From: Acidobacteriota bacterium
Lineage (GTDB): Bacteria; Acidobacteriota; JAAYUB01
DNA: 39,634 nucleotides
Direction of reading: 5' to 3'
Assembly (NCBI GenBank): GCA_012517875.1
Contig: JAAYUB010000100.1
Location: 1-39,634 of the forward strand
Shown: positions 1 through 39,634 of the stretch, piece after piece
Numbering within the stretch: the stretch's first letter is position 1
Layout: every line of letters begins with the position of its first letter
Notes under the pieces: model-generated
What the model was told of the DNA's origin: nothing
Database searches by the model: none
What the model saw: the letters and a program-made list of their open reading frames with translations, nothing else
Made by a program: the position numbers and the translations under genes

Positions 1-1103
1 CCGCCCAGGCCGCGGCTCCCGACGCGGACGCTCTGGGCGTGTCGCCTCGCGACGCCTACATCATGGGCCGGAGCAACCTCTGGTTCCTGCAGGCGGCCCG
101 CGCCGCCCTGGCCGAGGCAGGGCTCCCGGCAGTCTGCACCGACGGGCCGGCGGTGGGCTGCTTCGCCGCCCTGGGCATGATCGATCCGGTCCCCGACGAT
201 CTGCGGGCCGCCGCGGTCCGGTCCCGCGGCCCCGACGGCGCCTTTGATCATGACCGCTTCTACGCCGACGCCTATCGCGAGATCTATCCGCTGTGGCCCC
301 TGGCCATCCTGAACAACGTGGGCTTCTGTATGGCCGCCGCCGGCTTGGGCATCCGCGGCGAGAACGCGGTGTTCGCCGGCGGCGCCGACGCCGGAGCCGC
401 CGCGCTCATCGAGGCCGCCGACGTCGTCGGCGCCGGCCGCGTCGACGTAGCGCTGGCCGGCGGAGCGGCCGAGGCGATCACGCCGCTGGGCCTGGCACGG
501 TGGCATCGCCAGGCCGCACTCATCCCCGGCGACGGGCCGGAACCGGCCTGCCGGCCGTTCCATCCCGCCTCCGGCGGCGTTGTCCCCGGCGAGGGAGCGG
601 CGGTGCTGGTGCTGGAGCGGGAGGCATCCGCCCGGACGCGTGGGGTGCCGATCCTGGCCGCCGTGGCCGGCTGGGGCTGCGCCGGCGGCGAGTCCGCCGT
701 GGCTCGCGCCGCGGAAAGGGCGCTGACAACCGGTGCGGGCGGTCCCCGGGCGGTCGATGTGTGGATCCCCCACGGCGAGGGCGCGCCCGCGCGCGATGCC
801 GACGAGACGGCTGCCTACCGCCGGCTTTGGCCCCGGCCGGCGGCCGCGCCGCCCGTCGCCGCTTTCAAGGGCCGCCTGGGCCATCTCGGTCCCGCCGCCC
901 TGATGGCGGATGCAGCGTTGACCGTCGAGATCTTCCGCACCGGCCGCATGCCCGCCGCCTGGCCGGACGGCGCGGGCGCCGATCCCATGCTCCCCCTGGC
1001 CGCTACCGGGCCGGGTGCGGCGCCGCGCACCGTGCTCCTCAGCGTCCGGGGCTGGACCGACGCGGCCGCGGCCGTGGTGCTGACCGCCGGGGCGGCGCCA
1101 TGA
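1..1103 (+). CDS. Ketosynthase-like protein lacking the catalytic Cys (chain-length-factor-like), 5' partial
   Basis: The reading frame is open to the left edge (codons in phase from base 3), so the N-terminus, roughly 40-50 residues of a normal 400-residue ketosynthase, lies outside the window. A GTG at 39 is probably internal. The thiolase fold is recognisable by AGGAAEAI, the PGEGAAVLVLE segment and both histidine motifs (IPHGEGAP and LGHLGPA). An ungapped comparison with the ketosynthase at 1570 puts Ala (in GGADAG, about base 384) where the nucleophilic Cys should be. It therefore cannot do normal Claisen condensation and is probably a structural or chain-length partner (KS-beta/CLF), by analogy with type II polyketide systems. 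It overlaps the next gene by ATGA, so the two are co-translated. No acyl carrier protein is in the window; one may lie upstream. Confidence 0.85.
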   Translation, partial: AQAAAPDADALGVSPRDAYIMGRSNLWFLQAARAALAEAGLPAVCTDGPAVGCFAALGMIDPVPDDLRAAAVRSRGPDGAFDHDRFYADAYREIYPLWPLAILNNVGFCMAAAGLGIRGENAVFAGGADAGAAALIEAADVVGAGRVDVALAGGAAEAITPLGLARWHRQAALIPGDGPEPACRPFHPASGGVVPGEGAAVLVLEREASARTRGVPILAAVAGWGCAGGESAVARAAERALTTGAGGPRAVDVWIPHGEGAPARDADETAAYRRLWPRPAAAPPVAAFKGRLGHLGPAALMADAALTVEIFRTGRMPAAWPDGAGADPMLPLAATGPGAAPRTVLLSVRGWTDAAAAVVLTAGAAP

Positions 1104-1573
1104 GATTTCTCTTCTACGACCGAGTGACCCGGATCGAGAAGGGCGTACGCATCGAGGGCGTCAAGTCGTTCGCCTTGTCCGAGGAGTACCTCCGCGGCCA
1201 CTATCCCCGCCGGGCGGTCGTCCCCGCCGGCATCTGCATCGAGGCCATGGCCCAGCTGCTGGGCTGGGGCGTCATGCACGCCCACGATTTCCGCCTCGCG
1301 GCGATCATGTCCCTGGTGGAGGGCTTCATCCTGACCGAGCCGCTGCTCCGGCCGGGCGCATTGGGCGCAATCACCGGCGAGATCATCACCACCACCCGGC
1401 GCGACTCGCTGTGCCGCGCCTGGATCGACGTGGACGGCCGCCGCATCGCGACGCTGGACCGGATCATCTTTACTCACTTCCGGCCGGTGGACACCAAGGC
1501 CCTCCGCCGCATGTTCGGCTACTACAGCGGCTGGCGCCCGGAGCAGATGGGACCGGCGGAGGAGGGCTCATGA
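1100..1573 (+). CDS. FabZ/FabA-like hotdog dehydratase (first of two)
   Basis: A 157-residue single hotdog-fold protein. It carries the dehydratase signature in altered form: GHYPRRAVVPAG followed by CIEAMAQLLGW, keeping the catalytic His and the Glu of the central helix, but with RRAV in place of the usual GNPV/GRPI. Family role: dehydration of 3-hydroxyacyl-ACP to trans-2-enoyl-ACP. The start is fixed by the ATGA overlap with the preceding gene, and the stop overlaps the next ATG in the same way. It shares an opening pattern (MRF.L.D.....IE.G..I.GVK..A.SE) with the dehydratase at 3629, so the two look like diverged paralogues and may form a heterodimer, as the paired dehydratases of aryl-polyene clusters do. 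The heterodimer is inference. Confidence 0.85.
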   Translation: MRFLFYDRVTRIEKGVRIEGVKSFALSEEYLRGHYPRRAVVPAGICIEAMAQLLGWGVMHAHDFRLAAIMSLVEGFILTEPLLRPGALGAITGEIITTTRRDSLCRAWIDVDGRRIATLDRIIFTHFRPVDTKALRRMFGYYSGWRPEQMGPAEEGS

Positions 1574-2856
1574 GCGTTCCACCCCGCGTCGTCGTCACCG
1601 GACTCGGCATGGCCACCGCCCTGGGCCTCTCCGTCGCCGAAAACTGGGACAAGGCCCGGCGGGGCGAGACGGGCATCCGCCGCCTTGCCGACCCCGTCGA
1701 CGCACGATCTCCCCTCCAGGCGGCCGGCGCCGTGACGACCGCCGACCGGGCACGGATCGCGCGGGCATTCCCCGAAGCGGCCGCCGCCGAGGAGCGACGC
1801 ACCCAGTTCGCGCTCTGGGCCGCGGCCGCCGCGCTCCACGACGCCGGCCTGCCCGTCGGCCACGCCCGCTGCGGCGTCGCTCTGGGGGCGGGGCTAGGCG
1901 TGATCCGGATGGAGGACATCACCCGCTGGCTCGATCCAGCCGGCGCGTTCGACACGGCCCGCTTCGGCGCCGAGCTGGACCAACTGCATCCCGAATCCTC
2001 GGGCCGCCACGGCCACGACCGTGCCACCGCGTGCGTGGCTGCCCGCTTCGGCCTCGGCGGCGGCTGCGTCACCGTCACCACGGCCTGCGCCTCGGCGGCG
2101 CAGGCCATCGGCTCGGCCTGGCGGGCGATCCGGCGCGGCGACGCCCCTGTCATGCTGGCCGGCGGGGCGGATTCCATGATTCACCCGCTGGGTCTGGTGA
2201 ACTTTGTGCTGCTCGGCGCCGCCGCCACCGGCGGCGACGATCCGGCCACCCTGTGCCGCCCGTTCGACCGGCGGCGCGGCGGCCTGGTCATGGGCGAGGG
2301 CGCCGGCGTGGTGGTGCTGGAGGACGAGCGGTCCGCCCGCGACCGGGGCGCCCGCATCTACGCCGAGCTCGCCGGCTACGCCTCTTCCATGGACGCCTAT
2401 CGGGCCACCGCGCCCGATCCGGAGGGACGCGGCGCGGCCGCCGCGATGCGCGGCGCACTGGCCGCCGCCGGCCTCGCCCCCGACGCCGTCGACTACATCA
2501 ACGCCCACGGCACGGGCACCAAGCTCAACGACGTCGCTGAGACCATCGCCATCAAGTCCGTGTTTGGTCCGCACGCCGCGCAGCTGGCCGTCAGCTCCAG
2601 CAAACCGCTGTTCGGACATCTGCTGGCGGCGTGCGGCGGGCCGGAGTTCATTCTGACCGTGCTCAGCGTGGCCGAGGACACCGTCCATCCCACCCTGAAC
2701 CTGACCCGGCCCGACCCAAAGTGCGACCTGGACTACGTCCCCGGCGCGGCCCGACACCTGAGCGTGCGGGCGGCGTTGTCCAACAGCTTCGGTTTCGGCG
2801 GCCAGAACGCCTGCCTGGCGGTGCGCAAAGCGCCGCCGACGGAAGGAGGGGCTTGA
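1570..2856 (+). CDS. Beta-ketoacyl-ACP synthase (FabF/KAS II-like), catalytically complete
   Basis: A 428-residue ketosynthase of normal length with the full Cys-His-His triad: C173 in TTACASAAQ, H313 in NAHGTGT and H350 in PLFGHLLAA. The C-terminal NSFGFGGQNA loop is also canonical. It would condense malonyl-ACP with an acyl-ACP. It is the only one of the three ketosynthase-like proteins here that keeps the nucleophile, so it is the probable chain-extending subunit (KS-alpha) for the Cys-less partners on either side. The start codon overlaps the previous stop (ATGA) and its own stop overlaps the fabG start, so the cassette is translationally coupled throughout. Confidence 0.93.
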   Translation: MSVPPRVVVTGLGMATALGLSVAENWDKARRGETGIRRLADPVDARSPLQAAGAVTTADRARIARAFPEAAAAEERRTQFALWAAAAALHDAGLPVGHARCGVALGAGLGVIRMEDITRWLDPAGAFDTARFGAELDQLHPESSGRHGHDRATACVAARFGLGGGCVTVTTACASAAQAIGSAWRAIRRGDAPVMLAGGADSMIHPLGLVNFVLLGAAATGGDDPATLCRPFDRRRGGLVMGEGAGVVVLEDERSARDRGARIYAELAGYASSMDAYRATAPDPEGRGAAAAMRGALAAAGLAPDAVDYINAHGTGTKLNDVAETIAIKSVFGPHAAQLAVSSSKPLFGHLLAACGGPEFILTVLSVAEDTVHPTLNLTRPDPKCDLDYVPGAARHLSVRAALSNSFGFGGQNACLAVRKAPPTEGGA

Positions 2857-3608
2857 TGCGAATCGATCTGAGCGGCCGGACGGCACTGGTCACCGGCGCC
2901 TCGCGGGGCATCGGCCGGGCCATCGCCCGGGCGCTGGCCGAGGCCGGCGCCGATGTCCTGATCAACTACGCGCGCTCCGCCACCGCGGCCCAGGAGCTCG
3001 CGGCGGAGATCGCCTCGCTGGGCCGGCGCGCCGAGGCGGTCGCCGCCGACGTGGCCGACCCGGCGGCGGTGGAGGCCATGTTCGAGCGACTGGCCGCGAC
3101 CTGGGGCTCGCTGGACATTTTGGTGAACAACGCCGGCGTTATCCGCGACAACTTGGTGGGCGGTATGGACGTGGCCGACTGGGACCGCGTCCAGTCGGTG
3201 AATCTGCGGGGGGCGTTCCTCTGCACCCGCGCCGCCGCAGCCCTGATGGTGCCGCGCCACGCCGGCAAGATCGTCAACGTCGCGTCGGTGAGCGCGCTGC
3301 GCGGCGGACGCGGCCAGACCAACTATGCTGCCGCCAAGGGCGGCCTGCTGGCCTTCACCCGGGCCTGCGCCGTGGAGCTCGCCCCCAAGGGGATCCAGGT
3401 CAACGCCGTGGTGCCCGGGTTGATCGCCACCGACATGAGCGCCCGCGTGCGCCAGCGCGCCGGCGAGCGGCTGCTGCAGTCCATCCCCGCCGGCCGGTTC
3501 GGCGAGCCGGCCGACGTGGCCCCGGCGGTGGTCTTCCTGGCCTCGCCGGCGGCTGACTACATTTCCGGCCAGGCGCTGGGGGTCGACGGCGGCATGACCG
3601 TCGCCTGA
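2856..3608 (+). CDS. fabG: 3-oxoacyl-ACP reductase, SDR family (FabG-like)
   Basis: A 250-residue classical short-chain dehydrogenase. It has the NADP(H)-binding TGASRGIG near residues 14-20, the structural NNAG near 91-94, the catalytic S144-Y157-K161 set (Y157 and K161 in NYAAAKGG), and the VPGLIATDM and SGQALGVDGG segments of FabG proteins. It reduces 3-ketoacyl-ACP to 3-hydroxyacyl-ACP, the step between the ketosynthase and the dehydratases encoded around it. The start is the ATG that overlaps the upstream TGA and lies just after a GGAAGGAGGGG ribosome site. It is dedicated to this cassette by position; whether it also serves housekeeping fatty-acid synthesis cannot be told from the window. 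Confidence 0.93.
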   Translation: MRIDLSGRTALVTGASRGIGRAIARALAEAGADVLINYARSATAAQELAAEIASLGRRAEAVAADVADPAAVEAMFERLAATWGSLDILVNNAGVIRDNLVGGMDVADWDRVQSVNLRGAFLCTRAAAALMVPRHAGKIVNVASVSALRGGRGQTNYAAAKGGLLAFTRACAVELAPKGIQVNAVVPGLIATDMSARVRQRAGERLLQSIPAGRFGEPADVAPAVVFLASPAADYISGQALGVDGGMTVA

Positions 3609-3628
3609 TCGCATCGAAGGAGAACGGC

Positions 3629-4081
3629 ATGCGTTTTTATCTCGTGGACCAGATCCTGGAGATCAAACCCGGCGCCGCCATCATCGGCGTCAAGAACGTC
3701 GCCATGAGCGAGGATGTGATGGAGTTCCACTTCCCGGGCAATCCGGTCATGCCGGGCGTTCTGCTCGTGGAGGCGCTCGCCCAGCTCGCCGGCTGGCTCG
3801 AGGCGTCCGAATCGGATTTCATCCGCTGGTTCGTACCCGACACCGTCCGGCGCGCCGCGTTCTACGGCTTCGCCCGGCCCGGCGACCAGGTCCGGCTGGA
3901 GGTCACGGCGCTGCCCCATCCCGCCGACGGCCGCCGCGCCTACTCCGGCGTCGGCACCGTGGGCGGGCGCAAGGTGGCGGCGGCCGAGTTCGAGGGCCCC
4001 AGCCTGCCGCTGATGGAGCTGGACGATCCCGAGGCCCAGCGGCGGCTGTTCCGCCGTCTGACCCGCGCGGAGGAGTGGTGA
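3629..4081 (+). CDS. FabZ-like 3-hydroxyacyl-ACP dehydratase (second of two)
   Basis: A 150-residue hotdog protein with an intact FabZ motif: FHFPGNPVMPGVLLVEALAQ, giving the catalytic His and Glu. AAGGAGAACGGC precedes the ATG. Unlike the dehydratase at 1100 it keeps the consensus loop, so this is the one most likely to be fully active. The C-terminus (LTRAEEW) ends two bases before the next start, and the GAGGAG serving the downstream ketosynthase lies inside its last codons. With two dehydratases, one reductase and no enoyl reductase in view, products could stay unsaturated (polyene-like), although an enoyl reductase could be elsewhere. Confidence 0.9.
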   Translation: MRFYLVDQILEIKPGAAIIGVKNVAMSEDVMEFHFPGNPVMPGVLLVEALAQLAGWLEASESDFIRWFVPDTVRRAAFYGFARPGDQVRLEVTALPHPADGRRAYSGVGTVGGRKVAAAEFEGPSLPLMELDDPEAQRRLFRRLTRAEEW

Positions 4082-4082
4082 G

Positions 4083-5384
4083 ATGAGCGGCGGGACCGGT
4101 TCGGACGCGGTGGTCATCACCGGCCTGGGGCTGGTGAGCCCCTTGGGCGTGGGCGCGGCGGCCAACTGGGCGGCGGTGGCCGCCGGGCGCACCGGAATCG
4201 GGCCGGTGGAAGAAACGTCCGGCACCGCCTGGCTGGGCCGGGTGGAGGGCGTCACGCTGCCGGCGGACCTCCCGCCGAAACTGGTCAGCCAGTCGAAGTT
4301 CCTCAACCGCAGCGGCGTGTTCGGCGTTGTGGCCGCCGGCGAGGCGGTGGGCCAGTCAGGCGGTCTGGACGACGTCCCTGCCGCGCGGCGGTCTCTGTAC
4401 GTGGGCACCGGCGACATGCAGCCGGTGGGCTACGAGTTTCTCTACCCGGCCACCCGCTCGGCCACCGGCGGCACATTCCGCAACGCGGAACCGGCGCGCC
4501 TCAACCAAGCCGCCATGGAACAGGTGAATCCGTTCTTCCTGCTGGATTCCCTGTCCAACAACCCGTTCAGCTTTTTAAGCGCCCTGTTCGGCTGCATGGG
4601 CAGCGGTACCTGTCTGGCCGCCCAATCGCCGGCGGGCAACCACGCCCTGGAGCTGGCCTACCGCTCGGTGCGCACCGGGCGGGCCGATGTCGCCGTGGCG
4701 GTGGGTGTCGGCAGCTGGATCAACGCGGTGGTCCGGCACGAGCTGGACGGCCTCGGCCTGCTGTCGCGCGGCCGCCGGGGTGCGGCGTCGTTCCGCCCGT
4801 TCGACCGCCGGCGCGACGGCTTCCTCACCGGCGAGGGCGCCGCGGCGCTGGTGCTGGAGTCCGCCGACCGGGCCGCCCGCCGGGGCGCCCGCGTCCTGGC
4901 CGTGGTAGAGGGCGTCGGCAACGCCACCGAGGCGGCGCCGGGCCTGCCGGTGCGCGACGGCGTCACCCGCCGCGCCATGTCCGCTGCCCTGGCCGACGCG
5001 GGCTGTGCGCCGGCGGACCTCGGTTTCATCTACCCCCACGGCAGCGGCACCGTCAAGGGCGACCGCGCCGAGCTGCGGGCGATCCGCGATCTGCTGAGCG
5101 GCGCGGCGGGGAGTGTGCCCGTTGCCGGACTCAAGCCGCACACCGGCCACATGGGCGCCGCCAGCGACCTGACGGAAGCGGTGCTGGGCGTCCTGGCCTT
5201 GGACGCCGGCTCCGTGCCGGCCACGCCGCACTTCGAGTCGAGCGAGCCCGAGTTCGACATCTTGCGGATCGCCGCGACACCGCAGCCGCTGGGCGTCCCC
5301 CGCTTCCTCACCGCCAGCTACGGCATCGGCGGCCAGGCGGCGGCGGCGGTGATCGCGCTTCCCGGGAGTCCGCGCCGTGGCTGA
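4083..5384 (+). CDS. Ketosynthase-like protein with Ser in place of the nucleophilic Cys
   Basis: A 433-residue ketosynthase homologue. Ungapped alignment of the nucleophile elbow with the 1570 protein puts S182 (in LAAQSPAGNHAL, next to Q181) at the Cys position. The two histidines are kept: H319 in YPHGSGT and H356 in KPHTGHMGAA. The N-terminal VVITGLGLVSPLG and C-terminal SYGIGGQAAA are canonical. Cys-less ketosynthases act as chain-length factors or as decarboxylating initiators; Gln is the usual replacement in those, so Ser is unusual. The start is the ATG one base after the upstream stop, with GAGGAG seven bases before it. The end overlaps the next GTG start by 8 bases. Confidence 0.9.
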   Translation: MSGGTGSDAVVITGLGLVSPLGVGAAANWAAVAAGRTGIGPVEETSGTAWLGRVEGVTLPADLPPKLVSQSKFLNRSGVFGVVAAGEAVGQSGGLDDVPAARRSLYVGTGDMQPVGYEFLYPATRSATGGTFRNAEPARLNQAAMEQVNPFFLLDSLSNNPFSFLSALFGCMGSGTCLAAQSPAGNHALELAYRSVRTGRADVAVAVGVGSWINAVVRHELDGLGLLSRGRRGAASFRPFDRRRDGFLTGEGAAALVLESADRAARRGARVLAVVEGVGNATEAAPGLPVRDGVTRRAMSAALADAGCAPADLGFIYPHGSGTVKGDRAELRAIRDLLSGAAGSVPVAGLKPHTGHMGAASDLTEAVLGVLALDAGSVPATPHFESSEPEFDILRIAATPQPLGVPRFLTASYGIGGQAAAAVIALPGSPRRG

Positions 5385-6318
5385 GCCTCGCCCCGGCGCC
5401 GCCCCGCCTCCCCTCCTCCGGCGCGTTCGCTGGCGCCTGGAGTTCGCGGGGGTCTGGACGGGGATCCAACTGGCTCGCTTCCTCCCCACCGGCGTACACC
5501 AGACCGTCATTAATCCCATCGCCTGGACCGCCTGGCACCTGATGGCACAGCGCCGCGAAATCGCTCTGGACAATCTGCGCCACGCGCTGGGCGCCGAGAT
5601 GTCCGACGCGCAGCTCACGGCCGTCGCCCGGCGCAGTTTCCGGCTGCTGGCCAACACGCTGCCCGAGGTGGTCAAGCTGCGTGACGCCCTGATGGGTCCC
5701 GGGGCGCGAGACCACCTCTACCGCCACGCGCCCCACCTCGTCGCCGTCTTTGAGAAGGCGCGCGCGCTGCACGAATCCTGCCACGGCTGCATCTTCGTCA
5801 CGCCCCACCTCGGCAACTGGGAGCTGTTGCCGTACATCAGCGCGGCGCTGGACATCCCCATGGCCGTGGTGGTGCGTCCTCTGGACAACCCCCACATCGA
5901 GCGACTGCTCTACCAGAGCCGTCGCGACACCGGCCAGATGTTCTTGCCCAAGCGCAATTCCATGCTGCCGCTGCAGCACCTGCTCCGGCAGGGACGCTCG
6001 CTGGGCCTGCTGCCCGACCAGAGCACCATCAAGGGAGTCCCCGCGCCCTTCTTCGGCCGGCCGGCCCTGACCACGCCGGTGCCGGCGCTGTTGGCGATGC
6101 GCAACGAGCGGCCCATCGTCGTGGCCGCATGCTGCTGGCGGGACGACGGCCGATTCGTCGGCTACGTCAGCGACCCGATCCACCCGGCGCCGGACGCGGG
6201 CGAGAAGGCCGAGGTGCTGCGCCTCACCACAGCGATGAACCGCGAGATGGAAGCGCTGATCCGGCGCCATCCGGAGCAGTACTTCTGGATGCACCGACGG
6301 TGGAAGACGTACGATTGA
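5377..6318 (+). CDS. LpxL/HtrB-family lipid acyltransferase
   Basis: A 313-residue protein of the bacterial lipid A biosynthesis acyltransferase family. The catalytic HX4E is H144-E149 in TPHLGNWELL, followed by VVVRPLDNP and a second conserved block, LLPDQS...GVPAPFFGRPA. A hydrophobic N-terminal stretch (about 23-37) would anchor it to the inner membrane. Start is GTG at 5377 with GGGAG upstream. The 8-base overlap with the ketosynthase means it is co-translated with the cassette, so it probably transfers the cassette's acyl product from ACP to a lipid acceptor. LpxL-like enzymes in aryl-polyene and flexirubin clusters do the same job. The acceptor is unknown. Confidence 0.88.
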   Translation: MAEPRPGAAPPPLLRRVRWRLEFAGVWTGIQLARFLPTGVHQTVINPIAWTAWHLMAQRREIALDNLRHALGAEMSDAQLTAVARRSFRLLANTLPEVVKLRDALMGPGARDHLYRHAPHLVAVFEKARALHESCHGCIFVTPHLGNWELLPYISAALDIPMAVVVRPLDNPHIERLLYQSRRDTGQMFLPKRNSMLPLQHLLRQGRSLGLLPDQSTIKGVPAPFFGRPALTTPVPALLAMRNERPIVVAACCWRDDGRFVGYVSDPIHPAPDAGEKAEVLRLTTAMNREMEALIRRHPEQYFWMHRRWKTYD

Positions 6319-6599
6319 ACGCACGACCGCTGATTGTTGATAATCGATAGTTGATAATTGAGGGTACGTGCTTGTAATTCGTCATCGTCATCGTAATCGT
6401 GCTCGTAATCGTCATCGAGGCTCAAGGTGAATGGGTGAATGGGTGAATGGGTGAATGGGTGAATGGGTGAATGGGTGAAATGGGTAAATAGATAAATGGG
6501 TGAATGGGGGAACGAGGGAATTGGTGAGGGTCGCAAGCTTTCAACTGTAAGGGATACACGGAAAAGATCGCCGGTTCGCTGATTCACCGGCTCGCCTTC
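6319..6599. repeat. Convergent intergenic gap filled with mosaic low-complexity repeats, including a GGGTGAAT tandem array
   Basis: Three repeat types lie end to end. 6329-6361 is TTGATAATCGATAG-like. 6365-6418 is a run of TCGTAATCG/TCGTCATCG units. 6426-6480 is about seven head-to-tail copies of the 8-base unit GGGTGAAT, decaying into variants up to about 6510. A 6-bp inverted repeat (6570-6575 with 6586-6591) sits just before the minus-strand stop. No coding potential is visible. The first repeat begins directly after the acyltransferase stop codon. The same units recur in other gaps of this window. Confidence 0.85.
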
Positions 6600-6854
6600 C
6601 TATCTATCTCCCGGCACCGCGCAGAAGTCCTCCAACCCAAGCCCCTCGGCCTGCAGGATCGCTTCGGCCGCAGCGGCGTCCTCGCGGCGGATGGCGAAGC
6701 GCCGGCTCCGCGTGAGGCCAAACATCGCGGCATCGAGCTCGTTGGCATGGACGACGCGCAGCCCCCGGTCCTCCAGCAGCGCCTGCAGGAGCCGGGTCTC
6801 CGACTCCGTGGCGCCCCGCAGGACGAGATAATCCTCGGACCATTTGTTCCACAT
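6600..6854 (-). CDS. Small DUF2007-like protein
   Basis: An 84-residue protein. The ATG at 6854 is chosen over an upstream in-frame GTG because AGAGGAG lies eight bases before it. The pattern (a two-strand start, the helix SETRLLQALLEDRGLRVV, and a closing RRFAIRREDAAAAEAIL helix) resembles DUF2007 (putative prokaryotic signal-transducing protein), a ferredoxin-like fold of unknown function. There is no signal peptide and no Cys cluster in the domain. It stands alone on the minus strand downstream of the long helical protein. A second DUF2007-like domain, flanked by zinc ribbons, is at 38877. Confidence 0.65.
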   Translation of the reverse strand: MWNKWSEDYLVLRGATESETRLLQALLEDRGLRVVHANELDAAMFGLTRSRRFAIRREDAAAAEAILQAEGLGLEDFCAVPGDR

Positions 6855-6969
6855 GAGGCGGACTCCTCTTCCGGTGAGCACGCGGCGCATTGGCGGCCGG
6901 TCTGTGTCCAACGGTGATCCTGCCAGAATGCGAACGCCGGATTGACCGCGCGCGGGGCGGTCCGCCGCG

Positions 6970-8424
6970 TCAGTTGGCGTCGCCCTCGGGCAGCAGGAGG
7001 TCGGGTCCCGTCCCCTCGCCCTCGTCCGGCTGGTAGGTGGTGAGCACCGCCCGTTTGTTGACCTCGCCGAGCAGCGCCTCGAGGAACACCTCGAACCGGT
7101 GGAGCACGTCGACGAGCTCCGACCGGCCGGTGGCGATGATGATCTCCTCCATGAACTTTTCGAAGTCGTCCCAGTCGCGGTACATCAGGTACTTCAGCGA
7201 CAGGTCGCGAAACAGGGCCAGGCGTTCGATGAGCCGGGTGATCTCCTCCTGGTCCACGCGCTTCTGGTAGTCGTGGATGAACTGGACGAGGCCGCGCAGG
7301 TCGTCGGGCAGTTTGAGCGATTCCTTGAGCCGGGTGGACAGGTTCTGGAAGATCTCGGAGCCGTCGAACTGGGCGTCGAACACCTGGGCGATCTGGACGA
7401 TGGCGTTCTGCAGGCAGTCGCGGATCAGCCCGTGGCTGTTCTCCACCTTGACGAAGATCATCTGGGCCTGGCGCATGTACACGAGGCCCACCAGCTCGTG
7501 GTTGAACACCTTCTTGAGCTCCATCTTGAGGGCGTAGAGAATGGCGTCGATGCTGTCCACAAGCTGCCGCGGCAGGGCGGGGTTGGCGATGATTTTGTTT
7601 TCCATGAACTCCATGAGCAGATGGAGGTCAGAGCGGATGAGGACGAAGATCATCAGGGTGTTCTTCAGCGGCCGGTCCAGCTTCAGGGCCACCTCGACGA
7701 ACTTCAGGTAGTTGACGATCCGGAACAGCTCCAGGAAAACCTTGGCCACGTGCTGGCGGAGCTGGTCGTCGGTGATGTTCTTGACGATGGCGGCCAGGCG
7801 CTTGTTGTGGATCTTGTCGTAGTGGGGCTTGAACTTGTACGTGATGAGCAGATCGATGTACTTGCAGCGCTTGATCTCACGGTTGAGGATCTTGCCGATG
7901 GCGGTGAAGGTCTGGTAGGAGATGTGGCTGCTCTTGGTGATGTCGATGAGCAGGGTGCGGATGTCGGACAGCGAGTCGAGCAGCAGGGTCATGCTGTCCT
8001 CGGGCGACGGCTGCTCGATGAGCTTCTCAAGGAAGGCGTCGAGGATGAAGTCCTTGCGCAACTCGTTCTCGATGTACCGCTCGAATTGGATCAGGTGCTG
8101 CCGCTCGCGGGTGAGGATCTCGGTGCAGATGTGGCTCATCCGGACCGAGACGCTGTGGACGATCTTGAGCTCCTCGGAAAAATCCTTGCTCAGGATCTCC
8201 TGCTGCTCGTACTCGGAGAGCGGATGGTTGCCGATGCGGAAGAACCGCTCGAAGGAGTTGATCCACATCTCGAGCTCGAACAGGTACTCGGCCTTCTTGT
8301 CCTTGCTCAGCTCGTCGAGCCACTCCTTGAGCGAGTGTGTCAGCGGCGAGCGCGTTTTCTCGCCCAGACTCGGGGCCAGTTCCACGTAGTCCAGGAGCGG
8401 TTTGAGATATTCCCGTTTGGCCAT
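6970..8424 (-). CDS. Long all-helical cytoplasmic protein of unknown function
   Basis: A 484-residue protein with no family that I recognise. The start is the ATG at 8424 (MAKREYLKPL), three codons inside a GTG alternative, because AAGGTGG lies five bases upstream. The sequence is dominated by amphipathic helices rich in Leu, Ile, Glu and Lys. It has no signal peptide, no clear membrane span and no nucleotide-binding or metal motif. The C-terminus (TYQPDEGEGTGPDLLLPEGDAN) is acidic and probably disordered. Its amino-acid usage (many Ile, Lys, Asn and Phe) is less GC-driven than that of its neighbours. It has its own promoter (8460-8488). A scaffold or helical-repeat role is possible but unproven. 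Confidence 0.8.
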   Translation of the reverse strand: MAKREYLKPLLDYVELAPSLGEKTRSPLTHSLKEWLDELSKDKKAEYLFELEMWINSFERFFRIGNHPLSEYEQQEILSKDFSEELKIVHSVSVRMSHICTEILTRERQHLIQFERYIENELRKDFILDAFLEKLIEQPSPEDSMTLLLDSLSDIRTLLIDITKSSHISYQTFTAIGKILNREIKRCKYIDLLITYKFKPHYDKIHNKRLAAIVKNITDDQLRQHVAKVFLELFRIVNYLKFVEVALKLDRPLKNTLMIFVLIRSDLHLLMEFMENKIIANPALPRQLVDSIDAILYALKMELKKVFNHELVGLVYMRQAQMIFVKVENSHGLIRDCLQNAIVQIAQVFDAQFDGSEIFQNLSTRLKESLKLPDDLRGLVQFIHDYQKRVDQEEITRLIERLALFRDLSLKYLMYRDWDDFEKFMEEIIIATGRSELVDVLHRFEVFLEALLGEVNKRAVLTTYQPDEGEGTGPDLLLPEGDAN

Positions 8425-8459
8425 GACGACCACCTTGCGACTGGTGTGAACGCGCTCTG

Positions 8460-8488
8460 TTTATATCACAAATGCGACGGTTCCTCAA
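8460..8488 (-). promoter_or_regulatory. Sigma-70-type promoter for the helical protein
   Basis: On the minus strand there is a -35 TTGAGG (8483-8488), a 17-base spacer and a -10 TATAAA (8460-8465), giving a leader of about 28 bases to the ATG at 8424. The -35 lies over the stop codon of the upstream metallophosphoesterase, so the helical protein can be transcribed independently of it. Confidence 0.55.
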
Positions 8489-9381
8489 TGAACCCGCGCG
8501 GGCCGGCCCGGCGGGGCGGGCACGCGCTCTGTGCGGCTGGCCAGGCGGCCGGAGTCGAGATGGAGCGTGTGCAGCTTGTAGCGCAGGCAGCCGGCGGCGT
8601 CAGGCTCGGTGGACGCCGGCGCGCCGATGATCCGCACGCCGCCCACCGTCCGGTCGAGGCTGTCGTGGGTATGGCCGTGCAGGATCGCCTTGACCCGGAA
8701 CACCGCCGCCAGCAGCCGCAGGCAGCGCCGGTCGAACGGGTCGAGCTGCAGCGACCGGCGCTCCCAGAACGCCAGCGGCCGCTCCCCGCGCCGTCGACTG
8801 GTCGCCGGACGGGGGATGTTGGGCGAGTGGTGGATCAGGATCAGCTTGAGAGGCGCATCCTGGAACAACAGCAGGCAGCGGCCCAGCTCCGCGAGCTGGC
8901 GGCGGCCGATGCGGCCCACGGCGTTGTCCAGGCCGGTGGAGTTGCCGGCGTTGGCCGCGTCAACGGCGAAAAGCGTCAGTGCTCCGCCGATGCTTCGCAC
9001 CCACGGGAAGGCCCATTCGTGACCGCCCAGCGCCAGACCCGCCCGGGCGCGGGCCCGGTCCTCGACGCGGGGCCGGTGACGGCGCGACCCCAGGCAGCAG
9101 ACATCGTGGTTGCCCGGCAGCACGGCCATCCGATCCCGCAGGCCCGCGGCCGCAACCAGAGTCCAGAAGCGCTCCCATTCTGCCAGGTCGCCGTGGTCGG
9201 TCACGTCGCCAGTGACCACCACCAGGTCGCTGGCGCGGAGCGGCGGGTCCGCCAGCAGGCGCTCGAAGTGGCCGTTCATCCCGCGCAATCGGCCGAATAG
9301 CCGGGCTTCGGAACGCGGCGTGCGGTCGTCGACCGCCAGGTGCAGGTCCGACAAGTGGGCGATGGTGATGCGCCGGTCCAC
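8485..9381 (-). CDS. Calcineurin-like metallophosphoesterase
   Basis: A 298-residue cytoplasmic protein with the ordered metallophosphoesterase motifs: AHLSDLHL (D12, H14), VVTGDVTDHGD, PGNHDVCC, ILIHHSPN and HGHTHDS. These bind a di-metal centre that hydrolyses phosphomono- or diesters. The order and spacing resemble the 3',5'-cyclic-nucleotide phosphodiesterase/Icc-like group, but the substrate cannot be assigned. Start is GTG at 9381 with GGGAGGG just upstream. It is divergent from the gene at 9526, and a perfect CRP-type palindrome lies between them. Confidence 0.88.
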   Translation of the reverse strand: MDRRITIAHLSDLHLAVDDRTPRSEARLFGRLRGMNGHFERLLADPPLRASDLVVVTGDVTDHGDLAEWERFWTLVAAAGLRDRMAVLPGNHDVCCLGSRRHRPRVEDRARARAGLALGGHEWAFPWVRSIGGALTLFAVDAANAGNSTGLDNAVGRIGRRQLAELGRCLLLFQDAPLKLILIHHSPNIPRPATSRRRGERPLAFWERRSLQLDPFDRRCLRLLAAVFRVKAILHGHTHDSLDRTVGGVRIIGAPASTEPDAAGCLRYKLHTLHLDSGRLASRTERVPAPPGRPARVH

Positions 9382-9448
9382 GAAACCCTCCCCCAGGCTT
9401 CATTGTCACCATGACAGCCGGAATCAATTGCCAAATAATACCAAATTT

Positions 9449-9490
9449 TGTGATTTATCTCACACTCTTAGTGTCAGAGATGTTTAAAAT
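9449..9490 (+). promoter_or_regulatory. CRP/FNR-type operator with class II promoter geometry
   Basis: 9449-9464 is a perfect TGTGA-N6-TCACA palindrome, the consensus half-sites for CRP-family regulators, in an AT-rich patch of an otherwise GC-rich window. A -10-like TAAAAT at 9485-9490 would start transcription near 9497-9498, which puts the operator centre (9456.5) at about -41, the class II activation position. No -35 hexamer is visible, as expected for an activated promoter. The site is also about 70 bases upstream of the divergent phosphoesterase, so it could affect both genes. Confidence 0.6.
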
Positions 9491-9525
9491 GTGTCCGCGG
9501 TATTGCACCCACACAGGCAGGCGGC

Positions 9526-10239
9526 ATGAACGCGACAGACATGAGCCGGTTCGACGACCGGGAGGTGGCGCTCCCCCGGCCGCACTCCGTCCGCCTCTCG
9601 GCGGCCCAGCGGACCGCAAGCACCCTCAACGCCATTCATTTCCGGGAATTCACCCGCCATCTGCATCCCGATTCGGTGCTGGTGTTGCCCCCCCGCGACC
9701 TGCCCGGGATGGCGTACGTCCTGCGGCGCTGGCCGGCGGCGGCGGTCACCGAATGGGCGACCTCGCCGGAAGCGCCGCTCCCCGCCTGGATCGCGGAGTC
9801 ACGTGAGCGCATTCTCGCCAGCCGGCGCTATGACCTCATCGCCTGTCCGGACGGACGCCACCTCCTGGCCGGCCTGGGGGACCGTCTCCACGCCATGGCC
9901 CGGCATCTGAACCCGTGCGGGTATCTCTACCTGCACCTGCCGCTCTCGGCCAATTCACCGACCTCCCCCGCTGCGCCGCCCCGCAGCGCCGATCCGACGC
10001 CCCTGCTCGAAGTGGTCGGCCGGTCCGGTCTGGATCTGGTCCGCTGGCACTGGACGTTCCGGCGCAACCGCGGCGAGCTGGCCGTGAAGGTGCTGGACCA
10101 GTTCGGCGCCCGCCGGCCCATTCAGGCCCTGGCCCGGCTGGCCCTATGGCCCGCCAGCCGTGTGCTGGTTCACCTCGACTCCATGGGTGAGGCCGCCGAC
10201 GGCGCCGGCCTGGCCATCCTGCTGCAGCGGTCCGTCTGA
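9526..10239 (+). CDS. Degenerate class I methyltransferase-like protein
   Basis: A 237-residue protein of uncertain function. The layout resembles a Rossmann-type SAM methyltransferase. VLVLPPR stands where the glycine-rich motif I (DxGxGxG) would be, then comes RRYDLIACPDGRHLL (motif IV-like), and then LNPCGYLYLHLPL (the post-III 'PGG' strand). The glycines that bind SAM are missing, so catalysis is doubtful. The C-terminal third is Arg/Ala/Leu-rich with no clear motif. There is no signal peptide. It is preceded by the CRP-type site, so it may be under global metabolic or redox control. Confidence 0.6.
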   Translation: MNATDMSRFDDREVALPRPHSVRLSAAQRTASTLNAIHFREFTRHLHPDSVLVLPPRDLPGMAYVLRRWPAAAVTEWATSPEAPLPAWIAESRERILASRRYDLIACPDGRHLLAGLGDRLHAMARHLNPCGYLYLHLPLSANSPTSPAAPPRSADPTPLLEVVGRSGLDLVRWHWTFRRNRGELAVKVLDQFGARRPIQALARLALWPASRVLVHLDSMGEAADGAGLAILLQRSV

Positions 10240-10269
10240 ACCCTTGTCCGGGGGTATCCAACCCCGCGG

Positions 10270-11634
10270 TCAATCCTTGGTCACGGTCGTTTTGGTCGTG
10301 GTGTCTCGCGTCGTCCCGGAGAAGGACGACGGCCGCCCCGTGGCCCGCGCCAGCACGCAGTTCTCCGCCAGCTTGCCCCAGCGGGATTTGGCGGGATCGT
10401 ACGTCTCGACTGTGGCGGTGAAACGGTCCGCGGCGCGATCGTACCGGCCATTGAGTTGCAGCAGGGTCATATGCTTATCCATTTCGAGCGCGGTGCGTGA
10501 CGTCCGGGTGAGTGTCAGCGGCCCGGCGGAGAGCCGGCCGTCCGCGGTGAGGGTGTAGCGCCCTTCGTAACCCAGAGGTACGCTGGACGTTTTGCCGCCG
10601 GAGACGACCGTCGCCAGGTACTTGGCCCGGACGCTGCCGTCCCGGTAGAAGGCCACCTGGATGTCGCCGCCACCTGTGGCTATCGCCGCCTGGCTGGATC
10701 CGCTGCTGCCCCGGGAGGCGCCCGCCGTCCCGGAGGCCTTCGCGATCGCCGCCGGACGCGGTAGCGACGCGGCGTAAAATCCGCTCAGTTCCCGTCCCGC
10801 CGGCAGGAACCACGCATCCTTGATGTCGGTGGGCGCCGAAGCAGTGCCGCGGGATTTCGTCGGTTCGCCCGCGGACGCAGCGCCGCGGGAACCTGCCGGC
10901 TGGGGCGACGGGGTAACCGGCTCCGGCTTGACGGTCCGGGTCTTGGGCATCCCCGGCTGCATCGCGGCCGCATGCGCCGCCACGGCCTGCTCCCCCCCCG
11001 ACGGTGGAATCATCACGTTGGGCGGCTGGGCGTCCGGACCCGCCTTGAGCGAACCGGCCACCCCCCTGCAGATGGCCGCTCCGCGCTCAGACAGGTAGTG
11101 GGCGGCGGGCCCCGAGTAAGACAGCCAGATCCCTTTGTCCGCCTCCGTGATCATCGACGCCTGGCCCTGGAAGGCCACGCCTTGGCGGCTGAACGTCATG
11201 TTCATGGACACCGTCCGGCTGTCCCGGCTCACCGCGTCGGTGGTCTTGAGGTCGCGAATCTCCTGCCGGAGCTGATCCACCACGTCCTGAGCCAGGGCGG
11301 CGGGGCTCTTCTTCGCTGTGTTGGGCACAGAGATCATGAGCACTTCCTCGCCGCTGGCCTCCGAGACCGCCTGGATCGTGGATCCCCTGGCCTGGGCCGC
11401 CCACCCGGCCGGGTAGAAGAACGATAGCGACTTGTCGGGCGCGGTATACTTGATCCACTGCGGTTTGAGGCCGCGCCCGCCGCCGGGTTCGACGTTGAGC
11501 TCATGGGCGGGGTGGACTGTGGCCTGGCCGGACTTGGACGTGGTTTGCGCGGCGGTCCAATCCGCCCCGCCCAGCAGGCCCGCCGCCAGCAGCAGGCCGG
11601 CAGCCGGCAGGGACAGTCGGCGACTTCGCATCAT
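10270..11634 (-). CDS. Secreted two-domain protein of unknown function
   Basis: A 454-residue exported protein. The start is placed at the ATG at 11634 because GAGGAG lies seven bases upstream and a clean signal peptide follows (MMRSRRLSLPAAG... to a likely cut after WTAAQ). A longer frame exists upstream but it is made of intergenic repeat. The mature protein has an N-terminal domain resembling PsbP/DUF1795-type folds (SLSFFYPAGWAAQ...EEVLMISVPNTAKKSP...). A disordered Pro/Ala/Ser linker follows, then a C-terminal beta-rich domain (DIQVAFYRDGSVRAKYL...YEGRYTLTADGRLS...RYDRAADRFTATVETYD). It probably acts in the periplasm or outside the cell. A weak hairpin (10251-10265) lies between this gene and the convergent one. 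Confidence 0.75.
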   Translation of the reverse strand: MMRSRRLSLPAAGLLLAAGLLGGADWTAAQTTSKSGQATVHPAHELNVEPGGGRGLKPQWIKYTAPDKSLSFFYPAGWAAQARGSTIQAVSEASGEEVLMISVPNTAKKSPAALAQDVVDQLRQEIRDLKTTDAVSRDSRTVSMNMTFSRQGVAFQGQASMITEADKGIWLSYSGPAAHYLSERGAAICRGVAGSLKAGPDAQPPNVMIPPSGGEQAVAAHAAAMQPGMPKTRTVKPEPVTPSPQPAGSRGAASAGEPTKSRGTASAPTDIKDAWFLPAGRELSGFYAASLPRPAAIAKASGTAGASRGSSGSSQAAIATGGGDIQVAFYRDGSVRAKYLATVVSGGKTSSVPLGYEGRYTLTADGRLSAGPLTLTRTSRTALEMDKHMTLLQLNGRYDRAADRFTATVETYDPAKSRWGKLAENCVLARATGRPSSFSGTTRDTTTKTTVTKD

Positions 11635-12093
11635 GGCATGTCTCCTCGTAATGATCATTATGTGTATGATGCACTCGCTGAAGAAAAAGTAACAGGCTTT
11701 ATCGAGGGATTTCCATTCGGGGATCGGACGCATGACATCGGATATCGGGCATCGGATATCGGACATCGGAATTCGGACATCAAATTTCGTGCTCGTAATC
11801 GTAATTGCAATCGTAATCGTGCTCGCAATCGAGCTGTTCGAAGGTTCAACGGTGATCGTGCGGGTACCATGATCCGGGTTCTCTGATCCAGACCCCAGAA
11901 CCCAGGTCCGATATTCGAAGTCCGATATCCGAAATCAGTAAATCGGGAACGAGCCTCTAGCCTCTAGCCTCGAGTCTCGAGCCTCGATGACGATGACGAA
12001 TTACGATTACGAGTACGATTACGAATCCGGCCAGTTCACCGATTCACCCATTCACCGATTCACCGGCTAATCCTTTCCAATGGTCGGGACCGC
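11635..12093. repeat. 459-base intergenic mosaic of short repeats
   Basis: No gene is supported here. In order: 11734-11780 has alternating CATCGGATATCGG / GACATCGGAATTC units. 11789-11833 has GTAATCGTAATTGCAATCG-type units. 11884-11936 has CCCAGAACCCAGG and TCCGATATTCGAAGTCC blocks. 11943-11957 is TCGGGAACGAGCCTC, followed by CTAGCCTCTAGCCTCGAG. 11988-12028 has GATGACGA/GATTACGA units. 12035-12066 has four TTCACCSATTC-like units ending just before the response-regulator stop. The same blocks recur at 17820-17935 and 26921-27046. The leader of the gene starting at 11634 lies at the left end. Confidence 0.85.
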
Positions 12094-13464
12094 TCATTTT
12101 CGCCTGGCCGCGATGCCATATTTTTCCATCTTGTAACGCAGGTTGCGTTCGGTCATGCCCAGCGCCTCGGCCGCCCGGATCTGGACATGGCCGGCTGCCT
12201 CAAGCGCCTCGCTGATCCGGTGCCGTTCCAGCGCCGCCACCGCCTGCGGCAGCGGCAGATGGAACAGCTCGTCGGTCAGTGACGCGCCGCCCGCGCCGGT
12301 CAGCTCCGGAAAGTCTTCCGGCTGCAGCCGGCTGGTCCGCGCCAGCACCACCGCCCGTTCCACCATGTTCTCCAGCTCGCGGACATTACCGGGAAAATCA
12401 TGGCGCATGAGCAGGTGCATCGCCTCCGGCGAAACGCCGTCGACCGGCCGGGCGTTGGCGGCGGCGAACGTGTGGATGAAATGGTCGATGAGGCCGGGGA
12501 TGTCCTCCTTGCGACGCCGCAGCGGCGGAATCTCCAGGCGGATCACATTCAGCCGGTAAAACAGATCGCTGCGGAACTCCCCTCGCCGAGCCAACTCCGG
12601 CAGGTCCCGGTTGGTGGCGGCGATGAGGCGGAAGTCCACGGGGATGTTTTCATTGCTCCCCAACCGTTGGATGGTCTTTTCCTGCAGCACCCGCAACAGC
12701 TTGACCTGGAGCGAGGCGGGGATCTCGCCGATCTCATCCAGGAACAGGGTGCCGCCGGCGGCCTCCTCGAACCGGCCCAGCCGCCGGCGATCCGCGCCGG
12801 TGAACGCGCCCTTCTCGTGGCCGAACAGCTCGCTTTCCAATATGTGATCGTTCAGCGCCGAGCAGTTGACGGCGACGAACTTGCCGTCCGCCCGCGGCGA
12901 GGCGAAGTGAATCGCCCGGGCCAGCAGCTCCTTGCCGGTGCCGCTCTCGGCGATGATGAGGACGGTGGCGGTGGACTGGGCCGCCCGCAGCGCCACGTTG
13001 ACAACCTCCTCCATCGCCCGGCTCTTGAAAATGATATTGGCGAACTCCTGCCGCCGCTCCAGGTTCTCCCGGAGGGCCTTGTTTTCTTCCAGAATTGTTT
13101 TCTGCTGCACGATCTTTCGGACCTTGACTTCCAGCTCATCCAGGTCCAGCGGCTTGGCCAGATAGTCGGCCGCGCCCTGCTTCATGAAATCCACCGCCCG
13201 CTTCACCGAACCGAACGCCGTGAAAAGGATGAACTGGACGAGCGGATTGGTGCGGCGGACATGCTCCAGAATGTCGGCGCCGGTGCCGTCGCCCAGCGTG
13301 TAGTCGGACAGCACCAGGTCGACCCGTTCCCGCTCGAGGACCCGAAAGGCCTCGGCCCGACCTGCAGCCGCGTGCACCGTATAGCCCAGGTCGCGCAGAA
13401 AGTTCGCCAGCAGCTCGCGCTGGTTTTTCTCGTCGTCCACCACCAGAATCGTCGCCCCGCTCAT
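12094..13464 (-). CDS. NtrC-family sigma-54-dependent response regulator
   Basis: A 456-residue protein. The receiver domain (1-120) has the acidic pocket D10-D11, phosphoacceptor D54 in VLSDYTLGDG and K104 in AKPLD. The AAA+ domain has a Walker A AESGTGKE (172-179, with Ala for the usual first Gly), the sigma-54 contact loop GAFTGA (219-224), and Walker B GGTLFLDE (237-244). The C-terminal Fis-type HTH includes IRAAEALGMTERNLRYKMEKYGI. Phosphorylation by the kinase encoded immediately upstream (4-base overlap) should trigger oligomerisation and open-complex formation at -24/-12 promoters. One such promoter is seen at 17465-17480, and it is a probable target. Confidence 0.95.
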   Translation of the reverse strand: MSGATILVVDDEKNQRELLANFLRDLGYTVHAAAGRAEAFRVLERERVDLVLSDYTLGDGTGADILEHVRRTNPLVQFILFTAFGSVKRAVDFMKQGAADYLAKPLDLDELEVKVRKIVQQKTILEENKALRENLERRQEFANIIFKSRAMEEVVNVALRAAQSTATVLIIAESGTGKELLARAIHFASPRADGKFVAVNCSALNDHILESELFGHEKGAFTGADRRRLGRFEEAAGGTLFLDEIGEIPASLQVKLLRVLQEKTIQRLGSNENIPVDFRLIAATNRDLPELARRGEFRSDLFYRLNVIRLEIPPLRRRKEDIPGLIDHFIHTFAAANARPVDGVSPEAMHLLMRHDFPGNVRELENMVERAVVLARTSRLQPEDFPELTGAGGASLTDELFHLPLPQAVAALERHRISEALEAAGHVQIRAAEALGMTERNLRYKMEKYGIAARRK

Positions 13465-15461
13465 GTCAGGTCATCCTCCCCGATCAGGATCTTCACGACG
13501 CCGCCGCCGGCCGGGTCGTTGACCAGTTCCAGCCGCCAGCCGTGAGCGCGCGCCACTTCGGCGCTGATGCTGAGTCCGAGCCCGGTGCCGCCCGGGCGGG
13601 TGGTGAAGAACGGCTCCAACCCGCGCTGCAGCGCCTCCGGACTGAATCCCGGGCCGGTGTCGCGGACGGTCAGGCTGGCGCCTGCCGACGCGCGATCCGC
13701 CGTCACGCGCACCATCCCCGGCCCGGCTAGCGCCTCAAGGCTGTTCTTGACCAGGTTGACCAGCACGCGGAACAGGCTTTCCGCGTCGGCGCGCACCGTC
13801 AATCCGTCGGCAGCCGGCGTCTGCGCGACCTCCAGCACCGCCCCCTGCGCCGCCGCGCCGGCGGCGAACAGCTCCCGGAGCCGGTCCAGCAGCTCCACCA
13901 CGGCGACCGGACGGCGCGCCCCGGCCGGCGGCCGGGCGAAGACGAGAAACTCTTCGATGAGCGTATCGAGCCGCTGGATTTCCTCTCGGATCACGGCCAA
14001 CGTGTCCTGGCTGCGGGTGTCGGCGGTCTCCCGCAGCCGGCGCTGCAACGTTTGCACCGACATCGACAGCGCGTTGAGCGGGTTGCGGATCTCATGAGTC
14101 ACCGCCGCCAGCGTCCGGCCCACCGCGGCCAGCCGGCGGTCGCGTTCCAGCTGCTCCTCCAGCGCCCGCTGCGCCGTCACGTCACGCAGCAGGATCATCG
14201 ACAGGCTGCCGACGGGCGCGCCCTCGATCCCCGGCAGATCCTGACGGTGCACCTGGTACAGCGCGTCCGCCCAGCGGAGGTGGCCGCCTCCGGTTGCGTC
14301 CGCCAGGGCGGCGGCGAGCTCCGGCGACAGCGGCTCCCCCTCGACCGCGGCGAACTGTTCCGCCGCTTTCCGGTTGCGGTGCACCACCTGGCCGGTCCCG
14401 TCGACGACCACGAGCGCCTCGGCCATATGCTCGGTGATGTGGCCCGACAGGGCCAGCGTCTGCAGGTAGCGTGAGTGCAGATAACGATAATTCTGCACCG
14501 TAGTCAGCAAGCCCACCAGCAGGCCGCTGACAAGCACGAAGGCGACCCCCGCCAGGATTTCACGACGCTGCAGCGCCTGGATCTGGCCGCGGTAGAAATC
14601 GAGGTTCATACCCAGCCGGAACACGGTGGGATAATCCGGACGCAGCGCCAGGAGCACCACGACCTCCAACACCTCTCGCCCATCGCGCGCCACGAACCGC
14701 GCCTGCCGGCGGCCCGACTCGAGCACCTGGCGGAGCCCCGGGTCCTCGTCGAACGATTCCACCGCGGTGACACCCGGCGAGACGCTCACCGGCCCCTCCT
14801 CGTCCTGGATGACGAGATAGGCGATGTCCGGGTTGGCGGCCATAGAGGCCACCGCCTGACCGAGGCCCGCCTGGCGGCGGTAGGCATCCAGTTTCGCTGC
14901 ATCGATGTTGACCACCACGGCGCCGCCGCCAGGGCGGGCGACAGCCACGGCGAACCGCTTCCTCTCGCCGAACCGGCTGTCGCGAAAGCCCAGCACCAGT
15001 TCCGCCACCTGCCCTCCCAGCAGCGGGCCAAGCACATCCGGTCCCAGATCGCGGGGCGCGGTCGCGCCGTCGACCAGCGGGTGCGAGGCCATCACCAGGC
15101 GCCCTGTGCGATCCACCACGTGAATCCGGAACAGCCCTAGGGATTCGGCCAGAGCGCCCAACTTCGTCGCCTGCAGACGTCCGTCGGCTTCCAGATGGGC
15201 GACCAACCGCGCCGACGCAGTCAGGCGCTCCACAGTTTCGTCCTGAAGCAGCTCGTACGACTCCAGGCTGAACGCGGCGGTCCGGGCCAGCGACTCGGCC
15301 AGCGTGAAGGCGTTGGCCTCGAGCAGGCGGCGCAGCTCCAGCTCCGTGCCACGATAATCGTGATAAAGAAGCCAGCCGAAGCCGACAGTCAGCAGCGGGA
15401 ACAGGAAGAACAGCAGGCGCGGGGCGGGAAAACGGCTGGCGGTGGCGAGATGCGGCGTCAT
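13461..15461 (-). CDS. Membrane sensor histidine kinase (dCache-like sensor, PAS)
   Basis: A 666-residue kinase. TM1 is at about 16-33 and a periplasmic sensor at about 36-300 has two repeated mixed alpha/beta stretches (FRIHVVDRTGRLVMAS... and IAYLVIQDEEGPVS...), suggesting a double Cache domain. TM2 is at about 302-321 and a PAS domain at about 340-430. HisKA follows with H456 in VTHEIRNPLNAL, then a HATPase domain with the N box around N573 (LVKNSLEAL), G1 DTGPGFSPE and G2 GGTGLGLS. Family role: autophosphorylation and transfer to the sigma-54 regulator that follows. It overlaps the secreted protein gene at 15458 by 4 bases, so signal, sensor and regulator genes form one operon. The ligand is unknown. 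Confidence 0.93.
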   Translation of the reverse strand: MTPHLATASRFPAPRLLFFLFPLLTVGFGWLLYHDYRGTELELRRLLEANAFTLAESLARTAAFSLESYELLQDETVERLTASARLVAHLEADGRLQATKLGALAESLGLFRIHVVDRTGRLVMASHPLVDGATAPRDLGPDVLGPLLGGQVAELVLGFRDSRFGERKRFAVAVARPGGGAVVVNIDAAKLDAYRRQAGLGQAVASMAANPDIAYLVIQDEEGPVSVSPGVTAVESFDEDPGLRQVLESGRRQARFVARDGREVLEVVVLLALRPDYPTVFRLGMNLDFYRGQIQALQRREILAGVAFVLVSGLLVGLLTTVQNYRYLHSRYLQTLALSGHITEHMAEALVVVDGTGQVVHRNRKAAEQFAAVEGEPLSPELAAALADATGGGHLRWADALYQVHRQDLPGIEGAPVGSLSMILLRDVTAQRALEEQLERDRRLAAVGRTLAAVTHEIRNPLNALSMSVQTLQRRLRETADTRSQDTLAVIREEIQRLDTLIEEFLVFARPPAGARRPVAVVELLDRLRELFAAGAAAQGAVLEVAQTPAADGLTVRADAESLFRVLVNLVKNSLEALAGPGMVRVTADRASAGASLTVRDTGPGFSPEALQRGLEPFFTTRPGGTGLGLSISAEVARAHGWRLELVNDPAGGGVVKILIGEDDLT

Positions 15462-16039
15462 GGAGCGGACTCTTCCGCCTTCCAGGTGAGCGTGGCCGGC
15501 AGCTTGTAATCGGGCAGTGGCGTCCAGCGGCCCAACCGGCTGGAGACGGGCGTCCCCTCCAGCGACCGGAGCGCCGCGCCTTCCTGGATCACGGCCCAGC
15601 GCACGAGTAGCCCTTCCGTCTCGGTCCAGGTATACAGAATGGTCAGGGTGCGGTCCGCGCCGGCGGCGAACTGCTGGGGCGCCGTCGGCTCTTTCCGGGC
15701 TTCGAGTTGTCGGCGGGTATCCTTGTCCAGGCCCGGGATGTCGCCGGGCGTGCAGACCATTTTCAGCGATGCGTCGTCTGGAAGCGCGAGCACACCGTTC
15801 AGGACGGCCGCATGGCCGCTGACGAACTTTTTGGCCTGCTTCTGCCGGTAGCGCTGCTGGAACCGGTCGTCAATGCCGTCTCCGTCTTGGTCGTAAACCG
15901 TCTGGGAGCCCCAGCCGCCGTAATGGGGACCCGGCCCGCGGCCCGATCCGCCGCCCGATCCGCCGCCGCCCCGCCGCTGGGGCATAACCGCGGCCGTCAG
16001 GAGGATCAGGCTCACCAGGAAGATCGCGCACCGTTTCAT
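15458..16039 (-). CDS. Small secreted protein with an EF-hand-like Asp/Gly loop, first gene of the two-component operon
   Basis: A 193-residue exported protein. A signal peptide (MKRCAIFLVSLILLTAAVM) is followed by a Gly/Arg low-complexity segment and a calcium-loop-like DQDGDGIDDRF (about residues 50-60). A C-terminal domain follows (ADRTLTILYTWTETEGLLVRWAVIQEG...), ending LTWKAEESAP. It overlaps the histidine kinase start by ATGA. Start is supported by GGAG seven bases before the ATG and by the promoter at 16057-16065. It may be a periplasmic accessory to the sensor, inferred from position only. It shares the D-x-DGDG motif with the secreted protein at 16122. Confidence 0.8.
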   Translation of the reverse strand: MKRCAIFLVSLILLTAAVMPQRRGGGGSGGGSGRGPGPHYGGWGSQTVYDQDGDGIDDRFQQRYRQKQAKKFVSGHAAVLNGVLALPDDASLKMVCTPGDIPGLDKDTRRQLEARKEPTAPQQFAAGADRTLTILYTWTETEGLLVRWAVIQEGAALRSLEGTPVSSRLGRWTPLPDYKLPATLTWKAEESAP

Positions 16040-16056
16040 GGCCGTGCTCCAGAAGC

Positions 16057-16065
16057 ATTATAGCA
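16057..16065 (-). promoter_or_regulatory. Extended -10 promoter of the two-component operon
   Basis: On the minus strand the sequence reads TGCTATAAT: a perfect TATAAT (16057-16062) with the extended TG element. No -35 match is present at 16-18 bases. Transcription would begin near 16050, leaving a very short leader to the ATG at 16039, with GGAG between. Confidence 0.55.
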
Positions 16066-16072
16066 GAAGGAG

Positions 16073-16100
16073 CGGCGCGGTCCCGAACGAGACCGCGCCG
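16073..16100. other. Perfect 10-bp hairpin between the secreted-protein genes and the two-component operon
   Basis: CGGCGCGGTC (16073-16082) pairs with GACCGCGCCG (16091-16100) across an 8-base loop. It lies between the stop of the gene at 16122 and the promoter at 16057. No T-tract follows on either strand, so it is at best a weak or Rho-assisted terminator separating the two minus-strand units. Confidence 0.5.
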
Positions 16101-16121
16101 GTTCAAGTGAATCAGGGACGG

Positions 16122-16505
16122 TTACTTCCGGTTGCCGCAGGAGCCGTCACGCAGCCGCTGCCGCTGTCCGCCGCCGCTGCCGTTGGCGCCCGCCCCGGCC
16201 CCTTGGCCGGAACGATTCCGCTTGAACTGGCGGTCGCATTGGCCCTGGCCTTGTCCCTGGCCCTTGCCTTTGCCGCCGCGGTTCATCTTGCCATTAGGCT
16301 GTCCGGCGGCATAGTGGTCACACACGCCGTCGCCGTCGGCATCCACGAACAGGCGTCCCGCCGGACCGCCTGCGGCCTTGTCGACGGCCGGGGCTCCCAT
16401 CGTCCCGACGGCCGGCGCACTCGCACTCTGGGGGGCATCGGCGGCATAAATCATACCCACGGTAACCAAGCTCAGCAGAGCGATGAGAGTCACGATCTTC
16501 TTCAT
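16122..16505 (-). CDS. Small secreted protein with a DADGDGVCDHY calcium-loop motif
   Basis: A 127-residue exported protein. The start is the ATG at 16505, chosen because GGAGG lies six bases upstream and a signal peptide follows (MKKIVTLIALLSLVTVGMIYAAD). The single recognisable motif is FVDADGDGVCDHY, an EF-hand/thrombospondin-type-3-like loop. It is followed by a basic Gly/Gln/Lys/Arg-rich tail (RGGKGKGQGQ...). Short secreted proteins with this DxDGDGxCD motif and a low-complexity tail are common in anaerobes, but their function is unknown to me. It lies 29 bases after the gene at 16535 and is probably co-transcribed with it from the sigma-54 promoter. Confidence 0.8.
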   Translation of the reverse strand: MKKIVTLIALLSLVTVGMIYAADAPQSASAPAVGTMGAPAVDKAAGGPAGRLFVDADGDGVCDHYAAGQPNGKMNRGGKGKGQGQGQGQCDRQFKRNRSGQGAGAGANGSGGGQRQRLRDGSCGNRK

Positions 16506-16534
16506 GTCAAACCTCCATATTTCACATCGAATGG

Positions 16535-17425
16535 TCAATTCTTCTTCCATAGCGGCAGACCGTCCTCGCCCCGCAGGACGATGGCGGTGCCCACCGTGTG
16601 ATTCACGACCTGGAACGCGATCCAGCGCGCCGGATCGGCCAGGCAGTTTGCGGCCAGGACCGTGACGACGTCACCCGTCTGGACGTCGAAGCTGTTGGCG
16701 GCCAGATACCATGCCGGCCCCATGGCGATGGCACAAGTCACGCCGTCGGCATCGGTGAGGGTGAAGCCGCAGGCGCGGGCACCCAGCGAGAAGGACGTCG
16801 CGATCACGCTGCTGGCGATCTCCCGCAGCGAGGCCAGGTCGGGCAGCTGGCAGGCGCCGCCGTTGTCGGCGCCGCCCTGACGGCCTCGGCCCCGGCCTTC
16901 TGCCGGCCCGTTGCCCGAGCCGTCGCACTCGCCGCCGGGCGTGCCGGAACGATCGCCCCGGCGGCCGTGGTCACCGAATTGGTACCGACGGCCACCGGTC
17001 CAGAGCGGCCGACCATCCTCGCCGCGCAGGACCAATTCCGTGCCGTCGGTGAGGTTGCGGATCACCGCCGCATAATAGACTTTCACCGCCGGATCCGTCG
17101 ACGCGAACGCGTCCACCGCCACGGCGTCGCCTTCGGTCAGTTCGAATGCTTCCGAGTCGAACAACCAGTAGGGGCCCGCCTGGATTGTCACCGGCTCACC
17201 GGTGACGGGCGTCAGCACGAAGCCGGGCTGACCGGCGCCGGGTTCCGCCAGGATGGCGGTGATGGTCCCCTCGAAGTGAAACAGCTGGCTGGGATCCAGG
17301 TGCTGGATGGTCCCGCCTCCCGAACCGCCGTTGCCGGAACCGCCGTTTCCGTTGCCCTGAGCGGCAAGAAAGGCACTCAGAGCAACCACCAGAATTGCGC
17401 CGAACATCACATGCATCCGTTTCAT
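16535..17425 (-). CDS. Secreted protein with a duplicated beta-rich domain and Gly/Asn-rich linkers
   Basis: A 296-residue exported protein. Signal peptide MKRMHVMFGAILVVALSAFLAAQ, then a GNGNGGSGNGG linker, then two copies of one domain (about 50-145 and 205-296). The copies share the order strand, F.LT...G......GP.W.L...F....GD.V.V.A......., then TELVLRGEDGRPLW in copy 1 and TAIVLRGEDGLPLW in copy 2. Between them is a charged Gly/Arg/Asp low-complexity segment. I do not recognise the family; the repeated barrel-like pattern could be OB-like. Start is fixed by GGAGGTAACCC before the ATG. It is the first gene behind the -24/-12 promoter, so it is the likely main target of the adjacent regulator. 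Confidence 0.8.
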   Translation of the reverse strand: MKRMHVMFGAILVVALSAFLAAQGNGNGGSGNGGSGGGTIQHLDPSQLFHFEGTITAILAEPGAGQPGFVLTPVTGEPVTIQAGPYWLFDSEAFELTEGDAVAVDAFASTDPAVKVYYAAVIRNLTDGTELVLRGEDGRPLWTGGRRYQFGDHGRRGDRSGTPGGECDGSGNGPAEGRGRGRQGGADNGGACQLPDLASLREIASSVIATSFSLGARACGFTLTDADGVTCAIAMGPAWYLAANSFDVQTGDVVTVLAANCLADPARWIAFQVVNHTVGTAIVLRGEDGLPLWKKN

Positions 17426-17464
17426 GGGTTACCTCCGTTCAGTTTCTTCGCACGCTCCAGATGG

Positions 17465-17480
17465 AGCACCGCGCATGCCA
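17465..17480 (-). promoter_or_regulatory. Sigma-54 (-24/-12) promoter candidate
   Basis: The minus strand reads TGGCATG-CGCG-GTGCT, against the consensus TGGCACG-N4-TTGCW. The invariant GG and GC are both present with correct 10-base separation, and there are two mismatches elsewhere. Transcription would start near 17454, leaving about 29 bases including a strong GGAGG to the ATG at 17425. The encoded sigma-54 activator is 4 kb downstream in the same direction, which raises the prior. Confidence 0.65.
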
Positions 17481-17579
17481 ATCATCGGAATACCTCGCAA
17501 CACATTCATATCTAGTTATTTACATTCATTTGATCACTCGCCGCCAACCGACGGAATCGTCCGCCCGGCCGCTACCCGA

Positions 17580-17598
17580 CCAATTGCGGTTCTATTGG
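17580..17598. promoter_or_regulatory. Possible upstream activator site (CCAAT-N9-ATTGG)
   Basis: A 5-bp-arm inverted repeat, CCAAT (17580-17584) and ATTGG (17594-17598), lies about 100-115 bases upstream of the -24 element, the usual enhancer distance for NtrC-type regulators. The region around it (about 17500-17640) is distinctly AT-rich for this window. It is a single copy and short, so this is suggestive only. Confidence 0.35.
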
Positions 17599-17741
17599 AT
17601 ATTCGTTTATCTAATTGAATTGATAAGCGTTAAAGATTCCGACCAATCAGCCGTCCCAATTCGACGATTTCGTCGGGAGATGGTGAGACGCGATCCCGCT
17701 TTGCGGAAGGATTGAGGTGAAGGTTCTCAAGTCCTAAATTG

Positions 17742-17935
17742 TGGGTGCCGGGAACTGGATCTCGGGACCTGGGTGCTGGGACTTGGGGGCTGGGTTCTGA
17801 GAGTCAGGACCCAGAATCCCGGTCCCAGGTCCAGTTTCGATGTCCGAGGTCCGAAGTCCGTGTTACGGGAACGCGCCTCAATCCTCGATTACGAGCACGA
17901 TTACGATGACGATTACGAGGATGAGCAAGAACGGG
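17742..17935. repeat. Mosaic intergenic repeats upstream of ddl
   Basis: This fills the ddl-proximal third of the 562-base divergent gap 17426-17987. 17750-17830 is built of GGGACCTGGG / GGGTGCTGGGACTTGGG / CAGGACCCAGAATCCC units. 17838-17862 has TGTCCGAGG and TCCGAAGTCCG. 17863-17879 is TTACGGGAACGCGCCTC, and 17885-17920 has GATTACGA-type units. The TCCGAAGTCCG-TTACGGGAACG-GCCTC order matches the elements at 11910-11957 and 26980-27017. The rest of the gap, about 17500-17740, is AT-rich non-repetitive DNA holding the regulatory sites. Confidence 0.85.
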
Positions 17936-17946
17936 GAATTCCCTGT

Positions 17947-17952
17947 TATAAT
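17947..17952 (+). promoter_or_regulatory. -10 element for the ddl operon
   Basis: A perfect TATAAT at 17947-17952 starts transcription near 17959, about 29 bases before the ddl ATG. No good -35 is found at 16-18 bases; that position falls at the edge of the repeat mosaic. Confidence 0.45.
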
Positions 17953-17987
17953 TTCGACCATCACATATTCAGCGAGGCGCGAATCGC

Positions 17988-19088
17988 ATGCTTCACATCG
18001 GCGTTCTCTTCGGCGGCAAATCGGGCGAGCACGAGGTGTCGCTGGTCTCCGGCACCACGGTGATGGCCAACCTGGACCCGGCGCGCTACCGCGTCTCCGC
18101 CATCGGCATCCGCAAGGACGGCTCCATGGCCGCGCCGGACGAGGCCCGCCGCATGCTGCAACGGCCGCTGCCCCACGTGGCGTGCCCGGCGGTCATCCTC
18201 CGTTCCGCATCGGCCGGACGCTTTCTCGAGATCGCCGCCCGCGGCACCGACGGCGTCGAGACCACCTTCGATGTCCTCTTCCCCGTGCTCCACGGCACCT
18301 ACGGCGAGGACGGCACCATCCAGGGCCTGCTGGACATGGCCGAGGTCCCGTGCGTCGGCTGCGGCGTGCTGGGCTCCGCGGCCGGCATGGACAAGGCGAT
18401 CATGAAGCAGCTCTTCGCCGCAGCCGGCCTGCCCATGGTGCCCCACCGCACCGTCACCCGCGGCGACTGGCTCGCGGACGCCGCCGCCCTGGAGCGACGC
18501 CTCCTCGACGCGCTCGGCCTGCCGCTGTTCGTCAAGCCGGCCCGCCTCGGCTCCAGCGTGGGGATCTCGAAGGTCCGGGTGGCGGCGGCGCTGGGCCCCG
18601 CGCTAGCGCTGGCGTTCGATTATGACTACAAGGTGATCGTGGAGCTGGGCGTCCCCGCCCGTGAGATCGAGTGCTCGGTCATGGGCAACCAGGCGCTGCG
18701 CGCGTCGCTGCCGGGCGAGATCCTCCCCAGCAACGAATGGTACGACTACACTGCCAAGTACGTGGACAACCGCTCCGGCCTCCTCCTCCCCGCGCCGCTT
18801 GACCCGGCGCTCACCGAGCAGGTCCGGGAACTGGCGGTCCGGGCGCTGGCCGCCATCGGCGGCGAGGGCTACGGTCGCGTGGACTTCCTCCTGGACCGCG
18901 AGACGGGCAGTCTCTACGTGAACGAGATCAACACCATCCCCGGCTTCACCGAGATCAGCATGTTCCCGAAGCTGTGGGAGCTCACCGGTGTCTCCCTGCC
19001 TGCGCTGCTCGACGAGCTGGTGCGGCTGGCCCTGGAGCGCCACGCTTGGCGCGCCGCGCTCCGCACCAGCTACGGAGGCGCGTCATGA
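17988..19088 (+). CDS. ddl: D-alanine--D-alanine ligase
   Basis: A 366-residue ATP-grasp ligase that joins two D-alanines for the peptidoglycan stem peptide in the cytoplasm. Motifs: VLFGGKSGEHEVSLVSG at the N-terminus, LFPVLHGTYGEDGTIQG, FVKPARLGSSVGISK (ATP-binding loop), NEWYDYTAKY (the omega-loop Tyr typical of D-Ala-D-Ala rather than D-Lac or D-Ser ligases), GYGRVDFLLD and NEINTIPGFTEISMFPKLWE (metal-binding Glu/Asn). Length is usual for the family. It is first in a four-gene run and overlaps the next gene by ATGA. A weak GCGAGG precedes the ATG. Confidence 0.96.
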   Translation: MLHIGVLFGGKSGEHEVSLVSGTTVMANLDPARYRVSAIGIRKDGSMAAPDEARRMLQRPLPHVACPAVILRSASAGRFLEIAARGTDGVETTFDVLFPVLHGTYGEDGTIQGLLDMAEVPCVGCGVLGSAAGMDKAIMKQLFAAAGLPMVPHRTVTRGDWLADAAALERRLLDALGLPLFVKPARLGSSVGISKVRVAAALGPALALAFDYDYKVIVELGVPAREIECSVMGNQALRASLPGEILPSNEWYDYTAKYVDNRSGLLLPAPLDPALTEQVRELAVRALAAIGGEGYGRVDFLLDRETGSLYVNEINTIPGFTEISMFPKLWELTGVSLPALLDELVRLALERHAWRAALRTSYGGAS

Positions 19089-20188
19089 CCGCCGCCGCGG
19101 ACCGGCCGCTCCCCGAAGGGAAGCTGGATCCCGACCTGCTGGCCGAGCTGCTGCGGGCGCTGCCGCCGCCCGATGCGTCGGTGGTGGTGGGTCCGGCGGT
19201 GGGCGAGGACGCCGCAGTGGTCCGGGTCGGCACCGAACTGGTGGCGCTCACCACCGACCCCATCACCTTCGTCAGTGACGACGCCGCCGCCTGGCTGGTG
19301 CAGGTCAACGCCAACGACATCGCCGCCATGGGCGCGCGACCGCGTTACCTGACGGTCACTGCGCTCTTCCCGACCGGCGCCACGGCCGCCGCGGTGCGGG
19401 ATAGCTTTCGCCGCCTCGCCGCGCACTGTCAGCGACTGGGGATCGCTCTCGTCGGCGGCCACACCGAGATCACCCGGGCGGTGACCCAACCGGTGCTGGT
19501 GGGCCAGATGGCGGGTGTCACCGACCGCCAGCGGCTGCGGCGCAGCCGCGACGCCCGGCCCGGCGACCGGATCCTGCTGGCGGGCGCCGCCGGCCGCGAG
19601 GGGAGCGCCATCCTGGCGCGGCACCGCGCGGCCGAACTGGCCGCGTTGTTCCCGGCGGAGGTGCTGGCCGATGTGGCGCGATGGGCGGAGCCGCCGGGGC
19701 TGTCGGTGGTGGACGCGGCGCTGGCGCTGGCCGAGATCGACGGCGTCCACGCGCTTCACGACGCCACCGAAGGCGGAGTGGCCGGAGCGGTGCGGGAGAT
19801 GGCGTTGGCTTCCGGCGCCGGCTGCCGTCTGGTGCTGGAGCGCATCCCGGTCCGGCCCGAGACCTGGGCCATCTGCGGCGCCCTGGGTCTGAACTGGCTG
19901 GGACTCATCAGCTCGGGCCTGCTGGTGGCCGCCGTCGCCCCGGATGCGGTGGCGCTCTGCCTGGCGGCGCTGGCGCCCCTGGGCCTGCCGGCCGCCGACG
20001 CCGGCGAGATTCTGCCCGCGGGCTGCCTATTGGAACATGGCGGCGTCGACGCTCCGCTGCCGGAGTTCGCGGTGGACGAGATCGTGAAGGGAATCGGTGA
20101 ATCGGTGAATGGGCTGGATATTGGGAACGTACAGCGTGCAAGAAGAGACGGGGAGCTGCGTCTACAGGACGAACGCTCTGAAATTTAG
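19085..20188 (+). CDS. AIR-synthase/HypE-like ATP-binding protein
   Basis: A 367-residue protein of the PurM/ThiL/HypE/SelD superfamily. The N-terminal half has VGEDAAVVRVGTE, TTDPITF and VNANDIAAMGARPRYL; the ATP-binding C-terminal half has LVGGHTEITRAV, LLAGAAGREGSAIL, LHDATEGGVAGAVREMA and ISSGLLVAAV. The closest pattern is HypE-like, but the PRxC tail that HypE uses for carbamoyl dehydration is absent, and no hydrogenase genes are nearby, so the substrate is unknown. It overlaps ddl by 4 bases. Residues from about 335 onward (after FAVDEIVK) are encoded by GAATCGGTGAATC repeat DNA and look like a non-native tail. Confidence 0.85.
   Translation: MTAAADRPLPEGKLDPDLLAELLRALPPPDASVVVGPAVGEDAAVVRVGTELVALTTDPITFVSDDAAAWLVQVNANDIAAMGARPRYLTVTALFPTGATAAAVRDSFRRLAAHCQRLGIALVGGHTEITRAVTQPVLVGQMAGVTDRQRLRRSRDARPGDRILLAGAAGREGSAILARHRAAELAALFPAEVLADVARWAEPPGLSVVDAALALAEIDGVHALHDATEGGVAGAVREMALASGAGCRLVLERIPVRPETWAICGALGLNWLGLISSGLLVAAVAPDAVALCLAALAPLGLPAADAGEILPAGCLLEHGGVDAPLPEFAVDEIVKGIGESVNGLDIGNVQRARRDGELRLQDERSEI
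20089..20112. repeat. GGTGAATC/GGTGAATG repeat inside the 3' end of a gene
   Basis: Two and a half units of the GGTGAATS repeat (GGAATCGGTGAATCGGTGAATGGG-type) lie inside the frame of the HypE-like gene, at the point where family similarity ends. The unit is the same as in the array at 6426-6480 and, inverted, at 12035-12066. Confidence 0.75.
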
Positions 20189-20203
20189 GAACGGAGGCAC
20201 ACC

Positions 20204-21133
20204 ATGAGCACATCGCGACACGCGGCCATGGCGGCCGGAGTGCTGCTGGCGGTGGCGCTGCTGCTGGCCTGCATGACGTCACGCGAGGGGGCGCCCGCCC
20301 CCGAGCTGCAGGAATCGAAGACCGTCGCCGCCGACGGCGGCGCGGCGATGGCCGCCCCGCCCGGGGAGCCGGCCGCGGCCCCGAACACGGACAAGGCCGC
20401 CCGGCGCGAGGACGTGCAGCGCCCCGTCGAGGCGACGAAGAAAAAGATCATCAAGACCGCCGACGTCCGCATGCAGGTGGCCGACTACGCCGCCTGCCGA
20501 AAGGCGATCGACGCTCACGTGACCGCCCACGGTGCATACATCGCCTCGGAGAACGAGAACAACGACGGCCACACCCTGGAGAACACCCTCGTCATCCGGG
20601 TGGAGGCCGAGCGCTTCGACGCGCTCCTGGCCGCACTGGCCGGCGAGGCGTCCTACCTCCACACCAAGTCGGTCAACGCCCGCGACGTGACCGAGGAGTA
20701 CGTGGACGTGGCGGCCCGCCTCCGCACCCGGCGCGAGGTGGAGGCGCGGTACGTCGAGATCCTCCGTCAGGCCCGCACCATCCCCGACGTGCTGGCGGTG
20801 GAGAAGGAGCTGCGCGTGCTCCGCGAGGAGATCGAGTCCGCCGAGGGACGGCTCAAGTACCTCAACGACCAGGTGGACTACAGCACCATCCGCCTCACCG
20901 TGTACCAGACGCTCGCCTTCGCGCCGGCGCCCGGCGAGGGCATCGGCTCCCGGCTGCTGGCGGCGCTCCGCGAGGGCTGGTCCGGCCTGGTCACCCTGTT
21001 CGTGGGGCTGGTGTACATCTGGCCGTTCTGGGTGCTGGTGGGCATCATCGTGTGGCTCCTGGTCCGCTACCGCCGCCGGCTGCTGGCCCGCCGCGCCGCC
21101 GCCCAGCCGGCTGCCGGTGCGCCGAAGAGCTGA
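20204..21133 (+). CDS. DUF4349 lipoprotein with a C-terminal membrane anchor
   Basis: A 309-residue envelope protein. The signal peptide ends in a lipobox (LLLAC, lipidated Cys about residue 23). A linker leads to a DUF4349 domain: KKIIKTADVRMQVADY, then a long coiled-coil-like helix with EEYVDVAARLRTRREVEARYVEILRQA, then LRVLREEIESAEGRLKYLNDQVDYSTIRLTVYQ. A transmembrane helix at about 265-290 (LVTLFVGLVYIWPFWVLVGIIVWLL) is followed by a basic tail, as is typical of DUF4349 proteins. The molecular role is unknown. Start is supported by AACGGAGG before the ATG. It lies 15 bases after the HypE-like gene. Confidence 0.88.
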   Translation: MSTSRHAAMAAGVLLAVALLLACMTSREGAPAPELQESKTVAADGGAAMAAPPGEPAAAPNTDKAARREDVQRPVEATKKKIIKTADVRMQVADYAACRKAIDAHVTAHGAYIASENENNDGHTLENTLVIRVEAERFDALLAALAGEASYLHTKSVNARDVTEEYVDVAARLRTRREVEARYVEILRQARTIPDVLAVEKELRVLREEIESAEGRLKYLNDQVDYSTIRLTVYQTLAFAPAPGEGIGSRLLAALREGWSGLVTLFVGLVYIWPFWVLVGIIVWLLVRYRRRLLARRAAAQPAAGAPKS

Positions 21134-21149
21134 TCGACGGGATCGCGAC

Positions 21150-21836
21150 ATGCCGATGGCATCCGTCGAACGCTACGAGTTCCATACCCACACGCTGCTC
21201 AGCGACGGCGACCTGATTCTGTCCGAGCACGTCCGCCGCGCCGAGAAGGCCGGCGTGACGGTGCTCGCCGTGACCGACCACGCCGACGCCAGCAACCTGG
21301 AGGATCTGCTGAAGGCCTACCGGCGCTTCATGGAGCTGGAAGCCGCCCGCTACGCCGTGCGGGTGATCCCCGGCGTCGAGCTGACCCATGTGCCGCCCGA
21401 CCTGATCGACGAGTTGGCCCGCCAGGCCAAGGCGCTGGGCGCGCGGGTGGTGGGCGTGCATGGCGAGACCATCGTTGAGCCGGTGGCGTCCGGGACCAAT
21501 CGCGCCGCCGTGACGTCACGCCACGTGGACTTTCTTGCCCACCCCGGCTTCCTCTCCGTCGAGGAGGCGCGCGCGGCGGCGGCCGGCGGCGTCTGCATCG
21601 AGCTGACGGCGCGCCAGGGGCACTGCCTGACCAACGGCCACGTGGCCCAGGTGGCCCGCGCGTCCGGTGCGGCGCTCATCGTCAACTCCGACGCTCACGC
21701 CCCCGAGGACCTGATCGACGCCGTGTTTGCGTGGCAGGTGGCCCGGGCGGCGGGCCTGTCCGACGCGGAGGCCAACACCGCGACGCTGACCAATCCCCGA
21801 CGGCTCTTCGAGCGTATATCCACTGCTGATGGTTGA
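21150..21836 (+). CDS. PHP-domain phosphoesterase (histidinol-phosphatase-like)
   Basis: A 228-residue PHP-fold metal-dependent phosphoesterase. Metal ligands can be read in order: EFHTHTLLSDGD, VTDHAD, PGVELTH, GVHGE, FLAHPGF and NSDAHAPED. This is the set expected for the trinuclear PHP site. The start is the ATG at 21150; an in-frame GTG at 21117 would overlap the upstream gene. Family substrates range from histidinol phosphate to nucleotides, so the substrate is unassigned. It is last in the ddl run. Its final codons (after FERIST) already lie in TGATGGTTGATC repeat DNA, which provides the stop codon. Confidence 0.88.
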   Translation: MPMASVERYEFHTHTLLSDGDLILSEHVRRAEKAGVTVLAVTDHADASNLEDLLKAYRRFMELEAARYAVRVIPGVELTHVPPDLIDELARQAKALGARVVGVHGETIVEPVASGTNRAAVTSRHVDFLAHPGFLSVEEARAAAAGGVCIELTARQGHCLTNGHVAQVARASGAALIVNSDAHAPEDLIDAVFAWQVARAAGLSDAEANTATLTNPRRLFERISTADG

Positions 21837-21912
21837 TCGTTGATGGCTGATGTGCGAAGGTTCGTGCTCGTAATTCGTAATCGTCAATCGTAATCGTGAC
21901 CGCACGCGTCAT
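21824..21912. repeat. Mosaic repeats in a convergent gap
   Basis: 21824-21854 is TGATGGTTGAT/CGTTGATGG-like. 21866-21897 is TCGTAATTCGTAATCGTCAATCG-like. The same two types occur in the same order just after the acyltransferase stop at 6329-6418. Nothing coding is seen. Confidence 0.8.
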
Positions 21913-21942
21913 CGATGGGGGCGCGGGATCGGATCAAACAGC

Positions 21943-21990
21943 CATTGCGGCAAGCACCCGACCCTTTCGGGCCGCGCGCGTGCCGCAATG
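21943..21990. other. Nested inverted repeat between convergent genes
   Basis: CATTGCGGCA (21943-21952) and TGCCGCAATG (21981-21990) are perfect 10-base arms. Inside them CCCGA (21957-21961) pairs with TCGGG (21967-21971). The element ends 29 bases before the ompH stop on the other strand. No T-tract flanks it. It may be a bidirectional terminator or a small structured RNA. Confidence 0.45.
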
Positions 21991-22019
21991 CGCGCAGGAG
22001 TTGTCGCTGTTGGAGACGC

Positions 22020-22571
22020 TTACTTCTTCGCCGGGGTCGCCGGAGCCGCCGGTGCGGCGGCGGGATAGGTCTGGTTGTAGAGGGCGATGACCGTATCCGT
22101 CACGTCGGCACCCGGGTTGAGGAAGGCGATGACCTGGGGGTTGAGGTAGAGGATCGCCGCATACTGGTTGTCCTGCGCGAATTTCTGGAACAGGGGCGCC
22201 ATCTTCGCGTTCATCCGCTTGGTGAAGTCCTCGATCCGCTGGTTGAAAGCCTTCTTCAGGTCCTCGGAGCGTCGCTTGATCTCGGTGTCCAGGGCGTCGA
22301 TCTCGCCGATCAGCTCGTCCCGCCGGGCGTCGGTGAGGACGTTCTGCTGGCTGCGGAGCTGGTTCTGCTTTTCCTCCAGCAGGCGGGCCCGTCCCCGGAC
22401 CTGGTCGTCCTGAGCCTTGGCCCAGTCCATGATCTTCTGGTACTCAGCCTTACCCTCGTCGGTGCTCACCACCGCCCGGTTGGAATCGATGAACCCGATC
22501 TTGGACTGCGCCCATGCCGGCGCCGCCAGCACCGCCAGGATCGCGATGACGCACATGCTCGCTCTGTTCAT
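22020..22571 (-). CDS. OmpH/Skp-family periplasmic chaperone
   Basis: A 183-residue exported protein. A signal peptide (MNRASMCVIAILAVLAAPAWAQ) is followed by SKIGFIDSNRAVVSTDEGK, the conserved Skp N-terminal strand. A long Lys/Glu/Arg coiled coil (about 55-125) forms the 'tentacle', then comes QDNQYAAILYLNPQ...ADVTDTVIALYN, and an Ala/Pro/Lys tail ends the protein. Family role: holding unfolded outer-membrane proteins in the periplasm, which implies a diderm cell. The start is the ATG at 22571, preceded by AAAAAGGAG. It is not next to the usual bamA or lpxD genes. A -10-like TATCAT lies on the minus strand at 22675-22680. Confidence 0.85.
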   Translation of the reverse strand: MNRASMCVIAILAVLAAPAWAQSKIGFIDSNRAVVSTDEGKAEYQKIMDWAKAQDDQVRGRARLLEEKQNQLRSQQNVLTDARRDELIGEIDALDTEIKRRSEDLKKAFNQRIEDFTKRMNAKMAPLFQKFAQDNQYAAILYLNPQVIAFLNPGADVTDTVIALYNQTYPAAAPAAPATPAKK

Positions 22572-22817
22572 GGACCGTCTCTCCTTTTTGGAATCACCCG
22601 GGGAACGGCTCGCCGGGCGCAAAATCGGCCGCCCGACGCCGGGGCCGGCGGGTCGGGCTCCGTCCCGACCGGTTATGATAACGGGCGCGACGTCGTGGTT
22701 TCAACCCTTTTGTGCTTCCCCGCCGCGGCCGAACCCAGCCGGCTGGATAGATGTACGGATCCGCCGCGGTGATGTTTCGCTTGCGCCGCCATCCGAAACG
22801 GCCGATACTGAGTCGGA

Positions 22818-22836
22818 GCCGGCCGGAACGGCCGGC
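22818..22836 (+). other. 8-bp hairpin just upstream of the selenoprotein ribosome site
   Basis: GCCGGCCG (22818-22825) pairs perfectly with CGGCCGGC (22829-22836) across a GAA loop, six bases before the GGAGG at 22842-22846. It could affect translation of the selenoprotein gene or be chance in GC-rich DNA. The rest of the 22572-22850 gap holds a 7-bp hairpin (22651-22657 with 22664-22670) and no further gene. Confidence 0.35.
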
Positions 22837-22850
22837 GCGGCGGAGGACCC

Positions 22851-23141
22851 GTGCAGGGACGCCTGTCATCCGTATGGTTGAATGATTACATCCGCAACCG
22901 GGGCGGCGTACTCACCGTGGAACGGCGGACCGTCATCGCCGGCTGATGAAGCGCGTTCAAAGGGCCGTCAGGTCTGACGGCCGCGCCCCCGAACCCGGCG
23001 GCCTACACCCGGGTGGATCTTGCGGACGGACTCACCGTCTACCTCGCGCCCGAGGTGCTGGCCCAACTGCGCCCCGGCGTGCGGAAGCTTCTCATCCACA
23101 TCCAGGACTACGGTCGCTTCTGGCTTCACCTGGAGCCATGA
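22851..23141 (+). CDS. Small selenoprotein with tandem selenocysteines (UGA-UGA), CC/Se-motif-like
   Basis: One frame runs from GTG at 22851 (GGAGG four bases upstream) to TGA at 23139-23141, interrupted only by two adjacent TGA codons at 22944-22949. Read as selenocysteine they give a 96-residue protein with U32-U33. Before them is LNDYIRNRGGVLTVERRTVIAG; after them come SAFKGPSG, DLADGLTVYLAPEVLAQL and LLIHIQDYGRFWLHLEP. A 'YI..+GG.(L/V)T(V/I)' start, a CC or UU pair, and a closing 'G(L/I)TVY(L/V)' beta unit match what I recall of small 'CC/Se motif' (seleno)proteins of anaerobes; function unknown. A consensus bacterial SECIS hairpin follows the UGA pair directly. TTG at 22878 is an alternative start. 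No sel genes are in the window. It is convergent with the AOR gene. Confidence 0.82.
22950..22986 (+). promoter_or_regulatory. Bacterial SECIS element
   Basis: Directly after the second UGA, GGCCGTCA (22963-22970) pairs perfectly with TGACGGCC (22975-22982) around the loop GGTC. The closing A-U pair and GGUC loop reproduce the apex of the E. coli fdhF SECIS, where a CAGGUCUG core binds SelB. The loop G is 22 bases after the second UGA, inside the 16-37-base range known to work. GCGC (22951-22954) can pair with GCGC (22983-22986) to extend the stem across an internal bulge. Confidence 0.85.
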
Positions 23142-23165
23142 CCGCGGCGGTCGACGCGCGCTGCC

Positions 23166-24986
23166 TCACGCCGGCAGCTTCGCTCGCGCGAACTCCAGGC
23201 CCAGCGCCTGGAGCTTGGCGTCGGCGGGCCGGGTGGTCGCGGGATCCCAGTCACGCTTGGCGTAGTACTCGGCCATCAGCCGGTCCCACGCGTCGCGGGC
23301 CACCACCGCGCCCTTGCGCGGACCCATCGTGAGCGGCTCCTCGAAAAAGCGATCCGGGATGCTGTCGTCGGCCCGGCGGAAGCCCTCGCGGTAGTTGAAG
23401 CACTTCTCCAGGTTGAACACCCGCTCGCCGGCGGCGACGTAATCCGCATCGACCCAGCCGCGGCCGGAGATCGATTCCAGCACCTGCTCCACCAGGCCGG
23501 CGGCGTAACCGCCCCGGGCGAAGAGGCACACGCCGACGGAATCCACCAGGGCGGTCCCGTTCTGCCGGTCGGAGGTGAATCCGTTCAGGTGGCAGGCGCC
23601 CCGGTTGGAAGTGGCGTAGCTCACTCCGTAGCCGGGCTGCACATGGACGTTCCACGCCGCGAAGCCGTGCCCCTTGCTGTGGATGGCGAACTTGGCGGTC
23701 TCGCGCCCCATCCGGCCGGCCAGGTGGCGCACGCCCCGTGCGGCGGCGTCGCCGACGCCCTCCCGGTGGGCGATCCGGTGCAGCAGCTCGATAGTGGCGT
23801 CGACGTTGCCCCAGGCCAGGTCGAGGCCGTCCAGGGCGTCCCGGTCGATGCAGCCGCGCTCGTACGCTTCCATGAGGAACCCGATCACTCCGCCCACCGA
23901 GATGATGTCGAGCCCCAGGTCGTCGGCGTGCCGGATAGCCCGCTGCACGCCGCCCAGGTCGCCGATGAGCAGGTTGGCGCCCAGCATGGTGCCGGTCTCG
24001 TATTCGGGTCCGTCGTGGACGAGACCGGGGTACGGACCGTCGGCCACGCGGCCCGCCTTCTTGCAGGCCAGCGGGCAGGCGTAGCAGGCGAAGTCCCGCT
24101 GCCAGACGGCCCGCCGCGCCGCCAGGCCGCCGATCCGCTCGATGTGCTCGAACGTCCCCTCGCGGAAGTTGCGCACCGCCTGGGTGCCGTTGTCGCTGGA
24201 TGCCACAAGCGCCGAGCCGGTGCCGTAGCGCCGCCAGTTCTCGGTGCCCGGCGTGCCGTGGAAGCCCGCGCGAGCCTTGTCCAGTGCCTCCAGGAACCGC
24301 TTATGGGCGGCCACGTCGGGCTGGCGGGAGCCGCGCACGGCGACGGCCTTCAAGTTCTTGGCGCCCATCACGCAGCCGGTGCCGGCGCGGCCGGCGGCCC
24401 GGGCCGCGGTGTTGATCACGGAGGCGTAGGGGACGAGGTTTTCACCGGCGGGGCCAATGTAGCAGGTGCGGAAGCGCCGATCGCCCAGCGCCGCAGTGAA
24501 GGCGCGGTCGAAGGCGTCGGTGCCCATTCCCCAGTACTTGCCGGCGTCGCGGATTTCCACCCGGTCGTCGTCGACGTACAGGTAGACCGGCGCCGCCGCC
24601 CGCCCCCGCACCAGGATGCCGTCGTAGCCGGCGAAGCGGATCTCCGGCCCGATGAATCCACCCATGTTCGAGTAGCTCACCGTCGACGCGTGCCGGTGGG
24701 GCGAGGCGACCGGCGCCGTGATGGGGGATTTGGTGACCACGCAGGTACGCGAAGCGGACGGCAGCGGGAAGCCGGCGAACGGCCCGGGCATGAACAGCAG
24801 CGGGTTGTCCGGCCCGAGGGGGTCGGCGCCCGGCTCGGGGAGCAGGTCCCACAGCAGCTTCATCCCGAGGCCGCGGCCGCCGATGAACTGTTCATAGTCG
24901 GCGGCGGGGATTTCCCGCCGGCCGGTGCGGCCCGTCGACAGGTCCACCTCCAAAACGGATCCCCAGTATCCCGGTAGTCGGCTCAT
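23166..24986 (-). CDS. Aldehyde:ferredoxin oxidoreductase (AOR) family tungsten enzyme
   Basis: A 606-residue AOR-family protein of normal length. The N-terminal pterin-binding domain has VLEVDLSTG, GGRGLGMKLLWD, and the block SNMGGFIGPEIRFAGYDGILVRG. The [4Fe-4S] cluster ligands are C301, C304 and C308 in CYACPLAC plus C487 in DSVGVCLF. Family role: reversible oxidation of aldehydes (or related two-electron substrates) at a tungsto-bispterin site. It overlaps the Tat-exported Fe-S protein gene upstream by 4 bases, so that protein is its likely electron partner; E. coli ydhV with its Fe-S neighbour ydhY is a comparable pairing. The AOR protein itself has no Tat signal. GGAGGTGA precedes its ATG. 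The substrate is unknown. Confidence 0.92.
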   Translation of the reverse strand: MSRLPGYWGSVLEVDLSTGRTGRREIPAADYEQFIGGRGLGMKLLWDLLPEPGADPLGPDNPLLFMPGPFAGFPLPSASRTCVVTKSPITAPVASPHRHASTVSYSNMGGFIGPEIRFAGYDGILVRGRAAAPVYLYVDDDRVEIRDAGKYWGMGTDAFDRAFTAALGDRRFRTCYIGPAGENLVPYASVINTAARAAGRAGTGCVMGAKNLKAVAVRGSRQPDVAAHKRFLEALDKARAGFHGTPGTENWRRYGTGSALVASSDNGTQAVRNFREGTFEHIERIGGLAARRAVWQRDFACYACPLACKKAGRVADGPYPGLVHDGPEYETGTMLGANLLIGDLGGVQRAIRHADDLGLDIISVGGVIGFLMEAYERGCIDRDALDGLDLAWGNVDATIELLHRIAHREGVGDAAARGVRHLAGRMGRETAKFAIHSKGHGFAAWNVHVQPGYGVSYATSNRGACHLNGFTSDRQNGTALVDSVGVCLFARGGYAAGLVEQVLESISGRGWVDADYVAAGERVFNLEKCFNYREGFRRADDSIPDRFFEEPLTMGPRKGAVVARDAWDRLMAEYYAKRDWDPATTRPADAKLQALGLEFARAKLPA

Positions 24987-25720
24987 CGGACGTCACCTCC
25001 TTGCGCCGGCCCGTACCAGCGCGCGATCAGCTCCACGGCGATCCGCTCCGGCGGCAGCGCGTAGTGCCGGCCGTCCAGGCCGCCCTTGATGTAACTCAGG
25101 GCGCCGTAGGGACAGAGGGCGACGCACTGCGGGTCGCCGCCGCACAGGGTGCACATCCGCTCCGGGCGGTTGGTCTCGCGGTTGGGGATGATGGCGCCCA
25201 CCCGCTGCGTCCGGCACGCCTCGGCGCAGGCGTCGCAGGCGATGCAGCGTGACGGATCGTTGCGCACCGTGAGCAGCTCCGGATCGCGGTACAGCGCCCG
25301 CAGGCCCTCGGCGTCGGGCTCCACAGGGCAGGCCGCCACGCACGGGTTGTCGCGGCACATCACGCAGACCACCGGCACGTCGGCGTCCGGATTGAACGCG
25401 TGGACCCGGATGTTGGACAGGTACGGGTTGCCGAGTCCCCGCAACTCCTCGCCGTCCACCGTGACCGGGTGGTTGAACTGGGCGCAGGCGGTTTCGCAGG
25501 TGCGGCACCCGGTGCAGCGGTTGTAGTCCACCAGGATCATAGCGTAAACCGGCCGCTGGGCCGGCCCCTGGGCCCATAGGGCGCGCACGCCGCAGTGGCC
25601 CACGGCCAGGCCGGCCCCACTCCAGGCGGCCAGGCGGATGAAGGTGCGCCGGTCGGCTCGCACTCCGCCGCGCAGGTCCAGCGCGGTGAGCGGCCCCGGC
25701 GATGGTTCGGACGCACTCAT
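24983..25720 (-). CDS. Four-cluster ferredoxin-like subunit with a Tat signal
   Basis: A 245-residue protein. The start is the ATG at 25720, preceded by GAGGAGG; an upstream GTG lies within the ribosome site. A twin-arginine signal (ADRRTFIRLAAWSGAGLAVG) suggests folded export. Four cysteine groups of the DMSO-reductase-B type follow: CTGCRTCETAC, CVMCRDNPCVAAC, CIACDACAEAC and CTLCGGDPQCVALC, enough for four [4Fe-4S] clusters in an electron wire. It is co-translated with the AOR-family gene. If exported, the AOR partner either travels with it through Tat or stays in the cytoplasm, and the sequence does not decide. Its electron acceptor is not encoded here. Confidence 0.9.
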   Translation of the reverse strand: MSASEPSPGPLTALDLRGGVRADRRTFIRLAAWSGAGLAVGHCGVRALWAQGPAQRPVYAMILVDYNRCTGCRTCETACAQFNHPVTVDGEELRGLGNPYLSNIRVHAFNPDADVPVVCVMCRDNPCVAACPVEPDAEGLRALYRDPELLTVRNDPSRCIACDACAEACRTQRVGAIIPNRETNRPERMCTLCGGDPQCVALCPYGALSYIKGGLDGRHYALPPERIAVELIARWYGPAQGGDVR

Positions 25721-25788
25721 GGCAGCCACCTCCTCGCCGTGAACCGGACCGGGCCCGGAATCCCGGCAGTCATGATCGGATACGCATC

Positions 25789-25794
25789 ATTATA
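25789..25794 (-). promoter_or_regulatory. -10 element upstream of the Fe-S/AOR operon
   Basis: TATAAT on the minus strand (in TTTAGTATAATG), about 69 bases before the start at 25720, with no clear -35. An ATGAT-N9-ATCAT inverted repeat (25772-25790) overlaps the expected transcription start and could be an operator. The leader also holds the palindrome CCGGGCCCGG. Confidence 0.4.
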
Positions 25795-25862
25795 CTAAAT
25801 CGGCAGTTTCAGAAACGGCGGCCCGGGACGCAGACCGGACGTTCGGATGGATTCTTCAAATC

Positions 25863-26729
25863 TCAATCGCCGGTGAGCCGGATGTCGAGACCGCCCACGG
25901 CCGCCGGGGTGATCCGGAGCCGGCCGGCCGCCTTCTCGCCGAGCATCCCCTTGCCGGCGAGGAACTGTTCCGCCCGCGCCAGCGATTTCACCCGGACCTT
26001 CACGTATTGGACACCCGGGGCGGCCGCTTCAATAACCCGGAGCCGGGGGCCGGCGGGAAAGGAGAAGGCCAGTCTGTTCGGACTCTGAGGCCCCGGAATG
26101 AGCCGCGTCCACGGCGGCGCCGCCGCTGCAACCGATCCTACGCCAAGGACGATCTCCTCCACGGCGGAGACACCCAGCGGCCCGCCGTCACGTCGGGCCA
26201 GTTCCGCGGCGGCCGCCGCGCGCTCCGCGGCCACCTTCACCCGAGCGACGTAGTCGCAGACGAAGACGAAGACGCTCTCAGGCGGGAGGCCGGCGAAAAA
26301 GACGTTGATCCAGATGACGTGCTCCTGCCCGCCGGCCGTGTATTTGACCGGGACCGGCTCAGCGTGGGGGATGCCCCGGCGGTCCATCGCCGCCACCGCA
26401 GCGGCGGCGTCGCCCGCGGGCTCGAAGGCGATCCCCTTGAACTCCGTCGCCGGCGGGGCACCGGCGGGCGTGGGCATGGTCACGAATTCGATGGCAGCAT
26501 TGCCGAGCGTCAGGCCGCCGCTGGCGAAGCCGCCGTACCGCTGGTAGGGCCACGCCTCGGGGAGCTGGAAGTCGTCCCGGAACAGCCGGAACAGCCGCTC
26601 GGATTCCGCGGACTGGATGAAGAAATGGTCGATCTGCGTCAGCATGGGGGTCTCCTGTTCCGCCGGACGGGCGGCGACCGATACGGACATCAGCACCACG
26701 ACGGTGCGGATCAAGCGCTGCCGACTCAT
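25863..26729 (-). CDS. Glyoxalase-like (VOC-type) domain protein, probably exported
   Basis: A 288-residue protein. A possible signal sequence (LIRTVVVLMSVSVAA) is followed by LTQIDHFFIQSAESERLFRLFRDDFQLP, the opening of a glyoxalase/VOC-like module. Then come GGLTLGNAAIEFVTMPTP and a second half with VEEIVLGV..., RLAFSFP and VQYVKVRVKSLARAEQFLAGKG, consistent with paired beta-alpha-beta-beta-beta units. Metal ligands cannot be assigned with confidence. GAGGGG lies just before the ATG. It stands alone between the AOR operon and the repeat-filled gap, with no context clue to substrate. Confidence 0.7.
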   Translation of the reverse strand: MSRQRLIRTVVVLMSVSVAARPAEQETPMLTQIDHFFIQSAESERLFRLFRDDFQLPEAWPYQRYGGFASGGLTLGNAAIEFVTMPTPAGAPPATEFKGIAFEPAGDAAAAVAAMDRRGIPHAEPVPVKYTAGGQEHVIWINVFFAGLPPESVFVFVCDYVARVKVAAERAAAAAELARRDGGPLGVSAVEEIVLGVGSVAAAAPPWTRLIPGPQSPNRLAFSFPAGPRLRVIEAAAPGVQYVKVRVKSLARAEQFLAGKGMLGEKAAGRLRITPAAVGGLDIRLTGD

Positions 26730-26830
26730 CGCCCCTCATTCATACTACAGAAACCACCCGCCGGCCAGACCCTTGACGGCTTTCTATCGGCCGGCGCCCG
26801 GGGCGTGGCTGCCGTTGCAGGTCGTGCTCG

Positions 26831-26869
26831 CCGTCGTAGGCCGCGTCCAGCGGACGCGGCCTACGGCGG
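26831..26869. repeat. REP-like 18-bp hairpin
   Basis: CCGTCGTAGGCCGCGTCC (26831-26848) pairs with 26852-26869 across a 3-base AGC loop. Seventeen of 18 positions are Watson-Crick and one is a G-T wobble. It is inside the 370-base non-coding gap 26730-27099. Its compact palindromic form is that of a REP/mobile hairpin rather than a terminator; no T-tract follows. Confidence 0.6.
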
Positions 26870-26920
26870 AATCCAAAACGGCGTCGAACCGCCGCACTTC
26901 TTCGCGCCGGGGTGAGCCAC

Positions 26921-27046
26921 AGGATCCGATGACGAGCACGATTACGATGACAATGACGATTACGAATTACGAACACGAAATCCGAAGTCCGCTGTCCGCG
27001 TTACGGGAACGAGCCTCGAGTCCCGAGCCTCTAGCCTCGAAAATGA
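26921..27046. repeat. Mosaic repeats downstream of the oxidoreductase operon
   Basis: 26928-26972 has ATGACGAGCACGATTACGATGAC and GATTACGAATTACGAACACGA units. 26979-26991 has TCCGAAGTCCG. 27001-27017 is TTACGGGAACGAGCCTC, followed by CGAGTCCCGAGCCTCTAGCCTCG. These are the same blocks, in the same orientation, as in the gaps at 11884-12030 and 17838-17920. Bases 26730-26830 hold nothing I can identify. Confidence 0.85.
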
Positions 27047-27048
27047 AA

Positions 27049-27080
27049 CCGGCCGGGACGCCGCAAGGCGTCCCGGCCGG
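27049..27080 (-). terminator. Strong intrinsic terminator of the 2-oxoacid oxidoreductase operon
   Basis: A perfect 14-bp stem (27049-27062 with 27067-27080) is closed by a four-base loop (GCAA on the plus strand). On the minus strand it is followed by GTTTCATTTTC. It lies 19 bases after the stop at 27100. Confidence 0.85.
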
Positions 27081-27099
27081 ATGCAGTCAAGCAGAACGA

Positions 27100-28536
<1,437 letters not shown>

Positions 28537-28545
28537 GGCTTCCTC

Positions 28546-29586
28546 CTAGAGCTTCCGGATCACGCCGAGCAGTTCCTGCGCCGACGGGACCGAGCCGCCC
28601 ATGCGGCCGTAAAATTTGACCGGCTTGCGACCCTCGACGGCCAGCAGGACGTCTTCCACCATCTGCCCATTGGACAGTTCCACCACCTGGATTGCCTGGA
28701 CCCGCTCGCACAGCTTCTGGATCCGCTTGGCGGGGAACGGCCACAGCGTCACAGGACGGAGCAGCCCCACCTTGATCCCCTGCTCTCGGGCCAGATCCAC
28801 CGTCGTGCGCAGGATGCGGCTGATGATGCCGTACCCGATGACCAGCAACTCGGCGTCCCGGGTACGGTACTCGTCGACCAGCACCTCTTTCCGCTCGATC
28901 TCGGCGTATTTCTTCTGGAGCTTGCGGTTGTGCTCCTCGAGCTCATCGGGATCCAGATAGATCGAGTTGATCAGGTTCTTCCGGGTGGCGTCGTCGCCGT
29001 GCACCCCCCAGTCGTGGCGTTTCGGATGCTGAACGACGGTCGGAAAGTTCACCTGCTCCATCATCTGGCCGATATAGCCGTCGGTCATCACGTAGACCGG
29101 TGTGCGGTACTGGTCAGCCAGATCGAACGCCTTGATCGTGAGATCGCACATTTCCTGGGCGGAGTTGGGCGCCAGAACGATGCAGCGGTAGTTGCCGTGG
29201 CCGCCGCCCTTGACCACCTGGTGGTAGTCGGACTGCTCGGGGGCGATGTTGCCCAGGCCCGGGCCGCCGCGCATGATGTCGGCGATGACGCAGGGCAGCT
29301 CGGCGCCGGCGCAGTAGGAGACGCCCTCCTGCTTGAGCGAGATGCCCGGCCCCGAGGAGGCGGTCATGACGCGGACGCCCCCGCCGGCGGCGCCGTACAC
29401 CATCTGGATGGACGCAATCTCGCTCTCCGCCTGGATGAACGTCCGGCCCACCAGGGGAAAGTACTTGGCCGCGGCTTCGGCGATTTCGCTGGCCGGGGTG
29501 ATGGGGTAGCCGAAATAGGCCTGACACCCCGCCAGGATGGCCGCCTTGACGACCGCTTCGTTGCCCTTGATCAGTTCTCTTGGCAT
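28546..29586 (-). CDS. 2-oxoacid:ferredoxin oxidoreductase alpha subunit (Kor/Vor-like)
   Basis: A 346-residue alpha subunit. The pyrimidine-binding domain has [61 protein letters not shown] and [26 protein letters not shown]. The C-terminal domain has [14 protein letters not shown] and [12 protein letters not shown]. This is the substrate- and TPP-contacting partner of the beta half. It lies 9 bases before the beta-gamma gene and 13 after the ferredoxin subunit, so the enzyme is a three-polypeptide complex from one operon. The long middle insert (residues about 195-235, [15 protein letters not shown]) is typical of Vor/Kor enzymes. Confidence 0.93.
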
Positions 29587-29599
29587 GGCTTCCTCCCGC

Positions 29600-29842
29600 T
29601 CATTGCGCCTGCTTGGCCAGGCGGTAGACGGTCACCGCCCCGGGCTCGGGGCAGGCATAGAAGCAGGTGCCGCATCCCGTACAGCCGCTCCCCTTGTACT
29701 GGGCGGGGTGGTACCCCTGCTTGTTGATCACGGTCTTGGAAAATTCGATCACCTGGACCGGACACGCCACGATGCACAGGCCGCAGCCCTTGCATTCGTC
29801 GACGGAGATCTCGAGCCGGCCCCGGTCGAGCTTGTCAGTCAT
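29600..29842 (-). CDS. 2x[4Fe-4S] ferredoxin delta subunit of the 2-oxoacid oxidoreductase
   Basis: An 80-residue ferredoxin-like subunit with two cluster motifs: [12 protein letters not shown] and [15 protein letters not shown]. The start is the ATG at 29842 ([16 protein letters not shown]), with GGGGG eight bases upstream; a longer frame runs back into the upstream hairpins. It is the first gene of the operon (delta, alpha, beta-gamma) and would carry electrons from the TPP centre to a soluble ferredoxin. Confidence 0.92.
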
Positions 29843-29872
29843 GAAACACCCCCGAACGGTTGGATTGTGGGG

Positions 29873-29930
29873 GCCGCCCCGCCGCGCAAGCGGCGGGGCG
29901 GCGGATATCACGGGGCGGCTTCAGCCGCCC
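29873..29930 (-). terminator. Two hairpins after the cyclic-diphosphoglycerate-synthetase-like gene
   Basis: 29913-29919 pairs with 29924-29930 (7 bp, loop TTCA), and 29873-29885 pairs perfectly with 29890-29902 (13 bp, loop GCAA). They lie in the 94-base gap between this gene's stop and the delta-subunit start. No T-tract follows, so termination would be partial; they may set expression of the downstream operon. Confidence 0.5.
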
Positions 29931-29936
29931 GTCCGG

Positions 29937-31268
29937 CTACTTGCGCCGCGGCTTCAGGAAGCGGCCCAGGACGTCGGCCAGGTCGGGCGAGCCGATTTCC
30001 TGCAACTCGTACATCACCCGGACCGTCGGGTGCTTGATCTTGCACACCCGACGCAGATCGATGGGCGTGCCGATAACCACCAGGTCGCACGGCGTGTTGT
30101 TGATGGTCTTCTCGAGGTCCTTCACCTGCTGGCCGCCGTAGCCCATGGCCGGGAGGAGGCCCTCCACTTCGGGGTACTGGGTGAAGGTTTCCACCAGCTT
30201 GCCCACCGCATACGGCTTCGGATCCACCAGCTCGGCGGCGCCGTACTTCATGGCCGCCATGACCCCGGCGCCGTAGTCCATCTCGCCGTGGGTGAGGGTC
30301 GGGCCGTCCTCGACCACCAGGACGCGCTTGCCGTGGATGGCCCCGTAATTTTCCACGAAGAGCGGGCTGGCCGCGTCGATGACGACGGCCTTGGGATTGG
30401 CCTCGCGGATCGACGCGCGCACTTCCTCGATCCCGTCGAGGTCGGCGGTGTCGATCTTGTTGATGATGATCACATCGGCCCGGCGCAGATTGGTCTCGCC
30501 CGGGTGGTAGGCCAGCTCGTGGCCGGCCCGGTGCGGGTCGACCACGACGATTTCCAGGTTCGACTTGAAGAACGGGAAGTCGTTGTTGCCGCCGTCCCAC
30601 AGGATGACATCGGCCTCCTTCTCGGCCTGCCGCAGGATCGCCTCGTAGTCCACGCCGGCGTACACGATGACGCCCTTGGCGATGTGCGGCTCGTATTCCT
30701 CCATCTCCTCGATGGTGCACTTGTGCTTCTTCAGATCCGCCAGCGTGGCGAACCGCTGGACGGCCTGAGCGGCCAGGTCGCCGTACGGCATGGGGTGCCG
30801 GATGGCCACGACCTTCTTGCCCAGCGCCTGCAGCGCGCGGACCACCGCCCGGCTGGTCTGGCTTTTGCCGCAACCGGTCCGGACGGCGCACACCGACACC
30901 ACCGGCTTGGTGGACGTGACCATGGTGGCGTCGGGGCCGATGAACCGGAAGTCCGCCCCCTTGGCCAGCACGCGCGAGGCCTTGTGCATGACCACGTCAT
31001 GGGGCACGTCGCTGTAGGCGAAAATCACCTGGTGGACCTTGTACTTGTCGATGAGCTGCTCCAGCTCGCGCTCGTCGTAGATGGGAATCCCTTTCGGATA
31101 CAGCTTCCCCGCCAGCTCCCGGGGATACTTCTTGCCGGAGATGTCCGGGATCTGGGTGGCGGTGAAGGCGACCACCTCATACTGGGGGTTGTCACGGAAG
31201 CAGGTGTTGAAGTTATGAAAATCGCGCCCGGCGGCGCCCATGATCAGCACGCGAATCTTGTCAGCCAT
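29937..31268 (-). CDS. Cyclic 2,3-diphosphoglycerate synthetase-like P-loop GTPase
   Basis: A 443-residue protein resembling the cyclic 2,3-diphosphoglycerate synthetase family. An N-terminal Rossmann-like domain (VLIMGAAGRDFHNFNTCFRDNP, FTATQIPDISGKKYP) is followed by a P-loop near residue 130 (VRTGCGKSQTS), then ILWDGGNNDFPFFKSN, HPGETNLRRADVIIINKIDTAD (NKxD-type specificity motif) and TLTHGEMDYGAG. In thermophilic archaea the enzyme makes the thermoprotectant cyclic-2,3-DPG; many bacterial homologues have no proven activity. GAGGAGGACAAC precedes the ATG. Its position directly upstream of the oxidoreductase operon is suggestive of linked carbon metabolism. Confidence 0.85.
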   Translation of the reverse strand: MADKIRVLIMGAAGRDFHNFNTCFRDNPQYEVVAFTATQIPDISGKKYPRELAGKLYPKGIPIYDERELEQLIDKYKVHQVIFAYSDVPHDVVMHKASRVLAKGADFRFIGPDATMVTSTKPVVSVCAVRTGCGKSQTSRAVVRALQALGKKVVAIRHPMPYGDLAAQAVQRFATLADLKKHKCTIEEMEEYEPHIAKGVIVYAGVDYEAILRQAEKEADVILWDGGNNDFPFFKSNLEIVVVDPHRAGHELAYHPGETNLRRADVIIINKIDTADLDGIEEVRASIREANPKAVVIDAASPLFVENYGAIHGKRVLVVEDGPTLTHGEMDYGAGVMAAMKYGAAELVDPKPYAVGKLVETFTQYPEVEGLLPAMGYGGQQVKDLEKTINNTPCDLVVIGTPIDLRRVCKIKHPTVRVMYELQEIGSPDLADVLGRFLKPRRK

Positions 31269-31314
31269 GTTGTCCTCCTCTTGATATTTGATTTCAGGCC
31301 CTCGGATCCGGATT

Positions 31315-31330
31315 GGGGGGGCAGCCCCCC
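31315..31330 (-). other. G6/C6 hairpin after the DUF1015 gene
   Basis: GGGGGG (31315-31320) pairs with CCCCCC (31325-31330) across a GCAG loop in the 162-base gap between the DUF1015 gene and the P-loop GTPase gene. No T-tract follows. The gap shows no other feature. Confidence 0.35.
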
Positions 31331-31430
31331 GAGTTCAGCTCAGCGGGCCGATCCTCTGAGTGAAGAACGAGACGGTGAGTTGGCGTTTCCGTTCCATATG
31401 TCCGCTCCGGGTCGGCGGCACGGCGCCGCG

Positions 31431-32669
31431 CTAGTCCAGGAGATGGGAGACCAGACCGTCCTTGAGTTTCGGCTCGAACCAGGTCGACTTGGGCGGCATG
31501 AACCGGCCGGCGTCGGCGATGGCCATCAACTCGTCGACGGAAGTGGGGTAGAGGGCGAAAGCCACCGCCGCCTCGCCGCTCCGGACCAGCCGCTCCAGCT
31601 CGCCGATGCCGCGGATGCCGCCGACGAAGTCGATGCGCTTGTCCTTGCGCGGATCGCCGATCCCCAGCACCGGCGCCAGCAGGTTTTCCTGCAGGATGCT
31701 CACGTCGAGGCTGCGCACCGGGTCGTCCGCGGGGAACGTGCCCGGCCGGGGTGACAGGCGGTGCCACCGGCCGTCGAGGAACATCCGGAACTCGTGGCGG
31801 CGCTCCGGCCGGCCCGAGTCCGCGGGGGCCACGTCGAACACCGGCTGCAGCCGGGCCAGGAACGCGGCCGGGTCGAGCCCGTGCAGGTCGTGGACCACCC
31901 GGTTGTAATCCATGATCTGGAGCTGGTTGTGGGGGAAGATGTAGGCCAGGAAAAAGTTGTAGTCCTCGCGGCCGGTGTGCCCCGGGTTGCCGTCCCGGCG
32001 CATCCGGCGCACCCGCGACGCGGCGGCCGACCGGTGGTGGCCGTCGGCGACGTACAGGTGCGGGATCTGGCGGAAGATGGCGGTGACGTCCGCGATCCAG
32101 CCGGGGTCGGAAACCACCCAGAACCAGTGTTCGATGCCGTCGGCGGAGGTGAAGTGGTACTCCGGCTCGCGGCGGCAGGCCGACTCGATTTTGGCGTCGA
32201 GGTCGGTCCGGGCGTGGTAGGTCAGGAAGACCGGGCCGGTCTGGGCGTTGAGCTCGCTGACATGGCGGGTGCGGTCGTCTTCCTTGTCCTGCCGGGTCAG
32301 CTCGTGCTTGCGGATCACGTCGGCGTCATAGTCGTCCACCGACGCGCCGGCAGCCAGCGAAGTCTGGATGTGATCCCCCATCCGCTGGCGGTAGATGTAG
32401 AGGCTGTCGGCCGCATCCCGGAACAGCACACCGCTGGTGATCAGTCTCTGGAAGTTTTCCCGGCCCTTGCGGTAGACGCGATCGTCGTACAGGTCGATGC
32501 CGGGGGGCAGATCGATCTCGGGCTTGCCCACGTGGAGGAAGGAGTAGGGATTGCCGCCCGCCATGGCCCGGGCCTCCTTCGATGACAGGACATCGTAAGG
32601 GGGCGACGCTACCTGCTCCACCAGGTGCCGCACCGGCCGGACGCCTCGAAACGCCTTGATCACCGCCAT
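31431..32669 (-). CDS. DUF1015 family protein
   Basis: A 412-residue protein of the DUF1015 family. It opens with VIKAFRGVRPVRHLVEQVASPPYDVLSSKEAR (the usual 'F.g.RP....vaspPYDV' start), continues with GNPYSFLHVGKPEIDLP and GVLFRDAADSLYIYRQRMG, and has the hallmark ADGHHRSAAASR near residue 213. DUF1015 proteins are of usual length about 400 and have no proven reaction in the sequence record I can recall. It has its own good promoter (32711-32739), so it is a separate unit from the gene downstream. GGGAG lies seven bases before the ATG. Confidence 0.9.
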   Translation of the reverse strand: MAVIKAFRGVRPVRHLVEQVASPPYDVLSSKEARAMAGGNPYSFLHVGKPEIDLPPGIDLYDDRVYRKGRENFQRLITSGVLFRDAADSLYIYRQRMGDHIQTSLAAGASVDDYDADVIRKHELTRQDKEDDRTRHVSELNAQTGPVFLTYHARTDLDAKIESACRREPEYHFTSADGIEHWFWVVSDPGWIADVTAIFRQIPHLYVADGHHRSAAASRVRRMRRDGNPGHTGREDYNFFLAYIFPHNQLQIMDYNRVVHDLHGLDPAAFLARLQPVFDVAPADSGRPERRHEFRMFLDGRWHRLSPRPGTFPADDPVRSLDVSILQENLLAPVLGIGDPRKDKRIDFVGGIRGIGELERLVRSGEAAVAFALYPTSVDELMAIADAGRFMPPKSTWFEPKLKDGLVSHLLD

Positions 32670-32710
32670 CGCTTCACTCCCGAAAGATCTGATTACAGTC
32701 GGAATATGAA

Positions 32711-32739
32711 AGTGTACCGAGGCTGCAATCCAAAGTCAA
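32711..32739 (-). promoter_or_regulatory. Sigma-70-type promoter for the DUF1015 gene
   Basis: On the minus strand: -35 TTGACT (32734-32739), 17-base spacer, -10 TACACT (32711-32716), with transcription starting near 32704, about 35 bases before the ATG. It is one of the best complete -35/-10 pairs in the window. Confidence 0.7.
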
Positions 32740-32833
32740 ACACAATCACGCTGACCGACGGCGCGGCGCACCAAGACGCCAGCCGGTGGCGGATTCTCGG
32801 CGGTTCTCAGAGGAAGGGTGGATCGGCCGGGAG

Positions 32834-33451
32834 TCAGACCCTGGAGCTGAGAACGCGCCGGCGGATCAGCTCGTCGCTCACCCGGAACCGGACCAGGCGG
32901 TTCTCGCGCAGACTTTCCAGCTCGTTGGAGGGGATGGACTTGAATTCCATGTACAACGATTTGAGATAGGTGTAGTAGTTCTCCAGCGGCGCAAACGCGT
33001 GGTAGATGGAAAACTTGCGCCGGTGGCCGTAAAACGTCTTGAGGAAACGGATCAGGGTGTTCCAGCGCACCGGGTGCTCCAGATCGGGGGCGAAACCGCC
33101 CTTGGAGAAAAAATTGTGAGCGCGGGCCTCGGCTTCAAAATGGAAGCGGTACGGGTACCAATACTCCCCCTGTTTCATGTAGCAGTTGTAGGTGTCGATC
33201 ACCACCAATTCGCCGCTGACTTCGGGCACGCGGTCCCCCTCCCGGCCCTGCACCAGGCTCAGCAGCAGGCTCGCGTCCACGGCGATGGGCACGCCGCGCA
33301 GCAGGTAGTTGTATACGTCGTTCTGCTGGACCAGGCAGCTCTGCCGGTCCACGTAAATTTCCATGGGATAGTTCTGGATGTCGCAGAAGAGCTGCACGTG
33401 CTCCAGCACGCTCAAACGATCGGATGGCAGAAGGAGGCGCTTGTCGTTCAT
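32834..33451 (-). CDS. Protein of unknown function, possibly from a leaderless mRNA
   Basis: A 205-residue cytoplasmic protein that I do not recognise. The start is set at the ATG at 33451 (MNDKRLLLPSDRLSVLEHVQLF) because an excellent -10 ends nine bases upstream; an in-frame GTG at 33508 would overlap the previous gene by 14 bases. Visible features: YPMEIYVDRQSCLVQQNDVYNYLLRGVPI, an aromatic-rich middle (MKQGEYWYPYRFHFEAEARAHNFF) and a basic C-terminus (LRENRLVRFRVSDELIRRRV). There is no signal peptide and no metal cluster. The richness in Tyr, Phe, Asn and Lys is unlike the GC-driven neighbours and recalls the orphan at 6970. Confidence 0.75.
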   Translation of the reverse strand: MNDKRLLLPSDRLSVLEHVQLFCDIQNYPMEIYVDRQSCLVQQNDVYNYLLRGVPIAVDASLLLSLVQGREGDRVPEVSGELVVIDTYNCYMKQGEYWYPYRFHFEAEARAHNFFSKGGFAPDLEHPVRWNTLIRFLKTFYGHRRKFSIYHAFAPLENYYTYLKSLYMEFKSIPSNELESLRENRLVRFRVSDELIRRRVLSSRV

Positions 33452-33460
33452 ACGCGCCCT

Positions 33461-33489
33461 ATTATACCAGAGAACGGCGGCGCCGTCAG
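33461..33489 (-). promoter_or_regulatory. Extended -10 promoter abutting the start codon
   Basis: On the minus strand: -35 CTGACG (33484-33489), 17-base spacer, and TGGTATAAT with a perfect -10 at 33461-33466. Transcription would begin at about 33453-33454, two or three bases before the ATG at 33451. There is no room for a ribosome-binding site, so the transcript would be leaderless. Confidence 0.6.
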
Positions 33490-33494
33490 GCTTC

Positions 33495-34634
33495 TCATAC
33501 GCCCGCACCAGCGGACGCCGTCAAGTCCTTGTGATATATGCGGAACCGCTTGTAGCACTTGGAGCCGAGCATCTCCGCGGCGCGGTTCATCATGACGTTG
33601 TCTTCGAGCACCCAGCCGATCTCCGCGTGATGATAGCCCGCCGCCGTGCCCCGAGTGACGATGTCGTGGTAGAGCGCCGCTGCAAAGCCCATGCTCTGGT
33701 ACTCCTTCAGGGAGCCCATGGCCAGCACCCGCAGCACATCCAGCCGCCGCCTGGCGCGTAGCAACCGGAGCCAGCCCAGCGGCAGCAGGCGGCCGCCCAG
33801 ATCCTTGAGGATCAGATTCAGCTCGGGGAGCGCCAGGAGGAAACCCACCGGCTCGCCACCGCGCTCGGCGATGTAGACGACGCGGGGGTCCACCACCCAC
33901 TTGAAGTCCGCGGCCATGGCGGCGATCTCCTCGCGGGACATGGGCACGAAACCCCAGTTGCTGCTCCAGGCGTCGTTGTAAACCTTGAAGATCCGGTCGA
34001 TCTCCTCGTCGAGGCGGTCCATCCGGATGTCGCGCGTGGTCAGGCCGTACCGCTGCATCAGCCGGCCGGTGACGCTGGCCAGCTTCTCCGGGAAGGGGTG
34101 GTCGTCGCTGAGCCAGTACGCCAGCAGGTCCTTGGCCTTGACGAATCCCGCCGCCTCGATCAGTCCCGCGTAGTAGGGATGGTTGTATGGCATCATGAAC
34201 GCCGGCGGGCGGTCGAAGCCCTCGATGAGGAGGGCGCACTCGTAATTGGTGGAGGGGCTCACCGGCCCCTGCAGGGCGGTCAGGCCCCGGCCGGCGCACC
34301 AGGCGGCGGCCGCGTCCAGGAGCGCCCGGGCCGTGGCCGGGTCGTCCTCGGTTTCGAAGAAGCCGAAGAAGCCGGTGGCGTCATGACAGAATTCGTTGTG
34401 GGCCCGGTTGTGGATGGCCGCCACACGCCCCACCGGGCGGCCGTCGCGCTCCGCCAGGAAAAACTCCGCCGTCGCCTGCCGGTAGAACGGGTGATGCCGC
34501 CGGTCCAGCAGCCGCCGCTGGTCGTATCGCAGCGGCGGGACCCAGTGGGGATGCCCGGCGTAGTGCCGGTAGGGAAACTCGATAAAGGCGCGCAGGTCGC
34601 GCGCGCCGGACACCGGCCGAACCGTCGTTGTCAT
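33495..34634 (-). CDS. Large GNAT-like acyltransferase
   Basis: A 379-residue protein with two acetyltransferase-like halves. The first runs from VRPVSGARDLRAFIEFPYRHYAGHPHWVPPLRYDQRRLLD to RPVGRVAAIHNRAHNEF. The second contains EEIDRIFKVYNDAWSSNWGFVPMS, VVYIAERGGEPVGFLLALP and YQSMGFAAALYHDIVTRGTAAGYHHAEIGWVLEDNVMMNRAAEMLG. The latter matches GNAT motifs A and B, although the canonical Q/RxxGxG/A loop is altered. The opening is typical of a widespread uncharacterised GNAT group. The start is the ATG at 34634 (MTTTVRPV), with GGGAG nine bases upstream; an ATG 15 bases earlier is possible. It lies 27 bases after hflX. Confidence 0.82.
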   Translation of the reverse strand: MTTTVRPVSGARDLRAFIEFPYRHYAGHPHWVPPLRYDQRRLLDRRHHPFYRQATAEFFLAERDGRPVGRVAAIHNRAHNEFCHDATGFFGFFETEDDPATARALLDAAAAWCAGRGLTALQGPVSPSTNYECALLIEGFDRPPAFMMPYNHPYYAGLIEAAGFVKAKDLLAYWLSDDHPFPEKLASVTGRLMQRYGLTTRDIRMDRLDEEIDRIFKVYNDAWSSNWGFVPMSREEIAAMAADFKWVVDPRVVYIAERGGEPVGFLLALPELNLILKDLGGRLLPLGWLRLLRARRRLDVLRVLAMGSLKEYQSMGFAAALYHDIVTRGTAAGYHHAEIGWVLEDNVMMNRAAEMLGSKCYKRFRIYHKDLTASAGAGV

Positions 34635-34661
34635 GGCTGTTGCTCCCATCGCCGGGTTGGG

Positions 34662-36326
34662 TCAGCGGCTCCGCGCCGGCACGGCGGCGCCGTCGAGCGC
34701 CGTCCGAATCTCGTCGGCCAGCCGCTCCAGGCCGTCGCCCCGCAGCGCCGACACGGTCAGGTCGCCGTACCGCTGGGCCAGGTGGACCTGTTCGGCCGGG
34801 TCCAGCCGGTCGGCCTTGTTGAGCACCCGCAGCCGCGGGATCCCGTCCAGGCCGAGGTCGGCCAGCAGCCGCTCGACGGTCAGGATGTGGTGGTCCCGCT
34901 GCGCGCTGGTGGCATCCACCAGGTGGATGATCAGCGCCGAGTCCTCGATCTCCTCCAGTGTCGCCTTGAACGCCTCGAGCAGGGGCGGAGGCAGCTCGCG
35001 GATGAACCCCACAGTGTCCGAGACGATGACCTCCTGTCCCCACGGCAGTCGCATGCGCCGGCTCACCGGGTCCAGCGTGGCGAACAGCTTGTCCTCGACC
35101 GGGACCGCCGCCCGCGTCATGGCGTTCATGAGGGTGGATTTACCGGCATTGGTGTACCCGATGATGGACACCACCGGCGCCCCCCGCCGCTGCCGGCCCA
35201 GGCGCCGCTGCCGTCGCGAGGTGCGGATCGCGGCCAGCTTCTGCGCCAGCAGGTCGATGCGGTCCTTGATGCGGCGTCGGTTCACTTCCAGCGACGTCTC
35301 ACCGGGACCGCGGCCGCCGATCCCCCCGCTGAGGCGGGACAGGGAGTCGTCGAACTCCACCAGCCGCGGCATCAGGTACTGGAGCTGGGCCAGCTCCACC
35401 TGAATCTTCCCCTCCTGGGACCGGGCCCGGCGGGAGAAGATGTCGAGGATGAGCTGGTTCCGGTCGATGACCTTCAGGTCGGTCTCGCGGCCGATGAGCC
35501 GGCTCTGGGTGGGGGTGAGGGTCTGGTTGAAGATGAGCAGGGTGGCGCCGAGCTGCATGCTTCGGGTGATGAGCTCCTGCAGCTTGCCCCGGCCCAGGAG
35601 GTAGCGGGGATCCAGGGAGGCGCGGCGCTGGACAAACCGGTCGATCACCTGCACGTCGGCGGAATAGGCCAGCTCCTCCAGTTCGTCCATCCGCTCGCGT
35701 TCGGTGTCCACGGGGCCGGTGGTGACTCCCAGCAGGATCGCCCGCTCCGCGTGCTCCTGGCGGCGAAGCTGCGAGGTCTTCCGGACAAATTCGCCCTCCA
35801 GCTCGCGGATGAATGCCTCATAGTTCAGGTCCAGGTGGTGCACGTCGCAGGACGGGAGCAGCCGCCACAGCTCGGGCCGGACGGCGCCGCCCGGCGGATC
35901 GAAGTCGGGCGACAGGTGGGCGGTGTGCACCTGCCCGGGCCGGCCGTCGTCGGTGACATCCAGGGCGGTCATGGTGTCCAGCCGCAGGAGCGAGAGGTCT
36001 GTCAGATCCTCCCGGCTCAGCCCCGCCTCGCCGAAATGGGTGTGGATGCAGCGAAGGCCGCGGAACCGCCGCAGGTCGGTGCGGATCCGGCGGAAGTCGG
36101 GCAGCTCGATCCGGCTGCGATCCCCCACCACGACGTACTCGACGGCGCCCTTCCGGTCCACCAGCACCCCCACCTGGCGCCGGATTTCGGCGGCGATCCG
36201 GGCCAGGCCCGCCGCGAACTCCGGCGTCAGCAGGCTTTGTGCCGGCAGGCGGCGCTGGTAGATTTTTTGAAGCTGGCGGATCTGGCTGGGCTTGAGTCCC
36301 GAAGTGTTGCCGTAGATCTTGGAGAT
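34662..36326 (-). CDS. hflX: Ribosome-associated GTPase HflX, apparent AUC start
   Basis: A GTPase of about 554 residues that splits or rescues stalled ribosomes. The HflX domain includes DRFVQRRASLDPRYLLGRGKLQEL, FNQTLTPTQSRLIGRETDLKVIDR and the glycine-rich SGGIGGRGPGETSLEVNRR. The G domain has G1 IIGYTNAGKSTLMNAM, G3 SDTVGFIRELPP and G4 LNKADRLD. The conserved N-terminus (KIYGNTSGLKPSQIRQLQKIYQRR) lies upstream of the first ATG/GTG-type start (GTG at 36173). The only codon well placed for it is ATC at 36324-36326, six bases after GGAGG of a full GGAGGTGA site that overlaps the stop of the preceding gene. Either AUC initiates or the base is an assembly error. It is co-transcribed with the Cys-rich gene upstream. 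Confidence 0.88.
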   Translation of the reverse strand: MSKIYGNTSGLKPSQIRQLQKIYQRRLPAQSLLTPEFAAGLARIAAEIRRQVGVLVDRKGAVEYVVVGDRSRIELPDFRRIRTDLRRFRGLRCIHTHFGEAGLSREDLTDLSLLRLDTMTALDVTDDGRPGQVHTAHLSPDFDPPGGAVRPELWRLLPSCDVHHLDLNYEAFIRELEGEFVRKTSQLRRQEHAERAILLGVTTGPVDTERERMDELEELAYSADVQVIDRFVQRRASLDPRYLLGRGKLQELITRSMQLGATLLIFNQTLTPTQSRLIGRETDLKVIDRNQLILDIFSRRARSQEGKIQVELAQLQYLMPRLVEFDDSLSRLSGGIGGRGPGETSLEVNRRRIKDRIDLLAQKLAAIRTSRRQRRLGRQRRGAPVVSIIGYTNAGKSTLMNAMTRAAVPVEDKLFATLDPVSRRMRLPWGQEVIVSDTVGFIRELPPPLLEAFKATLEEIEDSALIIHLVDATSAQRDHHILTVERLLADLGLDGIPRLRVLNKADRLDPAEQVHLAQRYGDLTVSALRGDGLERLADEIRTALDGAAVPARSR

Positions 36327-36329
36327 GGG

Positions 36330-36818
36330 TCACCTCCGCCGGGGTCGCGGCCGGAGCCTTCCGCCGTGCCGCTTCAGGTGGCGCTGGAACAGCGCACGCA
36401 TGCCGGGGCGCCTGGCACCGGCGTCGGCCGGCGCGGGTTCGCTTTGGGCGAACGTTTCATGCAGCTCCCCGTCCTGCACCGTGACCCGGCCCTCGGTGCT
36501 GAGGCGCACCCAGTGGGTACAATAGGCGCGCCACCGGCCGCCGCCGCACTGGCGGACACAGAAGGTGTCGGTGTCCGTGCAGTTGACGCACTCGCCGAGG
36601 AGGAGGCAGACGCGCGGCACCAGCAGGCCGCACGTCCGGCACAGGATGTATGGCTCATCCACCGGCTCGAAGCGGGGGCAATCCGCCCGGGCCCGGTAGT
36701 CCTCGATGTGACCGAAGATGGTGCAGCCATAAAACTGGTGGTCGATCCGGCTGGCCGCGGGGTCCATGGACTGGAAATCGTCAAACCAGTTCCGGCAGGT
36801 TCGGCAATCGACGATCAC
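36330..36818 (-). CDS. Cys-rich, probably zinc-binding protein
   Basis: A 162-residue protein I cannot assign to a family. It has at least 13 cysteines, mostly in pairs: DCRTCRNW at the start, YGCTIF, ADCPRF, LCRTCGLLVPRVC, GECVNC, FCVRQCGGG and AYCTHW. This suggests two or more structural zinc sites or an Fe-S site. The C-terminus is a basic Arg/Pro/His tail. Start is GTG at 36818, with GAGG about ten bases upstream. Its stop codon is part of the GGAGGTGA ribosome site of hflX, so the two genes are translationally linked. No signal peptide. Confidence 0.75.
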   Translation of the reverse strand: MIVDCRTCRNWFDDFQSMDPAASRIDHQFYGCTIFGHIEDYRARADCPRFEPVDEPYILCRTCGLLVPRVCLLLGECVNCTDTDTFCVRQCGGGRWRAYCTHWVRLSTEGRVTVQDGELHETFAQSEPAPADAGARRPGMRALFQRHLKRHGGRLRPRPRRR

Positions 36819-36912
36819 AACGAATCGACCTCACGAACGGGTTGGAGGCGGATGACGGGTGTCGGGCGGCAGCGACGCGAGGCGGCGCGGGGAGCGGGGA
36901 CTGCGGGCGGCG

Positions 36913-37434
36913 TCATCGGGTGCTACCGCCGGTCATCAAGGGGTCCTCGAACGGGCTGGCCGGGTCCCAGCCGTGGCGGATCAGTTTCAGCCGGACGTCG
37001 CGGCGGCCGAAGCGGATGGCTTCCTGGCCGGTGGGCATGTAGATGTCCACCTCCCGACCCTGGATCTCCGGACCGGTGTCCATGGCGGTGTAGATGCCGG
37101 AACAACCCTCGCCCTGGATCTCGACGATGGAGCCGAGGGGCACCACGCGCGGATCCACCGCGATGATGCCCCGCCGGACCCAGACGCCGCTCTTGGTGAT
37201 GCCGAAGACGGAGTAGGCGGTGGCTTCGAACTTCTGCCACGCGCCGTCGTCAGGCAGCGGTTCGATGACCGGCGGCGGAGCGATCGCCGGTCGGTGAGGC
37301 TCCAACTCCAGGCTGAAGGCGGCCTCCTCGTCGATCGTGCGCGCAAAGATCACCCGGTTCTCCAGCGCCACGTAAGAGAACAGGACGACATTGAGCAACA
37401 GGATCAGCACCAGAATCGACTTCCGGATGTACAC
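36913..37434 (-). CDS. 3D-domain (double-psi barrel) membrane-anchored cell-wall protein
   Basis: A 173-residue protein with an N-terminal transmembrane or signal segment (SILVLILLLNVVLFSYVAL), a Pro-rich linker, and a 3D domain whose three aspartates are visible: AVDPRVVPLGSIVEIQG, YTAMDTGPEIQGREVD and DIYMP. This is the catalytic barrel also found in MltA lytic transglycosylases and stationary-phase wall hydrolases. It probably acts on peptidoglycan in the periplasm. Start is GTG at 37434, directly after GGAGGGGCT. It is divergent from the deoxyribosyltransferase-like gene, and a TATAAT lies on its own strand at 37468-37473. Confidence 0.88.
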   Translation of the reverse strand: MYIRKSILVLILLLNVVLFSYVALENRVIFARTIDEEAAFSLELEPHRPAIAPPPVIEPLPDDGAWQKFEATAYSVFGITKSGVWVRRGIIAVDPRVVPLGSIVEIQGEGCSGIYTAMDTGPEIQGREVDIYMPTGQEAIRFGRRDVRLKLIRHGWDPASPFEDPLMTGGSTR

Positions 37435-37467
37435 AGCCCCTCCAGCAACACACCACCGGTCGATATT

Positions 37468-37473
37468 ATTATA
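37468..37473 (-). promoter_or_regulatory. -10 element for the 3D-domain gene
   Basis: TATAAT on the minus strand (in TTTATAATAATATCG), with transcription starting near 37461, about 27 bases before the GTG. No -35 at the right spacing; a TTGACT lies only 7 bases upstream of it. Confidence 0.45.
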
Positions 37474-37571
37474 AACTGAAAGTCAAACCTGCGTACCCCG
37501 ATGTTTCCCCGACCACCGCCGGCACCGGCGTCCGGCAGCAGCCGGAAGCCCTTGGGCCCCACGAAAAAGTC

Positions 37572-37580
37572 TGCTATCAT
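37572..37580 (+). promoter_or_regulatory. Extended -10 promoter for the deoxyribosyltransferase-like/tdk pair
   Basis: TGCTATCAT: -10 TATCAT (37575-37580) with extended TG, and a weak TTGGGC 17 bases upstream. Transcription would start near 37587, with GGAGGG (37593-37598) before the ATG at 37602, a leader of about 15 bases. Confidence 0.45.
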
Positions 37581-37601
37581 ACCCCGGCACACGGAGGGCG
37601 G

Positions 37602-38066
37602 ATGAAGGCGTACCTGTCGGGGTCGATGGAGTATGCGCCGGACTTCGGGACCGGCTGGCGCGATGAGATCGAGGCGTTCCTGCGCAACACGCTGCGCCAC
37701 GAAGTGTACAATCCGGCCCGCGATATCCGCAAGAACCTCTCCGCCGAGGAACAGGCCAATTTCCGACGCTGGAAGACCGACGACCCACCCCGGTTCCGCG
37801 CGGTGATCCGCAAGATCATTCACTACGACCTGGATGTCCTCGAGGGGGGCGTCGGATACGTCGTCTGCCACTGGGACCGGCACTGCCGGCGCGGCGGCGG
37901 GACTCACGGCGAGCTCACCACCGCCTTCCGCCGCGGCATTCCGGTCTACATGGTGACCGAGGAGCCGTCTCAAGAGATCAGCGGCTGGATCCTGGGCTGC
38001 TGCGACGAGGTGTTCGGCTCCTGGCCTGAGCTCCGCGCCTTCCTGCAGGCGCGTTATTCGCAATGA
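37602..38066 (+). CDS. Nucleoside 2-deoxyribosyltransferase-like protein
   Basis: A 154-residue Rossmann-like protein. [27 protein letters not shown] and VYNPARD open it, followed by [44 protein letters not shown], which matches the 'D...l...D.vi......GtgtEl..A...gkPv' pattern of the nucleoside 2-deoxyribosyltransferase/TIR-like fold. The catalytic Glu equivalent is probably the one in GGTHGE. The adjacent thymidine kinase gene (19 bases downstream) fits a role in deoxynucleoside salvage, by context. Ribosome site GGAGGG is four bases before the ATG. Confidence 0.78.
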
Positions 38067-38085
38067 TCATCCGGAGGCACGCTTC

Positions 38086-38688
38086 ATGCAAAAGTTCATC
38101 CGCGGACAGATGGGTTGGATCGAGGTGATCGCCGGCAGCATGTTCAGCGGCAAGAGTGAGGAGCTCATCCGCCGACTGAAACGCGCCGAGATCGCCAAGC
38201 AGCGGATCCAGGTCTTCAAGCCCAGCCTGGACGACCGGTACAGCGAGACGCACATCGTCAGCCACAGCGACATGAAGTATCAGGCGGAGATTGTGAAAAC
38301 GGCCAGCGAGATTATGGAACGGGTCCAGCCCCGCACCGAGGTGGTGGGCATCGACGAGGCCCAGTTCTTCGATCCCGGCATCGTGGACGTCTGCAACCGC
38401 CTCGCCGACATGGGCAAGCGCGTCATCGTCGCCGGCCTGGACCGGGACTACCGCGGTGTGCCGTTCGACCCCATGCCCCATATCATGGCCATCGCCGAGG
38501 ACATCACCAAAACCGCCGCCATCTGTATGCAGTGCGGCAATCCCGCCTATTACACCCAGCGGCTCATCGCCAGCCAGGAGCGAATCGTGGTGGGCGCCGC
38601 GGACGCCTACGAGGCCCGTTGTCGGCGCTGCTTCGAGCCGCCCAAGCCGGAGTCGCCCCCGACTCGGCCGGAGGATCCGTCGGCGTGA
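38086..38688 (+). CDS. tdk: Thymidine kinase (type II)
   Basis: A 200-residue thymidine kinase that phosphorylates thymidine to dTMP for salvage. P-loop GSMFSGKS (17-24), then FKPSLDDRY, the DEAQFFD switch (about 95), [13 protein letters not shown] lid region, and structural zinc ligands CMQCG and CRRC near 146 and 183. The end is a Pro-rich tail ([16 protein letters not shown]). Length is normal. GGAGG precedes the ATG by eight bases. It is second in a two-gene unit with the deoxyribosyltransferase-like gene. Confidence 0.95.
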
Positions 38689-38743
38689 GCCTGCGTCGCC
38701 AGGCCGTCCATCCCGGCGGCGCGGCGGCGGCACAGGGCCGACC

Positions 38744-38752
38744 TGCTATAAT
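38744..38752 (+). promoter_or_regulatory. Extended -10 promoter upstream of the zinc-ribbon gene
   Basis: TGCTATAAT with perfect TATAAT at 38747-38752 and no -35. Transcription would start near 38759, giving a leader of about 118 bases before the ATG at 38877. The leader contains a short ATG-started frame (from 38761) in another phase that overlaps the real start; it is probably not a gene. Confidence 0.5.
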
Positions 38753-38876
38753 GAACTCAGGATGACACCGAACCGCCGATCAAGCGACGCATCGCGTCCC
38801 CGCCCGGCCGGATGTGCGGAGGCCGCGGCGGCGGCGCTGCCGGCGTCTGAGCGCAATTCCCCCTGGGAGGCGAACT

Positions 38877-39299
38877 ATGTGGTGCCCCACCTGTCGAGCC
38901 GAGTACGTGGAGGATGTCCGCCGCTGTCCGGTCTGTGACGTGGATCTGGTGAGCGAACTCCCCGACGAGGCCCCCGAGTACATCCCCGAAACCTGGAAGC
39001 TCGCGGCGGAGTACACGGACGAGATTGCGGCCAGCCTGGCGGAGGGATTGCTGGAAGACAACGACATCCCGTGCAAGCTCGAGAATCTGACCTTCCACGC
39101 CGAGCCCATCGCCGTGTCCCAGTCCTTCAGCTGCGTGCGGATCTGGGTGGAGGAGGAAAACCTGGCGGCAGCCCAGGCGCTCCTGGCCGAGGCGGACAAT
39201 TTCGCCCTTTGTTCGGAATGCGGCGCAGCGGTGAAAAAAGAGGATGCGGCCTGTCCCCAGTGCGGCGCCACGCTGGAGGACGAGCCGGCGGGCGACTGA
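38877..39299 (+). CDS. Zinc ribbon - DUF2007-like - zinc ribbon protein
   Basis: A 140-residue cytoplasmic protein in three parts. An N-terminal ribbon is MWCPTCRAEYVEDVRRCPVCD. The middle domain is DUF2007-like (DEIAASLAEGLLEDNDIPCKLEN...VRIWVEEENLAAAQALLAEAD). The C-terminal ribbon is LCSECGAAVKKEDAACPQCG. The ATG is chosen for a strong GGGAGG six bases upstream; a longer in-frame GTG/ATG region lacks one. Each ribbon has two CxxC pairs and should bind one zinc. The function of the family is unknown. It is a domain paralogue of the small gene at 6600. Confidence 0.85.
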   Translation: MWCPTCRAEYVEDVRRCPVCDVDLVSELPDEAPEYIPETWKLAAEYTDEIAASLAEGLLEDNDIPCKLENLTFHAEPIAVSQSFSCVRIWVEEENLAAAQALLAEADNFALCSECGAAVKKEDAACPQCGATLEDEPAGD

Positions 39300-39357
39300 C
39301 TGCGCCCACCGGTCCACGGTGCGCTCCGGGCGCGACCGTTCAGCTCAGCTCAGGGAA

Positions 39358-39634
39358 TCAGGGAGCGACGAACAGTTCCCGGGCGACCACTTCGCGGACC
39401 CCCGGCAGCTTGCGGACATCGGCGATGAGCCGTTGGCGGGTCTCCTCGGTGGGAACCTGGCCGAAAAGCTCCACTCGCCCGGCGGCGCAGTTCACGCTGA
39501 CGGTGCTCCCCTTGTACCCCAGCCGGATCTTGTTCAACACCAGGAAGGTCAGGTCCTTGTCGGACAGCTCGTAGACCACCCCGTCGGCGGTGCCGGCTGC
39601 GGCCGGCGCAGCGGGCGCGGCGGCGCCCGGCGCG
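39358..39634 (-). CDS. BON-domain protein, 5' partial
   Basis: The frame is open to the right edge, so the N-terminus is outside the window. The visible part is an Ala/Pro-rich linker (APGAAAPAAPAAAG) and one BON domain: SDKDLTFLVLNKIRLGYKGSTVSVNCAAGRVELFGQVPTEETRQRLIADVRKLPGVREVV, with the conserved Gly of the 'V.L.G.V' strand. BON domains are phospholipid- or ligand-binding modules of periplasmic or membrane proteins such as OsmY. A GTG at 39579 could start a minimal protein, but the in-frame linker argues for a longer product. It is convergent with the zinc-ribbon gene. Confidence 0.8.
   Translation of the reverse strand, partial: APGAAAPAAPAAAGTADGVVYELSDKDLTFLVLNKIRLGYKGSTVSVNCAAGRVELFGQVPTEETRQRLIADVRKLPGVREVVARELFVAP

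Follow-up and report, generated by a model that had tools for sequence, protein, structure and literature searches.

When a reading frame runs through two consecutive TGA codons, the question is whether both are translated, and as what. Such a frame lies in a 39,634-nucleotide stretch of DNA (the window), which is contig JAAYUB010000100.1 of the Acidobacteriota assembly GCA_012517875.1. A sequence-only reading had claimed that one frame continues through TGA-TGA at 22944-22949 to a clean stop. Translation of 22851-23141 bore this out and gives VQGRLSSVWLNDYIRNRGGVLTVERRTVIAG-U32-U33-SAFKGPSGLTAAPPNPAAYTRVDLADGLTVYLAPEVLAQLRPGVRKLLIHIQDYGRFWLHLEP-stop, where U is selenocysteine (Sec). The product is probably a cytosolic protein. 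It had also been claimed that ordinary gene calling breaks the frame, and the standard-code list of open reading frames indeed does not contain 22851-23141 as a single frame. The features of the locus are the following.

22851-23141, + strand: selenoprotein reading frame (predicted) of 96 amino acids with a GTG start and the stop codon TGA at 23139-23141; the UU pair is residues 32-33
22842-22846, + strand: Shine-Dalgarno-like GGAGG, 4 nt 5' of the GTG, kept in the orthologous locus L017
22944-22946, + strand: first in-frame UGA (putative Sec32), UGA in five of five family sequences
22947-22949, + strand: second in-frame UGA (putative Sec33), replaced by TGG (Trp) in genome G373 and kept in the other four of the five sequences
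22963-22982, + strand: bSECIS-like hairpin with an 8-bp stem and the apical loop GGUC at 22971-22974
23166-24986, - strand: aldehyde ferredoxin oxidoreductase (AFOR; AFOR_N and AFOR_C domains), a convergent neighbour that also adjoins the gene in locus L041
24983-25729, - strand: 4Fe-4S dicluster ferredoxin-type partner of the AFOR
22020-22622, - strand: OmpH/Skp-like gene, the divergent upstream neighbour

The window gene has an orthologue in the same genus of Acidobacteriota (genome G056, JAKQOW010000152.1, locus L017), which shows 86-90% identity and keeps TGATGA. Iterated profile searches over 396 Acidobacteriota genomes gave three further members, in genomes G160, G192 and G373, and these are 34-38% identical to the window protein. 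The G160 and G192 members have UU, with TGATGA at the same place. The G373 homologue (L040, 7852-8154) has UW, that is, TGA-TGG encoding Sec-Trp. The invariant residues of the five sequences (G31, U32, A35, G38, P39 and G41) cluster around the pair, and the loop pattern there is G-U-U-x-A-[FVT]-x-G-P-[SV]-G. The sequence-only reading had looked to homologues aligning across the UGA pair, and they exist: UU occurs in three lineages and UW in the fourth, and the NCBIfam model NF041239 prefers Cys at both of these columns. Four independent lineages, all of them Acidobacteriota, are known to carry the gene. A five-member profile run over the 396 genomes returned only the five known members, and the rest scored as noise. 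No Cys-Cys form was found in these genomes; the translations of marginal matches that we inspected were unlike the family. Searches among plasmids and viral contigs, and among solved structures, found no relatives. The UW relative implies that the second Sec is not obligatory. This suggests that the first Sec is essential and that the second is a dispensable enhancement or ligand. In a further genome of the window genus (G030, 90% complete, with selB), a copy of the gene was not detectable, so that it has been lost, is absent from the assembly or is patchy in the genus.

The comparison of the window gene with its L017 orthologue gave a dN/dS of 0.29 before the UGA pair and 0.26 after it (0.27 overall). 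The other five frames gave values from 0.50 to 4.29. Within the 42 nt after the pair, the sole change between the two copies is at a third codon position.

According to the published rules for bacterial SECIS elements, the loop has 3-9 nt with a G in its first two positions, the upper stem has 4-16 bp, the spacing is 16-37 nt and the MFE is <= -7.5 (PMC13188914). The sequence-only reading had placed a SECIS hairpin with the canonical apex directly after the TGA pair. We located it at 22963-22982 as GGCCGUCA-[GGUC]-UGACGGCC; its loop begins 24 nt after the first UGA and 21 nt after the second, and it lies within these limits for both codons. Hairpins within the same limits follow the pair in G160, G192 and G373, where the stems have 7-8 bp, the loops read GGU or GGUC, and the distance from the second codon to the loop is 17 nt. 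The hairpin of the window genus has its loop 4 nt further downstream than in the other lineages and is built from different stem bases; thus, the structure of the hairpin is kept and its sequence is not. The L017 hairpin has the same sequence as that of the window, but the minimum-energy fold of 60 nt favours another pairing. An equally strict hairpin follows only 13 of the 955 TGAs in the window. When synonymous codons were resampled with the protein kept (3000 trials for each of the four lineages), the hairpin reappeared 19, 190, 302 and 208 times, that is, at a rate of 0.6% for the window and 6-10% for the others. The presence of a hairpin with a GGU(C) apex in every lineage exceeds the expectation from protein constraint alone. 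Compared with dinucleotide shuffles, the window fold has a z of -1.45, which alone is not exceptional. Rfam gave no match in the window. The Rfam SECIS_1 model matched neither the genome of the window nor any control genome, and this search is therefore uninformative.

A double-Sec protein presupposes Sec machinery in the same genome, to which the sequence-only reading had also pointed. We found selA (474 bits), selB, represented by its N-terminal half at the end of a contig (320 bits, over its cut-off), a tRNA-Sec with a UCA anticodon, and selD (372 bits). The selD gene has one in-frame TGA, at the usual Sec site, in RCAGUASKM. This locus (L030; G000:C121:30705-31628, - strand) is a second selenoprotein gene in the genome, with the TGA at the catalytic position. 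Upstream of selB, a gene on the - strand (L001, 993-2057) suggests a putative AmrS-like radical SAM protein. All five carrier genomes have selB. This co-occurrence is weak evidence because 253 of the 396 Acidobacteriota genomes have selB.

The window protein had been linked to the CC/Se motif family. It turned out that the family was right and that strict membership was not. The protein matches NF041239 (CC/Se motif family) with E=6.9e-9 and 35.7 bits over residues 12-72, across both UGAs, but the curated cut-off of the model is 40 bits; it is thus a divergent relative. The segment 3' of the UGA pair alone gives E=0.021. Two of the relatives score 32.6 and 32.1 bits, and the members in G192 and G373 are unmatched by the model. 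The UU pair, residues 32-33, aligns with the conserved Cys/Sec columns of NF041239. With Trp or Ala in place of Cys, the score falls by 6.9 or 5.4 bits at residue 32 and by 4.3 or 3.4 bits at residue 33, which shows that the model prefers Cys in both columns. A Cys placed at residue 29 adds 1.1 bits. In the window protein this residue is Ile, so the Cys of a CxxU motif is missing.

NF041239 (Moor_selen_rel) was first predicted in Moorella thermoacetica. The window protein resembles it as a small protein with Sec at the site and with Cys-Cys-preferring columns at residues 32-33. A 2026 review of 119 prokaryotic selenoprotein families and subfamilies enters NF041239 as CxxU with one Sec (PMC13188914). 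The window protein, with Ile29 and two adjacent UGAs, does not match this entry, and the adjacent UU motif is in none of the 119 (PMC13188914). In view of the UU pair, Ile29 and the sub-threshold score, it is best called a double-Sec variant near the CC/Se motif family, below its threshold. The family is already known; the adjacent UU form, as predicted from the sequences, appears new relative to the 119-family catalogue and within limited literature coverage. The name of NF041239 suggests that its curators were aware of Cys/Sec variation at the pair, and an unpublished UU record is conceivable.

The frame might also be no gene, or be a pseudogene or an artefact of assembly, and stay open by chance under TGA read-through. 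The assembly is fragmented (182 contigs), and G+C-rich DNA is rich in long chance frames. However, independent assemblies have the UGA pair in common, as well as the protein and its hairpin, the low dN/dS is confined to this frame, and the product matches a curated selenoprotein family. The conservation speaks decisively against an artefact, which every orthologue would have to share, and we regard it as highly improbable. Even less credible is an organism-wide reassignment of UGA to Trp or Gly. It would account for the in-frame TGAs in both the UU gene and selD, but the use of a TGA as the stop of the UU frame itself (23139-23141) already refutes it. Moreover, selD has its single in-frame TGA where Sec is normally encoded, and the genome has tRNA-Sec, SelA and SelB.

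It is also conceivable that only the first UGA encodes Sec. The second would then be read as Trp or a different near-cognate residue, or would mostly terminate translation, which would yield some full-length protein beside a peptide of 32 residues that ends in Sec. In G373, Trp after the first Sec is evidently tolerated. In addition, both codons share one hairpin, and on general grounds the decoding of both is likely to be inefficient. Against this, three lineages keep the second UGA though TGG and TGC are one base away, NF041239 prefers Cys over Trp at the second place (35.7 vs 31.4 bits), and selection is equal before and after the pair. Thus, decoding of the first codon only is unlikely, although it deserves more weight than an artefact or a reassigned code.

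The sequence-only reading had concluded that the product is a Sec-Sec protein. The homologues, the selection, the hairpins and the Sec genes together make this inference well supported computationally. Judging from the sequences, both UGAs are very probably decoded as Sec. We put at about 80% the whole reading, namely a real gene for a 96-residue Sec-Sec protein of the CC/Se kind, with both UGAs decoded via one hairpin and a likely accessory role in soft-metal(loid) or redox chemistry. In this mechanism SelB and tRNA-Sec would act twice in succession at the tandem UGAs. The single downstream hairpin, whose distance is permitted for each codon, would serve both. The product would carry a vicinal Sec-Sec pair where NF041239 expects Cys-Cys. 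If the gene is translated in this way, a single bacterial SECIS is able to direct Sec insertion twice in a row, and a vicinal diselenol or diselenide can be genetically encoded.

The gene neighbourhoods provide a functional lead for a family of unknown function, with arsenic efflux or methylation genes in two lineages and AFOR in two. In the window genus, the gene and the AFOR, with its 4Fe-4S partner, point towards each other; in the window this neighbour is convergent and not co-transcribed. No arsenic genes were seen beside the window's copy. In G160 (L038, 7186-8330, - strand), the UU frame and the start of a gene with only the AFOR N-terminal domain overlap. After this AFOR_N gene come NuoE- and NuoF-like genes, and moeA is nearby. 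The L038 locus has the appearance of a split or shortened AFOR-type complex. In G192, genes for an ArsE/MTH895-like thioredoxin and for a permease of the ArsP_1 type lead straight into the UU gene, and acr3 and arsR lie on the opposite strand from it. The closest NCBIfam model of this permease is SaoE (133.6 bits vs a cut-off of 325 bits). In G373, arsR, acr3 and arsM directly precede the UW gene in this order, and an arsC-like gene is close by. The four neighbourhoods are thus evenly divided between arsenic and AFOR.

Many selenoproteins have been implicated in metal(loid) resistance (PMC13188914). This remark and the arsenic neighbourhoods favour metal(loid) binding, and the AFOR neighbourhoods leave a redox reading. 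We tentatively name as the most likely role that of an accessory protein that binds soft metal(loid)s or takes part in metal(loid)/thiol redox chemistry, at somewhat less than even odds. The Sec-Sec pair may use its two selenolates to bind As(III), or another soft ion of this kind, between them, or it may cycle as a diselenide; in the window genus, the adjacent W/Mo AFOR may be the partner of the selenoprotein. The alternative is a genuine double-Sec protein that serves as a thiol/diselenide redox relay for AFOR, or in general redox, with no metal(loid) role. The AFOR beside the gene in the window genus is consistent with such a relay, as is the G160 locus, where the UU frame overlaps the AFOR_N gene ahead of the NuoE- and NuoF-like genes. 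In addition, known selenoproteins are mostly oxidoreductases (PMC13188914). Yet two of the four lineages have the gene in arsenic loci. We consider the relay a serious possibility, though one that we would not expect to prove correct.

Selenium is already found in metal(loid) settings among the SAO-type and other arsenic selenoproteins, such as SaoC ('Cys-Cys-COOH'), the metal-binding double selenoprotein MbdU, ArsM/AhpD and ArsM/DUF2284, some of which have a CU pair or two Secs. As in those settings, two relatives of the window gene lie with acr3/arsM or with a SaoE/ArsP_1-like permease. However, these selenoproteins belong to protein families different from that of the window protein, and none of them has the motif UU in the review. 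The metal(loid)-binding role can be compared with that of the ArsD-type arsenic metallochaperone. In ArsD, a vicinal Cys pair binds As(III) for the efflux system. The Sec-Sec pair may work like it, and this is an analogy of function only, not of sequence. It is possible, though we would not wager on it, that the tandem UGAs and the one SECIS create a natural vicinal Sec-Sec site whose selenolates chelate As(III) or a similar metal(loid). Such a site would be the selenium counterpart of the vicinal-dithiol arsenic proteins.

The AlphaFold2 model, built with the five sequences, has a mean pLDDT of 78.5 and a pTM of 0.72, and the UU pair lies in a low-confidence loop (residues 27-41). A Foldseek search of the PDB with the predicted fold gave no match at E <= 0.001. 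The sequence pattern had suggested a HesB/IscA-like fold: the HesB-like selenoprotein (TIGR01911, motif UxGP) and IscA/ErpA/SufA are roughly alike with the window protein in length and in the pattern G-[CU]-...-G-...-G[LV]xVxV. We rejected this fold. The hhalign probability against IscA/ErpA/SufA was 2.5%, and there was no Foldseek, Pfam or TIGR01911 match.

Elsewhere in the window, a gene at 18974-20188 on the + strand encodes an AIR-synthase-related (AIRS/AIRS_C) protein that also has a weak selD match. Its neighbours are genes for a DUF4349 protein and a PHP-domain protein.
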